64,000 nucleotides of DNA from a virus. The notes under the pieces are model-generated. The model was given only the letters and a program-made list of their open reading frames with translations, did not search any database and was not told where the DNA came from. Below, in pieces: positions 1 through 64,000 of the stretch. Positions within the stretch are counted from its first letter, which is position 1. Each line of letters starts with the position of its first letter. A program made the position numbers and the translations under genes. The stretch lies in IMG/VR virus record IMGVR_UViG_3300033145_001156, positions 41,623-105,622 of that record; one strand, given 5' to 3'.

Positions 1-2
1 AC

Positions 3-803
3 TCGGTATTCGGGGGGTTCCCGATGCCGGGCCTGGTCATATTCGCGGGGCTGCCGGGGACCGGCAAGACTCAGTTCGCCATACAGGTCGCCGTGGACAT
101 CGCCCGGAGGATAAGGGACACGGGGCAGAAGGGCTGCGTGGGGATATTCTCGATAGAGATGAAGGGCAGCTCCTTGGTCAACAGGATCATCTGCGCGGAC
201 ATGGGGCTGGACACGAGGAAGATCAATTCATGCCTGGAGGACTGGCGGGCATCCAGGCTGTACGAGGCGGGCGACGGGCTGGCCGCGCTGCCTTTGTACG
301 TCGACCCTTCAGACATGGTGACTTCCGAGATGATCTCCTACCGGGCCGCCGCACTCCACATGAGGCACGGACCCTTGAGATTCCTGGTCATCGACTTCGC
401 AGAGCTCATCGGAGACAAGCGCATGGAGTCTGAGGAGCTGAGGGTGTCTGGGATATACCGGAATGCGACCTCGCTGTCGAAGACACTCGACATGACCGTC
501 ATGCTGCTGGCGCAGTACAACCGGGGGGTCGCTGCGAGGGACACTAAGCTGGGGGGGAACTCCGACATACGGTACTCGTCCTTCGCGGAGATAACGGCGT
601 CGATGATACTCCACGGCTACAACCCGGTGCAACTGCGAAAGATGGGGGTCAGCCTGAGGACGCCGAAGGACTATCCCGGCATAGAAGGTAGGGCATATGT
701 GTTCTGCGGCAAGCATCGCGAGGGGCCGACAGGCATCATAGAGCTGGACTGGAACCCGAGTTCGACGTTCTGGTCGGACCCGCAATCGGAGGGGGCATTT
801 TGA
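3..803 (+). CDS. DnaB-like replicative helicase, C-terminal part (5' partial)
   Basis: RecA-fold ATPase core of a DnaB-type helicase, expected to unwind DNA at the phage replication fork. The frame is open to the left edge, and the residues before the first ATG (at 24) already fit the family, so the gene starts outside the window. Seen: Walker A GLPGTGKT about 10 residues after ATG 24; FSIEM, matching the DnaB FSLEM motif; Walker B-like LVIDFAELI; LAQYNR, matching DnaB lsQLNR with its arginine finger; and a closing LDWNPSSTFW like the usual DnaB end. The N-terminal primase-interaction domain is not in view. It overlaps the next gene by one base (TGATG). Confidence 0.85.
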   Translation, partial: SVFGGFPMPGLVIFAGLPGTGKTQFAIQVAVDIARRIRDTGQKGCVGIFSIEMKGSSLVNRIICADMGLDTRKINSCLEDWRASRLYEAGDGLAALPLYVDPSDMVTSEMISYRAAALHMRHGPLRFLVIDFAELIGDKRMESEELRVSGIYRNATSLSKTLDMTVMLLAQYNRGVAARDTKLGGNSDIRYSSFAEITASMILHGYNPVQLRKMGVSLRTPKDYPGIEGRAYVFCGKHREGPTGIIELDWNPSSTFWSDPQSEGAF

Positions 804-1303
804 TGATCAAGGGAGAGTTCCATAACGTAGACATCAACTTGGGATACGAAAGGCTCGCGAAGGCTATCGTCGTGGGTGGGCTGCGAGGGTGGAATTACAA
901 GTTCCTCGCCTCCGACTGGTGCTTGGACTTGTGCCTGATGGTGGACTGGGACAGGGACGAGCTGGTGCGGAAGCTGAGGAAGGTTGAGAAGCGGGAAGGG
1001 CCGTGCTGGTGGAAGCTGCGGCGGACATGCGATGACTGTGAGAAGCCGATAGCCGACTGGAACAAGTCTGGATACTGCAAACTTTGCGCAAAGTCTCACA
1101 GGAAGCGTAATGACCATAACTATGGCAGGGCCAGGATGTGTCTGAAGTGTGGTGGGCGAATAACCAATAACGCGAGATTATGCAGGACGTGCGAGAACAA
1201 GAGGAGGAGAAGTGCTGGACTTGACGGTGGCGGACAGGCAGTTGGCGTTCACGAAAACTGTGTTGGGGAGGATGGAGGAGTTCGAACACAAGGACATAAT
1301 TGA
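803..1303 (+). CDS. Double zinc-ribbon protein of unknown function
   Basis: Not recognised as a named family. From ATG 803 (a TTG at 800 is the alternative) the 166-residue product has an unremarkable N-terminal half and then two C-x2-C...C-x2-C zinc ribbons: Cys 76/79/92/95 and Cys 113/116/127/130, with Lys/Arg-rich spacers. That suggests nucleic-acid binding. An exact copy of the CTTTGCGCAAAG palindrome (1082-1093) is translated inside the first ribbon. The last 30 residues overlap the next gene and are Gly-rich, unlike the rest, so the true 3' end may be a run-on. Confidence 0.6.
   Translation: MIKGEFHNVDINLGYERLAKAIVVGGLRGWNYKFLASDWCLDLCLMVDWDRDELVRKLRKVEKREGPCWWKLRRTCDDCEKPIADWNKSGYCKLCAKSHRKRNDHNYGRARMCLKCGGRITNNARLCRTCENKRRRSAGLDGGGQAVGVHENCVGEDGGVRTQGHN
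1082..1093 (+). repeat. CTTTGCGCAAAG palindrome, exact copy 1 (intragenic)
   Basis: Exact 12-bp palindrome (14 bp with its flanking A and T), translated within the zinc-ribbon gene as part of LCAKS. An AGGAAG follows 7 bp later, but no usable gene starts there. Confidence 0.85.
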
Positions 1304-1910
1304 GGCGACCAGGGTGCAATGCGGACTCCTGTCCGATTGGAAGACTGTCGAGCGGAAGGCCGCGTTGAACATGATGATCGGCGTCTACACGCTGGATTTG
1401 TTGTGGCGGGAGCTGGGGAGCGATGACGTGTACTCGTTCTATGAGCAGGCTCCATGGTGTCCGATAGAAGAGTTCAACTACTCGTTCGAGCAGTTCATGG
1501 ACAGGGCCTTCGAGCTGGACTGGGCCACGGTGAGGAACTGGTGCAGGGTGGCGGACACGTGGCTCATCAATCCCCCCATGATTGAGTTCAAGCCGGAGGA
1601 GGTAGAGCCTTCCAAGCTCTTGCTGTTCACAGCAAAGGAGCGCAAGGGGGAGATGACGGAGGAGGACTACGAGGTGCTGGGGAGCGGGTGCTCGTGGAGG
1701 AAGATGCGGCAGCACCTCTTGGTGAGCAGGCACGGGGAGAGCCCGATGAACGACAGGGTCATCATCCTGGACGGGGGGATACTGTGGGCAAAGGACGGCA
1801 GGGGACCGAGGGTCGCGATAGGGAGTTTAGAAGTCGATGAAGAGGATGATCTTATAAGATGGGGGGTAGAGCGGATCGTTAAGGCGGCGGGTGTGAAGAT
1901 AAGGGGATGA
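1212..1910 (+). CDS. Hypothetical protein, 232 aa, replication-proximal
   Basis: Unknown function. I chose GTG 1212 because GAGGAGGAGA directly precedes it, although this creates a 92-bp overlap with the zinc-ribbon gene; ATG 1272 is the alternative. The product is soluble and acidic, rich in Trp, Glu and Met, mostly helical-looking, with no signal peptide or membrane segment. Its place behind a DnaB-like helicase suggests a replication accessory role, but nothing in the sequence proves this. It is followed by 167 bp without a gene. Confidence 0.65.
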   Translation: MLDLTVADRQLAFTKTVLGRMEEFEHKDIIEATRVQCGLLSDWKTVERKAALNMMIGVYTLDLLWRELGSDDVYSFYEQAPWCPIEEFNYSFEQFMDRAFELDWATVRNWCRVADTWLINPPMIEFKPEEVEPSKLLLFTAKERKGEMTEEDYEVLGSGCSWRKMRQHLLVSRHGESPMNDRVIILDGGILWAKDGRGPRVAIGSLEVDEEDDLIRWGVERIVKAAGVKIRG

Positions 1911-2077
1911 GACTGGGGCCATATCTTTTGGGATAGAGCGGACGAGGCTGGTTTTCATGGCTGTCTAAGGCCGCTAGGAACTATTCTCTTTGGAAAGTAG
2001 AGAGCTTGGAGAAGTTAGTTAGGTAATAAGTGTTAGTTTACGAGAGCAGCGGGACGTAGAAGGAAGGAGATGAAATA
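1911..2077. other. Intergenic gap, 167 bp
   Basis: No ORF, promoter of good quality or strong hairpin seen. It is AT-richer than the helicase block and marks the change into the AT-rich small-gene segment at 2.0-2.9 kb. Confidence 0.5.
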
Positions 2078-2197
2078 ATGTTGGAAGTGTTGGAAGTAGA
2101 GAGGTTTTTCCAGGTGGTTGGAATGTGCGTTGTGTTTGGTGGGCTGATTTGGGTTTTCGGGTCAGTCGTAGTTGATATATGGAGAGGCAAAGCATGA
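2078..2197 (+). CDS. 39-aa single-pass membrane peptide
   Basis: Short gene with a good Shine-Dalgarno (AAGGAAGGAGA, 8-10 bp upstream). An amphipathic N-terminus is followed by one hydrophobic stretch of about 18 residues (VVGMCVVFGGLIWVFGSVVV) and a short WRGKA tail. The stop overlaps the next start as ATGA, which supports translation. Function unknown. One of several tiny membrane peptides in this genome (3738, 8524, 29536, 32172). Confidence 0.6.
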   Translation: MLEVLEVERFFQVVGMCVVFGGLIWVFGSVVVDIWRGKA

Positions 2198-2487
2198 CTC
2201 AGAAAGAAAGGACGGCGGACATGGGAGAAGAGGGTGTGAATCGGAAGTCGTTGAGGTTGTATGGTTATGAGGTGGCGAGAGACTATGGCATGCGGGTTAG
2301 ATCATCATCTGATGCTGTGTATTTACACTTATGTGACATAGCCAACGACGACAAGCTATACGTGACGCGCATAACGTTGTTTAGGTTACAAGAGATCATT
2401 GCTGACGCGATGCAGCTATTCAAGCAGGCAGACGAGGTAGAAAAAGCACAAATAGCTGAACGAGAAGAGGTGAGTGTGCTAGAATAG
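2194..2487 (+). CDS. Hypothetical protein, 97 aa
   Basis: Unknown. ATG 2194 is chosen over ATG 2179 because GGAGAGG sits 7-8 bp before it and it overlaps the previous stop by ATGA. The protein is charged, with a possible C-terminal coiled coil (residues about 60-97, rich in Glu/Ala/Gln). Codon use is AT-rich compared with the helicase block. Confidence 0.6.
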   Translation: MTQKERTADMGEEGVNRKSLRLYGYEVARDYGMRVRSSSDAVYLHLCDIANDDKLYVTRITLFRLQEIIADAMQLFKQADEVEKAQIAEREEVSVLE

Positions 2488-2540
2488 GTTGGTTAGGCGA
2501 ACTGGTTAATTGGTTGACATTGACGATAAGCATGAATGGA

Positions 2541-2552
2541 CTTTGCGCAAAG
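2541..2552 (+). repeat. CTTTGCGCAAAG palindrome, exact copy 2
   Basis: Intergenic. GGA precedes it and CGCAAGAAGGG follows it, the latter acting as Shine-Dalgarno for GTG 2572, 19 bp downstream. Confidence 0.9.
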
Positions 2553-2571
2553 CGCAAGAAGGGATTAAACC

Positions 2572-2904
2572 GTGAGGATTGAGACTAGATTTATAAACCA
2601 GCTTTTGAATCAAATACAAAAGAGTAGATTCTATGATGGAAGCTATACTTACGTAGACCCTCTCTTATTGGTTCGTCACAAGTTGGAATGCCTACGGGAT
2701 GGCCGAGAGTGTAATCCTCTTAATGATTATGATGCCAGACTGTTGTTGAGGGCCATTAGGACAAATAGGGATCACGTTATAGAACATGATCGGTCCGAAG
2801 CGATAGAAAAGCTGCTTGACAAGATGTACCAAATTTGTGTTCATGGTGAGTGGGCGCATCCTGGGGGAATCGTTGGCGATCCCCGGGCGGAGGGCGCGGG
2901 TTGA
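2572..2904 (+). CDS. Hypothetical protein, 110 aa
   Basis: Unknown. GTG start at 2572 with AAGAAGGG upstream, provided by the palindrome flank. The first about 95 residues are AT-rich and helical. The last dozen codons (gatccccgggcggagggcgcg) are abruptly GC-rich, suggesting a recombination seam near 2875. No motif recognised. Confidence 0.55.
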   Translation: MRIETRFINQLLNQIQKSRFYDGSYTYVDPLLLVRHKLECLRDGRECNPLNDYDARLLLRAIRTNRDHVIEHDRSEAIEKLLDKMYQICVHGEWAHPGGIVGDPRAEGAG

Positions 2905-2988
2905 GCCAGCATAAGTAGTGCATATGGTTCTAATCCGTTTTCTGCGAAGAGACTGGATGGAATACAGAAGAAGTTATTTGAGTAACCC

Positions 2989-3017
2989 TTGACAATTCGG
3001 GGTATTTGTATTATAAT
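2989..3017 (+). promoter_or_regulatory. Sigma-70 promoter, TTGACA-17-TATAAT
   Basis: Perfect consensus -35 (2989-2994) and -10 (3012-3017) with the ideal 17-bp spacer. Predicted start near 3024, only about 14 nt before ATG 3038, so the leader consists of little more than the AAGGAGGTGGAG Shine-Dalgarno. Confidence 0.85.
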
Positions 3018-3037
3018 TCAGGCAAGGAGGTGGAGAT

Positions 3038-3241
3038 ATGACTCACAAGGTGATATACAAGATGAACCTGAGGGGGGACGGGCGATTGGTGGAGTTCCTT
3101 CAGCCCTTCCTGGCCAGTTACGTCGAGGAGAAGCTGACCCTGGGCAGGGCGAGGAAGTTCAAGTCTGCGCTGGAGATCATCTTCGGAGACGCCGTGACCG
3201 TCCAGACGGCCAGCCTGCCGATCAGCATCAAGATTCTGTAA
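3038..3241 (+). CDS. Small protein, 67 aa, first gene after a consensus promoter
   Basis: Unknown function. Excellent Shine-Dalgarno (AAGGAGGTGG). Soluble and basic in the middle, with alternating hydrophobic and charged residues at the end. As the first gene of a strong promoter it could be an early regulatory or host-takeover protein (inference only). Confidence 0.6.
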   Translation: MTHKVIYKMNLRGDGRLVEFLQPFLASYVEEKLTLGRARKFKSALEIIFGDAVTVQTASLPISIKIL

Positions 3242-3251
3242 TGCTCTTCAC

Positions 3252-3557
3252 GTGAAAAAGTGGCAGAAGAGGATCTGGCAGGAGGTCATCGACCGGGATG
3301 AGGGGTTGTGCTTATACTGCGGAAGGCAGGGATGTCAGGTCCATCATGTCACGCCACGGTTGCGCTATGGTAAAGAGGGCAAGAGGAAGGGCGGCCCATT
3401 GTGGCAGTTGAAGAACATGTGCTGTGTGTGTTTCAGGTGCAACGTGGAGGCGCACACGAGGGGGATGAGGATCAGGGCCATGGAGATTCTGCACCAGCGA
3501 TTCGAATATGACTACTCTGACGGGCCATGGGCGGAATATGGGGTGGGCGATGGATGA
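3252..3557 (+). CDS. HNH endonuclease (zinc type)
   Basis: Metal-dependent nuclease of the HNH superfamily. From GTG 3252: C20-x2-C23 zinc pair, HH at 31-32 (His-Me finger), the second zinc pair C60-x2-C63 followed at once by Asn64, and His68 in AHT, in the order expected for HNH (CxxC, HH, N, H). At 101 residues it is typical for free-standing phage HNH proteins, which act as homing nucleases or as terminase partners. The terminase lies 8 kb away, so homing or an accessory role is more likely. Overlaps the next gene by 8 bp. Confidence 0.85.
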   Translation: MKKWQKRIWQEVIDRDEGLCLYCGRQGCQVHHVTPRLRYGKEGKRKGGPLWQLKNMCCVCFRCNVEAHTRGMRIRAMEILHQRFEYDYSDGPWAEYGVGDG

Positions 3558-3741
3558 CAAGGACTTCCGGGAGATTGATGCTTATCTCATTTTCCAAAGG
3601 AAGTTAGCGGAGGAGACGGAGAATGCTGGCAAGATGGTGGCGGGGTTTTTCAACACCCTCGTTCAGCATGGCGTACCAGAACAATGGGCAGCATACATGA
3701 CCTCATTCTACTTTTGGGCACTGACGCAGAAGGGGAAATGA
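3550..3741 (+). CDS. Hypothetical protein, 63 aa
   Basis: Unknown. Starts at ATG 3550 inside the end of the HNH gene. Helical, with an aromatic segment near the end (MTSFYFWALTQ). Its stop overlaps the next small membrane-peptide gene by ATGA. Confidence 0.5.
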   Translation: MDDKDFREIDAYLIFQRKLAEETENAGKMVAGFFNTLVQHGVPEQWAAYMTSFYFWALTQKGK

Positions 3742-3830
3742 GCGGAGACCGGTTCGACTTGGTTGGGGGCTTCCTGATCTTGATGCTCGCAGTCGTGGTG
3801 GTGTTGGCGATATGGGGAGGTTGCAGATGA
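3738..3830 (+). CDS. 30-aa single-pass membrane peptide
   Basis: A short acidic N-terminus is followed by about 20 hydrophobic residues (FLILMLAVVVVLAIWGG). Overlaps the stop of the gene before and the start of the fragment after (both ATGA). Function unknown. Confidence 0.5.
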   Translation: MSGDRFDLVGGFLILMLAVVVVLAIWGGCR

Positions 3831-3892
3831 GAGAACTGCCGATCTTGCTTAATGGCGAAATGGTACGGGCGACGATGGAGGGGCGCACTTGA
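3827..3892 (+). pseudogene. Stranded 5' fragment of the ASCH-like gene now at 4732
   Basis: 21-codon ORF reading MRELPILLNGEMVRA... It matches the start of the protein encoded from 4732 (IRELPVLMNSSMTIATM), i.e. the usual MRERPILFSGPMVRA beginning of a widespread phage family. It stops in frame at 3890-3892, immediately before a promoter and a LAGLIDADG gene. I read it as the amputated N-terminus left when the homing-endonuclease cassette (about 3893-4740) entered. Confidence 0.65.
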
Positions 3893-3917
3893 CAACTAGA
3901 GTAGTCTGTACTATACT
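3889..3917 (+). promoter_or_regulatory. Sigma-70 promoter, TTGACA-17-TATACT
   Basis: Consensus -35 at 3889-3894, -10 at 3912-3917, 17-bp spacer. It lies at the left edge of the homing-endonuclease cassette and would drive the gene at 3956; an AT-rich leader and GAGGAGGTATAGGGC Shine-Dalgarno follow. Confidence 0.8.
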
Positions 3918-3955
3918 ATACCTGAGAATGTTTAGTCCATGAGGAGGTATAGGGC

Positions 3956-4747
3956 ATGATTAACTGGCAGGATAAGGACTGGTCATATTTACTAGGCGTT
4001 ATACATGGCGATGGATGTATCGCCCCGCGCAGCATAAATATTGCTGTAGGATATGGTGATCGGGACTACGCAGATGTGTTAATGTCTTTATGGGAATCGT
4101 TGGGATATTTTCCCAAGTTGTACCGCCCACGCTCTGCACTTAGGGTAAGCGTTCACAGCAAAGTGTTGCGTGATGAGATAGCGCCATTCAAGCAGAAAGG
4201 TATTTGGTCATGGCCGGAAGGGTTGCAGGAGTCGGAATATCTTTCTGGGGTATTCGACTCTGATGGATGGGCATCTTTGGCGGGCGGTAGTAAGAAGATT
4301 GGTATTACACTCAAACGGAGCGGAAATCTTAAGAGACTAGCTGCCTACCTGGGTCATTTGGGAATTCCTAGAGTAACCGTTCAAAATAGAGTAACAAGCT
4401 ATAAGGGTCGCCCCTACGAAATAGAGAGAATACTCATTTGTGATTCAGCAAGGATTGTTCAGCTCGGAGCCTTGTTGAATTTTCGTAATGCTAGAAAGGC
4501 AGGCATGTTTGATGCGGTTTATCAACATGCTAAGAACTATTTGAATCGGGTCCCACTGTGGCGCGAGGTAGGATTATGGCTAATGGAAGAGTCTAGAGAT
4601 TGGCGCGAAATTGCCAAGAAGTTTAATTTGTCGAAGGCTCAAGTTGATAGTGTCCTGCAGAACTTACGCCAGAACGCAGACGTTCAGACAACGCCCCAGG
4701 TAGTAATCTTGACGAAATACGAGGTGAGGGAGTGGCGAGACAAATAA
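3956..4747 (+). CDS. LAGLIDADG homing endonuclease, free-standing
   Basis: Site-specific endonuclease that spreads its own gene. Two LAGLIDADG helices are visible: LLGVIHGDG (residues 12-20, Asp19) and LSGVFDSDG (96-104, Asp103). This is the single-chain, two-motif form that cuts asymmetric sites. A C-terminal helix-turn-helix-like segment (about residues 205-240, ending WREIAKKFNLSKAQVDSVL) may add DNA contacts. At 263 residues it is of normal length. It has its own promoter and is AT-richer than its neighbours, as expected for recent arrival. It splits an ASCH-like gene (fragment at 3827, body at 4732). Confidence 0.9.
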   Translation: MINWQDKDWSYLLGVIHGDGCIAPRSINIAVGYGDRDYADVLMSLWESLGYFPKLYRPRSALRVSVHSKVLRDEIAPFKQKGIWSWPEGLQESEYLSGVFDSDGWASLAGGSKKIGITLKRSGNLKRLAAYLGHLGIPRVTVQNRVTSYKGRPYEIERILICDSARIVQLGALLNFRNARKAGMFDAVYQHAKNYLNRVPLWREVGLWLMEESRDWREIAKKFNLSKAQVDSVLQNLRQNADVQTTPQVVILTKYEVREWRDK

Positions 4748-5364
4748 GAGAACTTCCCGTGTTAATGAATAGCTCTATGACTATAGCGACAATGGCCAGG
4801 ACGAAGACGATGACTCGCAGGCCGATGAGGCCGCAGCCTGAACATGATGCGCGATACACTCACCAGCCCCAGCGGTTGGTTTGGAGGGCGCGTAGTGGAT
4901 GGGAAGGCATCATGTGGGAGCCGTGGAAGCTAGGACATCCCCGGCCAGGATATGAGCACGTTGCCAAGCAGGGGCCATACGGAGTCCCCGGCGACTTCCT
5001 CTATGTGCGGGAGACGTGCCGGGCTGAGGAGCTTGAAAGCGGCCTCGACGGTATACGTTACTTGGCCGACAATGCCTTCATCGAAATCGAGGATAGTCTA
5101 GAAGCGGGCAAGCGCTGGAGCCAGATGTACCATTATCGAGGGGGCGAGGGGCTGACTATTCCCAGTATCCACATACCCAAGTGGGCCACACGGACGTGGC
5201 TGGTGAATACGGGCGTGGGAGTGGAGCGCGGGCCAGAGATCACGGAAGCCGATGCGAGGGCCGAGGGGTTCGAGAGCGCCGACGCGTTCATGATCTGGTG
5301 GGAGAATCAATACCCTGGAATGGACTGGCGGTTCGTGACTAGCTACGAGGTGATAGAGCGATGA
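4732..5364 (+). CDS. ASCH/PUA-like conserved phage protein
   Basis: Belongs to a widespread phage family whose members read like MRERPILFSGPMVRA...KTQTRR...PYG.PGD.LWVRETW...PSIHMPRWASR. Here I see TKTMTRR, GPYGVPGDFLYVRET and PSIHIPKWATRTWL in the same order, then an ITEADARAEG stretch and an aromatic end. The fold is thought to resemble ASCH domains, which bind modified nucleotides or RNA; the role in phages is unsettled. The start (GTG 4732) overlaps the homing endonuclease, and the N-terminus looks regenerated because an older copy of it lies at 3827. Confidence 0.7.
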   Translation: MARQIRELPVLMNSSMTIATMARTKTMTRRPMRPQPEHDARYTHQPQRLVWRARSGWEGIMWEPWKLGHPRPGYEHVAKQGPYGVPGDFLYVRETCRAEELESGLDGIRYLADNAFIEIEDSLEAGKRWSQMYHYRGGEGLTIPSIHIPKWATRTWLVNTGVGVERGPEITEADARAEGFESADAFMIWWENQYPGMDWRFVTSYEVIER

Positions 5365-5618
5365 GAGATGATCTTGGACGTACGACATGGCCCGACAAGG
5401 TGCGAGCAGAGCGCGACAAATACGGGGAGTTCATCGAGCGGCTGGCGCGGACGGGACTAAAATGGCGACTTGACAATCCATCTTACTGGTACTGTCCGCA
5501 CTGTGACGGCGGGGTAGTCCGTTCTGGCATAGGGCTCACCCACGAAGGCAACTGCCCCGTCGTCGAAGCTCGCCGTCTCTTGGGCTGGCCCGTGGATGAG
5601 CGGGGGAATCTGGAGTGA
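5361..5618 (+). CDS. Small zinc-binding protein, 85 aa
   Basis: Unknown. ATGA overlap with the preceding stop. Charged N-terminal helix, then a CPHCDGG...HEGNCPV zinc-knuckle-like segment (residues about 45-68), a layout common in small phage accessory proteins. Confidence 0.6.
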   Translation: MRDDLGRTTWPDKVRAERDKYGEFIERLARTGLKWRLDNPSYWYCPHCDGGVVRSGIGLTHEGNCPVVEARRLLGWPVDERGNLE

Positions 5619-5800
5619 TGATGACAATAAATGAATTCGTATGCAACGGGATCGACAGGCTCATGGCAGACGCGGCAGCGCAAGCATCTGAGTTCACGGA
5701 TGCTAGCAGTGCGTTGGCAATAGCGTTCCTCGACGCGCCGGACACGTTGCGGAGGGCCTGGCATGACTGGCTAGTGAGCGAGGAGGAGAACGATGAGTGA
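5618..5800 (+). CDS. Hypothetical protein, 60 aa
   Basis: Unknown. ATG 5618 overlaps the previous stop by one base; GTG 5615 and ATG 5621 are alternatives. Helical, acidic, Ala-rich. Overlaps the following gene by 8 bp. Confidence 0.55.
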   Translation: MMTINEFVCNGIDRLMADAAAQASEFTDASSALAIAFLDAPDTLRRAWHDWLVSEEENDE

Positions 5801-6146
5801 GCGAACAGCATCTGAGATTCGGACGTATTGTGAGGCGGCAAGCGAGGGGCCGTGGCACAAAAACGGATTCCTGCCGCAACGGGCATATAACGGGGCTAGT
5901 CAATGTGTTCTCGTTGCTCCTGCACGAATCTTTGTTCGTAGCGAAGTAGCCATCGCCGAAGCAAACCTCGCATTTTGCGTCAACGCCCGCGTCGACCTGC
6001 CCCGCGTGTTGGAGGTAGCGGTGAAGCTGCGAGAGATGGCAGAGTTTGCTTGTGAGCTTGCCGACGACGATGTGGACTGGGATGCAGTGAACGTGTTGCT
6101 AGACGAAACTAGGTGGCTAGCGGAGGATACCGATGGAGATGAGTGA
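5793..6146 (+). CDS. Conserved phage protein of the NAEFI-AHARTDLPRLL type, copy A
   Basis: Resembles a common phage family of unknown role marked by GPW near the N-terminus and N-A...AR.DLPR.L in the middle (here SEGPW and FCVNARVDLPRVLEV). Starts MSERTASEIR with GGAGGAGAA upstream. Its beginning, the DLPRVLE.AVKLRE core and the WLAE.DTDG end recur in the next gene, so the two are tandem paralogs. Confidence 0.65.
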   Translation: MSERTASEIRTYCEAASEGPWHKNGFLPQRAYNGASQCVLVAPARIFVRSEVAIAEANLAFCVNARVDLPRVLEVAVKLREMAEFACELADDDVDWDAVNVLLDETRWLAEDTDGDE

Positions 6147-6411
6147 GCGGACGGCGGCACAAATCCGCGCGTACCTGGCAGAGGATATGAAGCTGCACAA
6201 CTTCCTGGCATTGGTGGAAGTGGACATGCCGCGATTGCTGGAGGCGGCAGTGAAGTTGCGGGAGGCGCGATTGAGTGATCGGCGTTGTATTATTGGCACT
6301 GCTTTCTATTCCCCGCTTTCTGAAGAGAAAATTGAGCGTCTGGCACAGCAAGATACCCTTTTGATCGAAACCGCATGGCTAGCAGAGGGGGATACTGATG
6401 GAGGCACCTGA
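6133..6411 (+). CDS. Tandem paralog of the 5793 gene, shorter (copy B)
   Basis: Begins MSERTAAQIR and keeps VDMPRLLEAAVKLREA and the TAWLAEGDTDG end seen in the upstream gene, but lacks its GPW region, probably through internal deletion. ATG 6133 has GGAGG 7 bp upstream; ATG 6139 would match copy A exactly. Function unknown. Confidence 0.6.
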   Translation: MEMSERTAAQIRAYLAEDMKLHNFLALVEVDMPRLLEAAVKLREARLSDRRCIIGTAFYSPLSEEKIERLAQQDTLLIETAWLAEGDTDGGT

Positions 6412-6760
6412 GCGGATCTACTTGCAAGCGAGCATGACGGAAGAGGATGACGACTGGGATGACGAGGTTGGAGTGACTTGGTGCGTTGACAGGATCAATG
6501 ATACCGATGTTGAATATGTGCGGCGGGACGTGGCGGCGAAGCTGAGGGCGGCGCTTGCGCACTATCGTCTCACGGTTTCGGCGTATCATGGCAAATGCGC
6601 GGATCTCTTTGCCGAAACCGCATGGCTGGCAGATTCACCGGAAGCGGCAGTTTCACTAAACGCTGAAAACGGAGAGGAGAGTGAAGGCCACGTGCTGGCA
6701 GATGGTAAGCTGCATGATGGCATATCGACGACGGGACAATGGGGGGAGGGTGAAGCGTGA
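6398..6760 (+). CDS. Conserved small phage protein (ERIYLQ / DTEYVR type)
   Basis: N-terminus APERIYLQ and central WCVDRINDTDVEYVRRD are hallmarks of a small phage family of unknown function, often encoded among accessory genes. FAETAWLAD echoes the WLAE motif of the two genes before, so the three may share a duplicated C-terminal segment. The last 40 residues look disordered. Confidence 0.6.
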   Translation: MEAPERIYLQASMTEEDDDWDDEVGVTWCVDRINDTDVEYVRRDVAAKLRAALAHYRLTVSAYHGKCADLFAETAWLADSPEAAVSLNAENGEESEGHVLADGKLHDGISTTGQWGEGEA

Positions 6761-7002
6761 CAGACTTGGAATCGGCAATTTGGGGATTGGTGACAGAGAA
6801 GGAACTAAAAACGATCGGTGACCAGAAGCAGTTAGTGCGAGATATCGTAGCGCTATTCCCGCCGCAAAATCTGACACATTACGCTCTTCGGGGTATCGTG
6901 GAGCAACTGCGGCTTTGCGGGTACGAATGTGAAGCTGGGCCGCTGATACTCAATACGGCATTTATAGCACTAGAGGAATTGTCTCGCCAGGGAGGAGAGT
7001 GA
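6757..7002 (+). CDS. Hypothetical protein, 81 aa
   Basis: Unknown. GTG start overlapping the preceding stop, with GGGGGAGGG upstream. Helical and amphipathic, one Cys pair (LCGYEC), no membrane segment. Confidence 0.55.
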   Translation: MTDLESAIWGLVTEKELKTIGDQKQLVRDIVALFPPQNLTHYALRGIVEQLRLCGYECEAGPLILNTAFIALEELSRQGGE

Positions 7003-7005
7003 AAC

Positions 7006-7239
7006 GTGCACAAGTGGCTGACGGCAGAAGAGATTGAGTGTATGGAAGAGACCTTGGTAGGTTTGGAAGAGCGACTTATCGCTGCTCCCCTTTTTGCGCC
7101 TGATATGCGACGTCTCATAGCCGACCGTCGAGAGACGCGGAAACTGCTTAGGCGCGTTGTGTTCGGAGATATATTCATGGATTTGAGGCTAGCGCTAAGT
7201 GACATAAGCGATATGTTGGAGGCAACCGCCGATGACTAA
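7006..7239 (+). CDS. Hypothetical coiled-coil-like protein, 77 aa
   Basis: Unknown. GTG 7006 with GGGAGGAG upstream. Almost wholly helical, with Leu/Arg heptad-like spacing. Overlaps the next zinc-ribbon gene by 8 bp. Confidence 0.5.
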   Translation: MHKWLTAEEIECMEETLVGLEERLIAAPLFAPDMRRLIADRRETRKLLRRVVFGDIFMDLRLALSDISDMLEATADD

Positions 7240-7396
7240 CTGGCAAAAGTGTCCTGATTGCGGTAAGGTTTGCGCGAAGCTAAGAATATGGGGTAACATC
7301 TTAGTTGGGTATTGTCTGGGCTGTGACCTCAAGTGGTGGGGTATGTTGGGTACGGAGCACCTGATAGGCAGGAAAGGCGGGAAGAAAGATGACTGA
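7232..7396 (+). CDS. 54-aa zinc-ribbon protein
   Basis: MTNWQKCPDCGKVC followed by CLGCDLKWWG gives a compact CPxCG...CxGC ribbon, then a basic tail (GRKGGKKDD). Overlaps its neighbours at both ends. A degenerate palindrome copy (GTTTGCGCGAAG, 7268-7279) lies in the first knuckle. Function unknown. Confidence 0.55.
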   Translation: MTNWQKCPDCGKVCAKLRIWGNILVGYCLGCDLKWWGMLGTEHLIGRKGGKKDD

Positions 7397-7493
7397 CGCT
7401 GAAAAGATGCTTCTGAAGAAGCTACGCGTGCTCCTGGTGGAAATGATTCACTTGATTGACGCGCGGCTATCGATGGCAAGCGCCGGGGGGTAG
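7389..7493 (+). CDS. 34-aa amphipathic peptide
   Basis: Short ORF (MTDAEKMLLKKLRVLLVEM...) starting within the stop region of the zinc-ribbon gene, with AGGCGGGAAGAAAG upstream. One basic amphipathic helix. It lies directly before the lytic transglycosylase; a holin-like or regulatory role cannot be judged. Confidence 0.4.
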   Translation: MTDAEKMLLKKLRVLLVEMIHLIDARLSMASAGG

Positions 7494-7498
7494 CACAA

Positions 7499-7957
7499 AT
7501 GACTGATGCACAGATGCTCCAGACAATCACAACAATGCTGACAGGCCCACCTTCCAGCCTGGTGATAATCATGGCGATTGGGGCGGCGGCGCGGTTGCAT
7601 GGCCTAGACGGCTTGATGTACTACCGCCAGATATGGGCCGAATCCAGGTTCAATCCTGAAGCGGTCAACCCAAAGTCCGGCTGCCTTGGGCTGGGCCAGA
7701 TGAATCCGAAGTTCTGGCCGGAGGCGACGACCGACGTGAAGGGCAATCTGAAATTGTCGGCAGGGTACATGGAGAACTTGTTGGAGCAATATGGGGGCAA
7801 CTACGAAAAGGCACTGGCGGCATATAACTGGGGCCCTGCGAGAGTAGATTTTATGATTGACAAGTTCGCTGCTTATGGCGGCAGCTGGTATGCCGTCTTG
7901 CCCCAGGAGACGCAGAAGTACATCCGCTGGATCATGGAGGGGGATGGAGATGAGTGA
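7499..7957 (+). CDS. Lytic transglycosylase (SLT/GEWL fold), endolysin candidate
   Basis: Cleaves the MurNAc-GlcNAc bond of peptidoglycan. Seen: catalytic Glu48 in WAESRFNP, the GLGQMNP motif (about residues 64-70) and LAAYNWGPA (about 107-115), in the usual order for goose-lysozyme-type transglycosylases. 152 residues is close to a bare catalytic domain. A hydrophobic stretch at residues 20-32 could be a helix of the fold or a weak export signal. The gene lies among small accessory genes rather than with the tail, which favours lysis or cell-wall remodelling over a tail-tip lysin. Confidence 0.85.
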   Translation: MTDAQMLQTITTMLTGPPSSLVIIMAIGAAARLHGLDGLMYYRQIWAESRFNPEAVNPKSGCLGLGQMNPKFWPEATTDVKGNLKLSAGYMENLLEQYGGNYEKALAAYNWGPARVDFMIDKFAAYGGSWYAVLPQETQKYIRWIMEGDGDE

Positions 7958-8297
7958 ACTGATTGATATAGTCAGGTGTCACAGGTGCAACAACAGGGCT
8001 ATCGTGGCGGGACTCTGCGCTGGGTGCGCCAGCAAGGAGATCAAGCGGCTGCGCGAATCACTACGAGGGGCGCAAGATAACGTGACGCGCCAGATCGAGG
8101 CAGTCAAGGATGCGGAGAGGGAGATCAAGCGCTTGCGGAAGATTGAGGCGGCACTGTTATTGCCTTGGCAAGTGGATGTTGACCCCAGGAAGGCCGCGAT
8201 CACCTGGTATCGGAAAATGGCTCTTTATTCTGCCGGCGGCGACGCTCTGAGGGCGCAACGGTTCGCCATGGCCGATGCGCTGGAGGGGAAACCATGA
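7950..8297 (+). CDS. Zinc-knuckle plus coiled-coil protein, 115 aa
   Basis: ATG 7950 lies within the end of the transglycosylase. CHRCNNRAIVAGLCAGC near the N-terminus forms one zinc knuckle; residues about 30-68 are a heptad-patterned coiled coil (EIKRLRESL...REIKRLRKIE). Function unknown. Overlaps the next gene by 4 bp. Confidence 0.65.
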   Translation: MSELIDIVRCHRCNNRAIVAGLCAGCASKEIKRLRESLRGAQDNVTRQIEAVKDAEREIKRLRKIEAALLLPWQVDVDPRKAAITWYRKMALYSAGGDALRAQRFAMADALEGKP

Positions 8298-8527
8298 CAG
8301 ATGCACTTCAATTAGAGCTACTCAATGCGCGCATCAAAACACTGGAAGCCGAAAATGCGTTGCTAGGTGCTCAGCATGATGCCTATGAAGATTTCATATG
8401 GGCCGTATTAGGTATGTTCAGCGGAAAGAATATGGAGGCTTTCAAGGTATGGGTTGCTAATGTTCTCAAGTCTATTGATGCGTTGCCGAATAGCGATAAG
8501 ATTAGAGAGGCATTGGAGGCGAGATGA
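8294..8527 (+). CDS. Coiled-coil protein, 77 aa
   Basis: Starts ATGA over the previous stop. Residues 5-27 form a clear heptad repeat (LELLNARIKTLEAENALL), followed by aromatic and hydrophobic residues. Unknown; possibly a partner of the coiled-coil protein encoded just upstream. Confidence 0.55.
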   Translation: MTDALQLELLNARIKTLEAENALLGAQHDAYEDFIWAVLGMFSGKNMEAFKVWVANVLKSIDALPNSDKIREALEAR

Positions 8528-8616
8528 GCAAGGGCGGGTGGTTCGTGGCGGCATGCGCACTGGGGGTCTTGGGGTACGCACTCGTGTCGTGCGGGCTGTG
8601 GACGCTGGTGCGTTGA
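8524..8616 (+). CDS. 30-aa single-pass membrane peptide
   Basis: MSKGGWFVAACALGVLGYAL..., a hydrophobic core of about 20 residues with a Lys before it and an Arg at the end. Starts in ATGA overlap with the previous stop. Could be a small holin- or spanin-like accessory near the transglycosylase, but that is a guess from position. Confidence 0.45.
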   Translation: MSKGGWFVAACALGVLGYALVSCGLWTLVR

Positions 8617-8641
8617 CTAGAGCGCCGTTTTGTGGTAGAAT
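8613..8641 (+). promoter_or_regulatory. Sigma-70 promoter, TTGACT-17-TAGAAT
   Basis: -35 at 8613-8618, -10 at 8636-8641, 17-bp spacer. Predicted start near 8648, only about 8 nt before ATG 8656, so the message would begin within its own GGGAGGGAAGG Shine-Dalgarno, as for the promoters at 2989 and 26583. Confidence 0.55.
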
Positions 8642-8655
8642 TATGGGAGGGAAGG

Positions 8656-8889
8656 ATGAAGCATTTCGTTGATGGGGATCAGGTGGCGATCACGCTGGAC
8701 GACTTTGTGGACTTGCAGCAATCGCCCGCCGTGTTCATTCCCGTGGACAGCGACGACGGGAGGGCCGTGATCGCTGGCGGGGTGGCGCAGTTGTCTGTGG
8801 GGCGGTTGAGCGAGATATTCAACGAATTGAGGACTTTGCGCGAAGCGCAGGAAGGGGATGGAAATGGGCGGGCAGGTCTTGAAGGTTAG
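8656..8889 (+). CDS. Hypothetical protein, 77 aa
   Basis: Unknown. Strong Shine-Dalgarno. Reads as a compact beta-rich domain up to about residue 56; the rest (LREAQEGDGNGRAGLEG) is read across a palindrome copy and the start of the next gene, so the functional protein probably ended near the palindrome originally. Confidence 0.5.
   Translation: MKHFVDGDQVAITLDDFVDLQQSPAVFIPVDSDDGRAVIAGGVAQLSVGRLSEIFNELRTLREAQEGDGNGRAGLEG
8834..8845 (+). repeat. Palindrome variant CTTTGCGCGAAG (one mismatch)
   Basis: Preceded by GGA and followed by CGCAGGAAGGGG, which serves as Shine-Dalgarno for ATG 8858, 12 bp downstream. Translated in the tail of the preceding gene. Confidence 0.8.
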
Positions 8890-9343
8890 GCGGTACAAGG
8901 CGGGGTACGAGGTTCGGACGATACATCATCCAGAAGAAGATTGCGGCGTTCCCGGCGGGATGGAGATGAAGTCCGCCTTCACGCCGGAAGGGTACTACAT
9001 CGGCAATTCCAAGGATGCATACCGATTGATAGTCAAGCGGGGCATCAAGCCGGAACCCATGAAGCCGGATCGTCCGGAGGCTAACGGGGGTTGGGGGCGG
9101 ACGTGTTCCATCGGGTTCTGTGAGCGCGACCAGAAGTGGTTCGGCTGGTCACACAGGGCTATCTACGGGTTCGGAATTGGCGCTAAGGTAAAAGAGGGGG
9201 ACTGTGCTGCGAGTTCGGGATGGACTGACGAGTGGTTGGCAGAGTATCCTGAAGATGACCTTAGCTTACCAGTCGGATTTGTCGCTGAGTCATTAGCTGA
9301 TTGTAAACGAATGGCGATAGCGTTTGCGGAAAGTGTATCCTAG
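8858..9343 (+). CDS. Hypothetical protein, 161 aa
   Basis: Unknown. ATG 8858 (or 8864) follows the palindrome-linked GGAAGGGG. Contains several aromatic/Gly stretches (CERDQKWFGWSHRAIYGFG) that resemble a small globular domain of a recurring phage family, but I cannot name it. Stops two bases before another palindrome copy. Confidence 0.55.
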   Translation: MEMGGQVLKVRRYKAGYEVRTIHHPEEDCGVPGGMEMKSAFTPEGYYIGNSKDAYRLIVKRGIKPEPMKPDRPEANGGWGRTCSIGFCERDQKWFGWSHRAIYGFGIGAKVKEGDCAASSGWTDEWLAEYPEDDLSLPVGFVAESLADCKRMAIAFAESVS

Positions 9344-9345
9344 GA

Positions 9346-9357
9346 CTTTGCGCAAAG
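9346..9357 (+). repeat. CTTTGCGCAAAG palindrome, exact copy 3
   Basis: Two bases after the stop at 9343; the symmetry extends to 16 bp (GACTTTGCGCAAAGTC, 9344-9359). GGGGGAG follows, but the next start I can support is 42 bp downstream. Confidence 0.9.
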
Positions 9358-9399
9358 TCTGGGGGAGCGACGGTCGGGGTTCGCAGGCATGGGTTCGAC

Positions 9400-9651
9400 A
9401 TGGAGTGGGCGCACCACAGGCACGGGGTCCGGGTGGGTGATGAGAGGGTGTCGGAGTACGTCGAGGATGTGCTCAGGCAGGTGAAGAGGAGCGGCAACGG
9501 ATTCGTGGGGACGGGCGACTTGGCGGTGTACGGGTATCTGGCTGACGAGGCTGATCTGTATGTGCTCGTCATCCTTCACGGGGCGGAGAGCTACTGCCTG
9601 GAGATGACGGCAGAGGCGGTTCATGCGAGACTCGTGGATTCAATGCCCTGA
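9400..9651 (+). CDS. Hypothetical protein, 83 aa
   Basis: Unknown. ATG 9400 has no convincing Shine-Dalgarno; the frame is open upstream through the palindrome without a better start. Acidic, mixed alpha/beta pattern, overlaps the next gene by 29 bp. Confidence 0.45.
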   Translation: MEWAHHRHGVRVGDERVSEYVEDVLRQVKRSGNGFVGTGDLAVYGYLADEADLYVLVILHGAESYCLEMTAEAVHARLVDSMP

Positions 9652-9733
9652 TTGCAAGGGCCTTGGCAAGATTGACGGGAAGAAGTGTCCGCGCTGCGGG
9701 GGGAAGTTCTGCGTGAAGAAAGAGGAGGATTGA
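9623..9733 (+). CDS. 36-aa DnaJ-type zinc knuckle peptide
   Basis: CPDCKGLGKIDGKKCPRCGG is a complete CxxCxGxG...CxxCxG unit, as in the zinc domain of DnaJ, followed by KFCVKKEED. The stop is directly followed by the next ATG (TGAATG). Such mini-ribbons recur in phage accessory regions; role unknown. Confidence 0.6.
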   Translation: MRDSWIQCPDCKGLGKIDGKKCPRCGGKFCVKKEED

Positions 9734-10051
9734 ATGGAGACGTTCAAGTGCTACGTGTGCAAGGTGGAGGTCGAGGGAGGATACCACGTGTTCATGGAGG
9801 CCCGGAGCGCCAGGGAGAAGGACAGGTTCAGGGACGTGTGCGAGAAGTGCGTGCCGGGGGCGACCGAGTTCGACAGGTGTCTCAGTCCTGAAACGATAAA
9901 ACAGATGCATGGGGAGTATGCGTCTGGGATGGGTCCGAGGGAGATCGAGCTGAGGGAGATGTTCCGGGAGGCGATGAAGATACTCCCTGACAGGGTGAGG
10001 CACGGGATCTACGAGGCGTATTGGGAGAAGTGCGAGAGGGTGCTGGGATGA
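9734..10051 (+). CDS. Zinc-binding protein, 105 aa
   Basis: CYVCKVEVEGGYH and CEKCVPG (residues about 6-42) form a four-Cys zinc site; the rest is a charged helical tail. It directly follows the mini-ribbon, apparently co-translated. Function unknown. Confidence 0.6.
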   Translation: METFKCYVCKVEVEGGYHVFMEARSAREKDRFRDVCEKCVPGATEFDRCLSPETIKQMHGEYASGMGPREIELREMFREAMKILPDRVRHGIYEAYWEKCERVLG

Positions 10052-10074
10052 CCTTGCAGCAAAGGGAGTGAAGC

Positions 10075-10563
10075 ATGGCAACGTTGGGTGACCTCAGGCA
10101 GGACCCTAAAAATGCAAGAAAACATTCAGCGCGCGGTTTTGGGATGCTAGTCGATACTATCCAGGAAGTCGGCGCAGCACGTTCCGGTGTGTGCGATGAG
10201 GACGGTGTGATCCTTGCGGGAAACTTGACCTGGGAAGCTATGGCTGAGGCTGGGATCAATAAGGTGAAGATCGTGGACGCTGAGGGTGATGAATGGGTGG
10301 TCGTTCGGCGTAAAGGGCTGAGTAATAAACAGAAGGTCAAGCTGGCTGTGGGTGATAACCGGATCGGCGAATTGTCTGAGTGGGATGTGGATGTATTAGA
10401 GGGGCTGGACATTGACTTGGGCGATATGTGGTTCGACTCAGAGCTTGCAGAGATAGGACTAGTCGATCCGGCTGACGTGGTATTTCCAGAATATGATGAA
10501 TCTATAGCTGGCGAGGTAGAATACATTGAATGCCCCGAATGCGGACACAAATGGCCCAAGTAG
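10075..10563 (+). CDS. ParB-N/sulfiredoxin-like domain protein with C-terminal zinc knuckle
   Basis: The N-terminal half follows the ParB nuclease-like pattern found in many phages: P-x-NARKH near residue 11-17, then GMLVDTIQEVG and the GVILAGN...EAMAEAG motif. It ends in CPECGHKW. Such proteins are usually encoded directly before a DNA methyltransferase and may load it or act as an NTP-dependent DNA clamp; here the C5 methyltransferase starts inside its last codons. AT-rich codon use shared with that methyltransferase suggests they arrived as a unit. Confidence 0.75.
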   Translation: MATLGDLRQDPKNARKHSARGFGMLVDTIQEVGAARSGVCDEDGVILAGNLTWEAMAEAGINKVKIVDAEGDEWVVVRRKGLSNKQKVKLAVGDNRIGELSEWDVDVLEGLDIDLGDMWFDSELAEIGLVDPADVVFPEYDESIAGEVEYIECPECGHKWPK

Positions 10564-11573
10564 ATTACATGGCTATTCTGGAGGGGGCGTGGCAGCAGCA
10601 TCTTGAAGAACGTAAGCTGGATGCCCCGACGCTGATAAGCACTTTCGCAGGTTGCGGCGGTTCCTCCCTCGGCTACAGCATGGCAGGGTTTCGGGAACTC
10701 CTGGCAGTCGAATGGGATGACAATGCAGTCGCAACGTTCAAGTTGAACTTTCCAGACGTGCCGGTCTATCATGGTGACATTCACAAGCTGACAGTTGAAA
10801 AGTGCTTGGAAATGATCGGCCTGCAACCTGGGGAGATTGACCTTCTGGATGGTTCACCGCCTTGTCAGGGATTCAGTACGGCAGGCAAGCGCAAGATGGA
10901 GGACAAGCGCAATCAACTTTATATGGAGTTTATCCGATTGCTCAGGGGGTTAAGGCCGAAGGTGTTCGTGATGGAGAATGTGAGCGGCCTGGTCAAGGGC
11001 AAGATGAAGCTGGTGTTTGCTGACATCATGCAGGAGATGAAGGCAAGCGGTTATAGGGTCAGGTGCAAGTTGCTCAATGCGATGTACTTTCAGGTTCCGC
11101 AGAGTAGACAACGACTGATATGGATCGGGGTTAGGGATGATTTGGGAATTGAAGTGAGCTTTCCGAAGGCAGAGCATAGACCGATAACAGCGGGGCAAGC
11201 TATTGTCGGGGCTGATTCTATGCCTCTTGGGAGACCGACATTAGCAGTTCGTAATGTTAGCCGACAAATACGACCAGGTGAAGGGGCGGGCAAGTATACT
11301 AAACATGGTACGGCTTTTAGCGTGATCCGTCTCGATGAACGAAGACCAGCACCAACGTTGACAAAGTCATTAGCTGGGATGAGTGGAATTATGCAGCCGA
11401 CAGGGGATAGCTATCTATCAGCAGCACAGATCAAAAGACTAGCAAGCTACCCAGGTTCATTTCGATTGATGGGTGCTGCTACTAGAAAGTGGGCATGTAT
11501 TGGTAATTCCGTTCCGCCCCTCTTCATGCGGGCAATTGCAAAACATATCAGAACAGAGATATTGAAAGCATAA
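10551..11573 (+). CDS. C5-cytosine DNA methyltransferase
   Basis: Transfers a methyl group from SAM to cytosine C5 in DNA, probably shielding phage DNA from restriction. From ATG 10551: motif I TFAGCGGSSLG (31-41), motif IV GSPPCQGF with catalytic Cys105, motif VI ENV (142-144), motif VIII QSRQR, and motif X GNSVPP near the end, in canonical order. 340 residues is normal for a complete enzyme. Target sequence unknown. ATG 10530 and 10569 are alternative starts. No cognate restriction enzyme is encoded nearby, so it looks like an orphan. Confidence 0.92.
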   Translation: MAQVDYMAILEGAWQQHLEERKLDAPTLISTFAGCGGSSLGYSMAGFRELLAVEWDDNAVATFKLNFPDVPVYHGDIHKLTVEKCLEMIGLQPGEIDLLDGSPPCQGFSTAGKRKMEDKRNQLYMEFIRLLRGLRPKVFVMENVSGLVKGKMKLVFADIMQEMKASGYRVRCKLLNAMYFQVPQSRQRLIWIGVRDDLGIEVSFPKAEHRPITAGQAIVGADSMPLGRPTLAVRNVSRQIRPGEGAGKYTKHGTAFSVIRLDERRPAPTLTKSLAGMSGIMQPTGDSYLSAAQIKRLASYPGSFRLMGAATRKWACIGNSVPPLFMRAIAKHIRTEILKA

Positions 11574-11620
11574 CAGAAATAGGGTTAGGACCCAAGTTAT
11601 TGGAATCATGAGGCGCAACG

Positions 11621-11743
11621 ATGGGAGCGGTTAAGTTTATGTCAACAAATGAAACACAGGCGTGCGAGTGGTTTGCTGTACATGTCTCAGAAAGTGAGTA
11701 TGATTTGTTTGCCTTGGTAACTGTTTGCATAGTTGGTGCATAA
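11621..11743 (+). CDS. 40-aa peptide before terminase
   Basis: Small ORF (MGAVKFMSTNETQA...) whose stop overlaps the terminase small-subunit start as TAATG, supporting coupled translation. The C-terminal 15 residues are hydrophobic (YDLFALVTVCIVGA). Unknown. Confidence 0.45.
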   Translation: MGAVKFMSTNETQACEWFAVHVSESEYDLFALVTVCIVGA

Positions 11744-12300
11744 TGGGCAGACGCAGAGAACTGGCAGAACTAAGGCGGGACAGGCGAAGGATAGCTACTC
11801 TATATCTCAGAGGTAAACTTCAAACGGAAATCGCTGAAGAGCTAGGGATCAATCAGTCAACTGTAAGCCGTGATTTGAAAGCGCTTCAGAAGGAATGGCT
11901 GGAAGACACCAAGATTGACTTCGACAAGGCTAAAGCCAGAGAGATTGCCAAGATTGATAACCTCGAACGCATTTACCATGTTGCTTGGATACGCAGTTGT
12001 GAGGATGCTGAGACTATTCGTAAGAAGAAGGCAGAAGTTGCTGGGGTAGAGCGTAAAGAGATCGTCACTACTGCTAAGGGGCAGGTAGGTGATCCTCGTT
12101 TTTTGACGGGGGTACAGTGGTGTATTGAGCGGCGCTGTAAAGTGTTGGGCATTGATGCGCCAACGAAGATAGCACCGACAGATCCGACAGGGGAGAAGGA
12201 ATATACAGGGCTTACGGACGAAGAGCGAAATAGACGGATATGTGCGCTCCTTGGGATCAAGCCAGAGGGTGAAGCTAGATCGGATACTTCTGACGAGTGA
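11743..12300 (+). CDS. Terminase small subunit-like HTH protein
   Basis: Probable DNA-recognition subunit of the packaging motor. Residues about 10-52 form a helix-turn-helix (IATLYLRGKLQTEIAEELGI, then NQSTVSRDL), followed by a long charged helix and a C-terminal tail. This layout, and the position directly upstream of the large subunit with a 59-bp overlap, fit a small terminase. ATG 11743 is preferred because of the TAATG coupling. A transcription regulator is less likely. Confidence 0.75.
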   Translation: MGRRRELAELRRDRRRIATLYLRGKLQTEIAEELGINQSTVSRDLKALQKEWLEDTKIDFDKAKAREIAKIDNLERIYHVAWIRSCEDAETIRKKKAEVAGVERKEIVTTAKGQVGDPRFLTGVQWCIERRCKVLGIDAPTKIAPTDPTGEKEYTGLTDEERNRRICALLGIKPEGEARSDTSDE

Positions 12301-13795
12301 CGTTTTCAAGAAGGTATACCGTGATGACAGGGCGGCTTTCGTCTGGGACTGCATAGACTGGCAAGCTCCCATTCTGAAAGGCGAGACGATGGCGGCCTAC
12401 CAGGAGGAGATACTGTCTGAGCTGGACGTCAGGGAGAGAGTGTCTGTTCGGGGGCCCCACGGTCTCGGGAAAACTGCGCTGGCAGCTTGGAATGTTTTGC
12501 ATTTCGCGTTGACGAGGGATGGGGAGGATTGGAAGGTTCCCACGTTGGCGTCCGTCTGGCGGCAACTTGTTGAGTACCTTTGGCCTGAGGTACATAAATG
12601 GGCATCCATATTGAGATGGGACAAGATAGGGAGGAATCCTTTTGGTGATCAGTTGATGGTATTGCGGCTCCGGTTGTCTACGGGGGCCGCTTTTGCTGTT
12701 GCGGCAAAAGACCCTGGGTTGATCGAGGGAGCTCATGCAGAGCAAATGTTGTACGTTTTTGATGAGAGTAAGTCTATTGCCGACAGGATGTGGGATGCTG
12801 CTGAGGGTGCGTTCGCGTCTGGCGACGTCAAGTGGTTTGCCATTAGCACGCCTGGGGAGACGCAGGGCAGGTTCTGGCAGATACAGGCGCGCAAGAAGGG
12901 CTACCACGACTGGTGGGTGAGGCACGTCACACTGGAGGAGGCTCTTGCTGCTGGGCGGATGCGCCCCAAGTGGGTCGAGGAAAGGAAGCTACAATGGGGG
13001 GAGCAGTCTCCCATCTACCAGAACCGCGTGCTGGGGGAATTCGCGGACTCGCCCTCGGACGCCATCATACCGCTGACTTGGGTGGAGGCGGCCAACGAGC
13101 GCTGGCGGGAGTGGGACAAGGAGGGGGTGCTGACGGCGGTCGGGGTGGACGTCGGGGGCGGGCTGGCCACGGGGAACAAGAGCGTGATAGCTAAGGCGTA
13201 CGACAGGTTCAAGATCGCCGAGCTGGTGAAGATACCCATGGCGAGCGACCCGAAAGTAGCGACGATGGAACTCACCGGGAGGATAGTCGCGATGCTGCGG
13301 GGCACAGATGCGACAGCGGTGGTGGACTCGATAGGGATAGGGGCCGGGGTGCTGCACAGGCTGTGCGAGCTGGAGTACAAGGCCATCGACTTCGTGGCGG
13401 GCAGGAAGACGTCCCTGATGGACCAGGTGGATTCGTACGGGTTCAGGAACTGGAGGTCCGCCGCATGGTGGATAACCAGGGAGCTGCTGGAGCCGGACAG
13501 CGGGTACGACGTGTGCCTGCCGCCGGACGACGAGCTGACGGGCGACCTGACGACGCCGAAGTGGAAGCCGGTGAGCGCCGGGCTAATCCTCGTCGAGCCG
13601 AAGGACAAGGTGAAGGACAGGCTCCCGGAGGGGCGGTCGACGGACTGCGGGGATGCCGTGGTGCAGGTGCTGGTGGGGAAGACGCTGGAGAACGCCCGTC
13701 TGCTGGAGGAGGTCAGGAGGAAGAAGCCGAAGGTGAAGAGCGTGTGGGCACCGGGGTACAGGATAGGGAAGGGGTTGACGAGGGGGAGAGGATGA
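12242..13795 (+). CDS. Terminase large subunit
   Basis: Packaging ATPase and nuclease. Walker A GPHGLGKT (71-78 from GTG 12242), Walker B LYVFDESK (170-177, Asp174/Glu175), motif III-like ISTPGETQG (201-209), then an RNase H-like nuclease with Asp303 (VGVDVGGG), Asp362 (VVDSIGIGAG) and a late DCGDA. 517 residues is normal. The start is uncertain between GTG 12242 and GTG 12269. The first 700 bp use balanced codons; after about 12840 the strongly G-skewed usage begins, so the gene itself is a mosaic. Confidence 0.93.
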   Translation: MRSLGSSQRVKLDRILLTSDVFKKVYRDDRAAFVWDCIDWQAPILKGETMAAYQEEILSELDVRERVSVRGPHGLGKTALAAWNVLHFALTRDGEDWKVPTLASVWRQLVEYLWPEVHKWASILRWDKIGRNPFGDQLMVLRLRLSTGAAFAVAAKDPGLIEGAHAEQMLYVFDESKSIADRMWDAAEGAFASGDVKWFAISTPGETQGRFWQIQARKKGYHDWWVRHVTLEEALAAGRMRPKWVEERKLQWGEQSPIYQNRVLGEFADSPSDAIIPLTWVEAANERWREWDKEGVLTAVGVDVGGGLATGNKSVIAKAYDRFKIAELVKIPMASDPKVATMELTGRIVAMLRGTDATAVVDSIGIGAGVLHRLCELEYKAIDFVAGRKTSLMDQVDSYGFRNWRSAAWWITRELLEPDSGYDVCLPPDDELTGDLTTPKWKPVSAGLILVEPKDKVKDRLPEGRSTDCGDAVVQVLVGKTLENARLLEEVRRKKPKVKSVWAPGYRIGKGLTRGRG

Positions 13796-14103
13796 TGGAG
13801 CACAAGTGCGAGGCGAATGAGGGCGGTACTCACGTAGAGTTCTGGCCCAAAGATCAGAAATGGCATTTGAGTACTTGCGGAACTCTCTTATATTGTCCCT
13901 ACTGCGGCATCAAGCTGGAGAAGCCAGATGAGAAGATCGAGGTGAGCCGGAACGCGTTGAGAGAGGTTGTCGATCAGTTGTGGATAGTCCATGAAGAAGA
14001 TGCTTGGGGGGGGCATCGCACAGATGCTCCCGAGAGGGTCTTTGCTCAATGCCAACGGATCAACAAGATGCTGCGGGATGCAGAGCGCGAGGAGGGGGGA
14101 TGA
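13792..14103 (+). CDS. Zinc-ribbon protein, tandem paralog A
   Basis: ATGA overlap with the terminase stop (ATG 13792 or 13795). Starts MEHKC and carries CPYCGIKLEKPDEKIEVSR, followed by a helical tail. The next gene repeats the same N-terminus and core, so the two arose by duplication. Function unknown. Confidence 0.65.
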   Translation: MMEHKCEANEGGTHVEFWPKDQKWHLSTCGTLLYCPYCGIKLEKPDEKIEVSRNALREVVDQLWIVHEEDAWGGHRTDAPERVFAQCQRINKMLRDAEREEGG

Positions 14104-14405
14104 TGGAGCACGAGCACAGATGTACAAAGAGTGCGAGTGTCAGAATTCTATGGCGTACCGATCACTGGAGTATCGTAGATTCTACAGGCTGGCCGCGTTT
14201 CGGTATCACTCACTGCCCCTACTGCGGCGTGAAGCTGGAGCCGCCGGACGTCAAGATTGAGGTGAGCCGGAAGGCACTACTAAACTGGGCTAGTCGTTTA
14301 GACCTTGCTAATAGCGAATTACTAGGGGGCTGGCTGAGAACAGAAGTTAGTACTTTCATTGGGGCAATTGCAATTTGTATCAGGACGGCAGCACTCAATG
14401 ACTGA
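14100..14405 (+). CDS. Zinc-ribbon protein, tandem paralog B
   Basis: Same plan as the gene before: MMEHEHRC..., then CPYCGVKLEPPDVKIEVSR, but the C-terminal helix has diverged. Starts in the same GGGGGGATGATGGAGCAC context as copy A. Confidence 0.65.
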   Translation: MMEHEHRCTKSASVRILWRTDHWSIVDSTGWPRFGITHCPYCGVKLEPPDVKIEVSRKALLNWASRLDLANSELLGGWLRTEVSTFIGAIAICIRTAALND

Positions 14406-14420
14406 GCGCGAGGAGGGGGG

Positions 14421-14663
14421 ATGATGTGGACTGACGTGTACGACAAGTGGGGTACTGGGGAGCATGAGGACGTTCCGTGCAAGTTTGCGGGGCAGACGAT
14501 AATGTTGAGCAGGGAGAAATGCGAAGCCGGGCTGGGTGACTTGGTGAAGGAGTACGTTCGCATCCTGCGCACCCCGTGGTGGCGGAGGACGTTCGGCTGG
14601 GGGTTCGCGGAGAAGTTTCTGCGGAAGCGCCTGAACGTCTCCATCCTTGAATGGCATAAGTAG
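14421..14663 (+). CDS. Hypothetical protein, 80 aa
   Basis: Unknown. Shares the GCGAGGAGGGGGGATGATG start context with the two zinc-ribbon genes before it. Basic, Trp/Arg-rich C-terminal half (RTPWWRRTFGWGFAEKF), possibly membrane- or nucleic-acid-associated. Confidence 0.55.
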   Translation: MMWTDVYDKWGTGEHEDVPCKFAGQTIMLSREKCEAGLGDLVKEYVRILRTPWWRRTFGWGFAEKFLRKRLNVSILEWHK

Positions 14664-14665
14664 GA

Positions 14666-14677
14666 TTTTGCGTAAAG
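14666..14677 (+). repeat. Palindrome variant TTTTGCGTAAAG (two mismatches)
   Basis: Follows the stop at 14663 and is followed by TTCAGGAGGAAGCG and ATG 14692, 14 bp downstream, the same layout as the exact copies. Both arms changed together (C to T and G to T partner positions), but symmetry is only partly kept. Confidence 0.6.
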
Positions 14678-14691
14678 TTCAGGAGGAAGCG

Positions 14692-15276
14692 ATGATGTTG
14701 CCTGGCAGTTTGGTGGCCGAGATGGTAGATGCGACAATAACAGGAAACATAGTACTATTCTTCCCCCACGAGATACCAGAACAGTTTCCTGGAGTAACTG
14801 GCAAGTTGCTGTGCCATGCACCACCATTGGAAGATGGTGGTCTTAGACATGCTTTCGTGTATCTAGGGCCGGAGCAAGCGGACGAGGCCGGGTTCTGCCA
14901 TGTGTGCGGAGAGTTTCAGTTGCCTATTGTTGTTCTTGCGAACTCGTGGTCTGCGTGTGGATATTGTGGCAGTAAGCGCCTTGTGCGCGAAGTTCAGGGG
15001 GTAATGATGAGGGGGATAAAGTCGTATTGGTGGCAGTGCGACGTCTGCAAGAAGACCGCAGAGACGAGACAAGATAAGTTACCGCTAGGGTGGATGCCTG
15101 CCTACGGGATGCACGTGTGTTCTGAGGAATGCAAGCAGAAGATGATCAAGATTCAGTCTGAGGTCTACTGCATCGGTCCTGGGGAGACCTTGGATTTCGA
15201 GACGATGAGCATCATTGACTGGCAGGTAGGTGAGGGTAAGTTGTACCTGACTGTTGATGAGGGGAGAATGGGGTAG
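14692..15276 (+). CDS. Two-module Cys-rich protein, 194 aa
   Basis: ATG 14692 is chosen because TTCAGGAGG precedes it. Module 1 (about 1-100) has CHVCGEF and CGYCGSKR knuckles. Module 2 (from about residue 106, MMRGIKSYWWQ) has CDVCKKTAE and CSEECKQK and reads like a free-standing small zinc protein. Between them (14980-15002) lies a degenerate palindrome with its own TTCAGGGGG and in-frame ATGATG. I infer fusion of two once separate genes at the palindrome. Function unknown. Confidence 0.6.
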   Translation: MMLPGSLVAEMVDATITGNIVLFFPHEIPEQFPGVTGKLLCHAPPLEDGGLRHAFVYLGPEQADEAGFCHVCGEFQLPIVVLANSWSACGYCGSKRLVREVQGVMMRGIKSYWWQCDVCKKTAETRQDKLPLGWMPAYGMHVCSEECKQKMIKIQSEVYCIGPGETLDFETMSIIDWQVGEGKLYLTVDEGRMG

Positions 15277-15519
15277 ATGGGTGAGAAGAGGATATGCTAC
15301 CACCTGTTCCTCGTGCCGACGGCATGGGACCAAAAGAGGCCGGGGCCATGCGAGGTCAACTCTTGCAGGTGCGGGCAGAACTGGACGTGCCCCGTGTGCG
15401 GGTACGGGCAGGGTTCGTGGCCGCACGTGTGTGACATGCCGGACGGGGAGCACGAGAGATTGTTGAAGCGGAGCCTGGTGGAGAATGCAGACATATGGAG
15501 GGCGTTGGCAGATGCGTGA
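15277..15519 (+). CDS. Cys-rich zinc protein, 80 aa
   Basis: Starts directly after the previous TAG. CEVNSCRCGQNWTCPVCGYG and HVCDM provide at least one zinc ribbon. Function unknown; overlaps the interrupted gene that follows by 8 bp. Confidence 0.6.
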   Translation: MGEKRICYHLFLVPTAWDQKRPGPCEVNSCRCGQNWTCPVCGYGQGSWPHVCDMPDGEHERLLKRSLVENADIWRALADA

Positions 15520-15796
15520 CGAGACGTTGTTCCTGGAGTGCGAGTGCCACAGCGACGAGCACGTCCTGAGGTGGAGCCTGGTTGCCGATCCCAAGTGGCC
15601 CGCCTTGTACACCTCGGTGTTCTTGTGCCAGTACAGGAACGTGTTCAAGCGAGTATGGGTTGCCGTCAAGTACGTCCTTGGGTACAAGTGCAGGTATGGG
15701 CATTAGGACTGCTTCGAGTTGAACCCAAAGGACATAGGGCGGATGATAGCCCTGCTGGAGGTATACCGGGAGGCAGTGCATGGTGGAGAGTCTTGA
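15512..15796 (+). pseudogene. Small phage gene interrupted by an in-frame amber codon
   Basis: Reads 64 residues (MRDETLFLECECHSDEH...) to TAG at 15704-15706 and then stays open in the same frame for 29 more sensible residues (DCFELNPKDIGRMIALLE...) to TGA at 15794-15796, which overlaps the next start by 17 bp like normal neighbours. I recall related small phage proteins with an aromatic residue after KYGH and then D-x-F-x-x-x-P-x-D in this region, so TAG probably replaced TGG or a similar codon by one mutation. Either a truncated product, amber readthrough or an assembly error. Confidence 0.65.
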
Positions 15797-16046
15797 GGAG
15801 GCTGCCGAGTCGGTGGGGAAGGTCGACTGGGACCAGTTCGTGGCAACCATCTGCGAGAGTCGGGAGCGGGTGATCGAGGAGTTCTGCTGGTGGGCGGAAC
15901 ATTGCGGGGAAGCGCTCGCAGAAGCTTATGCCTTGTGGGAGGAGTCTTGTGGTAGACCTCCGATGACCAAGAACGAGAAGAAGCAGGCGTGGTTCAACTA
16001 CGTGCGTGAAAGGGAGAGGGATGGGCAAGGCGTTCGAGATGAATGA
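15780..16046 (+). CDS. Hypothetical helical protein, 88 aa
   Basis: Unknown. ATG 15780 with CGGGAGG upstream. Acidic, Trp- and Glu-rich helices, then a basic end (KNEKKQAWFNYVRERERD). The 56 bp after it hold only a 17-codon ORF (16021-16074) that I do not trust. Confidence 0.5.
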   Translation: MVESLEEAAESVGKVDWDQFVATICESRERVIEEFCWWAEHCGEALAEAYALWEESCGRPPMTKNEKKQAWFNYVRERERDGQGVRDE

Positions 16047-16102
16047 CGATGGTTGGTCGTCCCACGGGACATAGCCATCAGGCTGGGAAGAGGAGGGTGA
16101 GG

Positions 16103-16570
16103 ATGAGTGAGATGCTGCGGTGCGGGGACTGCGCGCTGTTCGAGCGGGGCGGCACGGCTGCCCTTTACAATTGGTGGGGTGACTGTGAGGTAAGCCCGGA
16201 TCCCCTCTCGGTGCATGGCTCGGACGAGGCCTGCAAGAAATTCAAGCCGAAGGGGGAACCCGAGCTACTGGCGGAGAAGGTATACGAATGGGACATAGGT
16301 GACTTTAAGATGCACGAGACTGGGGATGTGCAGGAGCTGCCAGTGGAAGACGCGTGTATCAATATCTTTGATTCTGCGCCTGTGCGGTTAGGAGGATATA
16401 AGGCAGTATACATTTATCGATTCCCTTGGCTTGCGTTCAAGCCCAAAGGTTGGCGGCAGTGGGTTGTCTTCCTGTGGGGGACGGACGTCTGGTTCGGGCG
16501 GTGGCCGTTCTGCAAGTGCCTGTTCGCGGCCAACGTCCTGGTCTGGATGCTGGGGTGGGTGATGGGATGA
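16103..16570 (+). CDS. Zinc-knuckle protein with hydrophobic C-terminus, 155 aa
   Basis: ATG 16103 with GAGGAGGGTGAGG upstream. The N-terminus MLRCGDCALFERGG...CEVSPD...CKKF looks like a CxxC metal site. The last 50 residues are very Trp/Phe-rich (FPWLAF, WVVFLWG, LFAANVLVWMLGWVMG) and may form one or two membrane helices. Function unknown. Confidence 0.6.
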   Translation: MSEMLRCGDCALFERGGTAALYNWWGDCEVSPDPLSVHGSDEACKKFKPKGEPELLAEKVYEWDIGDFKMHETGDVQELPVEDACINIFDSAPVRLGGYKAVYIYRFPWLAFKPKGWRQWVVFLWGTDVWFGRWPFCKCLFAANVLVWMLGWVMG

Positions 16571-16830
16571 GCAGGGTCCATCAGGTCAAGTGCGACGGTT
16601 GCAGGAAGATACAGGAGGACACGCGGGACAACGCCATGCCAGAGTGGAGGGACCCGGACAGGTGGGACGGCTGGTGGTCGCTGGACGTGGCAGGAGACGG
16701 TCGGGAGCACTACGACTTGTGCTGCCTCAAGTGCCTGAAGGAGTGGGTGGGGAATAGGGTTGAGTACTGGGAGCGATACGAAAAGGAGGCTGTTGACTTG
16801 AAAGTGGATCAGGGGAGGGCGATGCAGTGA
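16567..16830 (+). CDS. Cys-rich protein, 87 aa
   Basis: ATGA overlap with the gene before. CDGCRKIQED near the N-terminus and LCCLKCLKEW later form a four-Cys zinc site spaced about 40 residues apart. Unknown role. Confidence 0.6.
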   Translation: MSRVHQVKCDGCRKIQEDTRDNAMPEWRDPDRWDGWWSLDVAGDGREHYDLCCLKCLKEWVGNRVEYWERYEKEAVDLKVDQGRAMQ

Positions 16831-16870
16831 ATAACCAGGTGCAAAACTTGTCAGTTCTCAGGAGGGCGGC

Positions 16871-17173
16871 ATGAGGAGGGTAACTTGGGCTCGTTGGATT
16901 GAGCTGTGTACTGATGATTGCGATTTTGAGTGCTATGTAGAAGATAGTCGGCTCTTCGCGATACCAAGAACTGGCAAGGTGTTTGAGATTCTCATGCCAG
17001 GGCACTGGGAGAAGCTGCGCGGCGGCCCATTCATTCGTCACGGGGGCGACCTCAGCTTCCATTGCGCCTGTGGCAAGCCCGTAGTGTTAGCTGACGAGGC
17101 TATCATGGACTGTTCATGCGGACGGCGATATCGGTTGCCACCCGCAGAAGTGGAAGTATGGAGGGAACGATGA
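16871..17173 (+). CDS. Zinc-ribbon protein, 100 aa
   Basis: CACGKPVVL...MDCSCGRRYRLP is a treble-Cys ribbon in the C-terminal half; CTDDCDFEC lies near the start. CAGGAGGGCGGC upstream of ATG 16871. Less GC-rich than its neighbours. Unknown. Confidence 0.55.
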   Translation: MRRVTWARWIELCTDDCDFECYVEDSRLFAIPRTGKVFEILMPGHWEKLRGGPFIRHGGDLSFHCACGKPVVLADEAIMDCSCGRRYRLPPAEVEVWRER

Positions 17174-17337
17174 AGAAGCTGGAGGAGAGATTGGAGAGGG
17201 AGGATGATGGGTGCGGGGAGTGGAGGCCCCGTTCCGTATTTGCAGCTACCCGATACAGAATAGAAAACGGGGAGGAGGTGATACTTGGGGACAAGGTACT
17301 TCCTGACTGTGAGCTGCCTTCAATGCGGGAGAACTAA
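17170..17337 (+). CDS. Hypothetical protein, 55 aa
   Basis: ATGA overlap with the previous stop. Charged N-terminal helix (MKKLEERLERED), then a short globular part. Its last 53 bp are also the start of the next gene, so one of the two may be mis-bounded. Confidence 0.4.
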   Translation: MKKLEERLEREDDGCGEWRPRSVFAATRYRIENGEEVILGDKVLPDCELPSMREN

Positions 17338-17545
17338 TAATGATATTTACTACGCCCCGACGTGCGGCTTCCTGACCCACAAGTGCGACCACTGCGGGGT
17401 GGAGTTCGACATCGAGGCCCAGCTCTGCGAGAGGGAGAGGACGGAACTCAGGCGGCAGCAGGAGGAGCACAGTGCGATGATAGAGAGGATGGTGGAGGGT
17501 TTTGGACGGAGTGGTGCCGTCATTGACTTGGAGGACTTCACATAA
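17285..17545 (+). CDS. Zinc-ribbon/coiled-coil protein, 86 aa (TTG start)
   Basis: TTG 17285 is supported by GGGAGGAGGTGAT 4-5 bp upstream, a near-ideal Shine-Dalgarno. LTVSCLQCGRT and HKCDHCGVEFD form a ribbon; residues 48-75 are a Glu/Arg/Gln coiled coil. Function unknown. Confidence 0.55.
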   Translation: MGTRYFLTVSCLQCGRTNNDIYYAPTCGFLTHKCDHCGVEFDIEAQLCERERTELRRQQEEHSAMIERMVEGFGRSGAVIDLEDFT

Positions 17546-17574
17546 AATGGCGAGGGCTATGAGTTGGCAGAACA

Positions 17575-17586
17575 CCTTGCGCAAAG
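17575..17586 (+). repeat. Palindrome variant CCTTGCGCAAAG (one mismatch)
   Basis: Intergenic, followed by CGCAGAGGGGGAGTGACAA and GTG 17606, 19 bp downstream. Confidence 0.8.
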
Positions 17587-17605
17587 CGCAGAGGGGGAGT
17601 GACAA

Positions 17606-18055
17606 GTGATAACGCGGAAATTCTCTTGCGGGAGCGGTTGTTCTTTTTATCATGCGATATACGTTGAAGGCCTGAACAGGGGCTACATCTGCCTCGCTCA
17701 ACCCGGAGAAGAACCAGAAGGTTGTCCGATGGTGAGGCCCGTCATTGATGGAGACTATGTGCACATTCATTGCCCATCATGCTATGCTTGCGTGCCCATC
17801 GTTGAAGGGGGATACGAGGTTTGCGACAAATATGATAAGCCGTTTGGGCGGATGGACCAACAAGTAGATTCCTGCGTGGGGTGTCCGTTTTATCACCCAA
17901 ACAAGAAGGCGGGTGGATGGCTTGAGTCGCGGGAAGACTTAATAAAAGAGCTTCACAGGCTTCGTACAGAGTTGCTTCGTGCAGCGAGGAGGGCAGAGCG
18001 GGCAGAGAAAGAGATCAAAGACAAGGCGACGGAAGAGCATGAGGGTTTTATGTAG
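17606..18055 (+). CDS. Cys-rich protein with C-terminal coiled coil, 149 aa
   Basis: GTG start behind a palindrome copy. Three Cys clusters (CGSGCSFYH, CPSCYAC, CVGCPFYHP), the first and third resembling each other (C-x2-C-x-F-Y-H), then a coiled coil from about residue 105 (LIKELHRLRTELLRAARRAERAEKEI). A metal-binding, possibly dimeric protein of unknown role. Confidence 0.6.
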   Translation: MITRKFSCGSGCSFYHAIYVEGLNRGYICLAQPGEEPEGCPMVRPVIDGDYVHIHCPSCYACVPIVEGGYEVCDKYDKPFGRMDQQVDSCVGCPFYHPNKKAGGWLESREDLIKELHRLRTELLRAARRAERAEKEIKDKATEEHEGFM

Positions 18056-18069
18056 CCATTAGAGATGGC

Positions 18070-18165
18070 GTGGAGTTCAAGTTGGTTAAGTGTGCGAGGT
18101 GTCGCAAGTGTGGAAACATCAACGACATGCGGTTAGTCTCGTGTTCTTGGATGCACAAGAAGTGA
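18070..18165 (+). CDS. 31-aa zinc-knuckle peptide
   Basis: GTG 18070, MEFKLVKCARCRKCGNINDM..., four Cys in CxxCxxC plus one later, basic ends. No strong Shine-Dalgarno. It fills the gap before a palindrome copy and stops two bases before it. Confidence 0.4.
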   Translation: MEFKLVKCARCRKCGNINDMRLVSCSWMHKK

Positions 18166-18167
18166 GA

Positions 18168-18179
18168 CTTTGCGCAAAG
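18168..18179 (+). repeat. CTTTGCGCAAAG palindrome, exact copy 4
   Basis: Intergenic; 14-bp symmetry with flanking A and T. TGAGGAGGTCTA follows, then ATG 18192, 12 bp downstream: the clearest example of palindrome, Shine-Dalgarno and start codon as one unit. Confidence 0.92.
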
Positions 18180-18191
18180 TGAGGAGGTCTA

Positions 18192-18665
18192 ATGTCTGAA
18201 TGGAACTGGAGTGATGTTCGCGAGCCGATAGAGAAGCTACTGCGGGAGAAGTATGGTGTAGGGTTGGAATCGGTCACGGTGGTGAGGACTGCCCGCTCGA
18301 ACTGGCATGCCCACGTTCCGGCAGGTCTTACGTTCGTGCCTACCCGATACCGAAACGTTGACAGGAAGGGTGTGAGGGCATGGCTGTGGCGCTTCTTCGG
18401 GAAGGTGCTTGGGAAGCCCCGCTGGGGGCAAGACAAGGTGATGCTGGAGCCCATGTGTCCTCACGAAGTGGAGGAGATCCAGTTGTCGCAATACACCGCT
18501 AAAGATCCGTGTGGTGTTGAATACAGATGGTGGATGGGATACGGCCCGGAGTCGAAGGTCCTGGCTATCGGTGATTGGGAAGGTTCGACTGGCTTTGCGC
18601 AAAGCAGGAAGGGGGAAAGAGATGCTGACGATGGAGCATCGGCCCAAGATCGAGAAGGCGTATGA
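18192..18665 (+). CDS. Hypothetical protein, 157 aa
   Basis: Unknown. The Shine-Dalgarno lies in the palindrome flank. The first about 130 residues look globular, with a basic patch (RAWLWRFFGKVLGKPRW). The last 24 residues are read across another palindrome copy (GFAQSRKGERDADDG) and look like run-on, as in the 8656 gene. Confidence 0.55.
   Translation: MSEWNWSDVREPIEKLLREKYGVGLESVTVVRTARSNWHAHVPAGLTFVPTRYRNVDRKGVRAWLWRFFGKVLGKPRWGQDKVMLEPMCPHEVEEIQLSQYTAKDPCGVEYRWWMGYGPESKVLAIGDWEGSTGFAQSRKGERDADDGASAQDREGV
18593..18604 (+). repeat. CTTTGCGCAAAG palindrome, exact copy 5
   Basis: Inside the 3' end of the preceding gene; followed by CAGGAAGGGGGAAAGAG and ATG 18622, 17 bp downstream. Confidence 0.9.
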
Positions 18666-18702
18666 GGATGCGATTGTTGAAGTCAAGGAAGGGAGAAAAT
18701 GA
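18622..18702 (+). CDS. 26-aa peptide behind a palindrome
   Basis: MLTMEHRPKIEKAYEDAI..., a charged helix. Good AGGAAGGGGG Shine-Dalgarno in the palindrome flank and ATGA overlap with the following gene. Small, but its context makes it credible. Confidence 0.4.
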   Translation: MLTMEHRPKIEKAYEDAIVEVKEGRK

Positions 18703-18989
18703 TGAAGTGGCCGGGGATGGGTGAATATGGTGATGTCAATGAGGGAGAGGGGTCGGTTCACCTTCCGTTCACTCAGGTGGATGTGGAGTTCTTTCCGAAA
18801 CTCATGTACGGCTATAGGGGCTACACATGGCCCGACGACCTGTGTCCGCACGTGAAGGACAACAAGATTGAGCGGGTTTTGGTGCTGACCAGCCAAGACG
18901 GCTACACCGGCGCGGGGATATGCCTGGACTGCCTGATGGAGTGGGCGGAGCGGAACCGCAGCAGGATATGGAAGGGAGAAGGCGAGTGA
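18699..18989 (+). CDS. Hypothetical protein, 96 aa
   Basis: Unknown. Overlaps both neighbours. Acidic start, aromatic centre (LMYGYRGYTWPDDLCPHV), and a CLDCLMEW knuckle near the end. Last small gene before the glycosyltransferase island. Confidence 0.55.
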   Translation: MMKWPGMGEYGDVNEGEGSVHLPFTQVDVEFFPKLMYGYRGYTWPDDLCPHVKDNKIERVLVLTSQDGYTGAGICLDCLMEWAERNRSRIWKGEGE

Positions 18990-20236
18990 AGAAGGTGGCG
19001 TTCCTGACGACGTTCTTCGAGGTCGAGAGCGGGTATTCCCTGGTGGCGGTGACGGAGACCCAGATCAGGATGCTGTTGGACCACGGGTACGAGCCGGTCG
19101 TCCTGGTGCAGGAGGACTTCAAGCCCCACGGGATGTGGGCCCCGGAGATGCTGGACGTGCGCCCCGTGATCCCCAGATTGAAGCTGACGCAGGGGGTCGC
19201 CAAGGACTTCGAGGAACGAGTGAACAGGATACAGGAGGCGCTGGAGGAGAACCTGGAGGGGGTCGACGTCTGCATCACGCAGGACATCATCCTCCAGGCA
19301 TTCTACAAGGAGCACAACGTGGCCATGAGGCGATACGCCAGGCGGCACGAGCTCCTGTGGCTGCACTGGATACACTCGTGCCCGAGCGCGGGGGACCAGG
19401 GGAAGTACCCCGGCAACTGCCGGTTCACCCCTCCCCCGGGCTACATCGTGTACCCCAACTCGTCCGATAAGTCGCTGGTGGTGGGCGCTTACGGGCTAGG
19501 CGGTCAGGAGTGGCGGGTGAAAGTGAGCAGGGCTGGCCACTCGATAGACCCGATGCTGCTGTGGCCCTACGACGAGCTGACGCGGGACCTCGTCTCCAAG
19601 TTCGCTCTCCACCAGGGGGACGTGTCCGTCGTGTACCCCGCCAGGCTGGACAGGGGGAAGCAGCCCGAGAAGATCATACGGCTGCTGGCGGGGGTCAAGA
19701 AGTTGGGCTACACCCCCAGGCTCCTGGTCATCGACTGGCAGTCGATGGGCAAGAGGTTCCAGAAATACATAGACGAGCTGCTGGAGCTGGCCAGGGAGTT
19801 GGGGCTGGAGGGGGAGGTCGCGTTCACGAGCAGGCTGGACGACAGGTGCTCCCAGGGCGTCCCGAGGAGGATCGTCGTCGAGCTGATGGACTTATCCAAC
19901 GTGTACGTCCACCCCTCTAGGGTCGAGACTTACTCGTTCGTCGTGCATGAGGCCATGCTCAGGGGCTGCCTGTGCGTCCTGAACCACGACCTGCCCATGA
20001 TGCGGGAGCTGTACGGGGACGCGGCGATATACATGGACTTCAGCAGCGACAGAATGAGTCGTAAATATCAGCCCGATGAGCAGTCGTTCTGGGACGACGA
20101 GGCCAAGAGGCTGATGGCTGAGTTGGGGCAGAACAGGGCGCTAGCGGCGAGGCAGAAGGCACGGAAGGAGTGGACGCCCCAGGCACTGTGGAAACAATTC
20201 GAGCCCCTGCTTTTCCTAATACCAGTAGGTGAATAA
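18986..20236 (+). CDS. GT4-like glycosyltransferase (GT-B fold)
   Basis: Predicted retaining glycosyltransferase using an NDP-sugar. GTG 18986 is chosen (GGAAGGGAGAAGG upstream, KKVAFLTTFFEVESGYS as first beta strand). The C-terminal Rossmann domain carries VSVVYPARLDRGKQPEKII (about residue 218), and the donor-site segment VHPSRVETYSFVVHEAMLRG has the glutamates and hydrophobics of the GT4 E-x7-E region. 416 residues is complete for the family. First gene of glyco-island 1, in strongly G-skewed codon style, ending in a one-base overlap with the sulfotransferase fusion. Confidence 0.8.
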   Translation: MKKVAFLTTFFEVESGYSLVAVTETQIRMLLDHGYEPVVLVQEDFKPHGMWAPEMLDVRPVIPRLKLTQGVAKDFEERVNRIQEALEENLEGVDVCITQDIILQAFYKEHNVAMRRYARRHELLWLHWIHSCPSAGDQGKYPGNCRFTPPPGYIVYPNSSDKSLVVGAYGLGGQEWRVKVSRAGHSIDPMLLWPYDELTRDLVSKFALHQGDVSVVYPARLDRGKQPEKIIRLLAGVKKLGYTPRLLVIDWQSMGKRFQKYIDELLELARELGLEGEVAFTSRLDDRCSQGVPRRIVVELMDLSNVYVHPSRVETYSFVVHEAMLRGCLCVLNHDLPMMRELYGDAAIYMDFSSDRMSRKYQPDEQSFWDDEAKRLMAELGQNRALAARQKARKEWTPQALWKQFEPLLFLIPVGE

Positions 20237-21597
20237 TGAATATCATTGTTACAGGCACTGGTCGGTGCGGTACAGGATTTATGGCCAGGTGGTTATCTAG
20301 TGCTGGTATCAAATGTACTCACGAAGGAGTGTTTAACACTAAGGGTTGGGACTACGCGCTAGAGCAGATACGGTTGCGGTTGGCCAATCCCTATTGGGGC
20401 TGGCAAGCTGATTCATCATGGCTTGCCGCTCCATGGCTAGGGCAACCAGAGCTTAAAGATATGACTGTGATTCATGTTGTGCGTCATCCCAAGCCAACTA
20501 TAGATTCGTTCTTGCGACTAATTTTGTATGCTAACAACCGACCATATTTTGACTGGGCGGCCCAGTTCCTTCCTAGATTGAGGGAACTAAATCCAGTAGA
20601 TAGTATGGTTTACTGGTATATAACTTTGAACGAGATGATAGAACCATATGCCCACTATCGACATATGGTAGAAGATAGTACCATGTCACTAGAACGGTTC
20701 TTAGGCATAGATATAGAACCTGAGAAGCTCTATAATAATACTCTATACAACACTAGGGCTGGTCTTGGCCCATCAAATATTAGACTAGAAGACATCAACT
20801 CAGAGTTAAGAGATAAGCTACTAGCCATGACAGACAAATATGGATACGAATGGGATGATGCTTTTGTACCCGAGACCATAGAGGCTACGTGGTGGGCAGG
20901 ACAATCTATATTACTAGATTCAAGATCAGGCTACCTTGGTGGTTCTTGGCAGTGGCGTGACACTAACGGAAAACCATTAGCCTATGATGGTGATCTCGTT
21001 AAGTTCTTCTATGAACAAACACTCTCAGTGGAACACCCATTCGTAGTAGACGTTGGGGCTAGCACGGGTAGCTTTACCCTGTTACCCTTGTTACATCCAA
21101 CAATGAATGTCTTGGCATTTGAACCTAACCCTATGGCATTTAGTGTGTTAGAGAGCAATATTAAATTGCATAACCTTCAAGATAGAACATCGCTGTGTCA
21201 AATAGCACTATCAGATACTAATGGAACAGGAACACTAAAGGTTCCCGAAGGCAGCACCCATATGGCTATTGGATGTTTGGGATCGCCAAGGCCACGCGGA
21301 CTTGAATGGTATGATGTGCCTGTGGAAATCAAAAGTCTAGATAGCTATAACCTCCCAGTATTAGATTTCCTTAAGATTGATACCGAGGGAAATGAACTGA
21401 ATGTTTTGAAGGGTGGCGAGGTTACAATTAAAAGGTTCTTGCCATCAATATTGCTAGAATATCAAGCACTTAATACTAGACAGTTTGGGTACGAGCCTGA
21501 GAAGATAATTGAGTTGCTAGAAAGCTGGGGTTATGACCATTTTGAACACGTAGGGATAGAGGACATCTATGTTAGTTGCGATCATAACGACTCTTGA
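20236..21597 (+). CDS. Sulfotransferase-like domain fused to FkbM-family methyltransferase
   Basis: Two enzymes in one chain. Residues 1-215: P-loop TGTGRCGTGF (6-15) and VVRHPKPTIDSFLR (81-94) fit the 5'- and 3'-phosphate loops of PAPS-dependent sulfotransferases. Residues 255-453: VVDVGASTGSF (270-280) binds SAM, and LDFLKIDTEGNELNVLKGG (376-394) is the FkbM signature, typical of sugar O-methyltransferases. It would sulfate and methylate glycans built by the flanking transferases (inference). Strikingly AT-rich against G-skewed neighbours on both sides, so a recent import. Confidence 0.82.
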   Translation: MNIIVTGTGRCGTGFMARWLSSAGIKCTHEGVFNTKGWDYALEQIRLRLANPYWGWQADSSWLAAPWLGQPELKDMTVIHVVRHPKPTIDSFLRLILYANNRPYFDWAAQFLPRLRELNPVDSMVYWYITLNEMIEPYAHYRHMVEDSTMSLERFLGIDIEPEKLYNNTLYNTRAGLGPSNIRLEDINSELRDKLLAMTDKYGYEWDDAFVPETIEATWWAGQSILLDSRSGYLGGSWQWRDTNGKPLAYDGDLVKFFYEQTLSVEHPFVVDVGASTGSFTLLPLLHPTMNVLAFEPNPMAFSVLESNIKLHNLQDRTSLCQIALSDTNGTGTLKVPEGSTHMAIGCLGSPRPRGLEWYDVPVEIKSLDSYNLPVLDFLKIDTEGNELNVLKGGEVTIKRFLPSILLEYQALNTRQFGYEPEKIIELLESWGYDHFEHVGIEDIYVSCDHNDS

Positions 21598-22741
21598 CAA
21601 CCTGCCCTTGCTGAAGGAGCAGATCCTCGTCCTGCGGAGCGACCCGTTCGTGGACGAGATCGTGGTAGTCAGCAATGGTTCTAATGATGGAACTAATGAA
21701 TGGTTAAAGGAGCAAGATATTATTTCTGTTATTAGGGAGAACGACGGGGCCGGGCCTGGCAGGAACGCTGGTCTTGATATGGCAGGAGAGTTCGACTACG
21801 TGCTCATGCTCGACGGCGGGATCAGGCCGCTGGTGAACGGGACGGGGCACATGCTGGACTACCTGGAGAGGCACCCCGGGGTCGACGTCCTCGGGCTGGA
21901 GGTCCCGCACTTCGAGACCGACAGGGGGAGGGCGTGGCGTAGGTGGCCTAGGCCAATAACTGACGACCAGACGTACAGGCACAGCCATCTAAGCCTCACG
22001 GCGTATTGCCTCTCGCGGGCGCGCGCGTGGGACGGGCTGAGGTTCAGCGAGGAGGGGCCGTTCGGGGAGCCCGGGTGGGGCGTGGACGATGACGAGATGG
22101 CCTGCCAATGGGCCGAGGCGGGGATAGTCCTGTACTCAGTAACTAACATCCACCCCTACAGGCGGGGGTCGGGCAGCTTCAGGAGGCTGTTCCTGGAGAC
22201 GGGCGTCTGGCCGAACCAGTACGGATCGGTATACGAGAAGAGGCTGGTCTGGATGCAGCAGAACTGGCCGCAGTACGGGCGGGGGGTGCAATGGGGAGAA
22301 CCCTGGCTTACCATCGTCGTCAAGGTCGGGGAACTGGAGGGGACGGCCAGGATCATCAAGCGCGCGCACAACATGCTGAGGAGGAGGGCGTTCGGGGAGC
22401 CGTGGGACGCCATCCCGAACCCGTACAGCATCGTGGCGTGGGACCCGACCGAGGAGTTCACGGAGTGGGCCGAGCCGAGGCGGCTGAGGCAGCACCACGG
22501 CGACAGGATCATCGTGGACGGCAGGATCGTCAGGAGGGCGACGGAGAGCGGGGAGGTCTGGACGGGCGACTTCAGGGTGTGGAAAGGAGAAGATTGGAAG
22601 GGGGCTGTGAGGCCCAACGCTCACTACCATGCATTGGTGACCAGTGAGGGAGGGTTGGAGCAGGTGCTGAAGCGATACAGTGAGATTTATCCCAGGCAGG
22701 AGAAGAACGTTTCCCCTGAAGCGAGAGAAGAGGTTGGCTAA
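21569..22741 (+). CDS. GT2-family glycosyltransferase (GT-A fold)
   Basis: The N-terminal half is a GT-A nucleotide-sugar domain: VVVSNGSNDGTNEW (about 32-45), RENDGAGPGRNAGLD (about 56-70) and YVLMLDGGIRP (about 76-86) as the metal-site region. The C-terminal 130 residues are an extra domain of unknown role. It starts 29 bp inside the fusion gene. Short AT-rich patches (21660-21740) within G-skewed sequence suggest gene conversion. It ends at the Ser/Thr-repeat gene, the likeliest nearby acceptor (inference). Confidence 0.8.
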   Translation: MLVAIITTLDNLPLLKEQILVLRSDPFVDEIVVVSNGSNDGTNEWLKEQDIISVIRENDGAGPGRNAGLDMAGEFDYVLMLDGGIRPLVNGTGHMLDYLERHPGVDVLGLEVPHFETDRGRAWRRWPRPITDDQTYRHSHLSLTAYCLSRARAWDGLRFSEEGPFGEPGWGVDDDEMACQWAEAGIVLYSVTNIHPYRRGSGSFRRLFLETGVWPNQYGSVYEKRLVWMQQNWPQYGRGVQWGEPWLTIVVKVGELEGTARIIKRAHNMLRRRAFGEPWDAIPNPYSIVAWDPTEEFTEWAEPRRLRQHHGDRIIVDGRIVRRATESGEVWTGDFRVWKGEDWKGAVRPNAHYHALVTSEGGLEQVLKRYSEIYPRQEKNVSPEAREEVG

Positions 22742-25700
22742 GAAGCATTTTCTGGCAGGGAGTTCAGGAGCATCCTCTAAATTTGAGTGGAATGAAGAAT
22801 GGCGTGAAATCTCAGCCAGGCGTACTCGCACGTCTAAGACAAAACACCTTCATATCAATGGAAGTCCTACTGGGAAATATGGTTGGCATGGAACCATTGG
22901 TTCAATTCACTATCAGGACGAACAAGGCGATTGGCAAGAGATTGATGCAACGTTACGGCGCATCAATAACCCCCAGCTTGATGGCTGGCTAGTTACCCAA
23001 AACGGCTGGCACTTTGCCCTGGGTAAGCCAGGTGATAAAGACGATGATGGTTGGATAGGCTTCGGTGGTAGACAGGGGGCCAACTGGCTGAAATTCCGTT
23101 TGGATAAAGTCGGCTATCTTCATTGGCCGACTAGAGACTGGCAGGATATTGGCGGTGGTCCAACCCACGACCGTGGCAAGCTCACCCAGCATACTAATAC
23201 CATGACAATCGGGCCAGAAGGAGCCGAGTCCAGTGTCAAAACCACGGGTTATGCTGAATGGACTGACCTTTGGCAAACACCAGACAATGGCGCTATTTCA
23301 GTCAAATGGCGAGTGGACGGAGAAAAGCTCAAAGAGGCTGTTACCGTTAGCCAGACGGCAAGAGAGTGGATTACAAAAAACAGACCTCCTGACACAACCC
23401 CAAGTGAAACTTACTTCGGCTTTGTCTATGAGCTTGATGTAAGCGACATCCCTAAATGGGTTAAGGGCGGTGTTTTACAAGACATTGATGCTGACTTTGA
23501 TGACGATAATAGCACAGCCAGGGTTGAACTACGCGACGCTATGGATAGGCTATTGGCCTTTCTGCCCGTCTCCTACGCTTATAGCCAAGAAGATGAACGT
23601 GGTTACCGAGAGCGCGTTGCCTTGCGCAAGCGGTTCTGGAAAGCTCCTAATGGCAAGCACTACCTCTTGGTAGGTGCGCTCGTTCCTAACTTGGCGAATC
23701 TGCCTGCTGGCGACATCATCTTCGACCCTAGCCCCTACTCAAGTGACGACCCGACAGAGGATGGATTCATTAAATATGAAAGTGGGCCAACCTATACTAG
23801 AGATAATACAGCTGATTATCTTAGATTTGGTGGTTATGGTGAATATACCATGTTTCCAACATGGTATTTTGACTACCGTGCTTATGTTGAGTGGAATATA
23901 ACTGCTCTAGCTGGAGCTACTCTGACGACGAATCCGACATTCAAGTATCAAGGAACGTTTGATAGGACCCTTAATGAAGAGATAAACCCGATTTCAAGTC
24001 AGCCAAGTGAAGCGGAAGATGCAGACCTATACGCTGACATTGCAAGTGGTACAGCTTATGTGGACCCTTGGAACTTTGCTGTTGGCACAGGGCAAGAAGA
24101 TGATTTGGGTTCTTCGGCCAAAACAGACCTCCAAAATGCTATTGATGCTTCACAGTCATGGTTCGCAATTGGTTTACAGGACCCGGTTGCCGAGGGAACG
24201 GGCGATGATGACCTTTCGAGTCGACTTTACTCCGAGAATAAGGACCCCGCCGCCGATCCGCCGCCAACGCTGTATGTAGAGTATGAAGAAGGTTCTTCAT
24301 CATCTTCATCGAGTTCTAGCTCTAGTACCTCCTCAAGCAGCACATCATCAAGTTCTACGTCAAGCTCATCTACCAGCTCAAGCTCTACTTCGTCCTCAAG
24401 CACCAGCTCATCCTCAACTTCGAGTTCCAGCACGAGTAGTAGCATCTCATCATCATCAACGTCGAGTTCTTCTACGTCATCCAGTTCGACATCCAGCAGC
24501 TCAACTTCTTCAAGCTCAACGAGCAGCTCAAGCACGTCTTCAAGTTCAACATCATCGTCAACATCAAGTAGTTCAACTTCTAGCTCTTCGACATCAAGCT
24601 CATCTACGAGCAGCAGCTCTACATCGTCTAGCAGCACGTCCAGTTCATCCACAAGTTCAAGCACGAGTTCATCTTCAACATCCAGCAGCAGTACCTCATC
24701 TTCCAGCACGTCTAGTTCATCAACGAGCTCTTCATCAACATCATCATCAAGCATATCTAGTAGTAGCACTTCGTCAAGCTCTACATCTTCTTCTAGCACA
24801 AGTTCAAGTTCTACATCCAGTTCAAGTACCAGCTCGACGTCATCGAGCACCAGTTCTTCCTCGACGAGCAGCAGTAGTATTAGCTCAAGTAGCACGTCCA
24901 GTTCAAGTACGTCTAGCAGTTCCACGTCTTCTTCGTCAACGAGTTCCACCTCGTCAAGTTCTACTTCTTCGAGTAGCAGCACTTCTTCGTCATCGACCAG
25001 CAGCAGTTCGACATCAAGTAGTTCCACCAGCTCGTCGTCCACGTCCAGCAGCACTTCGAGTTCGTCAACCAGTTCATCCAGCACGTCCAGCTCATCTACG
25101 TCGAGTAGCTCAACGAGCACCTCAAGCAGCAGCACATCCAGCTCATCGACAAGCTCTTCGACGAGTAGCAGCTCAACCTCCTCATCGTCAACGAGTTCTA
25201 GTTCAACCTCGTCGAGTTCCACGAGTTCGTCAACATCGAGCAGCAGCACTTCCTCAAGTTCCACATCTTCTTCGTCGACTAGCTCAAGCAGCACGTCTTC
25301 GAGTTCGACTTCGTCTAGTTCCACTTCGAGCACGAGTAGCAGCTCGACATCGTCTTCGAGCACGTCAAGTTCCTCGACAAGCTCAAGCTCCACGTCTAGC
25401 AGCAGCACTTCAAGCAGTTCTACATCAAGCACGAGTTCGAGCAGCACCTCGTCATCATCGACGAGTTCATCTTCAACCAGCAGCAGCACTTCGTCAAGCT
25501 CCACGTCCAGCTCTTCAACGTCATCCTCATCGACTTCAAGTTCCAGTACTTCATCATCCTCAACGTCCTCTAGCTCTACCAGTAGTACGAGTTCAAGCAG
25601 CACGTCGTCTACTTCGAGTAGTAGCACTTCCAGTTCCAGCACAAGCTCATCTTCGACGTCTAGCAGCTCTACTTCCTCTAGTTCTACATCGAGCAGCAGT

Positions 25701-26273
25701 ACATCTAGTAGTTCCACGTCGTCATCATCTACCAGCTCGTCTACAAGTTCCAGCAGCACATCGTCTAGCAGCACGAGTTCATCTTCCACATCAAGCAGCA
25801 CATCGTCGTCCTCTACGTCATCTAGCAGCACTTCCAGTTCGTCAACGAGTAGCACATCAAGCTCAAGTACAAGCAGTAGTTCAACAAGTTCAAGCAGTAC
25901 TTCATCATCTTCAACTTCCAGCTCCAGCACAAGTTCATCCTCCACGAGTAGCAGTTCCACATCATCAAGTACTTCGTCAAGTTCGACTTCAAGCGGCACG
26001 AGTTCATCTAGCACCAGTTCGTCATCCACCAGCATAAGCAGTTCAAGCTCAAGTTCGTCGTCGTCGTCAAGCAGTTCGAGCTCCTCGTACTCGGTGCCGC
26101 CGATGGAGTGCACGGCGCTGGATGTGGTGTGCGGCGCAACGACGATAACGGCGGTTGACGGTTGCGAGGGACCGATCACGACATGCATGTGCAGCGCAAC
26201 GGCGGTTGACGGTTGTGAGGGACCGATCGTGACATGCGCGTCCGGCGAGATAGAGGTAGAAGTATACGAGTAA
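22734..26273 (+). CDS. Mucin-like virion protein with about 598-residue Ser/Thr tract
   Basis: TTG 22734 (or GTG 22680) to 26273, about 1180 residues. Residues 1-520: a globular part with RTSKTKHLHING and GSIHYQDEQGDWQEID, resembling large structural proteins of phages (RTSKT...VHYKDE..W.EID types). Then (24294-26087) an unbroken Ser/Thr tract built on TSSSS pentads with rare TSSS/TSS units and a few Ile/Gly. The C-terminal 60 residues hold two copies of TAVDGCEGPI-x-TC and are Cys-rich. I infer a stalk-like, surface-exposed virion fibre or adhesin, probably O-glycosylated. The globular part is AT-richer than flanking genes. Confidence 0.75.
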   Translation: MAKKHFLAGSSGASSKFEWNEEWREISARRTRTSKTKHLHINGSPTGKYGWHGTIGSIHYQDEQGDWQEIDATLRRINNPQLDGWLVTQNGWHFALGKPGDKDDDGWIGFGGRQGANWLKFRLDKVGYLHWPTRDWQDIGGGPTHDRGKLTQHTNTMTIGPEGAESSVKTTGYAEWTDLWQTPDNGAISVKWRVDGEKLKEAVTVSQTAREWITKNRPPDTTPSETYFGFVYELDVSDIPKWVKGGVLQDIDADFDDDNSTARVELRDAMDRLLAFLPVSYAYSQEDERGYRERVALRKRFWKAPNGKHYLLVGALVPNLANLPAGDIIFDPSPYSSDDPTEDGFIKYESGPTYTRDNTADYLRFGGYGEYTMFPTWYFDYRAYVEWNITALAGATLTTNPTFKYQGTFDRTLNEEINPISSQPSEAEDADLYADIASGTAYVDPWNFAVGTGQEDDLGSSAKTDLQNAIDASQSWFAIGLQDPVAEGTGDDDLSSRLYSENKDPAADPPPTLYVEYEEGSSSSSSSSSSSTSSSSTSSSSTSSSSTSSSSTSSSSTSSSSTSSSSTSSSISSSSTSSSSTSSSSTSSSSTSSSSTSSSSTSSSSTSSSTSSSSTSSSSTSSSSTSSSSTSSSSTSSSSTSSSTSSSSTSSSSTSSSSTSSSSTSSSSTSSSSISSSSTSSSSTSSSSTSSSSTSSSSTSSTSSSTSSSSTSSSSISSSSTSSSSTSSSSTSSSSTSSTSSSSTSSSSSTSSSSTSSSSTSSSSTSSSSTSSSTSSSSTSSSSTSSSSTSSSSTSTSSSSTSSSSTSSSTSSSSTSSSSTSSSSTSSSSTSSSTSSSSTSSSSTSSSSTSSSSTSSSSTSSSSTSSTSSSSTSSSSTSSSSTSSSSTSSSSTSSSSTSSTSSSSTSSSSTSSSSTSSSTSSSSTSSSSTSSSSTSSSSTSSSSTSSSSTSSTSSSSTSSTSSSSTSSSSTSSSSTSSSSTSSSSTSSSSTSSSSTSSSSTSSSTSSSSTSSSSTSSSSTSSSTSSSSTSSSSTSSSSTSSTSSSSTSSSSTSSSSTSSSSTSSSSTSSSSTSSSSTSSSTSSSSTSSGTSSSSTSSSSTSISSSSSSSSSSSSSSSSSYSVPPMECTALDVVCGATTITAVDGCEGPITTCMCSATAVDGCEGPIVTCASGEIEVEVYE
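24294..26087 (+). repeat. Ser/Thr low-complexity tract, protein-level repeat with scrambled codons
   Basis: 598 codons, nearly all Ser or Thr, period mostly 5 residues (15 bp). All six Ser codons and all four Thr codons are mixed almost at random, so there is no long exact DNA repeat although the protein is monotonous. Confidence 0.9.
26148..26237 (+). repeat. 39-bp direct repeat pair at the C-terminus of the Ser/Thr protein
   Basis: 26148-26186 and 26199-26237 differ at three bases only and encode TAVDGCEGPITTC and TAVDGCEGPIVTC. Recent duplication, in contrast to the codon-scrambled tract just before it. Confidence 0.8.
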
Positions 26274-26283
26274 AGGAGGTACG

Positions 26284-26568
26284 GTGGCGCAATACAGTGT
26301 AGGGGATTTGGTGAATTGCAGGGCCACGTTCACCGAGGGCGGGGTCGACGTGGACCCGATGACCATCGAGATGCACGTCCGGGTGCCGGACGGGACGGTG
26401 GACATCTACACACATGCTGGCGGGACCGTCACCCGGACAGCGGTGGGGGTCTACGAGTCAGAGTTCGAGGTCACCCAGTTCGGTGTCTACCACTACAAGT
26501 GGGTGTCGACCGGACCGGGTCAGGCCGCCGCCGAGATGGGGTTCCAGACGTTCTACACATCGTTCTGA
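26284..26568 (+). CDS. Ig-like small structural protein, 94 aa
   Basis: GTG 26284 with AAGGAGGTAC upstream. Beta-rich, reading like the single Ig-like domain proteins of phage heads: VGDLVNCRATFTEGG...VDPMTIEMHVRVPDG near the start and GVYHYKWVSTGPGQAA near the end. Probably a virion decoration or connector-associated protein. Follows the Ser/Thr protein by 10 bp. Confidence 0.6.
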   Translation: MAQYSVGDLVNCRATFTEGGVDVDPMTIEMHVRVPDGTVDIYTHAGGTVTRTAVGVYESEFEVTQFGVYHYKWVSTGPGQAAAEMGFQTFYTSF

Positions 26569-26582
26569 GGAGACGGGCGGGT

Positions 26583-26612
26583 TTGCCATCGTCGGCGTAG
26601 GTGTGGTATAAT
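26583..26612 (+). promoter_or_regulatory. Sigma-70 promoter, TTGCCA-18-TATAAT
   Basis: -35 at 26583-26588, -10 at 26607-26612, 18-bp spacer. Predicted start near 26619, about 11 nt before portal ATG 26630, so the leader is essentially the GAGGTGAT Shine-Dalgarno. Confidence 0.7.
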
Positions 26613-26629
26613 AGGGGAACGAGGTGATC

Positions 26630-28198
26630 ATGGGGATCAGGGAGAAGTTGGCTGGCAGGATAGCGCCGGACCTAGTGGCGACGATAGGTACGCAGTCAGA
26701 ACTATTGGAGTCGCAGGGCCAGCAGATAGAGTGGCTGGCGAGAGAAGCAGCTAGAAACAGCAAGTTGCGTGAGCGATTAGCAAGCTGGGAGCTCTTTGAA
26801 GAAGATATTGGGTGGGAGAGGCTGGGGCCCAGCGGCGACCTAGACATGCCGGAGAGCACGAGGCAGTTCAAGGTGAGGCGGTCGCGGATCCTCTACAGGA
26901 GCGACCCGAACGCGCTGAGGATCGTCCAGCTCTACACCGACTACGTGGTGGGGGACGGGCTGTCGATCAAGGCCGCGAACGAGGACGTCCAGGTGATAGT
27001 GGACTTGTTCCTGGGCGACAGGAAGAACAAGAAGCTGTTCAGCTCGCAGGGGCAGCGGGGATTCTCCAACAGGCTGCTGGTGGACGGGGAGACGTTCCCC
27101 GTCTACTTCCGCCCGACGGGGAAGAAGCGGGACGGTATCATCAAGGTCAGGCGGGTGTCCTCCCTGCAGATCGTCGAGATACTGACCGACCCGGAGGACG
27201 AGCTGACCCCGCTGTGGTACCTGAGGCAGTGGAACGAGGGGGCCGAGACCAAGCACCTGTGGTACGCCGACAGGGACGCCACGGGCGAGGACTTGAAGAA
27301 GGTCGAAGAGTTCAGGGGGTACGAGCAGTCCGGCCTGAATGTGAGGATGTCGCAGGTGGTGTTCCACGCGCTGGGGACGAGGGGGCAGGGCTTGCTGTTC
27401 ACCATCCTGGACTGGCTGAACGAGTTCAAGCTGTTCATGGAGAGGCGGGCGACCATCATGGCCGCGCTGGCCCTGTTCGCGTGGAAGACGAAGACGACCG
27501 GGACCCCCAAGGAGGCCGAGCTGCTGAAGGCCATGTGGGGCACGGAGATAGACGACGTGAGGATGCCGCCCGCCTTCGCGGGGGCGAGGCTGATAGAGAC
27601 CGAGGGGGCGGACACCGTCCCGATCAAGACTGACACCGGGGCGTCCGCCGCGCAGGTGGACGGCACGATGCTGTTCCAGCAGATATGCGTGGGGTCGGGG
27701 ATACCCCCGCACATGCTCGCGCGCGGGGAGTACTGGAGGATGGCGACGGCCACCGCCCTCGACTGGACGCTGGAGAGGCAGTTCAAGGCGTACCAGTCCC
27801 TGCTGAGGGGATACTACAACGACGCAGTGCGCTACCAGCTGGAGTTCTCCGCCAACGCAGGCGCGAAGATGCCGAAGGACGAGGCCGAGTGGGCGCTCGA
27901 CCTGGACTTCCCGCCGCTGACCAGGGAGAAGACGAAGGACATGCTGGAGGCGCTGGCGATAGGCAGCGAGCTGGGGGTCCCCGCCGACGAGATCCTGTAC
28001 AAGGCGCTGGTGGCGCTGGGGGTCGACAACCCGTCCGACATCGTGCAGCAGATGGAGAAGGGCGAGGTGGAAGAGGCCGAGGCCGCCATCGCGGGGTCGA
28101 TCGAGGGCCGCGAGGAGGAGATCATCGAGTCGCTGACGCACTTCGCCAGGATGCTGAGGGACGACAGCATGATGGAGGCGTCCCTGGAGGAAGATTAG
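26630..28198 (+). CDS. Portal protein
   Basis: Dodecameric vertex ring through which DNA is packaged and ejected. 522 residues. Visible family features: an N-terminal charged helix, RRSRILYRSDPNALRIVQLYTDYVVGDG in the clip/wing region, SSLQIVEILTDPED, and the well-conserved GSGIPPHMLARGEYWRMATATA stem-helix region (about residues 365-386) followed by a long helix. ATG 26630 is chosen for the GAGGTGAT spacing. It has its own promoter and overlaps no other gene upstream. Confidence 0.88.
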   Translation: MGIREKLAGRIAPDLVATIGTQSELLESQGQQIEWLAREAARNSKLRERLASWELFEEDIGWERLGPSGDLDMPESTRQFKVRRSRILYRSDPNALRIVQLYTDYVVGDGLSIKAANEDVQVIVDLFLGDRKNKKLFSSQGQRGFSNRLLVDGETFPVYFRPTGKKRDGIIKVRRVSSLQIVEILTDPEDELTPLWYLRQWNEGAETKHLWYADRDATGEDLKKVEEFRGYEQSGLNVRMSQVVFHALGTRGQGLLFTILDWLNEFKLFMERRATIMAALALFAWKTKTTGTPKEAELLKAMWGTEIDDVRMPPAFAGARLIETEGADTVPIKTDTGASAAQVDGTMLFQQICVGSGIPPHMLARGEYWRMATATALDWTLERQFKAYQSLLRGYYNDAVRYQLEFSANAGAKMPKDEAEWALDLDFPPLTREKTKDMLEALAIGSELGVPADEILYKALVALGVDNPSDIVQQMEKGEVEEAEAAIAGSIEGREEEIIESLTHFARMLRDDSMMEASLEED

Positions 28199-28429
28199 AT
28201 GATCGGCTACATCCCGTGTTACGACAAGATGAGTGACGATGCGGTGGTCGAGAAATATCTCAGGGTCGATACCGACAAACTATGGGCCGGGATGACTGAT
28301 GATGAGTTCTGGGCTACGACGAGATGGGTGCTGCCAGGACTTTGCGCAAAGCGCAAGAAAAGAGATTTAGGTGGCCTTACGAGCTGCCGGAAAGGGACGG
28401 GGGATGACTTGCATCATTGGGTTGGCTGA
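28199..28429 (+). CDS. Hypothetical protein, 76 aa
   Basis: Starts directly after the portal stop. Acidic first 48 residues (DAVVEKYLRVDTDKLWAGM), then a basic stretch (LCAKRKKRDLGG) read across a palindrome copy, and finally codons overlapping the next gene. The functional part probably ends near the palindrome. Unknown. Confidence 0.45.
   Translation: MIGYIPCYDKMSDDAVVEKYLRVDTDKLWAGMTDDEFWATTRWVLPGLCAKRKKRDLGGLTSCRKGTGDDLHHWVG
28340..28351 (+). repeat. CTTTGCGCAAAG palindrome, exact copy 6
   Basis: Preceded by GGA and followed by CGCAAGAAAAG, nearly the same flanks as the 2541 copy 26 kb away. Inside the 28199 ORF; next start 52 bp downstream. Confidence 0.88.
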
Positions 28430-28940
28430 AGGCGGCAAGGTGTGGATCGGGGGCGATTCTGCCAGCAGTGATGGTAGTTGGATAGTCAGGGCCACCGCGA
28501 TCGAGAAGGTGTTCCAGTGCCCACCGTTCCTCCTTGGGTGTGAGACGTCGTTTCGGATGATGCAGATCCTGCGCTATCATCTCGGGGATCTGCCTGAACA
28601 AGGTGAGTCAAATACCACAGCGTATATGGTCAAGACGTTCGTGGAGCGCATCAGACGGATATTCAAGGAGCACGGTTTCGCCAAAATTGAGGACAGCAAG
28701 GAAGAGGGCGGCCAGTTCTTCGTGGGGTATAACGGTTGGTTATACCTGATCGGCTCCGACTTCCAGGTCAACAGCTACCGGGACGGGCTGGACGCGATAG
28801 GGAGTGGGGCAAACCTCGCGCTGGGGGCCATGAAGGCGTTGGACTTTCTGCCGCCGAGGGAGCGCGTCGAGAGGGCATTGGAGGTCGCGGCGTACTTCAG
28901 CGGGGGCGTGATGCCGCCGTTCACAGTATTGGAGGGATAG
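28404..28940 (+). CDS. Proteasome/HslV-like Ntn hydrolase
   Basis: ATG 28404 places Thr as residue 2, so removal of Met would expose an N-terminal Thr nucleophile (TCIIGL). The following GGDSAS puts Asp at 17 and the IEKVF Lys at 34 in mature numbering, close to Thr1/Asp17/Lys33 of proteasome beta subunits and HslV. FLLGCETSFRMMQIL and QFFVGYNGWLYLIGSDFQ match phage and prophage members I know by pattern. No dedicated unfoldase is visible. Between portal and MuF-like genes, it may process or regulate head-assembly proteins (inference). Confidence 0.78.
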   Translation: MTCIIGLAEGGKVWIGGDSASSDGSWIVRATAIEKVFQCPPFLLGCETSFRMMQILRYHLGDLPEQGESNTTAYMVKTFVERIRRIFKEHGFAKIEDSKEEGGQFFVGYNGWLYLIGSDFQVNSYRDGLDAIGSGANLALGAMKALDFLPPRERVERALEVAAYFSGGVMPPFTVLEG

Positions 28941-28941
28941 A

Positions 28942-29331
28942 ATGTATGAAGTAGATAAGAAGATGTTCGAGCAGTTGGCTGCCCTAGAGCACGACCGGTG
29001 GTCGAGGTGGATGAAGTACATGTTTGCTAACCTGACAATGGAGAACCTGGTGCGGTGGAAGCGGCAGATGGACACGCATTACAGGAATTTGTCAGAAGCT
29101 GAGAAGGAGAGCGACAGGAAGGAAGTGCGTCGGACTTTGGAGATTCTAAAGACAGATGTTGTGCGTAAATGGGAACCGTGGATGTCTGAGGGAGAATATT
29201 GTGCTAGTTGTGGCGGGTACACTTCAGAACCCTGTTTTCATGAGGGCAAGCCGTATTGTAGGGGCCACTTGCCTGGGACCAAAGAGGAGGAAGAACGACA
29301 CAAGGCGTATTTTGAGGGGCGGGAGGGATGA
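28942..29331 (+). CDS. Conserved small protein, EHDRW motif, 129 aa
   Basis: FEQLAALEHDRWSRWMKYMFAN at the N-terminus, with RW-x-RQM and YRNLSEAEKESDR, is a recurring pattern in phage and bacterial proteins of unknown role (RyR-like domains share E-H-x-x-W). The C-terminal half adds CASCGGYTSEPC...YCRGH, a zinc site. Confidence 0.6.
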   Translation: MYEVDKKMFEQLAALEHDRWSRWMKYMFANLTMENLVRWKRQMDTHYRNLSEAEKESDRKEVRRTLEILKTDVVRKWEPWMSEGEYCASCGGYTSEPCFHEGKPYCRGHLPGTKEEEERHKAYFEGREG

Positions 29332-29543
29332 TGAGCATCACTGCCGTGGATGAGGGTTGCAGGTATTGCGGGGGCTACCACGCAGGAACGTGCCTGATGA
29401 TCGAGGAGATTGAGTACTATCCCGACGGCTCGGTCAAGAGGGTGAAGCTGCGGCCTCAATTCGGGGGAGTTTATCACAGTGGACCAGAGGTGAACGTGAC
29501 GTGGGTGTCAGATGACGTTGCCGAGGAGGACTCTGATGGCTAG
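29328..29543 (+). CDS. Small Cys/His protein, 71 aa
   Basis: CRYCGGYHAGTC followed by MIEEIEYYPDGSVKRVKL is a pattern I recognise from many small phage proteins of unknown function. ATGA overlap with the preceding stop. Confidence 0.6.
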   Translation: MMSITAVDEGCRYCGGYHAGTCLMIEEIEYYPDGSVKRVKLRPQFGGVYHSGPEVNVTWVSDDVAEEDSDG

Positions 29544-29652
29544 AGACTGGGTTCCGGCGGCGTTCTACATCGCGGGGGGGATCGCCATCTTGACAGGTGT
29601 CGGGCTGATTCTCATGGGAATAGCATACAGGGTGCGATACCTATGTACGTGA
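29536..29652 (+). CDS. 38-aa membrane peptide
   Basis: MARDWVPAAFYIAGGIAILTG...: about 22 hydrophobic residues, basic tail (YRVRYLCT). GAGGAGGACTCTG upstream; overlaps both neighbouring genes. A holin-like role is possible only by size. Confidence 0.45.
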   Translation: MARDWVPAAFYIAGGIAILTGVGLILMGIAYRVRYLCT

Positions 29653-29984
29653 TCGTGTATTGCGGGTACGAGGGACTGGACAGGGTGCTGTGGGCCGGGG
29701 AGGAGGGGGCCGGGGAAGCCTGCCTCCGCATCCGGAAGCGCATCGTCGACAACCTGGAGCGTGTCGGCCTTCCCCCGAGGCCTGATGAAGACGACGAGGG
29801 CTGGAGCGCCGCACTGGACGAATGGTACGAGATGAAGGAGAAGGTCCGGGATATCATGAGCTGGCCCTGGTGGAGCATGGATGATCCCGACAGGGTGTGC
29901 GTGATGAAGGACGTCGGGGACTTCGAGTACAGGTGCTGCTGCGAGGAGCTGGGTGTCGGGACGGAGAAGGAGTGGCTGTATTGA
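29643..29984 (+). CDS. Hypothetical protein, 113 aa
   Basis: Unknown. Compact alpha/beta start (MYVIVYCGYEGLDRVLWAGEE) reminiscent of small actinophage proteins, then Trp-rich helices and a CCCEELG cluster. Overlaps the MuF-like gene by 4 bp. Confidence 0.5.
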   Translation: MYVIVYCGYEGLDRVLWAGEEGAGEACLRIRKRIVDNLERVGLPPRPDEDDEGWSAALDEWYEMKEKVRDIMSWPWWSMDDPDRVCVMKDVGDFEYRCCCEELGVGTEKEWLY

Positions 29985-30775
29985 GCAAGATCGAGGCGTT
30001 GATCAGGCTGCTGGAGGACGTGAGGTACAGGAGCAGGTACCGCAAGTCCACCGACCGGTACAAGACCGAGCTCCAGAAGACCTACGAGGAGTGGTACAGG
30101 GGACTCGCCAAGGACCTAGAGAAGGAGGAGAGCGAGGTCAAGCGCCGCAAGCTATCTGAGGCGGCTCTGCTCGTGCTCCTGATGGATCTCAAGAAGTTGG
30201 GCAGGGAGCGGCTGGAAGAGGCATACATGCAGTCTATAGAGGCCGTCGACATAACGCCAGAGATGGTGGACGAGATGGAGTTCATCATCGCCAGCAACGA
30301 CGAGTACCTGGAAGACTCCCTGATGCCCGCCCTCAGGGAGAGGATCGAGAAGAACGTCACGTCCGAGATATGGTTCGCCGGGCTAGCCGCCATACTGGGG
30401 ACGTTCACGGGGTTCACCGCGAGGGTCGGGCTGTACGCAGGAGCGTATTGGAACGCGATATGGAAAGGGGCCGCACAGAAACATAAAGTTCAGAATCGCG
30501 AGGAATGGCAGGTGCTCTGGCTAAAAGATCCCAGGGCTCAGCATTGTAAAAGTTGTTTGGAGTTCGCTGGAGCCTATGTCCATTATGATGCGATGCTAGT
30601 AGTGACTGGCGGGGCGACACCGTCGCATTTGGTTGACTGTAATGGTAACTGCCGATGTCTGCTCCTGACACGTTCCGGCCCTGAGATGGACTGGGTCGTG
30701 ATGGGTTCCGGGGGCGTCACGGAGAGCATGAGGGAGAAGAGAGAGGAGATAACGTGGCAGAGTGGCGCAAGGTAG
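29981..30775 (+). CDS. MuF-like minor head protein
   Basis: TTG 29981 (AAGGAG upstream, ATTGA overlap). 264 residues: a long N-terminal coiled helix (1-110), a short hydrophobic stretch (WFAGLAAILGTFTGFTARVG, 131-150), then a C-terminal DPRAQHCKSCLEF (183-195) and CNGNCRC, the Cys pattern found in head-morphogenesis proteins of the Mu gpF/SPP1 gp7 type. Probably sits at the portal vertex and may be ejected. From about 30480 to 30620 codon use turns AT-rich. Confidence 0.72.
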   Translation: MSKIEALIRLLEDVRYRSRYRKSTDRYKTELQKTYEEWYRGLAKDLEKEESEVKRRKLSEAALLVLLMDLKKLGRERLEEAYMQSIEAVDITPEMVDEMEFIIASNDEYLEDSLMPALRERIEKNVTSEIWFAGLAAILGTFTGFTARVGLYAGAYWNAIWKGAAQKHKVQNREEWQVLWLKDPRAQHCKSCLEFAGAYVHYDAMLVVTGGATPSHLVDCNGNCRCLLLTRSGPEMDWVVMGSGGVTESMREKREEITWQSGAR

Positions 30776-31167
30776 AAGAGTTCGCGGACGACCTGGCTGA
30801 GCGCATATACGCATTGGAGGCGCTCCAGGCCGTGCTGCCGATGAGCGACGAAGAGTTCCTGGAGATGGGGCGCAGGCTACAACGGGCCATCGATCGAGAG
30901 TATCAAAAGGTAACTGGCCAATACATAGTCTCCGACCATCTCAAGCTCCACCGGTTCAGGCTGGAGCTGGACGTGGAGGGCGACTGGGGCCTGCTGGCTA
31001 GGGGAATCGTCAGGATGATCCTGGACTGGGAAGCAGGGCTGAGTTGCGAGCCTGCTGCCCTGGAGGGCTACGGGACGCCTTCGCTCATGCTCCGCGTTCC
31101 CGACACGGGGGAGACGAGGATGGGCTGCAGGATCAAGGTGCGTCACTATTATGGGCTGAGGACATAA
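30754..31167 (+). CDS. Hypothetical protein, 137 aa
   Basis: Unknown. GTG 30754 within the end of the MuF-like gene. Acidic helical N-terminus, a central hydrophobic-charged segment and a beta-rich end (LMLRVPDTGETRMGC). No family recognised. Confidence 0.5.
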   Translation: MAEWRKVEEFADDLAERIYALEALQAVLPMSDEEFLEMGRRLQRAIDREYQKVTGQYIVSDHLKLHRFRLELDVEGDWGLLARGIVRMILDWEAGLSCEPAALEGYGTPSLMLRVPDTGETRMGCRIKVRHYYGLRT

Positions 31168-31168
31168 C

Positions 31169-31618
31169 GTGGAAGAGATGACTTGCAGCGATGAGGAGTT
31201 CCCTGCCATAACCGTAGATGTCTTGGATGCGCTGGTGCGAGAACTGAAGGAGCGGATGCCTTCTGAGGGGTTGTATCTCACGAACTGGGGCAACGAAGGG
31301 TATACCTTGCCGAGCGATGACCACGTCGTGCCTCGGCGCTGGCTAGCTGACATGGGCGAGGATGAGCGAGAAGGAATAGAAGCATGGCACACATGGACTT
31401 TGAGGCGGGATTACAAAGAGAGGTGGGCAAAGATGGCGAGGATAGACGTGAGGAGCAGCATAGAGGAGCAGTTGGGGGCGATGACGCAGGACGACGTGGA
31501 CAGGTTCTGCAACATAGCCAACTTAGCCAAGATGACCACAGAGGAGTTTGGGGAGTGGTTCGAAGACTGGTCGCTGGAGGGGCTGGCGCAATTACTGACT
31601 GCGAGGATAGCAGAATGA
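31169..31618 (+). CDS. Hypothetical protein, 149 aa
   Basis: Unknown. GTG start. Acidic and helical with frequent Glu-Trp pairs (EEFGEWFEDWSLEGLAQLL); the N-terminal TCSDEEF and EELVRELKER-like run do not identify a family. Overlaps the next gene by 4 bp. Confidence 0.5.
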   Translation: MEEMTCSDEEFPAITVDVLDALVRELKERMPSEGLYLTNWGNEGYTLPSDDHVVPRRWLADMGEDEREGIEAWHTWTLRRDYKERWAKMARIDVRSSIEEQLGAMTQDDVDRFCNIANLAKMTTEEFGEWFEDWSLEGLAQLLTARIAE

Positions 31619-31851
31619 TATGTGCGGTCTGCGGGCGCGAGGACAAGTTTGACTTCCACGTGCTAGACACGGTGTGGATATGCGTGGTGCCGGAAGAGTG
31701 GTGGGATGAACACGTCTGCCTGAGCTGCTTCGACGAGTTGGCGTTCAAGAAGAGCTACAGGTACACCATCAAGGTGTTGTACTTCGACGGGCATCGACAG
31801 CCGATCACGTTCACGGCCCGGGAAGGGATAATCGAGGAGGAGAGAGGATGA
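31615..31851 (+). CDS. Zinc-finger protein, 78 aa
   Basis: ATG 31615 (ATGA overlap). CAVCGRED...VVPEEWWDEHVCLSCFDELA gives a four-Cys site with the spacing of small phage proteins that carry VVP...VCL.CFD. A beta-rich tail follows. Function unknown. Confidence 0.6.
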   Translation: MICAVCGREDKFDFHVLDTVWICVVPEEWWDEHVCLSCFDELAFKKSYRYTIKVLYFDGHRQPITFTAREGIIEEERG

Positions 31852-32156
31852 CTGCTATCAACACGGAATTTGAAACCATGGAATTCAGGGTACAACCGCC
31901 AGAACAGAGGGAGAGAAAGGGGATAGATATCAAAAGGCTGTTCGCGAAGCTATGGTCACTCCAATACCCGAAACGGTATCGTGAAGACTTCATGTACTGC
32001 TGGGAGCAGTGGCGATACACGGATTGGCCAGAAAGCGGCCTATGGTGGGCTTGCCAAGTGTTCGGAGAGTATGTCTATCCCGGTTGGACTTATAGCGATG
32101 AAGAGCGTGAGATCCTTGAGCAGCAGAGAACGGCAAGACAAGAGGCGCAGGCCTGA
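31848..32156 (+). CDS. Hypothetical protein, 102 aa
   Basis: Unknown. ATGA overlap. Aromatic-rich middle (YPKRYREDFMYCWEQWRYTDWPESGLWWACQ written in two parts of one helix-like region) and a Glu/Gln-rich end. Less GC-rich than its neighbours. Confidence 0.5.
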   Translation: MTAINTEFETMEFRVQPPEQRERKGIDIKRLFAKLWSLQYPKRYREDFMYCWEQWRYTDWPESGLWWACQVFGEYVYPGWTYSDEEREILEQQRTARQEAQA

Positions 32157-32171
32157 AGAAGGGGGAAGGGA

Positions 32172-32348
32172 ATGATTTGGCAAGTAGTTGACGTTGTGGC
32201 GTTGTGGGTTGGGAGGGCCGTGCTGGGTCTGATGGTGCTGACGGTGGCGACCATCCTCGTGGGCATGTTCGCCATCGGGTTCCAGGTCGTCCGGAAGGGC
32301 GCGCGGGACGCGTGGCGGGCCATCAAAGTCGCACGGAAGGGCAAATGA
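32172..32348 (+). CDS. 58-aa single-pass membrane protein
   Basis: AAGAAGGGGGAAGGG precedes ATG 32172. About 28 hydrophobic residues (8-38, ending TVATILVGMFAIGFQVV) and a strongly basic tail (RKGARDAWRAIKVARKGK), i.e. N-out/C-in by the positive-inside rule. The largest and most holin-like of the small membrane peptides, but distant from the transglycosylase. Confidence 0.55.
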   Translation: MIWQVVDVVALWVGRAVLGLMVLTVATILVGMFAIGFQVVRKGARDAWRAIKVARKGK

Positions 32349-32614
32349 GGGTAGTCGGGGACCTGGCAGTCGACGAGGAAGGCTACATGTACTTCAGGAT
32401 ATGCACCACGCATGGCTGGACGCCCGGGCGGAACAAGCTGTGCCGGGTGGGCGGCGGCATGGTGTTCTTCTGGGACGACTACATCGGGGTCGAGAGGGGG
32501 TTCCCCATCGGGGAGTTCGTGGAATGGCTGAGAGAGGTAGATGATGAAGTATCAGGAACCGGAGAAGCTGAGCGACAGCAAGCTGAAGGCGTACCACTGG
32601 TGGCTGCATTCTAG
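32345..32614 (+). CDS. Hypothetical protein, 89 aa
   Basis: ATGA overlap with the membrane protein. Compact beta-rich start (VDEEGYMYFRICTTHGW) and VGGGMVFFWDDYIG. The last 20 residues overlap the methyltransferase start and look like run-on. Unknown. Confidence 0.5.
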   Translation: MRVVGDLAVDEEGYMYFRICTTHGWTPGRNKLCRVGGGMVFFWDDYIGVERGFPIGEFVEWLREVDDEVSGTGEAERQQAEGVPLVAAF

Positions 32615-33617
32615 GTACAGCCGGGAGGACGTGAGTAGGAAGGAGGTCGCCAGGAGGCACACCGAGGCTGTCAGGGTGATGGAGGCCCGCGGGGTGAAGC
32701 ATCCCAGGCAGGACAAGCTGGATAGAGCGACGGTGGACGACTTTGCGCGAAGACGTGAAGGCGGGCCAGGAAAGGGTCGGAGAAGTCCTGTGAAAGATGA
32801 AGACCAGAATGAGGCCGAGCCAGGCAGGGAGACACAGGACTTTGCGCAAAGTTTGGAGGAGTCGCATAGTCGGAGCAAGTGCATGAGGTGTGACGAACCG
32901 CCGGTAGTGGATGTCCAGTGGGCCGACGGTCGTGGGAGGGCGTGGTTCTGCCTGCCGTGCTTCAGGGAATGGATCAAGGGAGAATATGAAGGAGACGACA
33001 GGGAGATAGTCAGGGCGTTCCACGTCCTCGACGGGGAGGTCCCGAAGAAGATAGGGGATGGAGAGCAGGTTAAGAAGCTAGGTGACCAATTGAAGGACAA
33101 GGAGATAGCTGAGCGCATCGAGAAGTTGACAGGGATGGAGGAGGCGCGGCGGCTGGACGACACCTACAAGCCCGAATACTTCGAGAAGTGGATGGACTGG
33201 GACAGGCACGTGCGCGCGTGGAATGCGATAAAGCCGCACCTGAGGGGGCAGTCGTTCCTGGACGTGGGCTGCGGGATGGGGTTCGCGCTGTCGCAGCTGA
33301 GGCAGGCGGGCTACAGGGTGAGGGGAACGGAAGTGAGTCCGTGGGCCATAGGGTTCTGCGCCGCGCTGGGGATCAGGGTGGACAGGGCCAGCGCTACCAA
33401 GCTGCCCTACGAGGACGGATCGTTCGACACCGTGTTCTCGATGTTCCTGCTGGACGACGTCCCCGGGAAGGCCGTCGAGGAGTCAATCAGGGTCGCGAGG
33501 ATGAGGGCGGTGCACCTGGTCCCCGACGTGGAGAAGTGGGCGGGGGGGGAGCTGGCGGACGGGTTCCGGGTGCTGGTACACGACAAGTCGGCGGCGAAGT
33601 CCGGGCAGGAAGCGTGA
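32541..33617 (+). CDS. Composite protein: N-terminal module, zinc knuckle, class I SAM methyltransferase
   Basis: 358 residues in three parts. Residues 1-68: LSDSKLKAYHWWLHSRYSREDV, a small helical module. Residues 113-150: CMRCDEPPVV...FCLPCFREW, a zinc knuckle. Residues 205-358: a class I methyltransferase with FLDVGCGMGFAL (motif I), GTEVSPWAIGF (motif II), LPYEDGSFDTVFSM (motif IV) for an unknown small-molecule or sugar substrate. Palindrome copies lie exactly between parts 1 and 2 (32741 and 32840), translated as DFARR and DFAQS, so I infer gene fusion at these seams. Confidence 0.75.
   Translation: MMKYQEPEKLSDSKLKAYHWWLHSRYSREDVSRKEVARRHTEAVRVMEARGVKHPRQDKLDRATVDDFARRREGGPGKGRRSPVKDEDQNEAEPGRETQDFAQSLEESHSRSKCMRCDEPPVVDVQWADGRGRAWFCLPCFREWIKGEYEGDDREIVRAFHVLDGEVPKKIGDGEQVKKLGDQLKDKEIAERIEKLTGMEEARRLDDTYKPEYFEKWMDWDRHVRAWNAIKPHLRGQSFLDVGCGMGFALSQLRQAGYRVRGTEVSPWAIGFCAALGIRVDRASATKLPYEDGSFDTVFSMFLLDDVPGKAVEESIRVARMRAVHLVPDVEKWAGGELADGFRVLVHDKSAAKSGQEA
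32741..32752 (+). repeat. Palindrome variant CTTTGCGCGAAG (one mismatch), intragenic seam
   Basis: Translated as DFARR between the first module of the composite methyltransferase and a linker; ACGTGAAGGCGGG follows. Confidence 0.8.
32840..32851 (+). repeat. CTTTGCGCAAAG palindrome, exact copy 7, intragenic seam
   Basis: Translated as DFAQS immediately before the zinc-knuckle module; GGA precedes and TTTGGAGGAG follows, i.e. a relic Shine-Dalgarno now read through. Confidence 0.88.
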
Positions 33618-33618
33618 T

Positions 33619-33646
33619 TTGACACAAGCCGTGGATTCACTATAAT
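33619..33646 (+). promoter_or_regulatory. Sigma-70 promoter, TTGACA-16-TATAAT
   Basis: Perfect consensus hexamers (33619-33624 and 33641-33646), 16-bp spacer, in the 135-bp gap before the capsid operon. Start expected near 33653, giving a leader of about 100 nt with two hairpins before ATG 33753. Confidence 0.88.
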
Positions 33647-33652
33647 ATGATT

Positions 33653-33742
33653 AGCAAGCGGATAATGCGGGGATGACCCGCTACAACTGAATAGATACTA
33701 TCGCGAGGCCGGAGAGCCCTTTTCTCCGGCCTTTTGCGTTTT
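33653..33742 (+). ncRNA. Attenuator-like leader or small phage RNA
   Basis: Predicted transcript from the promoter at 33619. It contains GCGGG-GATGA-CCCGC (33667-33681) and then the terminator-like hairpin at 33707-33731. No ORF with a ribosome site is contained. It could be a short stable RNA or a leader read through only with antitermination. Confidence 0.5.
33707..33742 (+). terminator. Intrinsic terminator hairpin in the capsid-operon leader
   Basis: 9-bp perfect stem GGCCGGAGA / TCTCCGGCC (33707-33715 with 33723-33731), 7-nt loop, followed by TTTTGCGTTTT. It lies about 55-80 nt downstream of a consensus promoter and 10 bp before the Shine-Dalgarno of 33753. Confidence 0.8.
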
Positions 33743-33752
33743 GGAGGTGGAC

Positions 33753-34070
33753 ATGTACAAGTACGGCGTCCCGTTCAGGGAGGCCAAGATGAAGACTGTC
33801 GACGGCATAAAAATGCCAGCTTCGGCTTTCCTCTACGTTCCCGACCCGGAACTTCCCAGCACGTGGAGGCTGCCGATCCGGGACAAGGACGGGAAGATGA
33901 CCGCCAAGCAGTTGGGCATGGCGGCTGCGGCGCTGGGGCCCGGGTTCAGGGGGCAGAGGGTCGAGCTCCCCGCCGGGGCGAGGAAGGCTGCGGCAAGGAA
34001 GCTGATCGGGTTGTACAGGAAGCTGGACAAGGAACCACCCCCATATCTCAAGAAGATAGGAGGTGGATGA
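33753..34070 (+). CDS. Head-region protein, 105 aa
   Basis: ATG 33753 with GGAGGTGG upstream. VPDPELPSTWRLPI..KDGKMT, then ALGPGFRGQRVELP and a basic helix KAAARKLIGLYRKL. Proteins or domains of this pattern precede phage head proteases and may interact with scaffold; a precise role is unknown. Overlaps the protease gene by 4 bp. Confidence 0.6.
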   Translation: MYKYGVPFREAKMKTVDGIKMPASAFLYVPDPELPSTWRLPIRDKDGKMTAKQLGMAAAALGPGFRGQRVELPAGARKAAARKLIGLYRKLDKEPPPYLKKIGGG

Positions 34071-35419
34071 TGCCGTGGGTTTTGAGTGACGTAGATAAGC
34101 ATAAGGCAGGGTTGAGCAAGAAGCAGAAGGAGTTATGGCTGAAGGTAGCCAACCCGGCGCGGGAGCGGTGCCTCGGCAAGATCGAGGGGACGCCCAGCAA
34201 GGAGCAGATCAAGAAGTGCGAGGGCAGCGCCATCCGGCAGGCCAATGCGGTCGTGGGAGGCAAGGTGAGCGAGGTGCAGATATGCGAGGCGTCGCCCAGC
34301 CACGAGATCTACCTGACTGAGAAGGAGGGTAGGAAGTGGCGGGTGGGCCTCATAGACGAGGGGATGTCGGGCAACCGACGCCTCTATACCGGGGAAGTGC
34401 TTCGGGAGGCGGTCAATCTTTTCGAGGGGGCCCCGAGTTTCGCAGACCATCCCACCACCGACGAGGAGGCTGAGAGGCCGGAGCGCAGCATCCGCGACAA
34501 GATGGGCGTGTTCGAGAACCCCGTCTGGGAATCCGACGGAATCAAGGCGGACTTCATACCGATAGATCCCTGGCTACGTGAAGTCATGCTGACGAGCTTC
34601 AACGAGGGTGTCCCGGACTTCGTGCAGTTCTCGATAAACGCCAAGGGGCTCGCGGAGAGCGAGAAAGACGCCCACGGGAAGTACCAAAACGTCACGCGGA
34701 TACTGAGCGTGCAGTCCGTGGACGTCGTGACGCAGGCCGCGGCTGGCGGGAAGGTGATAGAACTACTGGCGTCCCAGAAAGAGGATGCTGAAATCGAGGA
34801 GGAGAGGATGATAGACTGGAAAGAGTTGACTGTCAAGGAGCTCGCGGACAACTGTCCGGAACTCCTGGAGTCGATACGTGTAGAAGAGAAAGCGAAAGCC
34901 TACGGCGAGAAGGAGGAGCTGTTCGCGCTCCAGGAGACCATCAAGGGGCTGGAGGACGATAAGGTCACCCTGGAGGCCGAGAAGACGGCCCTGGGCGAGA
35001 AGATCGCGGGCCTCGAGGGCGAGAAGGCAGAGCTCGAGGGGGCGGTCAGCAAGATGACCGTGAGCGCCCGGATGGTGGAGGCTTCGAACGTCGTGGTCCA
35101 GAAGATCGCCGAGGCGGAACTCCCGGACGTGACGAGGAAGAAGCTGACGAAGCTCTTCGAGGTCACCGTGGAGGCGTACGCCAAGGACGGATCGGAGGAG
35201 GCTGGTGCGAAGCTGGAGCAGGTCATCACCGACGCCATCGAGGCCGAGAGGGTGTACCTGGACGAGCTGATGAAGCAGCCCGAGATCACGGGCATGGGCA
35301 AGACGGAGAAGGAAGGCCTGACGATGGGGGACGCGAAGACGAAGCTGAAGGAGGCGTTCATGAGGCATGGCCACTCCGAGGAGGAAGCGGAGGAAATGGC
35401 AGGAGGCAGGAATGGCTAA
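34067..35419 (+). CDS. Prohead protease/scaffold fusion
   Basis: 450 residues. Residues 1-70 form a basic helical domain (SKKQKELWLKVANPARERCL). Residues about 80-245 read as a capsid maturation protease: GMSGNRRLYTGEVL, FADHPTTDEEAERPERSI, VPDFVQFSINAKG and the SVDVVTQAAAGGK end typical of phage head proteases with a ...SVDVVT.PAAGG signature. Residues 260-430 are a long coiled coil (LEDDKVTLEAEKTALGEKIA) expected to act as scaffold. No separate scaffold gene is seen, so one polypeptide probably does both jobs. Confidence 0.78.
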   Translation: MMPWVLSDVDKHKAGLSKKQKELWLKVANPARERCLGKIEGTPSKEQIKKCEGSAIRQANAVVGGKVSEVQICEASPSHEIYLTEKEGRKWRVGLIDEGMSGNRRLYTGEVLREAVNLFEGAPSFADHPTTDEEAERPERSIRDKMGVFENPVWESDGIKADFIPIDPWLREVMLTSFNEGVPDFVQFSINAKGLAESEKDAHGKYQNVTRILSVQSVDVVTQAAAGGKVIELLASQKEDAEIEEERMIDWKELTVKELADNCPELLESIRVEEKAKAYGEKEELFALQETIKGLEDDKVTLEAEKTALGEKIAGLEGEKAELEGAVSKMTVSARMVEASNVVVQKIAEAELPDVTRKKLTKLFEVTVEAYAKDGSEEAGAKLEQVITDAIEAERVYLDELMKQPEITGMGKTEKEGLTMGDAKTKLKEAFMRHGHSEEEAEEMAGGRNG

Positions 35420-36473
35420 GAACGAGTGTTGGAGCAAGGGCGGCGGATACGAGCTGCTCATGGAGGAAGTCAAGACAGACCACCCCGGGACTCTCGACAG
35501 CGGTGAGGCGTTCCGGGCGAGCGAGTTCACCGGCGTCGCGCTGGTGGACATAGCGGACGCTGGGAGCGGGACGATCACGCGCGCGATGGGTTTCGGGCTG
35601 ACGGTTGCTGCCACGGATGACGGCGGGGCGAGTGCCGTGGCGCTCGGGGATCCGCTGTACTACCACTCGGACGACGGGGCCGTCAACAAGGTCGTGAACG
35701 ACGGGTACTTCATCGGGTGGGCATGGGGCGTGGTGGCTTCTGGGTCAGCCGTCATCTGCGTGCTGCTGGACCAGGACCCGGACTACACCAGGTTCATGGA
35801 CGAGCAGCTCCTGGAGTTCGGCGACGGGGCGGGCACGAAGGAGGACGCGGGGGACGTGCAGATCTGGTTCGACCTGGCCGACCAGGATTTCATGGTCAGC
35901 AATTTACTAGCCGGGAGCGACGTCCGCATTGACACGACCGATGACGGTAGGATCGAGCTGAACAGCCATACTTACGGGGCCACCATCCCGAACTGGGAAG
36001 GTATAGTGCGGGTTAATCCTACGTTTGGCACGGCTAATCCGGCTCTTGACGTGTGCACGTTCAACGTGCAGCCATTAGTGCTTGATACCGTTACTGGTAC
36101 CAACATTATTGGTTCGCAGAGCGACATCTACATAAATGGTGGAGTTGGTGATTGGTCGGGAGTGATGCGCGCTGGTCAGTTCCAGGTCACGGATGATGCT
36201 GTTGCTGGGCGTACAATCGCTGGGCCGGTCATGATGATCAGAACATGGCAGCAGTTGATCGCCACAGTGACTAACGGCGTGTATGCTATCTACTCAGACA
36301 TAGCAACTGGAGGCACTGGATATACAGCATGGCTGTGGGTGGGCGACGACGGCGGACAGCAGGCTGACTTGGCATCTGCGGTAAGCGCTACAGTTATTGC
36401 AGTTGTCACTTGCGAAGTGGATGGGGCTGCTGTGGGTTACATCCCGGTCTATGACGGATACACACCTGCATAA
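35412..36473 (+). CDS. Capsid decoration-like protein (DUF2190-type N-terminus) with C-terminal extension
   Basis: Residues 1-120 follow the small capsid cement fold: GEAFRASEFTGVALVDIADAGSGT, GASAVALGDPLYYH, NKVVNDGYFIGWAWGVVASGSAVICVLL. The remaining 230 residues are a second, beta-rich domain in AT-richer codon style (from about 36000), probably a receptor-exposed or trimeric extension. Typical members of this family are 110-150 residues, so the extension is an addition. Confidence 0.65.
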   Translation: MAKNECWSKGGGYELLMEEVKTDHPGTLDSGEAFRASEFTGVALVDIADAGSGTITRAMGFGLTVAATDDGGASAVALGDPLYYHSDDGAVNKVVNDGYFIGWAWGVVASGSAVICVLLDQDPDYTRFMDEQLLEFGDGAGTKEDAGDVQIWFDLADQDFMVSNLLAGSDVRIDTTDDGRIELNSHTYGATIPNWEGIVRVNPTFGTANPALDVCTFNVQPLVLDTVTGTNIIGSQSDIYINGGVGDWSGVMRAGQFQVTDDAVAGRTIAGPVMMIRTWQQLIATVTNGVYAIYSDIATGGTGYTAWLWVGDDGGQQADLASAVSATVIAVVTCEVDGAAVGYIPVYDGYTPA

Positions 36474-36510
36474 CCTAAGTTGATTTGACGTAAACTGAAA
36501 GGGGGGCATC

Positions 36511-36792
36511 GTGCCCAAGGATAAAGACACCAAAACCACGATGAAGGGGCTCGCTTTGAGTGAGGAGCAGAAGAAGGTGGTGGCCGAGCTGCAGAAGTTC
36601 AAGCAGAGGCTCCAGCGGGAGCAGCAGAAGGCCGCCACGATTCAGGACCAGCTCTCTCGACAGGTGGGCGTAATAGCTGAGGTGACGGGGGTCGTCAAGT
36701 ATCTGAGGGCGCAGATGCCTTCTCCCGAAGAGATGACGGGGGAAGTGACCTTGGGCGAGAAGATCTCGCTCAGGGAACCTAAAACTGAATAG
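36511..36792 (+). CDS. Coiled-coil protein, 93 aa, before major capsid
   Basis: GTG 36511 after GAAAGGGGGGC. Heptad-rich from residue 18 to 50 (LSEEQKKVVAELQKFKQRL). Its place just before the capsid gene suggests a scaffold helper or minor head protein; unproven. The 76 bp that follow hold only a good Shine-Dalgarno for the capsid gene. Confidence 0.5.
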   Translation: MPKDKDTKTTMKGLALSEEQKKVVAELQKFKQRLQREQQKAATIQDQLSRQVGVIAEVTGVVKYLRAQMPSPEEMTGEVTLGEKISLREPKTE

Positions 36793-36868
36793 CATCGAGA
36801 TACCAGATACATCGTAGACACATCGCGGCCCTCGGAAGACAAGACACTTACACCATAGGAGGGTGAAC

Positions 36869-38038
36869 ATGAGTGGAGTATTGAAACTGATCGAGAACCT
36901 GGACATCCAGCGAGCGGCGATCCACAAGACGTACGACAAGGACGGCGTAAACCTCCGCAGGCGTTGGAACAGTCCGGAGTGGAACAACAAGGTCGCGGAC
37001 TTCGTGAACCTGTGGGCGGACGTTGAGCAGGGCATCCGACCCAACTGGTACCTGAGAGAAGTCCTGACCACGAGTGACTTCCCGATGCTGTTCGGGGACG
37101 TCCTGGACAGGCGGCTCCTGGCTGCCTACCGGCGCGCCCCGGCGACGTGGCGGGACTACATCAGGACCGACACCGTGCGGGACTTCCGCCAGGTGAAGCG
37201 GTTCGACATCAACACCGGCTCGAGGGTCTTGGACCCGGTGGCCGAGAAGGGCGAGTACACCCCGATCGTCAACAACGAGGGTGAGTACGACTACACGGTC
37301 GGGAAGTACGGCAACCAGAAGGACTACTCCTGGGAGGCCATCGTCAACGACGACTTGGGGGCGCTGAAGAGGGCTCCGGACGAGCTGGCGACGCTAGCGG
37401 CCAACACGGAGGCCTGGTTCGCGACGAGCCTGTTTTCGAATGCCGCGGCCTGGGCTTCAGCCTTCGGCGGGCTAGCATACACCGGCACGGCCAGGCTGGG
37501 GGTCGCGGCGCTGCAGCTGGGCATCACCACGATGCAGACCAGGACCGATCCCGGCGGAGCGCCGATCAACGCGAGGCCGATATGGCTGGTGGTCCCCCCG
37601 AACCTGGAGTTTCAGGCGAGGTCGATCCTCGAGTCCATCGAGCTGGACTGGGAAGGCGCGACGGTCGCCCCGTTGGGGGGCAACGCGTTCACCTACGGGA
37701 CTAAGAACGTCATCAGGGGCTACCTGAAGCTGAGGGTGAACGATTGGCTGCCCATCGTGGGGGCCAACGGCACGGAAGCATGGTACCTGTTCACCGACTA
37801 CAACAACATCCAGGCGATGGAAGTCGGGTTCCTGAGGGGCCACGAGACCCCGGAGGTGCGGATGAAGAGTTCCGATTCCGTGCTCCTGGGCGGCGGGCCT
37901 GTCAGCCCGATGGAGGGCACTTTCCTGGACGACGACGTGGTCTACAGGGTCCGGATGATCATCGGCGGGACCCGGATGGACTGGCGCGGCGCGTACGCTT
38001 CCAACGGTACGGCGGCACAGCCTTCGATCCCTGCGTAA
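36869..38038 (+). CDS. Major capsid protein, Mu gpT-like
   Basis: 389 residues, ATG 36869 with ATAGGAGGGTG upstream. TTSDFPMLFGDVLDRRLLAAYRR (about 66-88), a KDYSWEAIVNDDLGALKRAPDELA core and ARPIWLVVPPNLEFQA follow the pattern of Mu gpT-like and HK97-fold heads. Size, position after protease and decoration genes, and strong translation signals support the call. A GC hairpin follows immediately. Confidence 0.82.
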   Translation: MSGVLKLIENLDIQRAAIHKTYDKDGVNLRRRWNSPEWNNKVADFVNLWADVEQGIRPNWYLREVLTTSDFPMLFGDVLDRRLLAAYRRAPATWRDYIRTDTVRDFRQVKRFDINTGSRVLDPVAEKGEYTPIVNNEGEYDYTVGKYGNQKDYSWEAIVNDDLGALKRAPDELATLAANTEAWFATSLFSNAAAWASAFGGLAYTGTARLGVAALQLGITTMQTRTDPGGAPINARPIWLVVPPNLEFQARSILESIELDWEGATVAPLGGNAFTYGTKNVIRGYLKLRVNDWLPIVGANGTEAWYLFTDYNNIQAMEVGFLRGHETPEVRMKSSDSVLLGGGPVSPMEGTFLDDDVVYRVRMIIGGTRMDWRGAYASNGTAAQPSIPA

Positions 38039-38044
38039 ACACTT

Positions 38045-38066
38045 GAGGGGGCCTCGCGGCCCCCTC
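38045..38066 (+). terminator. GC-rich hairpin after the major capsid gene
   Basis: 9-bp perfect stem GAGGGGGCC / GGCCCCCTC with TCGC tetraloop, 6 bp after the capsid stop, no U-tract. More likely an mRNA-stabilising or processing hairpin than a full terminator. Confidence 0.6.
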
Positions 38067-38082
38067 TGAAGGAGAGGAGAAT

Positions 38083-38565
38083 ATGGCGAGAGGAGCACTT
38101 GGCGTCCAGCCGCCGGACAGTTTCACGCGGCAGGCAGCGAGGGCACTAGCGGTGCTGCCCCCTGCCGGGGCATACGACGCTGCGCCCCTGGAACTCGAAT
38201 CGGGGCTCATGAAGTGGGTGACGCTGAGCGTCACGTACATCCGGGGGGCGGTGAACGGGGCGGTCGACCTCATGATAGAAACCAGCCCCTACAACCAAGC
38301 TGCTGAAGTGCCTGCGGGAGCGCAGGAATGGTTCACTTCGACGCTCTACGTCGCTGGGGCACCACCGCCCGCGCCAGTGGGCAGCGACGTCTATGAGGAG
38401 TTCATCACGTACACCTCCACCCTCGCCACGAATGCGTACACCTACGGACCTATACGGCTCGGGGGGACCATACCTAGGCTGAAGGTGTCCTGCAGGGAGA
38501 GCGGGGTCGTGGGGACCCCGGGGACTTGCCACATAGTAGCGTACTTTGCACCTTATGGAGCGTGA
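38083..38565 (+). CDS. Head decoration/structural protein, 160 aa
   Basis: AAGGAGAGGAG upstream. Beta-rich, Thr/Ala/Gly-rich sequence (SVTYIRGAVNGAVDLMIETSP; YTYGPIRLGGTIPRLKVSCRE), typical of small jelly-roll-like virion proteins. Member of a series of four structural genes after the capsid. Exact role unknown. Confidence 0.55.
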   Translation: MARGALGVQPPDSFTRQAARALAVLPPAGAYDAAPLELESGLMKWVTLSVTYIRGAVNGAVDLMIETSPYNQAAEVPAGAQEWFTSTLYVAGAPPPAPVGSDVYEEFITYTSTLATNAYTYGPIRLGGTIPRLKVSCRESGVVGTPGTCHIVAYFAPYGA

Positions 38566-38568
38566 TAA

Positions 38569-39006
38569 ATGCCAGGACTGACTAACGAAGCCGCGGGGAC
38601 GGCGACTGCATGTGCAGTTCAGGACGTGTTCGACCTCGTAAACGCAGAATTGGTGTTGCAGGAGACCGGTTCCACGTTGACTTCTACGGCTGCGGAGCAG
38701 AACGTATATGTATCAGAAACACCACTTGGGTGCTTTAAGCCGATAGTCGTGTTCATTTCGCTCGATGCGATGGCAGCGGGCGCGGATTCTGTGACCATCA
38801 GGTCATATTATAGAATCGCGGCAGCACCAGCGGGCTATTTGCTCAGCGATACTCAGACATATACGGGTGTCGATGGAGGCCTTGCAGGGGGGCGTGTGTT
38901 AGTAGCAATAGACCTTTATCCGAACCGCTTTGGATGTCGAGTGACATTACAGAGAGTCGGTGGAGCAGATTATGCGTTCCCTTGGGCCGTACACTTAGAG
39001 AATTAG
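38569..39006 (+). CDS. Structural protein, 145 aa
   Basis: Same style as the gene before: VFISLDAMAAGADSVTIRSYYRI and VAIDLYPNRFGCRVTLQRVGG suggest a single beta-sandwich related to its upstream neighbour. AT-richer codon use from about 38700. Confidence 0.5.
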   Translation: MPGLTNEAAGTATACAVQDVFDLVNAELVLQETGSTLTSTAAEQNVYVSETPLGCFKPIVVFISLDAMAAGADSVTIRSYYRIAAAPAGYLLSDTQTYTGVDGGLAGGRVLVAIDLYPNRFGCRVTLQRVGGADYAFPWAVHLEN

Positions 39007-39017
39007 GGAGATGAGAT

Positions 39018-39707
39018 ATGGTTCGAGGCTATGATCACTTAGGCATAAACTTCGAGATGCTTATGGATTTACAGATGAACGAGGGTATTGGTACAATTGT
39101 GTACGATTCTGCAAAAGCTCATCATCCGTTTGTGTTGACAGCTACGGCTACTTGGACGAACCTGGCGAACGATCTGACCGTGATAGATTTCAACGCTGCG
39201 AACCCAGACCACATCGCGTGCGGGGCTGCTGCATGTGCTGACTTGGACTTCACGGCTGGAGACTTCAGTGGAGCCTGCTGGGTACGAGGAGATGCCCTTG
39301 GTAACAGGAACATCCTGACCCACGGCGTCCACAACGTGGACGGATGGTACTGGTACATAGATGTCAATGGTGCGATGAACCTGATCACGAGTCAGGCGGC
39401 GGCATATCAAGTTACCATCGGCGCTGCCGGGGACATCGTCGTGGGAACGTGGAGATTCGTGTCTTTTTCAAGGGACGGCGAGGTCGTGAACATGTACACC
39501 AACGGCGCAGAAGTCACCACTATCGCAGGTACTCATGTCGACCCCGTTACGGCAGCGGCCCGGAACTTCTACATCGGAGTGAACAACGCCGCCGGGGCTG
39601 CATGGTATGACGGGTATCTGTGGAGGCCGAGGGTTTGGGATAGGGTTTTAACTGCTGCTGAGTTTCTCTCTCTCTTCGAGATGGAACGCACATACTTAGG
39701 GGCTTAG
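39018..39707 (+). CDS. LamG/concanavalin-like virion protein, 229 aa
   Basis: Single jelly-roll lectin domain: DFTAGDFSGACWVRGD, WYWYIDVNGAMNL, GTWRFVSFSRDGEVVNMYTNG and NFYIGVNNAAG...YDGYLWRPRVWDRVLTAAE follow the strand order of LamG domains, the last being the usual C-terminal signature (x-G-x-I-D-x-V-R-x-Y-x-R-x-L). Probably binds glycans on the capsid surface. Similar modules recur in the tail genes at 57543 and 61995. Confidence 0.72.
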   Translation: MVRGYDHLGINFEMLMDLQMNEGIGTIVYDSAKAHHPFVLTATATWTNLANDLTVIDFNAANPDHIACGAAACADLDFTAGDFSGACWVRGDALGNRNILTHGVHNVDGWYWYIDVNGAMNLITSQAAAYQVTIGAAGDIVVGTWRFVSFSRDGEVVNMYTNGAEVTTIAGTHVDPVTAAARNFYIGVNNAAGAAWYDGYLWRPRVWDRVLTAAEFLSLFEMERTYLGA

Positions 39708-40916
39708 ATGGGCATAGGACTTGTGGACGACCTCTGGAGAATAGAGCACGGCATACACCACACTCCCCGATTCACCGGGGACATATGGTTCGTGGACGCT
39801 GCGGTCGCAACGAGCGGGAGTGGGGAGACCCCATACCAAGCGTTGAAGACCATCAAGGAGGCAGTGACCCTCGCGAGCGCGGGGGATGCGATTACGGTCA
39901 AGGCTGGGGTTTACAGCGAAGACGCCCTGGACTTGAACAAGGACGGATTAGAGCTATGGGGTGAGATAGGTGTCGTCATAGGCAGTTCCGTCGGGGGGAC
40001 GGTGCTGACGGTCTCCGGGGACTATTGCTGGGTTGAAGAGGTCTGGCTGACCGAGGCTGGTCAGGTAGGCATGGCGCTCACCGGAGCACGTTGTTACATA
40101 ATGCGCGTACAGAGCGGACCGGGCAACTCCATCGGGTTCGACGTGGACGGGACAGCCAACGTCCTAGAGCGGTGCCACGCCGGGCAGCCCACGACCACCG
40201 GGTTCGACGTCGGGGCCAACGGGAACGCGCTGAGGGACTGCGACGCCATCGGCACGGGAGCTGGGACCCGCGGGTTCCACGTCTCTGCTGGGCTGAGGAA
40301 CAAGCTTTTCAACTGCGCGAGCGTGGCGAACACGACGGCGGGATTCGAGATCGCGACCGGCTCCAACAGCAACCTGCTGGAGAACTGCGCGTCGGGGGCC
40401 GGGGACGGGCGCTGGGTGGACGCAGACCTCGCGAGCGTGTGGAGTAATTTCACGTACGACGACACGGTCTACAAGATCACGACGTTCAACGGCGGGACGA
40501 CCTACAACATGTTCAAGATCACCGGGGCGGTCAGGGTGAGCGACATCCACGGGCACGTGGACACGGAGATCCCGAACGTCGCCAGCGACCTGCACCTGGA
40601 GCTGTTCTCCACCGGCGGCGCGGTCAACATAACGAACGGGCCGGGCACCAACATACAGGCGGCGGTCGTCGGAGCGCTGCTGGTGAGGAACGCGGAGTCG
40701 ACGGTCAATATAGACCTGGCGGACCCGAACGGGACTCCTGCGTTGGCGGAGAACGCGAACTGGCGCGACCCGAAGACCATCATAGACGTAGTGAAGGACG
40801 GCGGGGCGGACACCTACATCCGGGCGGTCCTGAGCGTGGCACAGGCCAGCGGGGCGATCCACTGGCACTGCATGTGGGAGCCGCTGACGGAGTCAGGTTT
40901 CCTGGAGGCAGCATAA
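39708..40916 (+). CDS. Right-handed beta-helix (pectate-lyase-like) virion protein
   Basis: Starts directly after the LamG stop. DIWFVDAAVATSGSGETPYQALKTIKEAVTLASAGDAITVKAGVY in the first 80 residues (read as separate motifs) is the standard entry to secreted beta-helix proteins, followed by repeating 20-25-residue rungs (GFDVDGTANVLERC, GFDVGANGNALRDC, GFHVSAGLRNKLFNC, GFEIATGSNSNLLENC). The C-terminal 150 residues are a beta domain. Either a glycan-binding or depolymerising head fibre; no catalytic residues can be assigned. Confidence 0.72.
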   Translation: MGIGLVDDLWRIEHGIHHTPRFTGDIWFVDAAVATSGSGETPYQALKTIKEAVTLASAGDAITVKAGVYSEDALDLNKDGLELWGEIGVVIGSSVGGTVLTVSGDYCWVEEVWLTEAGQVGMALTGARCYIMRVQSGPGNSIGFDVDGTANVLERCHAGQPTTTGFDVGANGNALRDCDAIGTGAGTRGFHVSAGLRNKLFNCASVANTTAGFEIATGSNSNLLENCASGAGDGRWVDADLASVWSNFTYDDTVYKITTFNGGTTYNMFKITGAVRVSDIHGHVDTEIPNVASDLHLELFSTGGAVNITNGPGTNIQAAVVGALLVRNAESTVNIDLADPNGTPALAENANWRDPKTIIDVVKDGGADTYIRAVLSVAQASGAIHWHCMWEPLTESGFLEAA

Positions 40917-40973
40917 GGGTGAAACACGCCCAGGACTTCTCATTCGACGTCCGGGCAATATACGAGGATTAGG

Positions 40974-41159
40974 ATGGCTGATGAGAAGAAGGTCTGGCTG
41001 ATAGGCAAGTGCTTCATCTGCGAGAAGTACTGGCCCGAGGACGAGATGACCAAGGCGAGGGTAGTCACGAGGGCGATGAAGGAGAAGGAGCCGGTCAAGT
41101 ACGTGTGCCCGGACTGCAAGAAGATAATTGAGCATGAGCCGGTAGTAGAGGAGATATAA
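40974..41159 (+). CDS. Zinc-ribbon protein, 61 aa
   Basis: CFICEKYWPEDEM and VCPDCKKII form a four-Cys ribbon. TAATG overlap with the connector gene. Small ribbons of this kind sit before head-tail connectors in several phages; role unknown. A 17-codon ORF (40919-40972) in the gap before it is not trusted. Confidence 0.65.
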   Translation: MADEKKVWLIGKCFICEKYWPEDEMTKARVVTRAMKEKEPVKYVCPDCKKIIEHEPVVEEI

Positions 41160-41578
41160 TGGCCACGTTCAGCTATGGAGACCCGCCAGCCACCAATAGG
41201 GATTATGTCCGACTTCTTGTGGTGGACATTGATCTGACGACCACGGTTGGGCCGCGCGAAGACTGGAGTGTGTTCTTTACAAATGAAGAGATTGACGTGT
41301 TTTTAGCCCTGGCAGTCAACAACGTCTGGCGAGCATCGGCCATAGCTCTTCGTGCAATCGCAGTATCGAAAGCACTGATGGCGAAGGCATTTTCAATCGG
41401 AGACTACTCGGAGAGTGCGACTGAGATTCAGGTTGCAGAAACTCTCAACCGCAAGGCTGAGGAGTTTGACGAATTGGCTGTGAAATACGGGGGTCCGTAT
41501 TCCTCCGTACAAAGTTTTGATTTCACGAATTTCGCCTTTAGAGCCAGAACATGGAGGGACGCTCTTGTCGGAGACTAA
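41159..41578 (+). CDS. Head-tail connector (adaptor) protein
   Basis: 139 residues, mostly helical. FTNEEIDVFLALAVNNVWRASAIALRAIAVSKALMAKAF is the pattern of phage head-tail adaptors (D-E-E-I-x-x-F-L ... A-A-A-x-A-L). It would bind under the portal. The 3' end overlaps an inserted HNH gene. Confidence 0.75.
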   Translation: MATFSYGDPPATNRDYVRLLVVDIDLTTTVGPREDWSVFFTNEEIDVFLALAVNNVWRASAIALRAIAVSKALMAKAFSIGDYSESATEIQVAETLNRKAEEFDELAVKYGGPYSSVQSFDFTNFAFRARTWRDALVGD

Positions 41579-42434
41579 GCTGCTTTATCAAGAGGAGAGC
41601 TGGTTAAGAAAACAATATTGGGATAATGAGTTAGGATTCCGCAAACTAGCAGACTTGGCTGGATGTGGGACTTCTACCATTCGCTACTGGTTTCGCAAGT
41701 TCGGCATTCCAAGTCGAGATATGTCAGAAGCGATAAGGCTAAGCAAATCAAAAGGCGATGAACTCTATCGTAACGTTGAATGGCTGCGAACCCAATATAT
41801 TGATAATGGGTTTAGCATGCAAATGATAGCTGACATATCTGGATGCACAGCAGCTACTATTCTGCACTGGCTGAGGAAATTTGACATCCCCCGCCGGGGC
41901 GGATCAGAAGCAATTAAATTGTCTCATGACAAGGGGCGGCATAACCGTGTAGTAGATGACGAATTGAAGCACAAGTTGTCAGAGGGTGTAAAGGCAGCTT
42001 ACGCAAGAGGTGACTATGATAAAGAGGAATATCGTCAACGTCGTTCTGAAACCATGAAGCGGCTTTGGGCAGAGGGGGTATTTGACCATGTTGGGCCAAT
42101 GCGATCCGAGTGGATAAAATCGGCATGGGCTTCTGGGAAATTGAATGGGAACATGGAAAATAATTCAAATTGGCGTGGTGGATTGTCTTTTGAACCCTAT
42201 ACGCCAAAGTTCAATGAGGAATTTAAGCAATCAATTCGTGAGCGCGACAACTATACATGTGGCATTTGTTGGCTTCCGGGAAAGAGTGTTCACCATATAA
42301 ATTATGTGAAGAAAGACACAAATCTAGAAAACTGTATCATCTTATGCAAATCCTGTCATGGTGTCACAAATCATAATCGTGACTACTGGCAACCCAGACT
42401 ATCAGCACTGATGGAAGCCAGGGCGAACCGATAA
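41565..42434 (+). CDS. HNH homing endonuclease with HTH repeats
   Basis: TTG 41565 is supported by GGAGGG 8 bp upstream. Two similar N-terminal helix-turn-helix units (WLRKQYWDNELGFRKLADLAGC and WLRTQYIDNGFSMQMIADISGC, each ending in WFRKFGIP or WLRKFDIP), then NUMOD-like spacers and a C-terminal HNH: CGIC, SVHHINYVKKDTNLENCIILCKSCH, N-H-N-R. AT-rich and inserted exactly between two connector genes, as expected for a homing element. Confidence 0.85.
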   Translation: MSETKLLYQEESWLRKQYWDNELGFRKLADLAGCGTSTIRYWFRKFGIPSRDMSEAIRLSKSKGDELYRNVEWLRTQYIDNGFSMQMIADISGCTAATILHWLRKFDIPRRGGSEAIKLSHDKGRHNRVVDDELKHKLSEGVKAAYARGDYDKEEYRQRRSETMKRLWAEGVFDHVGPMRSEWIKSAWASGKLNGNMENNSNWRGGLSFEPYTPKFNEEFKQSIRERDNYTCGICWLPGKSVHHINYVKKDTNLENCIILCKSCHGVTNHNRDYWQPRLSALMEARANR

Positions 42435-42871
42435 TGGCTAGGAGCGGACTTCTAAAGGGCGTTCGCCCAACCACATTATTGAAGAATCAGCTCTATGAGC
42501 TGGAATTGCTGCATTTTTGCACGATCCAGGTCGCAACGGAAGGTGCAGACGACGGGTTCGGGCAACCGATGCTGGCCTGGGAGGACGAGACCACCGACGT
42601 TCACTGCCGGCTGAACTGGCGGTCGGTGAACGAGCAGTTGTGGCAGTTCGAGGGAGTCGTCGCCGACTACAAGCTATTCGTGGACATTGACGTGATAGTT
42701 CCCGAGACTAGGCAGATAGTTGACGTTACTGATAAGGATGGGAACTTGATAGACGCTGGGCCATTCGATATCATAAGCACCCAGAGATTCGATATGGGCC
42801 CAGACACGGGACAGCACCATAAAGAGTTGCTGCTGAAGAGGGCTGCGAGGTCGGGAAGGGGCAAGGGATGA
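42434..42871 (+). CDS. Head closure/completion protein
   Basis: 145 residues, beta-rich, with DVHCRLNWRSVNEQLWQFEG and a short C-terminal basic tail. Position directly after the adaptor (apart from the homing gene) and before the glyco-island fits a head-closure protein of the HK97 gp6/SPP1 gp16 type. The first about 100 bp resemble the AT-richer style of the inserted gene, the rest is G-skewed. Confidence 0.6.
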   Translation: MARSGLLKGVRPTTLLKNQLYELELLHFCTIQVATEGADDGFGQPMLAWEDETTDVHCRLNWRSVNEQLWQFEGVVADYKLFVDIDVIVPETRQIVDVTDKDGNLIDAGPFDIISTQRFDMGPDTGQHHKELLLKRAARSGRGKG

Positions 42872-43698
42872 GGATCCTGGTGACGGGTGACGCCGGTTGG
42901 CTCGGCGGGCACATCTCCAACCATCTGGAGGGCGAGGGGCACGTGGTCGTCGGTTTCGACCTCCTGCCGGGCGACAGGATGGTCGGCGACCTCGTTGACT
43001 TGAAGCCCGAGCACCTAGAGGGGATCGAGGCGGTCGTCCACTGCGCGGCCATCGGTGACGTGTACGTGGCGAACAGGAACCCCGCACTGGCGTTCAAGGC
43101 GTCGGCTGAGGGCACGGCGGCCCTGGTGGCGGCCTGCCCAGAGGACCTGAGGGTGTTCGTCCACATCAGCACGTGGGAGGTCTACGGGCCTCATTCTCCT
43201 CACATCGAGGTCTTGGAGACGTCCCAGTGCAGGCCGGAGCACCCCTATGCCGCCGCGAAGCGCGCTGGGGAACTGGCGCTGGTGAGCACGATCAGGACGC
43301 CGTGGCGCATCCTGAGGCTGGGGAGCGCGTACGGGCACGGGATGAGGGAGAGCTCGCTAATCTCCAGGTTCATCGAGAAGATGAGGAGCGGGGAGCCGCT
43401 GACCATTCACGACGACGGGAAGCAGTTCAGGCAGTGGGTGTGGACGGGGGACATGTGCAGAGCAGTCAGTTCAGCACTGGGGGATGTCCCGAACGGGGTG
43501 TACAACGTCGTCGGGAGCGAGGCTGTCACCGTGCTGGGGCTAGCGGAGATGCTGGGCGGAGAGATCGTCCACCAGGAGCGGAGGAAGTCAGAAACGCCGT
43601 GCTACCTGGTGTCGGGGGCCAAGGCGAAGTTCTGGCTCAGGTGGGAGCCGGAGAAGGGATTCAAGGAAGGGGTGGCAGAGATTGTACGGAGCACGTGA
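42868..43698 (+). CDS. NAD-dependent epimerase/dehydratase (extended SDR)
   Basis: Nucleotide-sugar modifying enzyme. ILVTGDAGWLGG carries the GxxGxxG of the Rossmann fold (Gly7/10/13); VVHCAAIGD, HISTWEVYGPH and catalytic Y-A-A-A-K near residue 124-128 follow in order, then RLGSAYGHG and FRQWVWTGDMCRA. 276 residues is slightly short for UDP-glucose 4-epimerase types but complete. Provides an NDP-sugar for the neighbouring transferases (inference). First gene of glyco-island 2. Confidence 0.85.
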   Translation: MRILVTGDAGWLGGHISNHLEGEGHVVVGFDLLPGDRMVGDLVDLKPEHLEGIEAVVHCAAIGDVYVANRNPALAFKASAEGTAALVAACPEDLRVFVHISTWEVYGPHSPHIEVLETSQCRPEHPYAAAKRAGELALVSTIRTPWRILRLGSAYGHGMRESSLISRFIEKMRSGEPLTIHDDGKQFRQWVWTGDMCRAVSSALGDVPNGVYNVVGSEAVTVLGLAEMLGGEIVHQERRKSETPCYLVSGAKAKFWLRWEPEKGFKEGVAEIVRST

Positions 43699-44218
43699 CC
43701 CGGGGAAGCACAGGGAGTCCCTCGTGAGGCTGGTGAGGGAGTCCGGCGCAAGGAACATCGCGGAGGTGGGCGTCTACAAGTGCGCGACCTCGCTGGCGGT
43801 CCTGATGAACTGCGACGTGGACAGGTACTACATGGTCGACCCCTGGAGGGACTACTGGGACTCCGGGGACGGGGAGGCGGACCGGGGCTCCCCGAAGGAC
43901 GTGGACTGGGAGGCCCTGTTCAAGGGTGCACTGGAAGTGGAGCAGCGGTTCACCGTGGCGGAAGTCTTGAGGCTCCCGTCGGTCAGCGCGGCGAAGATGT
44001 TCTACCCCGGGGAGCTGGACCTGGTGTTCATAGACGGCGACCACTCCTACGAGGGTGCGAGGGCGGACATAGAAGCGTGGACACCGGCGGTGAAGGAGGG
44101 CGGGATCCTGTCGGGGCACGACTACTACACGAGGTGGCCGGGAGTCGTCAGGGCGGTCGACGAGGCGTTCGGAGACTTGCACTTCATGAAAGACACGGTG
44201 TGGTGGACTCAATTATAG
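43682..44218 (+). CDS. Class I SAM methyltransferase (Methyltransf_24-like)
   Basis: TTG 43682. ARNIAEVGVYKCATSLAVL is motif I, YYMVDPWRDYW the acidic end of strand 2, LDLVFIDGDHSYEGARADIEAW the family-typical FIDGxHxYE metal site, and GGILSGHDYYTRWPGV follows. This small-methyltransferase group often acts on sugars. 178 residues. Overlaps the epimerase and the next gene by 16-17 bp. Confidence 0.78.
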   Translation: MYGARDPGKHRESLVRLVRESGARNIAEVGVYKCATSLAVLMNCDVDRYYMVDPWRDYWDSGDGEADRGSPKDVDWEALFKGALEVEQRFTVAEVLRLPSVSAAKMFYPGELDLVFIDGDHSYEGARADIEAWTPAVKEGGILSGHDYYTRWPGVVRAVDEAFGDLHFMKDTVWWTQL

Positions 44219-44841
44219 TCTACACGGCGATAATAGGCGACATAGACGACCTGTTGCCAACGAGGACAGGAGGGGTAGCATGGGTTGATGTCCGAAAAAG
44301 AAGAAGCCCAGGGTGGGCGATAAGGCAAGCAAGAAGGCAGTTGACAGACCCGAGAAGGGAGTCTCGGCTGTACAAGATACTGAGCCACCAGTGGATACCG
44401 GGGACGAGCATCTGGATAGACGGGACGATCCAGTTGAAGGTGAGTCCAAGGGAGTTGGCGCAGTACCTTGGGGAGAATGACATGGCGGCGTTCCGGCACC
44501 CGTCGAACGACTGCGCCCTGAGGGAGGCCGAGATAGTCGCCAGGGTGGGGAAGGCGACCGAAGAAGCGTTGAGGCAGGCCGAGAGGTACAGGGAGGCCGG
44601 ATTCCCGGAGCACCACGGGATGATGGCTTGCGGGGTTCTGATCCGCAGGCACACCGAGGCAGTAGAACGATTCAACGACATGTGGTGGAGCGAGTATTGT
44701 CGAGGATGCGTCAGGGACCAAGTGAGCTTCAACTATGTGTTGTGGAAGTTGGACATGAAGTGCAGCGTGATTCCGGGTGACTCGTACAACAACAGGTTCA
44801 TACGAAAGGTGTCACATGTCAAACCGACGGGTTACGGCTAG
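44203..44841 (+). CDS. DUF616/TOD1-like glycosyltransferase candidate
   Basis: GTG 44203. IVYTAIIGDIDDLLPTR at the N-terminus, RLYKILSHQWIPGTSIWIDGTIQLK, and later HPSNDCALREAEIVAR and QVSFNYVLWK follow the order of DUF616 (TOD1/MUCI70) proteins, which are GT-A-like. S-x-W-I-D-G would be the DxD-type site. 212 residues. No Shine-Dalgarno; translation is probably coupled to the upstream gene. Confidence 0.68.
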   Translation: MDSIIVYTAIIGDIDDLLPTRTGGVAWVDVRKRRSPGWAIRQARRQLTDPRRESRLYKILSHQWIPGTSIWIDGTIQLKVSPRELAQYLGENDMAAFRHPSNDCALREAEIVARVGKATEEALRQAERYREAGFPEHHGMMACGVLIRRHTEAVERFNDMWWSEYCRGCVRDQVSFNYVLWKLDMKCSVIPGDSYNNRFIRKVSHVKPTGYG

Positions 44842-45577
44842 GGAAGTATTTTGCCAGGTTCAGGGGCACATGACGACCGGAGAGGGATACTCGGTCATCC
44901 GGCTGGGCGACGGGGAGTGCCGGTTGATGGGCTGGCCCGACAGGACCCCGAGGAGGGAACTCCAGCAATCATTGAGGTACTGGTTCGGGCATACGGACTT
45001 CAGCCGGGAAGACGTGGACGCGATGGCGAACCTCCTGAGGCAGGCGATAGCGGTTGCCGACGTGGTGGGGGTCCCGGGCAAGGAGCAGCTGGCTGACGGG
45101 CGCAAGGGCTGGGCGAACGTGGAGAGGTACCTGGACGAATATCATCTGCTGGACGAGGACGCGTGGCTGTGCGACAACGAGCTGCACATCCGGATGGCCG
45201 AGCAGGGGCTGTACGAGGAGCTGCTGCTGGGACTCCCTGACATTAGCATCATCACTTGCAGGGACGTCGGGTTCCTGATGGAGTCGTTCTTCAGGATCGG
45301 GGCGGTCACAGTCTACGAGGTTCCTGCCGAGGCGCAGACAGCCGGGTGGAAGCCGACGAGCCACTGGCCGGACAGGTTCGACGAGTTGTACAAGGAGGTC
45401 GAGGTCACGTATCCTGGCCAACTGTTCCTGGTAGCCGCCGGGCCGCTGGGCAAGGTGTACTGCCAGTGGGTGAAGGAGCGGGGCGGGGTGGCCCTGGATG
45501 CAGGCTCGATCTTAGATGGCTGGGTCGGGATACGGAGCAGGACGTACCTCAAGGAGAGGGACTACTCGCTATGCTGA
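44816..45577 (+). CDS. GT-D-fold glycosyltransferase candidate
   Basis: ATG 44816. YSVIRLGDGECRLM near residue 25-38 is the RxGDGE motif of GT-D (DUF1792-like) transferases, and GPLGKVYCQWVKERGGVALDAGSILDGWVG at residues about 205-235 (read as GPxGKV..., then ALDxGSxxDxWxG) matches their C-terminal signature. 253 residues, complete. Substrate unknown. Confidence 0.7.
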   Translation: MSNRRVTAREVFCQVQGHMTTGEGYSVIRLGDGECRLMGWPDRTPRRELQQSLRYWFGHTDFSREDVDAMANLLRQAIAVADVVGVPGKEQLADGRKGWANVERYLDEYHLLDEDAWLCDNELHIRMAEQGLYEELLLGLPDISIITCRDVGFLMESFFRIGAVTVYEVPAEAQTAGWKPTSHWPDRFDELYKEVEVTYPGQLFLVAAGPLGKVYCQWVKERGGVALDAGSILDGWVGIRSRTYLKERDYSLC

Positions 45578-46209
45578 AGGTGTCGGTGGACCTGGACAAG
45601 TGGTTGGATGAGTACCCGTGGTACCGGGACGTGCTGGACGTCCTCGACGACTACCAGGAGGGGCCTGAGACGGCTGCCCTCTGGACGCCGTGGAAGGGCG
45701 GGCTGTGGATGAAGGAGCGGGTCTGCGAGATCGCGGAAGTGTGCGCGGAGAGGTTCCCTGGGGACTTCATCGAGATCGGGGCCTACCTGGGGCAGACCAC
45801 GAGGGGGCTGGCGGAGGTGGCCAGGGAGCACGACCGGCGGGTGGTGGTGATAGACCCGTGGGACCCGGACTCGCTGTGTTGCCAGGGCTGGGAGTACAAC
45901 GTGTTCCTGCGCAGCATCAGGGGGTACTCGGACATCATAGACGTCTACCGGCTGTCTTCGTTCGAGGACGAAGCCATCGAGATCATCGAGGGCAGGGAGC
46001 TCGCGTTCGCGTTCGTGGACGGGCTGCACATCTACGAGGCGGCGCTGTCGGACATCAAGGCATGCGCGCACTGCCATGGGGTCATAGCCGTGGACGACCT
46101 GCCGAACTGCATTGACGTGTGGGACGCGTTCATGGAGGGCGTCGAGGTGACTAGGAGGGTTCCGTTGTGGAGGAAGTATCATCGTGAAGGCTATCTATTG
46201 CCACGTTGA
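45571..46209 (+). CDS. Class I SAM methyltransferase, second copy in the island
   Basis: ATG 45571. FIEIGAYLGQTTRGLAEVA (motif I), VVVIDPWDPDSL (end of strand 2), FAFVDGLHIYEAALSDIKAC (FVDGxHxYE signature) and GVIAVDDLPN. Same Methyltransf_24/TylF-type family as the gene at 43682 but only distantly similar. Probably methylates a sugar. Confidence 0.76.
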   Translation: MLKVSVDLDKWLDEYPWYRDVLDVLDDYQEGPETAALWTPWKGGLWMKERVCEIAEVCAERFPGDFIEIGAYLGQTTRGLAEVAREHDRRVVVIDPWDPDSLCCQGWEYNVFLRSIRGYSDIIDVYRLSSFEDEAIEIIEGRELAFAFVDGLHIYEAALSDIKACAHCHGVIAVDDLPNCIDVWDAFMEGVEVTRRVPLWRKYHREGYLLPR

Positions 46210-46786
46210 ACCGCCGGAAGTTGACATCATAATACCAACGCTGAATTTCAGGGCAGCATTAGACAACTATCACGGTTGGCCCGATCCTGGCGTGGAAACT
46301 TGGTGGTTGACAGTCATGGTAGATGAAAAACAAGAAGGGTTCACTCGGACAGTCAACCGTGGACTTGCCGAGACGAAGTCTCCGTACATCTGTATTATAG
46401 GGGACGACGCGGTCCCAGAGACCGAGGGTTGGCTGTTAGAACTGAGGAAGGCGCTGGAGGAGGGGTACGGGTTCGCGTTCCCGACCATGCCTTGCAGGAC
46501 GGCTCCCATATCGAAGGCGAGGAGGGCGTCCCCGACAGGGCAGTTGGTGGAGATACCCCACGGGCCTTACGGGTGCGTCCTGATGAAGAGAGAAGTCTTG
46601 GGGGAGGTCGGGCTGCTGGACGAGGCGTTCGCGCACTACGGGTCGGATGTTGACCACCAGAGGCGATCTAGTTTCAAGTCGGTGTGGGTTGCGCACGTGT
46701 ACGTCCGCAGGGAGCTGCACGAGCCGAGGGAACCCTGGTGGACGGAGGACGGGATAAAATTCCGTGAAAGGTGGGGAGATCGATGA
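46184..46786 (+). CDS. GT2-family glycosyltransferase, short
   Basis: GTG 46184. VDIIIPTLNFRAAL start, TVNRGLAETKSPYICIIGDDAVPE (DD as the metal site), GPYGCVLMKREVLGEVGLLDEAFAHYGSDVDHQ with the ED/DxxH-type catalytic region. 200 residues is a bare GT-A domain. First 200 bp AT-richer than the rest. 151 bp without a trusted gene follow (only a 28-codon ORF at 46789). Confidence 0.8.
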   Translation: MKAIYCHVEPPEVDIIIPTLNFRAALDNYHGWPDPGVETWWLTVMVDEKQEGFTRTVNRGLAETKSPYICIIGDDAVPETEGWLLELRKALEEGYGFAFPTMPCRTAPISKARRASPTGQLVEIPHGPYGCVLMKREVLGEVGLLDEAFAHYGSDVDHQRRSSFKSVWVAHVYVRRELHEPREPWWTEDGIKFRERWGDR

Positions 46787-46937
46787 GATGTTATCTGAGA
46801 GGCACGTCATAGTTGGGGTTGCTGAACACGGTACTAGGATGTCTTGTCAATCGTGTGCTCATCAAGGTATGTGACAGCAACACCAAGAAAATCGTAGGTT
46901 GGCGGTGGGGCAAGGCAACAGATTTTCCTAGGAAAGC

Positions 46938-47774
46938 ATGATGAGGATTGGGTGGATTTTTGATCAGGCGCTATCGCTCCACACGGGCGGGCAGATGCTT
47001 TCCAGCAGGCTGCTGCTGAGGAGGTCACCAGGCTGGGCCGACGTGAAGGTCATATCGCCGTACCACGACAGTTGGCTGGGCGAGTGCGACGCATACATCG
47101 TGAACCAGTGCCGGTACTTCAGGCCCGACCAGTTGGCGAGGATCATGGAGAAGCCGTACATCTGGCTGTTCCACGACGCGCTGCACAACTGTATGCACCA
47201 GGGGTTCATCCTGAAGGCGCTGCTGAGGAAGGCGACGGGCTGCATGTTCAAGTCGCCTTCCCACCAGGAGAACGTGTGCGGCAAGTGGCCGGAAGCGAAG
47301 GAAGTCCCCGGGAAAGCGGTCTACGCGACGCCGATAGACCTGGACATGTTCTACCCGGGGGAGAAGACGAGAGGCACGATCTGGCTGGGGAACTACGTGC
47401 CGGAGAAAGGCGTGAGAGAGGCCGTCGCGTGGGCCGAGGAGAACGAGGAGGTCGTGGACTTCTTCGGGTTCGGGGACGCGTTCATGTTCAGGATAGCCAG
47501 CCCCTGGGCCAGGTTCTATCCGGTGCTGCCCTACAGGGAGGTGCCGCAGATCCTCAGGCGGTACGAGAGGCTGGTGTTCCTGCCCAAGTGCCCAGAGGCC
47601 GCCGGTCGGGTGGTGGTGGAGGCGCTGCTGTCGGGCTGCGAGGTGGTCACCAACGACATGATCGGGTTCAAGTCGTTCGACTGGTGGTCGGACGAGCCAG
47701 GGACTTTGCGCAAAGCGCTGAGGGAGCGAGAGGGGGAATTCTGGGAGACGGTCAAGGAGATGTTAGATGGATAA
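46938..47774 (+). CDS. GT4-like glycosyltransferase (GT-B fold)
   Basis: ATG 46938. IGWIFDQALSLHTGGQMLSSRLLL, YIVNQCRYFRPDQLARIME and a C-terminal half with TIWLGNYVPEKGVREAVAWAEE, FLPKCPEAAGRVVVEALLSGC-E-V-V (E-x7-E-like donor site). 278 residues, short for GT4. A palindrome copy is translated near the end (TLRKA, third reading frame). Overlaps the next gene by 8 bp. Confidence 0.76.
   Translation: MMRIGWIFDQALSLHTGGQMLSSRLLLRRSPGWADVKVISPYHDSWLGECDAYIVNQCRYFRPDQLARIMEKPYIWLFHDALHNCMHQGFILKALLRKATGCMFKSPSHQENVCGKWPEAKEVPGKAVYATPIDLDMFYPGEKTRGTIWLGNYVPEKGVREAVAWAEENEEVVDFFGFGDAFMFRIASPWARFYPVLPYREVPQILRRYERLVFLPKCPEAAGRVVVEALLSGCEVVTNDMIGFKSFDWWSDEPGTLRKALREREGEFWETVKEMLDG
47704..47715 (+). 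repeat. CTTTGCGCAAAG palindrome, exact copy 8 (intragenic, 3' end)
   Basis: Preceded by GGA, followed by CGCTGAGGGAG. Lies 51 bp before ATG 47767, read in frame by the GT4 gene as TLRKA. Confidence 0.85.
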
Positions 47775-48345
47775 AGAATATCCGGTAGGGGTTGCCTACC
47801 AAGAAGGCCCAGGTCACACGGGGCTTGCTGGTATGCATGGGGGGAGTGATCCTGGGTTAGGTTCTATAGGTGGACCAAGCGGCGGTCCACCAGCTACGGA
47901 AGAACAAACCAATTATGTTAAGAGACTACTTTTCAAACAATCAGATACGGAAATGATGCAATCTCTAGGTTCTGGCCAACGTTTGGAGAATGGTTTTCTC
48001 TACTACAAGACTATGGATAAGCGTCCTGAGGGGTTTTGGGATTTGTCGCGTAGGGAAGCGGGAAAAGCAGGGGTTGTACTTGGTGCACGTTATATAAAAT
48101 GGCGGAATTCGATAGATGTTTCAAAAATGAGCAAAGCACAAGCATCCACTTTTTTGGATTCAGCAACTAACCGTTTAGGTGGTTCGCTACAGGGATTTGT
48201 CAGATTGCAAACAGGAGGAAGTCGACAAAGTACCGATAGGTATTTTCAAGGGTTAGTGAATGAAACGCGAACTTATATAAAGAAGTATCCTGATGGTGAG
48301 GAAATGAGAAAGGCTCTTGGAAAAAGTTATGGGTTCGGTAGATGA
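47767..48345 (+). CDS. Hypothetical protein, 192 aa, YPVGVAYQE N-terminus
   Basis: Unknown. Gly/Pro-rich first 45 residues (MDKEYPVGVAYQEGPGH), then a helical AT-rich body (about 47900-48340), different in composition from both sides. The N-terminal tag YPVGV-x-YQE recurs at 48975. Possibly inserted next to the tail completion gene. Confidence 0.55.
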   Translation: MDKEYPVGVAYQEGPGHTGLAGMHGGSDPGLGSIGGPSGGPPATEEQTNYVKRLLFKQSDTEMMQSLGSGQRLENGFLYYKTMDKRPEGFWDLSRREAGKAGVVLGARYIKWRNSIDVSKMSKAQASTFLDSATNRLGGSLQGFVRLQTGGSRQSTDRYFQGLVNETRTYIKKYPDGEEMRKALGKSYGFGR

Positions 48346-48482
48346 GTCAAGTCACCGCAGTTCACAGGGCATACTACACGAAGGTGAAGGGTTGGGCGAA
48401 AAACACGTACTGCGGATGTTATAATTGTCTGCTGACTTGTGGGAGCGCAACTTGTTCAGCTTTCACGAGGGCGGCTGGCTGA
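48342..48482 (+). CDS. 46-aa Cys-rich peptide
   Basis: ATGA overlap with the previous stop. YCGCYNCLLTCGSATC carries six Cys within 15 residues. Could bind metal or form disulfides. Function unknown. Confidence 0.45.
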   Translation: MSQVTAVHRAYYTKVKGWAKNTYCGCYNCLLTCGSATCSAFTRAAG

Positions 48483-48492
48483 GGAGGGCGAG

Positions 48493-48966
48493 GTGAGCTT
48501 CAAGGTCGACGTAGAGACGAAGTTCACTCCTGAGCGCCAGATACACGCGGCCTGCGACGTCGTGATGACCGACTGGTGCGAGTACTCGGGGGAGATAGTC
48601 CAGCAGATGGCGCGGGCGAACGTCACGGAGGGGATCGGGCCGGGGCCGCACCCCCATCCCGGGAGGGAGGACACCGGGGCGCTGAGGGAGTCCGTCCAGT
48701 TCGTGGTGGACGAGCCGGAGAGGTACGTCTGGAGGGCGCAGGTCGGGCCGGACAAGAACGCACCTGCGCTGGAGGGCGGGACTCCCCCGTGGTTGTACGG
48801 ATGGTTCCTGGAGGTGGGCTGGCACTCCCCGGTGGGCAGGTTCTGGCGGTACCCGTGGCTGAGACCAGCGCTGCTGAACAGCATCACGTGGGTGAGGAGG
48901 GACCTAGACAGAGCGGCAGATACACTGGCCCGGATGTTGAACAGGTTGAGCAGAGGATGGAAATAG
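48493..48966 (+). CDS. Tail completion/neck protein (HK97 gp10-like)
   Basis: GTG 48493 with GAGGAGGGCGAG upstream. 157 residues: helical start, then GPGPHPHPGREDTGALRESVQFVV and FLEVGWHSPVGRFWRYPWLRPAL, close to the PHxTGxLRxS...G..xxGxxFxxPA pattern of gp10-like tail-completion proteins. Lies between head-closure and tail-tube genes as expected. Confidence 0.75.
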   Translation: MSFKVDVETKFTPERQIHAACDVVMTDWCEYSGEIVQQMARANVTEGIGPGPHPHPGREDTGALRESVQFVVDEPERYVWRAQVGPDKNAPALEGGTPPWLYGWFLEVGWHSPVGRFWRYPWLRPALLNSITWVRRDLDRAADTLARMLNRLSRGWK

Positions 48967-48974
48967 GAGGGGAG

Positions 48975-49184
48975 ATGAAGTACCCTGTTGGAGTAACATA
49001 CCAAGAAGCGGAGACGAAGGGTAGGATGGGCGGGGAGAAGGCGCAGGGGCCGGGAGGGTTCTGCGTGTGCCCCGAATGCGGGGAGGAGATCCCCCACGAG
49101 ACGGGGAAGCCATGCTTCGGCGAGGAGTGCCCGGAGTGCGGAGCCAAGATGACGGCCAAGGGCGGAAAAGAGGAAGCTAAATAG
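48975..49184 (+). CDS. Zinc-ribbon protein, 69 aa, YPVGVTYQE N-terminus
   Basis: AGGAGGGGAG upstream. MKYPVGVTYQEAETKG, then FCVCPECGEEIPHETGKPC and CPECGAKM, a rubredoxin-like knuckle pair seen in small redox-cofactor-related proteins of anaerobes. The tag repeats the start of the 47767 gene. Confidence 0.62.
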   Translation: MKYPVGVTYQEAETKGRMGGEKAQGPGGFCVCPECGEEIPHETGKPCFGEECPECGAKMTAKGGKEEAK

Positions 49185-49609
49185 TGATCTCCGTCGTGCA
49201 GGTCCTCCGCACTTGGCTGCTCCTACAGCCTCTCATCATACCGCAGGTCGGGATGAAGATATGGGGGATGCCGGGGATACCCTCTGGTGAAGTTAACAAC
49301 ATGCCGCAGAAGGCTATCACGATGTATCAGAACCCTGGGACGGGCAGGTGGGGGGTCCCACTCTACAACGCATCCATCCAGTTCAGATGCTACGGGGCGA
49401 CGTCGTGGGAGGCAGAGGAGGTCTGGGGGGCGCTGTACGACACACTCCACAGGGTGAACTGCATCAACGTCACCATCGGGGCTGATGACTATACCATATA
49501 CGTCTCGCAGTTGGGGAGCGGGCCGACTGAGCAGCAAGAGCCGCTGACTGACTGGCCGTTCCAGCTCGCATCATTTTCATTTATAGCCTGCGAGAGCACG
49601 ATGCCTTGA
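49184..49609 (+). CDS. Tail terminator-like minor tail protein, 141 aa
   Basis: GTG 49184, one-base overlap. Begins with a helix VVQVLRTWLLLQPLI, and contains FRCYGATSWEAEEVWGALYDTLHRV, the pattern of tail terminator proteins that cap the tail tube (Y-x-R-x-x-G-x-x-x-x-E-A). Fits its place before the tube gene. Confidence 0.65.
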   Translation: MISVVQVLRTWLLLQPLIIPQVGMKIWGMPGIPSGEVNNMPQKAITMYQNPGTGRWGVPLYNASIQFRCYGATSWEAEEVWGALYDTLHRVNCINVTIGADDYTIYVSQLGSGPTEQQEPLTDWPFQLASFSFIACESTMP

Positions 49610-49653
49610 TATTATCATACCTATAAGTGTAGACAATTCAAGAGGAGGGATAT

Positions 49654-50145
49654 ATGTTCGAGCAGTTAGTAATGGGAGTTAGCAAGCACCACGGGGCGTT
49701 CGTCGCGAGGATCAAAGGGCAGAAGCTACTCCAGGTCGGCACGGCGTCCAGGGGCGCGTTCGCTGAGTGGTTCCGGCGGCGAGGCAGGGAGGTCGAGGTC
49801 GATGGGGAGGGTGAGTACGACGCAGCGTACTCGCAGGGATTACTAGATGGGATGAACGAGGAGGACGTCGCGAAGCTGGTCAAGAAAGTCTTGGGACAAG
49901 CACCGGTGTTCGTGTCCTCGGTTCCTTCTCCCAAGTGGCGGCACACGAACGTGAGGCGCATGGCGGCGGACTACGAGCGAATCCTGAGCAAGTTCAAGAT
50001 CGAGGCGTTCGCGTACTGGGGTGGCAGGATGCTATGCGTCGTGGCGAAGAAAAAGAAGAGGCGGGTCGCCAAGGCAGAAGTTGTCAAGACGGAACCAGTC
50101 AGGACAGAAGAGAAGCATGACTTCTCGGAATGGAGGAGTGGATGA
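49654..50145 (+). CDS. Hypothetical protein, 163 aa
   Basis: Unknown. AAGAGGAGGGATAT upstream. Basic, mixed alpha/beta; the last 40 residues are a Lys/Glu-rich tail (KKKKRRVAKAEVVKTEPV). Sits between the tail terminator and a glycosyltransferase. Confidence 0.5.
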   Translation: MFEQLVMGVSKHHGAFVARIKGQKLLQVGTASRGAFAEWFRRRGREVEVDGEGEYDAAYSQGLLDGMNEEDVAKLVKKVLGQAPVFVSSVPSPKWRHTNVRRMAADYERILSKFKIEAFAYWGGRMLCVVAKKKKRRVAKAEVVKTEPVRTEEKHDFSEWRSG

Positions 50146-51083
50146 TACTCCAGGTAGGCATGACGTCGTTCTCGCCGCAGCATGGCTACGGGAGGATAGA
50201 GGAACCCATGGTTGACGCGCTAGCGGCGGCTGGCGCGACCATCCTGAAAGACCATGAATTCGGCTGGAATTATAGACTTTTATGGGGTTATCCCCATGCA
50301 TATATTATTTCTAAGAGCGGTTACGGTGATGACATCATACTTCATACCATGTTCGAGTTCCCGACCTTGCCCAAGCATTGGCCCGGTTTGTACAACCGGT
50401 ACCGCTTGCTGTGGTTGCCGACGACTTGGTGCGAGGAGGTCTACAGGGACAACGGTGTGACAGCCGACATCATGGTGAGCGGCTACGGGATAGACGAGGA
50501 AGACTTCCCGGAGCTGACAAGGGAGCGGGAGGCGCACGACCACCCGTTCACGTTCCTGGCGGTGGGGCACCAGTTCACCGACAGGAAGGGTTCGCACCTG
50601 GCGCTGGAGGCATTCATGAAGTTGGGGCTGAAGGACGCCAGGCTGCTGCTCAAGATCCGGGACCCGATGGTCAAGAGCATCTCCGGGGATTTCAAGGGAG
50701 AGGTCGTGGTCGTCGGCGGGTTCCTGGGCAACAACGACTACTGGAACCTGCTCGCCATGAGTGATGTGCTCGTCTACCCCCACTGGGGGGAGGGGTTCGG
50801 GCTGATCCCCTTGGAGTACGGTCGGACGGGACTACCAGGGATCGTCACCGACTACTCAGGGCCGAGGGACTACCTGAACGACGAGTGTTGGCTGAGGTTG
50901 GAGATGAGGAAGGGCAAGCCCGACGTGGAGCAGCTGATGGCGCAGATGCTCTGGTGTTATGAGCACCAGGACGACGTGCGCCGGATGGGGCGGAGCGCCG
51001 CGAAGTACGTGGCCGAGGAATACACGTGGGAGGCTTCCGGGCGCAAGGCGTATCGGAAGCTGAAGGAAAAACTAGGAGGTTAA
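50142..51083 (+). CDS. GT4-like glycosyltransferase, tail region
   Basis: ATG 50142 (ATGA overlap). 313 residues, GT-B fold: FLAVGHQFTDRKGSHLALEAF in the second Rossmann domain, VLVYPHWGEGFGLIPLEYGRTGLPGIVTDYSG is the donor-binding E-x7-E region (Glu in EGFG and in LEYG), one of the clearest GT4 signatures here. It is separated from glyco-island 2 by 2.4 kb of tail genes and precedes the tube gene. AT-rich patch at 50255-50345. Confidence 0.82.
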   Translation: MILQVGMTSFSPQHGYGRIEEPMVDALAAAGATILKDHEFGWNYRLLWGYPHAYIISKSGYGDDIILHTMFEFPTLPKHWPGLYNRYRLLWLPTTWCEEVYRDNGVTADIMVSGYGIDEEDFPELTREREAHDHPFTFLAVGHQFTDRKGSHLALEAFMKLGLKDARLLLKIRDPMVKSISGDFKGEVVVVGGFLGNNDYWNLLAMSDVLVYPHWGEGFGLIPLEYGRTGLPGIVTDYSGPRDYLNDECWLRLEMRKGKPDVEQLMAQMLWCYEHQDDVRRMGRSAAKYVAEEYTWEASGRKAYRKLKEKLGG

Positions 51084-51087
51084 AACT

Positions 51088-51636
51088 ATGCCAGGAGGCG
51101 GAATACGTGCCTCAACGCCTGACGAACTCTTTTTCGATCAGGGTTCGATCACGTTCGAGGGCACGGAGATAGGAGCTACGGTTGGGCCTACCACCTGGAG
51201 GATCGTGAAAGAAGACTACATCCCGGACCTCTGCGGAGCGAAGGGGGAGATCAGGGGCACCAAGTACCGGGTGAAGGAGGAGGCGTTCCTGCAGGTCACC
51301 ATGACTGCATGGCTGCTGACCAACCTGAGCTGGGCAGTGTTCGGGATCGATGTGTCTTCGGACGTATCTTCCGAGGTGATGGGTTCGGTCGTCGGGGCGT
51401 CGAGTTCGGAGGTTGGCTGCATCGCCGACGAGTACTACGGGACCGTGCGGTTCAAGGGGACGGACTGCAACGGGTTCGACACCACGATCTACCTGATGAA
51501 CGCGGAGGTCGAGGGAGACCTTGAGGTCGCGTTCCCCGGCGTGAGTGAGGTGCAGTACACCGTGACGTTCAAGGCGACGTATGCTGCGGCGCACCCGACG
51601 GTTCGACCGTGGCAGGTCATACGCGAGATTGCGTGA
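51088..51636 (+). CDS. Major tail tube protein
   Basis: 182 residues, AGGAGGT upstream. Beta-rich with a long N-terminal arm: DELFFDQGSITFEGTEIGATVG, KGEIRGTKYRVKEEAFLQVTM, and the C-terminal VEGDLEVAFPGVSEVQYTVTFKATY that resembles the closing strands of siphovirus tube proteins. Position directly before a hairpin and the chaperone/tape-measure genes supports it. Confidence 0.75.
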   Translation: MPGGGIRASTPDELFFDQGSITFEGTEIGATVGPTTWRIVKEDYIPDLCGAKGEIRGTKYRVKEEAFLQVTMTAWLLTNLSWAVFGIDVSSDVSSEVMGSVVGASSSEVGCIADEYYGTVRFKGTDCNGFDTTIYLMNAEVEGDLEVAFPGVSEVQYTVTFKATYAAAHPTVRPWQVIREIA

Positions 51637-51644
51637 TAAAAAAG

Positions 51645-51672
51645 AGGGGCTTTCGAATCTCCGAAAGCCCCT
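51645..51672. terminator. Strong hairpin after the tail tube gene
   Basis: 11-bp perfect stem (51645-51655 with 51662-51672, AGGGGCTTTCG / CGAAAGCCCCT), 6-nt loop. On the + strand no U-tract follows. On the - strand it is followed by CTTTTTT, a full intrinsic terminator for antisense transcription. On the + strand it may act as partial terminator or RNA end, lowering expression after the tube gene. Confidence 0.65.
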
Positions 51673-51693
51673 ACCATGAAAGGAGACTGAGGA

Positions 51694-52116
51694 GTGACTG
51701 AGGAACTGAAGAAGTTGGCAGAGGAAGGGCTGGACCTGGACGGGCTCGTCCCGGAGGTCACCATCAGGTACAGGGGGGAGGAATACCCGATCAAGTACCT
51801 GACGCCGATAGAGGAGGTGCAGGTCCAGCGGCTGAGCAAGAAGCTGTCCTGGACGATCAAGAAGCGCGAGGCCGTGGACAAGCTGATCGAGGCTCTGTCC
51901 GAGGACGATGACGAGCAGTTCGAAGAGCTCCTGGGCAAGAGTGAGGAGTGGAACGAGAGGATCGCCGACGCCTTCAACGACATCGTCAGCATCTCTATCC
52001 CGGCCATGAAGGAGGGCATGTCGGACATGCCCTCGGTGCAGATGACGGCCATGAGCACGTTCATCCTGAAGGTGATGGGGGCCGGACGGGTCCCTCCTCA
52101 GCCCGAGAACTCGTAG
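51694..52116 (+). CDS. Tail assembly chaperone, short form
   Basis: GTG 51694 after AAAGGAGAC. 140 residues, acidic and helical (LIEALSEDDDEQFEELL), with the IRYRGEEYPIKYLTPIEEVQVQRL start common to G-type chaperones. Stays bound to the tape measure during tail assembly. Its 3' end overlaps an open -1 frame. Confidence 0.75.
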   Translation: MTEELKKLAEEGLDLDGLVPEVTIRYRGEEYPIKYLTPIEEVQVQRLSKKLSWTIKKREAVDKLIEALSEDDDEQFEELLGKSEEWNERIADAFNDIVSISIPAMKEGMSDMPSVQMTAMSTFILKVMGAGRVPPQPENS

Positions 52117-52403
52117 AGCTGTGCGCCACGCTGATGTGGAACTACGGGTTCTCCGAGAGGGAGTTGGAAAAGATACCTGCGTGGAGGCAGAAGATATACC
52201 TGGAGATGATCCCCCGCCTGGCTGCGGGGGAGGACGCGCGGGCCGTCATGGTCCATCATGATGATCCCAAGCAGTTGCTGAGGCGGTTGCGGACTCGGGC
52301 TGCGGGCGTCTCCAAGAAGCACGAGCTGAAGGCTAGGGACATCGGGAGGCGGTTCATGGACGCATTGAGGATGCACGGCGCTAAGGTGAGGGGGAAGAAG
52401 TAG
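51694..52403 (+). CDS. Tail assembly chaperone, -1 frameshift product (GT-type)
   Basis: The -1 frame is open through the overlap and continues to 52403 with a sensible helical protein (RELVELCATLMWNYGF...RRFMDALRMHG) that has no ribosome site of its own. The likely slip site is the ATGGGGGCC run at 52075-52083 (P-site GGG can re-pair one base back; the A-site is imperfect). The product would join the first about 128 residues to about 107 of the -1 frame, as in lambda G/GT. Confidence 0.65.
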
Positions 52404-55400
52404 TGGCCCAAACGTTCGCGTTCGGCGAGGCCGTCGTGACAATCCGTGGGGACATGCGGGAGCTGGCTGCTGCGCTGGGTCAGTCGCGCGGCCTTGTCGA
52501 CGATTTCAAAGAAGAAGCCAAGAGCACCAGCCAACAGGCTGTATCGTCTTTTCAGGCGATCGATGGCGCGGTCGCCGTGCTCAACGGCGTCCTAGTGGCG
52601 GCGGCCAAGAAAGCCGGACAGTTGGCCGACAGTTGGATGTACGCCGCCGGTCGGCTGGAGACGCTGGAGATATCGCTCCAGAACGTGGGCAAGATGGCTG
52701 GATATTCCGAAGATGAACTATTCAAGTACCGCGACGCCATCAAAGCGGCTGGTATTGAGACGAAGGGGGCCACCCAGGCAACCATCGCGTTCGTCACGTC
52801 CCAGCTGGACGTAAGCAAGGCGGCCAAGGTAGCGCGGGTGGCACAGGACTTGGCCGTCATCGCGGGAACCGATTCCACCCAGATGTTCAACAGACTGACC
52901 CAGGCCATCTCCATGCAGCGCCCGATACTCCTGCGGGCCGCCGGGATAACCACCGGGCTGACCGAGATATACGCGAAGTTCTCTGAGGAGACTGGCATCG
53001 CGGTCAAGGCGATGGACGCGCAGATGAAGAAGACCGCCATGCTCAACTTCATCTTGGAGTACGGCGAGAGGGCGTTCGGGACCTACGAATCTGCGATGGG
53101 TTCCGCGTACAAGCAGATGGGTTCGATGACCCGGTACGCGGAAGAGATGAAGAACGTCTTCGGCGAGCACCTACAGCCGGTCTTCATGGCACAAGTCAGC
53201 GCTCAGAAATTATTCTACAAGACAATGGTGGACCTGCATCCAGTGTTGCAGGGGACCATCGCGCTGACGATGAAGCTGGGATCCGTGGCGGTCGCTGCAG
53301 TGGCTGGAATCAAGGCGCTGTCCCTCGCGATCCCATATTTGACTGGCGGGATGTTGACGCTGACTGGAGCACTGGGAATCTTGGCATCTACGGTACTTCC
53401 CTTAATCCTCGCCATCGGCGCTTTGACCGCCATATACGTCATCTACAAGAAGCGGGGGGAAGAAGTCACCGCGATGGTGGAGCGCCAGGAGGAGCGCATG
53501 GCGAGCCTGGCGAGGGTCTACGCGCGCGGGGCTGAGGACTACGAGGAGTACATCGCCAAGATGACGCGGCTGGCCATCGAGGCGGGGAAGGTCCCGTACC
53601 AGATCAGCTCCAACACCGAGGAGGCCATGAAGTGGGTAAGGCTCAACCTCGCCATGACGGTCACCGAGTTCAACAACCTGCGCGACGGCATAGTGGAGAC
53701 CGCACAAGTCGCACGCGATTTCTCCGAGGGGATGCTGAGCAGCGGGGAGAACATCAAGCTCGCGGCGGAGACCGAGGTGGAGGCCCAGAAGGACGTGGCG
53801 AGGTGGGCAGAGTATGCGACCTCTCAGCGCCTGGCCGGTCTGGCCAAGGAGTGGGACGCGCGGAAGAAGGACCAGGCGCAGGCCAAGAAGTGGGCCAAGG
53901 CGATGTCCGAGGTCTTCGAGAAGGCCCTCGACAGCGCCGCCGAGTACGAGGAGGAGCGCGTCGCGCTGGCGGGCGAGTCCGACCAGGCCATCGTTGAGTT
54001 GGCCGCGCAGTTCGACGAAGAGCGGACGCTGGCCCAGGCCCGGCACCATCAGAACCTGGCCCAGTTGGAGGCCCAGTGGCAGGCCGACCGCACGGCTGCC
54101 GCGGCTGCGGGGGACATGGCGGAGCTGCAGAAGATAGATGCCACGTACCAGCAGGAGTTGGCGAAGCGGCAGGCGAGCTGGGCCAACAGGACGGCGATGG
54201 ACCGGCAGGAGCATGCGCTGGACCTGGCTAGATTAGCGGTGGCGAACGCGCAGAAGGCCCACGCCAACGAGGTCGCCAGGCTGGAGGAGATAACCGCCCT
54301 GAAGAAGCAGATGGCCGAGAAGTTCGCCATCGAGTTCATGGCGAGTGACGACTGGCTGAAGATGAGCCAATCGGCCCGGAAGGTGTTCATGGCCCAGATG
54401 GACGCCAACTTCGGTCTGAGGCTCTCCAAGGAGGCGCTGTACGCCGAGAAGTCGATGGCGATCGCCAACGAGCTGGCGCAAGGGATAATCAGCACTGCCG
54501 AATCCACCGCCCGGCTGGAGCTGGCGCTCGCGGAGGCGACCGACGAGGCGCTGGTGACCCAGAGGGCGAAGGACGCCCAGGCGGCCATAGAAGCGGCCCA
54601 GGCGAACCTGGCCGCGCTGGTGAACACCTACGGCATAGCCGCCACCGTGCTGCCCGACTACACCGCGGCCACCATCGCCGCCGGAGCCGCGACCGGGGGG
54701 ATGGCGGAGCAGACCGAGACCGCCGTCACCGCGCTGGAGAGGGTCGTGTCGTCCCTGAAGGGCGTCGCGACCGAGGCCATGGAGCTGGTGACCGAAGTCA
54801 TCGGGTTCGAGCTGCCCAAGGGGTTCAGAGAGGGGTTCCAGAACATAGCCGACGCGATGGTCGAGGCCGTCCAGGTGGTCTACGACGCCTGGCAGAGGGG
54901 CGAGGGCAAGGCGAGGAAGGCGGGGGAGTTCGCCGACCACGTGAGGAAGATATTCGAGGGCATGCAGGCCGCCGCCGACTTCATGAGGCAGTCCGAGCGG
55001 CCCGCCAAGCTGGTGGCCGAGGCCGTCGCCAGGGTCGCGGAGTTCATAGACCTGAGCGTCGCTGAGATGGGCAAGATGGCCGACAAGTACGAGGAGGAGG
55101 GGCTCCTGCACATGGAGCGGTTCGGGCTGGCCGTGCAGTCCATCGTGGGCGCGATGGGCGCGGCCTTCGGCTTGATGCAGGCGATGCCGAGGGCGAGGAT
55201 GGTGGAGGCTGCCCCCGAGGAGCTGTTCACGTTCATGGACTCCCTAGTCCAGGGGCTGAAGAAGATCGCGCTGCCCGTGGACCTCGGGGACCTGGCGAAA
55301 CTGAGGATGTGGTCCGAGGCGATGGAGGCCATCCTGTCCCCGATACAGACGGCGATAGACGTCGCCACCAAGCTGGCGGGGTACGAGCGCATCTCCGGAT

Positions 55401-57541
55401 TGGGGGCCAAGGTGAGGGCCGTGATGGACGGGGTGGACGAGATACTGGGCGCGATGCTCGGGGCACTGGCACCCTGGGGGACCCACGAGATGTACTCCGT
55501 GGACGCGCTCCGCAGGCTGATAGAGCGGCAGGTCGAGCTCATCAACGTCTGGGCCATGGGGGTCAGCGCGCTGAACAACGCCATCGGGCCAGCCGTGGAC
55601 GTCGTGAAGAAGCTGGCAGATTATGAGACGCCCGAGAACCTGGCGGACAAGGTGGCGCAGGTCATGCTGGACGTCGGGGAGATATTCGACGCGGTCATGG
55701 ACGCGCTGGCACCCTGGGGTACTTCGGAGTACTACCCCGTCGAGGGGTTCGAGACGATCATGGCCCGTGTCGCCCAGATGATGAACGCCTGGAACGAGGC
55801 GCTGGGGCCGCTGTCCTCGGCCATCAGGAACGCCGTGGAGATGGTCAACGCTCTCTCCACGTACACGCGCGTGCAGAACATACGGGAGAAGGTCGCCCGG
55901 CTGGTGTCCGACATCGACATCATCATGCAGGAGTTCAACAGGGCCTTCGAGGAGGGGCTGGGCCTCGCGGAGGAAGCCGCCGAGAACGCGACCGAGTTCG
56001 CCGAGCAGATGGGCGACATAGTCTCCATCGTCACCGACGGGCTGGACGCGATAGCCGCGCTGCAGGACTACACGGCTGCCGGGGCCGGGTTCGAGCTGAG
56101 GGTGCAGGCCTTCCTGGACGACCTCGTGAGGATCGTCAGCGTGTTCGCCGACGAGGAGCACGGGCTGCCAGCATTTCCTGCTCTTCTATTGCCCATCGTC
56201 GAGGACTTCGCCACCGGCTTCAGGGACGTGGCCTCAATAGTCAAGGACGGCCTCGACGTGATAGCCGGGTTGCGGGACTACGTCAAGACCGGCTCGGACT
56301 TCGCCACCAGGACGCAGCACTTCATCGAGGACGCGTGGACGGTGGTTGAGATGTTCCGAGACAACCTGGAGAAGTTCCCCGCCGAGCTCGCAGAGCGGGC
56401 CGAGCTGTTCAGGACGGGCTTCGAGCACATAGCCTCGATCATCTCGATGGGCGTGGACGCCATAAGCGACCTGGTGAACATGCCTGGAGTTCAGAACCTG
56501 GACGACCAGACGGACACATTCCTGTCGGCGCTGTTCGGGTCGGCGAAGCCAGCGGAAGAAGGCGGACTCATGGGAATCCTCCCTAAGTTTGACCTCTACC
56601 TGATCAAGTTTACCGACGTATATCCCGACCTAGCAGACCGAGCGAGGCAGTTCGCCGATGGATTCGTGGTGATAGCGAAGTTGATCGATGACGGCATAGG
56701 TGCCATCACGGCGCTGGTGGAGATGGTTGACACCAGAACCCTGGACGACAGGACGGACGAGTTCCTGTCCGCCCTGATGGGTCCCGCGACGGCGGCGGGG
56801 GCCATCCCCCCGCAGGGGATCATCTCCAAGTTCGACTACTACCTGGCCAACCTGAGCCAGTTGACCCCCGACCTGGTGGAGAGAGCCAGGACGTTCAACA
56901 CCGGGTTCCACGAGATCAACAGGCTGATAGCGATGGGCCTGGACGCGATAGCGATGATCACGTCCATCCCCGACGACCTGAACCTGGGTGACAAGCTCGA
57001 TGCCTTCCTCGACTTCATCAGGGAGCTGAAAGAGGGTTTTGACGAGTTGTGGGGGTTGGGCAAGTCCTACGCCGAAGAATCGTCAGCGTTCGAGAGGGAC
57101 ATGTCGTCCGTGCAGGGCAACATCAACAAGGCAATGAACTCCATCCAGTACCGGGACTACACGCGCGTGGGCAAGCGCATCGTGGAGGATATCGCGCTAG
57201 GCATCAAGATGGCGACCAGCTACGCCCTGGCCCCCGCGCTGAAGACCATCAGCGACATGCTGCCGCACAGCCCGGCAAGGATAGGACCCCTGTCTGAGCC
57301 CGTCGATTGGGAAGGCTACCTCACTTCCGGGCTGGGCGACGCTTTGCGCGAGGTCGGGATGACTCCGGGGATGAGCATGACGGCAGGGCGTCCCGCAGGG
57401 ACGATGGTCAACATGAACGTGCTGGTCGAGAGCGGGGCGTCCATCGACACGTACCGGACGGCAGCCGCGCTGGCGAACGCGATAGAGCAGCAGGCAGGGA
57501 GCAGGGGAATGAACATAACCAGGTTGGGATACAGGAGATAA
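52403..57541 (+). CDS. Tape measure protein
   Basis: 1712 residues, GTG 52403. Sets tail length. N-terminal tail-assembly domain (about 1-250), a hydrophobic segment at about 285-350 (IALTMKLGSVAVAAVAG...LPLILAIGALTAIYVIY), long Glu/Ala/Gln coiled coils (about 480-760), then helical repeats: about 81-residue units with ALAPWGT-x-E-x-Y (near DNA 55461 and 55704), and a later FLSAL-x-G...LVERAR-x-F-x-x-GF...D-x-I unit repeated about four times. At about 1.5 Angstrom per residue of helix the tail would be roughly 250 nm (inference). Confidence 0.9.
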   Translation: MAQTFAFGEAVVTIRGDMRELAAALGQSRGLVDDFKEEAKSTSQQAVSSFQAIDGAVAVLNGVLVAAAKKAGQLADSWMYAAGRLETLEISLQNVGKMAGYSEDELFKYRDAIKAAGIETKGATQATIAFVTSQLDVSKAAKVARVAQDLAVIAGTDSTQMFNRLTQAISMQRPILLRAAGITTGLTEIYAKFSEETGIAVKAMDAQMKKTAMLNFILEYGERAFGTYESAMGSAYKQMGSMTRYAEEMKNVFGEHLQPVFMAQVSAQKLFYKTMVDLHPVLQGTIALTMKLGSVAVAAVAGIKALSLAIPYLTGGMLTLTGALGILASTVLPLILAIGALTAIYVIYKKRGEEVTAMVERQEERMASLARVYARGAEDYEEYIAKMTRLAIEAGKVPYQISSNTEEAMKWVRLNLAMTVTEFNNLRDGIVETAQVARDFSEGMLSSGENIKLAAETEVEAQKDVARWAEYATSQRLAGLAKEWDARKKDQAQAKKWAKAMSEVFEKALDSAAEYEEERVALAGESDQAIVELAAQFDEERTLAQARHHQNLAQLEAQWQADRTAAAAAGDMAELQKIDATYQQELAKRQASWANRTAMDRQEHALDLARLAVANAQKAHANEVARLEEITALKKQMAEKFAIEFMASDDWLKMSQSARKVFMAQMDANFGLRLSKEALYAEKSMAIANELAQGIISTAESTARLELALAEATDEALVTQRAKDAQAAIEAAQANLAALVNTYGIAATVLPDYTAATIAAGAATGGMAEQTETAVTALERVVSSLKGVATEAMELVTEVIGFELPKGFREGFQNIADAMVEAVQVVYDAWQRGEGKARKAGEFADHVRKIFEGMQAAADFMRQSERPAKLVAEAVARVAEFIDLSVAEMGKMADKYEEEGLLHMERFGLAVQSIVGAMGAAFGLMQAMPRARMVEAAPEELFTFMDSLVQGLKKIALPVDLGDLAKLRMWSEAMEAILSPIQTAIDVATKLAGYERISGLGAKVRAVMDGVDEILGAMLGALAPWGTHEMYSVDALRRLIERQVELINVWAMGVSALNNAIGPAVDVVKKLADYETPENLADKVAQVMLDVGEIFDAVMDALAPWGTSEYYPVEGFETIMARVAQMMNAWNEALGPLSSAIRNAVEMVNALSTYTRVQNIREKVARLVSDIDIIMQEFNRAFEEGLGLAEEAAENATEFAEQMGDIVSIVTDGLDAIAALQDYTAAGAGFELRVQAFLDDLVRIVSVFADEEHGLPAFPALLLPIVEDFATGFRDVASIVKDGLDVIAGLRDYVKTGSDFATRTQHFIEDAWTVVEMFRDNLEKFPAELAERAELFRTGFEHIASIISMGVDAISDLVNMPGVQNLDDQTDTFLSALFGSAKPAEEGGLMGILPKFDLYLIKFTDVYPDLADRARQFADGFVVIAKLIDDGIGAITALVEMVDTRTLDDRTDEFLSALMGPATAAGAIPPQGIISKFDYYLANLSQLTPDLVERARTFNTGFHEINRLIAMGLDAIAMITSIPDDLNLGDKLDAFLDFIRELKEGFDELWGLGKSYAEESSAFERDMSSVQGNINKAMNSIQYRDYTRVGKRIVEDIALGIKMATSYALAPALKTISDMLPHSPARIGPLSEPVDWEGYLTSGLGDALREVGMTPGMSMTAGRPAGTMVNMNVLVESGASIDTYRTAAALANAIEQQAGSRGMNITRLGYRR

Positions 57542-57542
57542 A

Positions 57543-60251
57543 ATGTCAAATCCTATGATTCGCGTGAGACTCATAGCGGGCGACGACGAACTGGACATCC
57601 ACGACTGGAAAGACTACGTCCTGATGGGCAACGGTCTGACAGATTCGGGGTCATCCGTCGAGCTCAGATGGCAGGTCCCCCTCGAACCCTGCAAGGGCGG
57701 CACGGGCAACCTCCAGCGGCTCGTGGGGGAGCTCCGCAAGTACATCCAGCGCGCGAAACTCTACGAACAGGAGAACATCGGAGATCCGGTCTACCTGGCG
57801 GTCTACTGGCCCGAGTGCGAGGACATCCCCGTCCCTTCCTTCGGCAGAGGATGGCGCTACAAGAGGATTGTCGACGGAGCGCTCGCAGAGGCCACCCCGG
57901 GGATGGGGCAGGGGCAGCCCGACTTCCGGTTCGGCTCCGACGCGATCCCCGTCCTGGCTGCGATGTTCGCGGTGAAGCAGGACCCGGACGGGGAGTACGC
58001 CTGGAGGTCGGAGTTCAGGTGGGTCGCCCAGGCGACGGGGCACCTTGAACCCGTGGCCGAGAACGGCATCAAGCTATGGGAAGAATCGCAGAACATCATC
58101 ACGAACGGCGACTTCGAGCTGGGCAAGGCGGGCTGGACCGACACGGGGCTCACGTCGACCGTCAGCGCGGAGAGGGCGAAGTTCGGCGTCCGCTCCCTGC
58201 TGATAACCCCGGCAGTCGGCACTTGTCGAACTCCTTTCACGGACCCCGCGCCCCCGTCCCACTTCATAGCCACGGCGTGGTTCTATCTCCCTTGCGGAGT
58301 AGATCATACACAAATAGGACTGACATTGGACGATGACGTTAACCCATTGGTGACCCAGTTATGCGCGGACGTTCATGACGAGTGGCAAAGGGTTCAAGTC
58401 GATTATGACACCAATGCAGGTTCAGCTGCATGGTTCGTGTATATCGCTTGTAATGAAGTAAATGCGAGCCGGTACTTCTGGGTGGACGGGGTGCAGGTCG
58501 AGATGCGCCTGGAGGTCGATGGGCCGACGCCCTTCATAGAACCAGACAGGCATCTAGGCGAAGTTTGGGACACATGCTATTCCCCACATACTAGCATGTC
58601 CACGCGAAATGAAGGAGAATGTCGAGTGGTTCGCCCTATTGAGCGCAATTATGCTACTCCCTGCTGCGGCTCGTTCCATTGCTGGTACAGGCCGGGGTAC
58701 GACAACGCCCTCGTGTCCGGCGTAGGGCAGGCCACGATATTCGACTGGCTGAAAGACAGCAACAACTTCATCTGGGTCTACTTCGACTACAGCACCAACA
58801 CGTTTGAGCTGAAGGTGAACAACTTCGTCCAGGTGACGACCGTCGACGCCTTCATGGAGGGCGACTATATTGGAGTAGGCGCGACATGGGACTTCATAAA
58901 CGACGAGTACAAGCTGTACCTCAGGGGCGTTCCAGGCGTTATGGGGACGACCGTCAAGATATGCCCGGACTTGAGGGGTGAGGACATCTTCTGGGGTTCC
59001 GAGTTCGACCACGACAACCAGGCGAACGGCGACCTGTACGACTGCCGGATGTGGACGGAGATACTCACGGATGTCCAGATGAAGGCGGTGCATGAAGAAG
59101 GAAGGGGTAATGGTGAGTTACCCTATGTCTGGGGAGAAAAAGGGTCTGCCGATCATCCAACTTTCGCCACACCTATGGGTGTCGAACTTGAAAACCATGA
59201 TGATTGTACTGATGGAGATACCAATTGGGTTGAGTTTGGCAATATCGCGGGAGACATCAGCGCAGTTTCTTGGGTCATGGTCAAGGCAGAGTCCTCAATA
59301 GATGGAATTGATCCTACCGAAATGCAATTATGGTATGGATTGAGAAGGCATGCCGCCTCGATACAAAGAATATACAATCGCGGCCAATTCGTTTGGGAAG
59401 GGGAAGACTATCATACCACTATCAACTGGATTACAACTTTAGCTACCGACGCTGCCAATACCAGTAATGGGGAGCACCAGCAAACCTCCACGATGGGTAC
59501 AAGCTGGGCTGCCGCAAGCAGCTTGGCTTGGCATTTAGCTAAATATAACTATGATATTACGTGGCTTCGTGGGCAATGGCGGGTCTGTGCTAGAATTCGC
59601 ACGGACCATAGTGCCGATGTTTACTTCAGAATGTATACGACGGGGGAATGGAATCATTTCCAAACTCCTTACATACCTAGTGCGGGTGGATTACAATGTC
59701 AACAAAATTCAGCCCTTGGATCTGGCGCGCTCTGGGAGTGGCATGACTTCGGCGTTATTGATATACCAGTCACGTATATGGCCGAAAGACAGGCCAATGG
59801 GCGCTCAATGGCACCACTCAACTTTGAGATGGAACAGGTAGAGCTTATCCTGGAAGTCATGGGGGCCAGCGCTTCCGATAAAGCAGAGTGCGATTACATA
59901 ATGTTGATCCCAGAATCTATGGGCGGCATTTGGGGAGATATAAGTAATAGGTATACAACTTGGCCCGGCTACCACGTATCCGATACCGAATCGCAGGCCG
60001 CGACATGCAACGTTCAAATGGAAGATGTTCTTAGCGCCATAATCCCACCATTTGGCGTAGAAATGTCCCCTGCCGAGCCTTATCCTCACAGGGGTGATCC
60101 GTTATGGATACCTCCAAACATCCCAAGCCGTTGCGTGTTCGCTTTCACGGAATATAGCGATGGAGGATTTCAATGCCTATATGAACACGTCATTAACCGG
60201 GCGCTTTACGTCAAAACTATGATGGGCCATCGATACCGAACATCCCGATGA
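57543..60251 (+). CDS. Distal tail protein with carbohydrate-binding and LamG modules
   Basis: 902 residues directly after the tape measure. Residues 1-180: G-skewed backbone typical of a distal-tail/baseplate component. About 185-330: NIITNGDFELGKAGWTDTG...HFIATAWFYLP, a CBM4/9-like module. About 375-530: LamG-like (HCWYRPGYDNAL, WVYFDYSTNTFELKVN, DLYDCRMWTEILTDVQ). The remaining 370 residues, from about 59090 on, form an AT-rich beta-rich module of unknown type. Composition flips at module borders, indicating cassette exchange. Probably host-surface glycan binding. Confidence 0.72.
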   Translation: MSNPMIRVRLIAGDDELDIHDWKDYVLMGNGLTDSGSSVELRWQVPLEPCKGGTGNLQRLVGELRKYIQRAKLYEQENIGDPVYLAVYWPECEDIPVPSFGRGWRYKRIVDGALAEATPGMGQGQPDFRFGSDAIPVLAAMFAVKQDPDGEYAWRSEFRWVAQATGHLEPVAENGIKLWEESQNIITNGDFELGKAGWTDTGLTSTVSAERAKFGVRSLLITPAVGTCRTPFTDPAPPSHFIATAWFYLPCGVDHTQIGLTLDDDVNPLVTQLCADVHDEWQRVQVDYDTNAGSAAWFVYIACNEVNASRYFWVDGVQVEMRLEVDGPTPFIEPDRHLGEVWDTCYSPHTSMSTRNEGECRVVRPIERNYATPCCGSFHCWYRPGYDNALVSGVGQATIFDWLKDSNNFIWVYFDYSTNTFELKVNNFVQVTTVDAFMEGDYIGVGATWDFINDEYKLYLRGVPGVMGTTVKICPDLRGEDIFWGSEFDHDNQANGDLYDCRMWTEILTDVQMKAVHEEGRGNGELPYVWGEKGSADHPTFATPMGVELENHDDCTDGDTNWVEFGNIAGDISAVSWVMVKAESSIDGIDPTEMQLWYGLRRHAASIQRIYNRGQFVWEGEDYHTTINWITTLATDAANTSNGEHQQTSTMGTSWAAASSLAWHLAKYNYDITWLRGQWRVCARIRTDHSADVYFRMYTTGEWNHFQTPYIPSAGGLQCQQNSALGSGALWEWHDFGVIDIPVTYMAERQANGRSMAPLNFEMEQVELILEVMGASASDKAECDYIMLIPESMGGIWGDISNRYTTWPGYHVSDTESQAATCNVQMEDVLSAIIPPFGVEMSPAEPYPHRGDPLWIPPNIPSRCVFAFTEYSDGGFQCLYEHVINRALYVKTMMGHRYRTSR

Positions 60252-60256
60252 AACTC

Positions 60257-60285
60257 TTGACTTTTATATGCGAATGTGCTATAAT
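60257..60285 (+). promoter_or_regulatory. Sigma-70 promoter, TTGACT-17-TGC-TATAAT (extended -10)
   Basis: -35 at 60257-60262, TATAAT at 60280-60285, 17-bp spacer, TGn extension directly before the -10. Drives the secreted protein gene at 60309 with a leader of about 17 nt. Confidence 0.85.
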
Positions 60286-60308
60286 AAAAGAAAAGGAGAT
60301 TGCCTAAA

Positions 60309-60818
60309 ATGAAACGATTGATGTCTATGTTGCTGTTAGGTATATTACTTGCTAGGTTATGCATATTGCCCGTTCTAGCTACTTCAGAATGGCAAGTGAT
60401 CTGGAAGTGGGAAGGCATAATCAAAGAAGTTCCTGGTGAACAGCAAGGTTATTTCATCACTGCTTTTGAAGATTGGCCTGAGGGGCCACTGAAACGGGAG
60501 ATCCACGTGGAATACCTAGATGGGGAGAAGGCTGACGGTCGTGGAGGCAAGATAGAGTTCGTCTTGATTGACTTCCCCAAGGGGGGTGGTTGGGCTGGCT
60601 GGACTGACTCGGCCTATTTGTACTGTCCAGCAACTTACCATGCCGAGAGTGAGATTTTCGTGGGAGAGCACATCCCAGATGGGGCAGGAATCGTCTGGGA
60701 TGGTCGGGACAATGAAAACCACAACGTGCGCCCCCTCCACGCGAAAGTGAAATTGAGGCTCTTGAAACCCAAGTTCCACTATTCATATCTACCGTTGGTG
60801 ACGAATGCAACGCCGTGA
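60309..60818 (+). CDS. Secreted accessory protein (moron candidate)
   Basis: 169 residues. Signal peptide MKRLMSMLLLGILLARLCILPVLA followed by TSEWQ: n-region with Lys/Arg, 18-residue hydrophobic core, A-x-A-like cleavage site near residue 25. The mature part is beta-rich (IVWDGRDNENHNVRPLHAKVKLRLL), resembling a FlgD/Ig-like fragment, and ends FHYSYLPLVTNATP. The YLPLV end is frequent in secreted Chloroflexota proteins. Own promoter, AT-rich, set between tail genes: likely a lysogeny or infection-time accessory gene. Confidence 0.7.
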   Translation: MKRLMSMLLLGILLARLCILPVLATSEWQVIWKWEGIIKEVPGEQQGYFITAFEDWPEGPLKREIHVEYLDGEKADGRGGKIEFVLIDFPKGGGWAGWTDSAYLYCPATYHAESEIFVGEHIPDGAGIVWDGRDNENHNVRPLHAKVKLRLLKPKFHYSYLPLVTNATP

Positions 60819-61986
60819 GATGATGCAGGTTTGGGACAGGAGCGGGAGCATCATCAGTGACCCGACAGGGGCTATCTCGGTTCCACTGGGGCTGCGCTGG
60901 CGCACCGGGCTACCCGGCGGATTCCTAGACTGCGAGTGGCATGTGACCCTGGGGATGCTGAGGACGTGGGCCGTCAGGGAGGCATACACCATCAAGATAT
61001 ACGACGGGCTGAGGAGCTGCTACTGGGGCAGGATAGAGGACCTGAGCCGGTTCATCAACCTGCCGAACAAGCTCAGCAACGCTTTGCGCAAAGTCACGGC
61101 CTTCGGGTTCTGGATCAACGCCGTCCAGAGGATATACACGGCTGACCACGTGAACGACGACGGGGACACCATCATAACCGCCGCGCTGCCGAGCTGCCCG
61201 CTCATATCGGCGGACACGGACGAGATAGGCGACATGGGGCTGGCGCTGGGCCTCGTCTCCTGGAGGGACGTGTACGTGGCGGACGTCGTGAGGGACACCC
61301 TGGCCTACGGGGACAATGCGACGCCGCCGGAGACGTGGGAGTTCGCGGTCTGGGACGGGGAGAGGACTTCAGACGGCCTGGCGAAGCCCTGGCTGTTCCA
61401 GAGGGACGTGAGCAACTACGACCTGCAGATACCCCTGGAGGCGATAGACGGGCAGGTGACGGTGACCTCCACGCTGTCGAGGACGGCGAACTACGTGCTG
61501 TCGAAGTACGACGAGAACTACACGGCGGCGGCGCAGGACGCCGGTTCCCAGGCCGACTACGACAGGAGGGACTACCTGTTCATGGCCCAGGGGTCGCAGG
61601 CCGTCGCAGAGAACCTCCGGGACAGGTACCTGGAGCTGCACAAGGGCCCGCAGACGCAGATGAGCGCGGTGAGGCTGAGGAGGAACCTGCTGACGCAGGC
61701 CGGGGCCCCGTACGAGATGAACAGGGTGAGGGCCGGGATGAGGGTTGTATTCCCAGAGCTGAGGAGGGCATGGGATAAGGTCTACTACATAATAGCGACG
61801 GACTACGACTCGGACTCCCATTCACTCACGCTGACGTTCGACAGTCCTGCCGAAGTGGTCGTTCCACGGGAAATTATAGAACCAGCCCCTCCGCCTGGGC
61901 CGCCGACACCCCCGTTCATCCCAGGGCCGCCAATACCATGGCGACCAACGCCGCGCCGGTGGCCGGAGGGTTTCCCATGGGTATAG
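60805..61986 (+). CDS. Baseplate/minor tail protein, 393 aa
   Basis: ATG 60805. Beta-rich globular protein with WHVTLGMLRTWAVREAYTIKIYDG, SRTANYVLSKYDENYTAAA, and YLELHKGPQTQMSAVRLRRNLL; ends in a Pro-rich linker (PPPGPPTPPFIPGPPIPW). Size, position and linker suggest a tail hub or fibre-anchoring component. A palindrome copy lies in frame (ALRKV) at 61082. Confidence 0.6.
   Translation: MQRREMMQVWDRSGSIISDPTGAISVPLGLRWRTGLPGGFLDCEWHVTLGMLRTWAVREAYTIKIYDGLRSCYWGRIEDLSRFINLPNKLSNALRKVTAFGFWINAVQRIYTADHVNDDGDTIITAALPSCPLISADTDEIGDMGLALGLVSWRDVYVADVVRDTLAYGDNATPPETWEFAVWDGERTSDGLAKPWLFQRDVSNYDLQIPLEAIDGQVTVTSTLSRTANYVLSKYDENYTAAAQDAGSQADYDRRDYLFMAQGSQAVAENLRDRYLELHKGPQTQMSAVRLRRNLLTQAGAPYEMNRVRAGMRVVFPELRRAWDKVYYIIATDYDSDSHSLTLTFDSPAEVVVPREIIEPAPPPGPPTPPFIPGPPIPWRPTPRRWPEGFPWV
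61082..61093 (+). repeat. CTTTGCGCAAAG palindrome, exact copy 9 (intragenic)
   Basis: Inside the minor tail gene, translated as ALRKV, with no Shine-Dalgarno or start downstream. Its codons (GCT TTG CGC AAA) contrast with the surrounding CTG/AGG/AAG usage. Confidence 0.8.
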
Positions 61987-61994
61987 GAGGGTAG

Positions 61995-63674
61995 ATGGGA
62001 GCTCCGGAATCACATTACGACTGGCTGAGGCTGCACGACAGGCGGCTGGACAGGGGCCTCGCAGCACTGGGCGGGCCTCCGTACGGCAGCGTCGTCACCA
62101 CGGACAGGCGTTTCCACCTCTCCTTCGACGGCCACAGCTGGCCCGACCTGATGGAGCCCAGCTGGGAGCCGACCGAGACCAACGTGATATTCCTCGGCTG
62201 GGAGCACATGTGCGGGGTGCTGAGGAAGGACTCCGAGGGGCAGTACAGAGCGATATTCGACAAGGCAGTGCAGATTGCAGTGGCGGAGACCAATGCCTGC
62301 ACGAACCCGAGTGCGGAAATCAATGTCGCTGGTTGGATATTCGGCGGTAGTGGATTAACTCGTGTGGCTACCGATTACGTATACGGTGATTACTGTTTCC
62401 AGTTGCTTGCAAATTTTGTTGGCGGATATGCTCGGGATGATCTGGCCGTTGCGGGCGGCAGCACGTGGACTTTCTCACTTTGGGTGAAGACCACATCAAG
62501 TGACATACGTATCTACATGTACGACACCGTGGCTGCCGCTCCTGTTGCCGAGGATTTTGCTCAGGGCACGGGAAGATGGGAGTACATAACAATCACGGGT
62601 ACGATGGGCGCTGGCGCTGGCAATTTACGTTTTTACGTGAGCGACACGAGAGCAGCCGGATGGGACAATGTCTACTTTGATGCGGTCAATATTGTAGAAG
62701 CTGCTTATTCCACTCCCTGCATTGACGGCTCTCTCGGCGCAGGCCATGCCTGGACGGGCGCGGCCCACGCCTCCACCTCTACCCGAGCAGCCGCCGTGCT
62801 CGAATATCCCAATGACGTAGTGGCGTATCCCAGTGGGAATTGCTATGAGCAACTGACCATCGCGGGGTGGTTCATACCAGCGTGGTCAGCGGATGGGCTA
62901 ACCGGCACAACGATAGCTTGGGACATACGTGGTGCGAATAACAACAATAGAATCTTCATCAATTTTGACTCTGCGGGTAATGTTTGGAACTTGTACGTTA
63001 ATGGCGCGGTACGTTGCGCTTCAGCAGCCCAAACTTTCAATAGCTGGGAGCCACAATTCATAGTTGCCACTCTTGACTTTGACGCAGATGAATTTATGTT
63101 GTTTGTCAATGACGACACGATCATCACTGATACGACAGTCCTAACACCGCCTGTTTTTGGTGCTTCATTACTCCATATTGGGAATGCGTTCAACGATACA
63201 TTACAATTCAACGGCCTCATAGACGACTTCGTGATATACCCCCGCGTCCTCTCCGCCGACGAGATACATAGCATCTACAAGTTCGGCAACCCGCTGCTGC
63301 CGCCGACGCACGCGAATATGAGGGTGATATTCGGGCAGTGGACGAGCACGGACTTTGACGGGGATACTTTTGGCGCAACAGGGTGGACGACTTATGATTT
63401 AGTAGATGGGTTTGGGATACCGTTTGGAGCTAAGGCTATTTCAGTAACTATCTCTATGAATGACATAGGAGGCGGTATCAATCACTACTTTTCCTTACGT
63501 AAAGATGCTACAATGGCAGGAGCAGTTACAGCCGAAGCGGGCAATCAGGCTGGGGAGACAGGGTCAGAAAGCGGCCTGGTGCCGGTGGCTAATGGCAGAA
63601 CGGTTCAGTATACTGTTGGGCCGAGTGGGGATGACTGTACTCTTTACTGGAAAATAACTGGCGTGTTCTTGTAG
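61995..63674 (+). CDS. Tail fibre/receptor-binding protein with CBM and LamG modules
   Basis: 559 residues. Residues 1-95: G-skewed stem (SWPDLMEPSWEPTETNVIFLGWEHM). About 96-235: CTNPSAEINVAGWIFGGSG...WTFSLWVKTTSSDIRIYMYD, a CBM4/9-like module. About 275-430: LamG (LTIAGWFIPAW, NVWNLYVNG, FIVATLDFDADEFMLFVND, NGLIDDFVIYPRVLSADEI). The last 120 residues form another beta domain. The modules are AT-rich while stem and linkers are G-skewed, so the binding domains have been swapped in. Confidence 0.75.
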   Translation: MGAPESHYDWLRLHDRRLDRGLAALGGPPYGSVVTTDRRFHLSFDGHSWPDLMEPSWEPTETNVIFLGWEHMCGVLRKDSEGQYRAIFDKAVQIAVAETNACTNPSAEINVAGWIFGGSGLTRVATDYVYGDYCFQLLANFVGGYARDDLAVAGGSTWTFSLWVKTTSSDIRIYMYDTVAAAPVAEDFAQGTGRWEYITITGTMGAGAGNLRFYVSDTRAAGWDNVYFDAVNIVEAAYSTPCIDGSLGAGHAWTGAAHASTSTRAAAVLEYPNDVVAYPSGNCYEQLTIAGWFIPAWSADGLTGTTIAWDIRGANNNNRIFINFDSAGNVWNLYVNGAVRCASAAQTFNSWEPQFIVATLDFDADEFMLFVNDDTIITDTTVLTPPVFGASLLHIGNAFNDTLQFNGLIDDFVIYPRVLSADEIHSIYKFGNPLLPPTHANMRVIFGQWTSTDFDGDTFGATGWTTYDLVDGFGIPFGAKAISVTISMNDIGGGINHYFSLRKDATMAGAVTAEAGNQAGETGSESGLVPVANGRTVQYTVGPSGDDCTLYWKITGVFL

Positions 63675-63675
63675 A

Positions 63676-63687
63676 CTTTGCGCAAAG
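63676..63687 (+). repeat. CTTTGCGCAAAG palindrome, exact copy 10
   Basis: Starts one base after the TAG at 63672-63674; TGGAGGAACC follows, then ATG 63698, 10 bp downstream. Same layout as the copy at 18168. Confidence 0.92.
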
Positions 63688-63697
63688 TGGAGGAACC

Positions 63698-63964
63698 ATG
63701 ATAACAGTAGAAGTAGCATTTGAGGCGACGATCAAGTTCAGTGGCGAGGAGCTGCCACATGCCGTCGAGATACGGTTCGGCAGGGACGGAGCGGCACAGT
63801 CCGAGGGGCCTACGTTGCACATCAATGCCGAGAGCAAGCTGCCTGAGTGGAACGTGAACCACCTGTTCACCGTCTTCAAGCGGCTGGGACAGGGGCCGAT
63901 AGAGGACGTGTACGCAGCATTGGAGGCGCTGGAAGTAGCGTGCCAGGACATCATGCCAGAATGA
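63698..63964 (+). CDS. Hypothetical protein, 88 aa
   Basis: Starts behind a palindrome copy with TGGAGGAACC as ribosome site. Small alpha/beta protein (ITVEVAFEATIKFSGEEL) with no recognised family. In the post-tail region, where lysis or small accessory genes are common. Confidence 0.55.
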   Translation: MITVEVAFEATIKFSGEELPHAVEIRFGRDGAAQSEGPTLHINAESKLPEWNVNHLFTVFKRLGQGPIEDVYAALEALEVACQDIMPE

Positions 63965-63973
63965 GGAGGATGC

Positions 63974-64000
63974 ATGCCACCATCGAAATATGCGAAAGAC
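63974..64000 (+). CDS. Start of a further gene (3' partial)
   Basis: ATG 63974 (or 63970) behind GAGGAGGATGC; reads MPPSKYAKD before the window ends. Not identifiable. Confidence 0.4.

Follow-up and report, generated by a model that had tools for sequence, protein, structure and literature searches.

A palindrome repeated between viral genes lies at gene-order breaks and bounds the linker between two modules of a methyltransferase ORF

Two copies of a 14-bp palindrome, ACTTTGCGCAAAGT, bound the linker between the first two modules of a 358-codon methyltransferase ORF, and the same palindrome is repeated at gene junctions throughout the surrounding viral genome. On balance, we favor the explanation that this linker is a former intercistronic junction, or two such junctions in series, that is now read through, and that the palindrome belongs with the start-associated or boundary repeats. 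The location of the junction, the rearrangement of a sister phage at palindromes, and the open frame through the linker were observed directly. The DNA analyzed is a stretch of 64,000 nucleotides (the window) from a 105,622-base IMG/VR virus contig, designated G000, on which nearly all genes lie on the + strand. Window coordinates are used throughout unless marked as contig coordinates (contig = window + 41622). The features of the methyltransferase locus are as follows.

32541..33617, + strand: 358-codon ORF (358 aa) with modules A, B and C
32553..32723, + strand: module A, helical, residues 5-61, homologous to a module of phage polyproteins
32724..32861, + strand: A-B linker, the stretch of the ORF with the lowest GC3, bounded by both palindromes
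32740..32753, + strand: palindrome copy 1, ACTTTGCGCGAAGA, with 2 mismatches, read as DFARR (residues 67-71)
32835..32837, + strand: CAG codon (Gln99), at the place of an in-phase TAG in five other copies (TAG GAC TTT GCG CAA AGT)
32839..32852, + strand: palindrome copy 2, an exact match, read as DFAQS (residues 100-104)
32855..32861, + strand: relic Shine-Dalgarno GGAGGAG, 3′ of copy 2
32862..33155, + strand: module B, zinc module (CMRC..WADGRGRAWFC), residues 108-205
33258..33500, + strand: module C, class I SAM methyltransferase (Methyltransf_11, E=1.3e-12)
33619..33646, + strand: consensus sigma-70 promoter TTGACA-16-TATAAT, 3′ of the ORF, for the next genes
33705..33733, + strand: terminator-like hairpin 3′ of the promoter; weak (1 found vs 1.4 expected)

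The codon-usage score of 32541-33617 was positive nearly throughout in the frame of the ORF and, in both alternative frames, negative for the most part; three parts were distinguished within it: the helical module A, the zinc module B, and the methyltransferase C. Module A was matched at E=1e-9 (HMM built without the 358-codon ORF; 5183 ORFs), with an alignment that covers residues 5-71. The WADGRGRAWFC zinc module was found in 22 stretches of IMG/VR, mostly within long multi-domain ORFs, and had no match in GTDB genomes. Module C scored 48.6 bits against a Methyltransf_11 cut-off of 21.2, and the glycine-rich SAM motif LDVGCGMGF is present. There were no full-length relatives of the ORF in the phages collection, and its matches on viral contigs were partial and confined to the methyltransferase. 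The AlphaFold single-sequence model was too poor overall (pLDDT 42.5), with values below 50 for linker residues 73-110.

The layout of the linker resembles that of an intercistronic junction: module A, a palindrome, 28 codons, CAG, a second palindrome, a relic ribosome site, and module B. The LD end of module A is located about 16 nt 5′ of copy 1, and the conserved start of module B (HSRSKCM) about 10 nt 3′ of copy 2; a predicted peptide across the linker is ...ETQDFAQSLEESHSR. An earlier note on this DNA, made from the sequence alone, had read the two palindromes in the A-B seam as DFARR and DFAQS, which was confirmed. It had also placed a Shine-Dalgarno sequence after each copy; this is true of copy 2 (GGAGGAG), but copy 1 is followed only by a weak purine stretch, GAAGGCGG, without a good ribosome site. 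No start codon in the frame of module B was found at normal spacing 3′ of GGAGGAG, and use of the ATG at 32883 would remove the first zinc cysteine, C114, which is invariant. At copy 2, a single T/C difference separates a stop (TAG, as in five other copies) from read-through (CAG, as here).

The codon composition sets the linker apart as well. GC3 was 0.54 for the linker (codons 62-107), compared with 0.87 for A, 0.74 for B and 0.92 for C, and with 0.86 over all remaining codons of the ORF (p=4e-6 by Fisher test, for a segment set by the module limits and uncorrected for the choice of segment). The 46-codon window with the lowest GC3 in the whole ORF begins at codon 59. The possibility that DFARR and DFAQS are ordinary codons that match the palindrome by chance was considered, and a few chance copies may exist: those at 47703 and 61081 are located inside genes, are read as ordinary-looking TLRK/ALRK codons, and may be there by chance. 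For the two linker copies, coincidence is very improbable, given that both occur within 113 bp, at the two ends of a low-GC3 linker, with a ribosome site after the second. In a sister contig, L040, the ORF at 4757-5275 also contains two palindromes (4761 and 4860) exactly 99 bp apart, the spacing found in the 358-codon ORF; the intervening DNA is unrelated, and the shared spacing was set aside as a coincidence.

The palindrome is a genome-wide element. In the window, ACTTTGCGCAAAGT had 17 matches within 3 mismatches where 1.8 were expected, and none of 100 shuffles reached 17; on the whole contig (105.6 kb), there were 24 matches at ≤1 mismatch and none for the reversed control. The consensus over 31 copies from G000 and its sister contigs is (TAG)GACTTTGCGCAAAGY, written out as (TAG)GA-CTTTG(C/T)GCAAAG-Y, with a purine-rich ribosome site after it. 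A stretch resembling such a site stands 3′ of 22 of the 31 copies, compared with 15% of random sites, and many copies occupy precisely the gap that separates one gene's stop from the start of its downstream neighbor. TAG immediately precedes 9 of the 24 contig copies, and in 5 of these it shares the phase of DFAQS. As the earlier note had stated, all forward frames of the palindrome are free of stop codons. Six bacterial genomes with related capsid genes lacked the palindrome 12-mer and thus gave no link to a host, and our literature search found no paper in which this palindrome is named a phage or regulatory motif.

A second virus, G008 (L021; 63.6 kb, coding on the other strand), carries five exact copies of the palindrome 12-mer and no copies of the controls. 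At least three of these immediately precede a start that has a ribosome site, and two of them directly follow a stop codon. The G008 palindromes are also surrounded by extended A/T-rich symmetry. The two viruses have little protein in common (module B, a portion of a tape-measure-sized protein, and some small stretches), and there was no obvious candidate for a common regulator. The other records that carry module B had no palindrome 12-mers.

Gene order was compared with that of a sister phage represented by the contigs L016 and L040, which belong together because they overlap by 114 identical bases; the portal DNA of L016 is 89% identical to that of G000. The order of the genes is P-Q-R in G000 and Q-P-S-R in L016. 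The genes and palindromes concerned are as follows.

contig 59199-59801: gene P
contig 59855-60238: gene Q
17574..17587 (contig 59196), + strand: palindrome 5′ of gene P; in L016 the left neighbor differs and the gene to the right is the same
18167..18180 (contig 59789), + strand: palindrome between P and Q; in L016 another gene follows P
18592..18605 (contig 60214), + strand: palindrome between Q and R; in L016 P comes after Q
9345..9358 (contig 50967), + strand: palindrome with its right-hand gene common to L040 and different DNA on the left
28339..28352 (contig 69961), + strand: palindrome with, some 30 bp farther on, a 1-kb insertion in L016 or deletion in G000

Homology between the relatives starts or stops at the palindromes at 9345, 17574, 18167 and 18592. 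Gene Q of L016 retains the palindrome at its end and is then followed by P. The palindrome stays with the same downstream gene in the sister for P, for R (in degenerate form), and for the gene after 9345, but not for Q. Near 10052 (contig 51674), a palindrome that is degenerate in G000 is the site at which L040 carries an additional, inserted gene. The earlier note had treated the palindromes as gene-junction elements, and this part of its reading is borne out both by the module limits, which lie within about 10-16 nt of a palindrome, and by the altered gene order of the sister. In terms of frequency, breaks were found at 4 of 5 palindromes (5 of 5 when counting also the break 30 bp past 28339) versus 13 of 27 other gene junctions, a difference that is not significant (Fisher p=0.34); the value for random positions was 29%. 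In these alignments, the palindromes do serve as break points, with no demonstrated preference for them over other gene junctions. Palindrome-free breaks were also found, among them a deletion (contig 55447/57120) at a short match of GAGGGCG, the replacement of a gene at contig 70559-70948, and the insertion, in frame, of a domain near the end of a MuF-like protein (L016 8105-8412, opposite window position 30736), the inserted domain beginning with GGPGSGHRGHVGRPG. A protease-based search found no sister contigs across the methyltransferase locus, and an unfused ancestor was not seen.

Two further insertions were observed in relatives. The sister's copy of gene X contains an inserted HNH-like ORF (L016 600-1150) that adjoins a palindrome region. 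In a close relative (83% identical), the capsid gene is interrupted by about 980 bp (L012 828-1804); this insert carries, on the opposite strand, the gene of an HNH endonuclease (E=6e-10) and had no Rfam intron match.

The earlier note had proposed the palindrome as a plausible device of the phage for creating fusion genes; such a device could act, for instance, by site-specific recombination. The breaks of the sister phage at palindromes and the absence of stops in every frame are consistent with such a device, and the breaks nevertheless show no significant excess at palindromes. Moreover, the 358-codon ORF is the only case among 24 copies in which a read-through palindrome joins domains, the other read-through copies giving only C-terminal tails; the domain insertion in the MuF-like gene of the sister took place without a palindrome; and the same domain combinations exist elsewhere without one. 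An active fusion device is thus improbable, and this claim of the earlier note was not upheld.

The combinations without a palindrome come from other viruses. Module A precedes module B within one ORF in eight other viral ORFs (L019, L023, L026, L032, L033, L036, L037 and L038, with L032 and L037 being near-copies), at a distance of roughly 250-1000 residues, and no palindromes were found at the loci examined. In L031, a related, C-like methyltransferase (E=1e-14) and module B share one ORF without a palindrome, and in G008 an A-ORF and a B-ORF abut by an ATGA overlap, again at a palindrome-free junction. Since A/B and C/B are joined elsewhere without it, the palindrome is unnecessary for joining these domains. 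These associations place modules A, B and C in one pool of phage polyprotein modules. The earlier description of the ORF as three unrelated parts therefore stands as to the three parts and fails as to their being unrelated, because A and B recur together. As to whether module ends fall at palindromes, the end of A and the start of B lie next to them, and the B-C seam has no palindrome. A complete A-B-C homologue, with or without a palindrome, was not found; only the two-part combinations were, so the refuting case named in the earlier note, homologs with all three parts but no palindrome, could be checked in part.

These same observations are what would be expected if the ORF were a shrunken phage polyprotein, in which A and B were always in one frame, 350-1000 residues were lost between them, and no separate genes were ever joined; the palindromes would then have arrived later or been left at the deletion scar. 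The constant order of A and B, the methyltransferase joined to B in L031, and the palindrome-free junction in G008 all point in this direction. Our ORF resembles the A/B polyproteins of IMG/VR phages (L019, L026, L033, L038 and others) in that A precedes B within a single ORF, and it differs from them in that it is only 358 aa long, separates A from B by about 45 residues, and contains two palindromes in this linker. Two intergenic-type palindromes together with a relic ribosome site would not remain after a plain in-frame deletion, and we regard shrinkage as a possible but rather unlikely explanation. A and B may have originated either as separate genes or in the A...B polyprotein seen in other viruses.

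According to the favored explanation, that of a junction now read through, ACTTTGCGCAAAGT would be a repeated intercistronic element that usually stands after one stop codon and before the next ribosome-binding site and start. Its primary role is likely to be regulatory, as a dyad site for a putative binding protein, by comparison with the start-associated repeats of cluster K mycobacteriophages. Because the element is repeated, genes have become cut and joined at its copies, as the gene-order differences show, presumably by homologous recombination between them; and since every frame of the element is open, read-through is possible at a junction without the TAG. We infer that loss of the stop (TAG versus CAG) was the last step of the fusion, and likewise which of the two states came first. 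The element is real and unusual, and the fusion would plausibly be a by-product of it and not its purpose.

The cluster K repeats are the 13-bp asymmetric SAS, GGGATAGGAGCCC, and the ESAS, a 17-bp inverted repeat with a spacer; their authors favor a DNA-binding site and mention the repeats as possible targets for homologous recombination (PMC3203893). Like SAS/ESAS, the palindrome is a short repeat of many copies that lies within a few nucleotides of translation starts for a subset of genes. Unlike them, it is a single contiguous 14-bp sequence after a stop codon, its consensus is (TAG)GACTTTGCGCAAAGY and not GGGATAGGAGCCC, and its copies are located at observed gene-order breaks. Boundary sequences have often been invoked for phage mosaicism, yet they cannot be found at most mosaic boundaries (PMC3029335). 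The palindrome is similar to such sequences in being a short shared sequence at gene boundaries where the gene content of relatives changes, and different in that a single genome reuses it at about two dozen junctions and a second, barely related virus also contains it. What is presented here is thus a boundary sequence that is reused genome-wide, seen at the gene-order break points of a sister, present in a second virus, and traced inside a protein; more sister genomes would make the role of boundary sequences in phage mosaicism testable. A bolder and doubtful extension is that the palindrome is a portable cistron linker, a protein-recognized element of barely related viruses that both controls the next gene and serves as a cut-and-join point for cassettes, with an occasional in-frame fusion. 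If this were true, gene order would be reshuffled cassette by cassette, with two cassettes sometimes fusing in frame.

The palindrome was also examined as a potential RNA hairpin. The two copies in the 358-codon ORF and one TTTAGGAGG-type copy folded no better than shuffles, and one GCGC-type copy folded better (z -3.5); a general RNA structure is not claimed. In a subtype with GCGCARRRRGG 3′ of the palindrome (e.g. contig 30345), CUUUGCGC can pair with GCGC to form a hairpin beside the ribosome site, which could act on translation. The sole gene called on the - strand, at 24227-26188, encodes 653 aa without a Pfam or PHROGs match. The central CpG of the palindrome is changed to TpG or CpA in several copies (e.g. 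contig 14315 and 27767; L016 2430 and 5260; L040 3888), the pattern expected from deamination of methylated cytosine, and a gene for a C5 cytosine methylase (E=3e-57) is present in the sister L040, within a block whose DNA is similar to that of G000.
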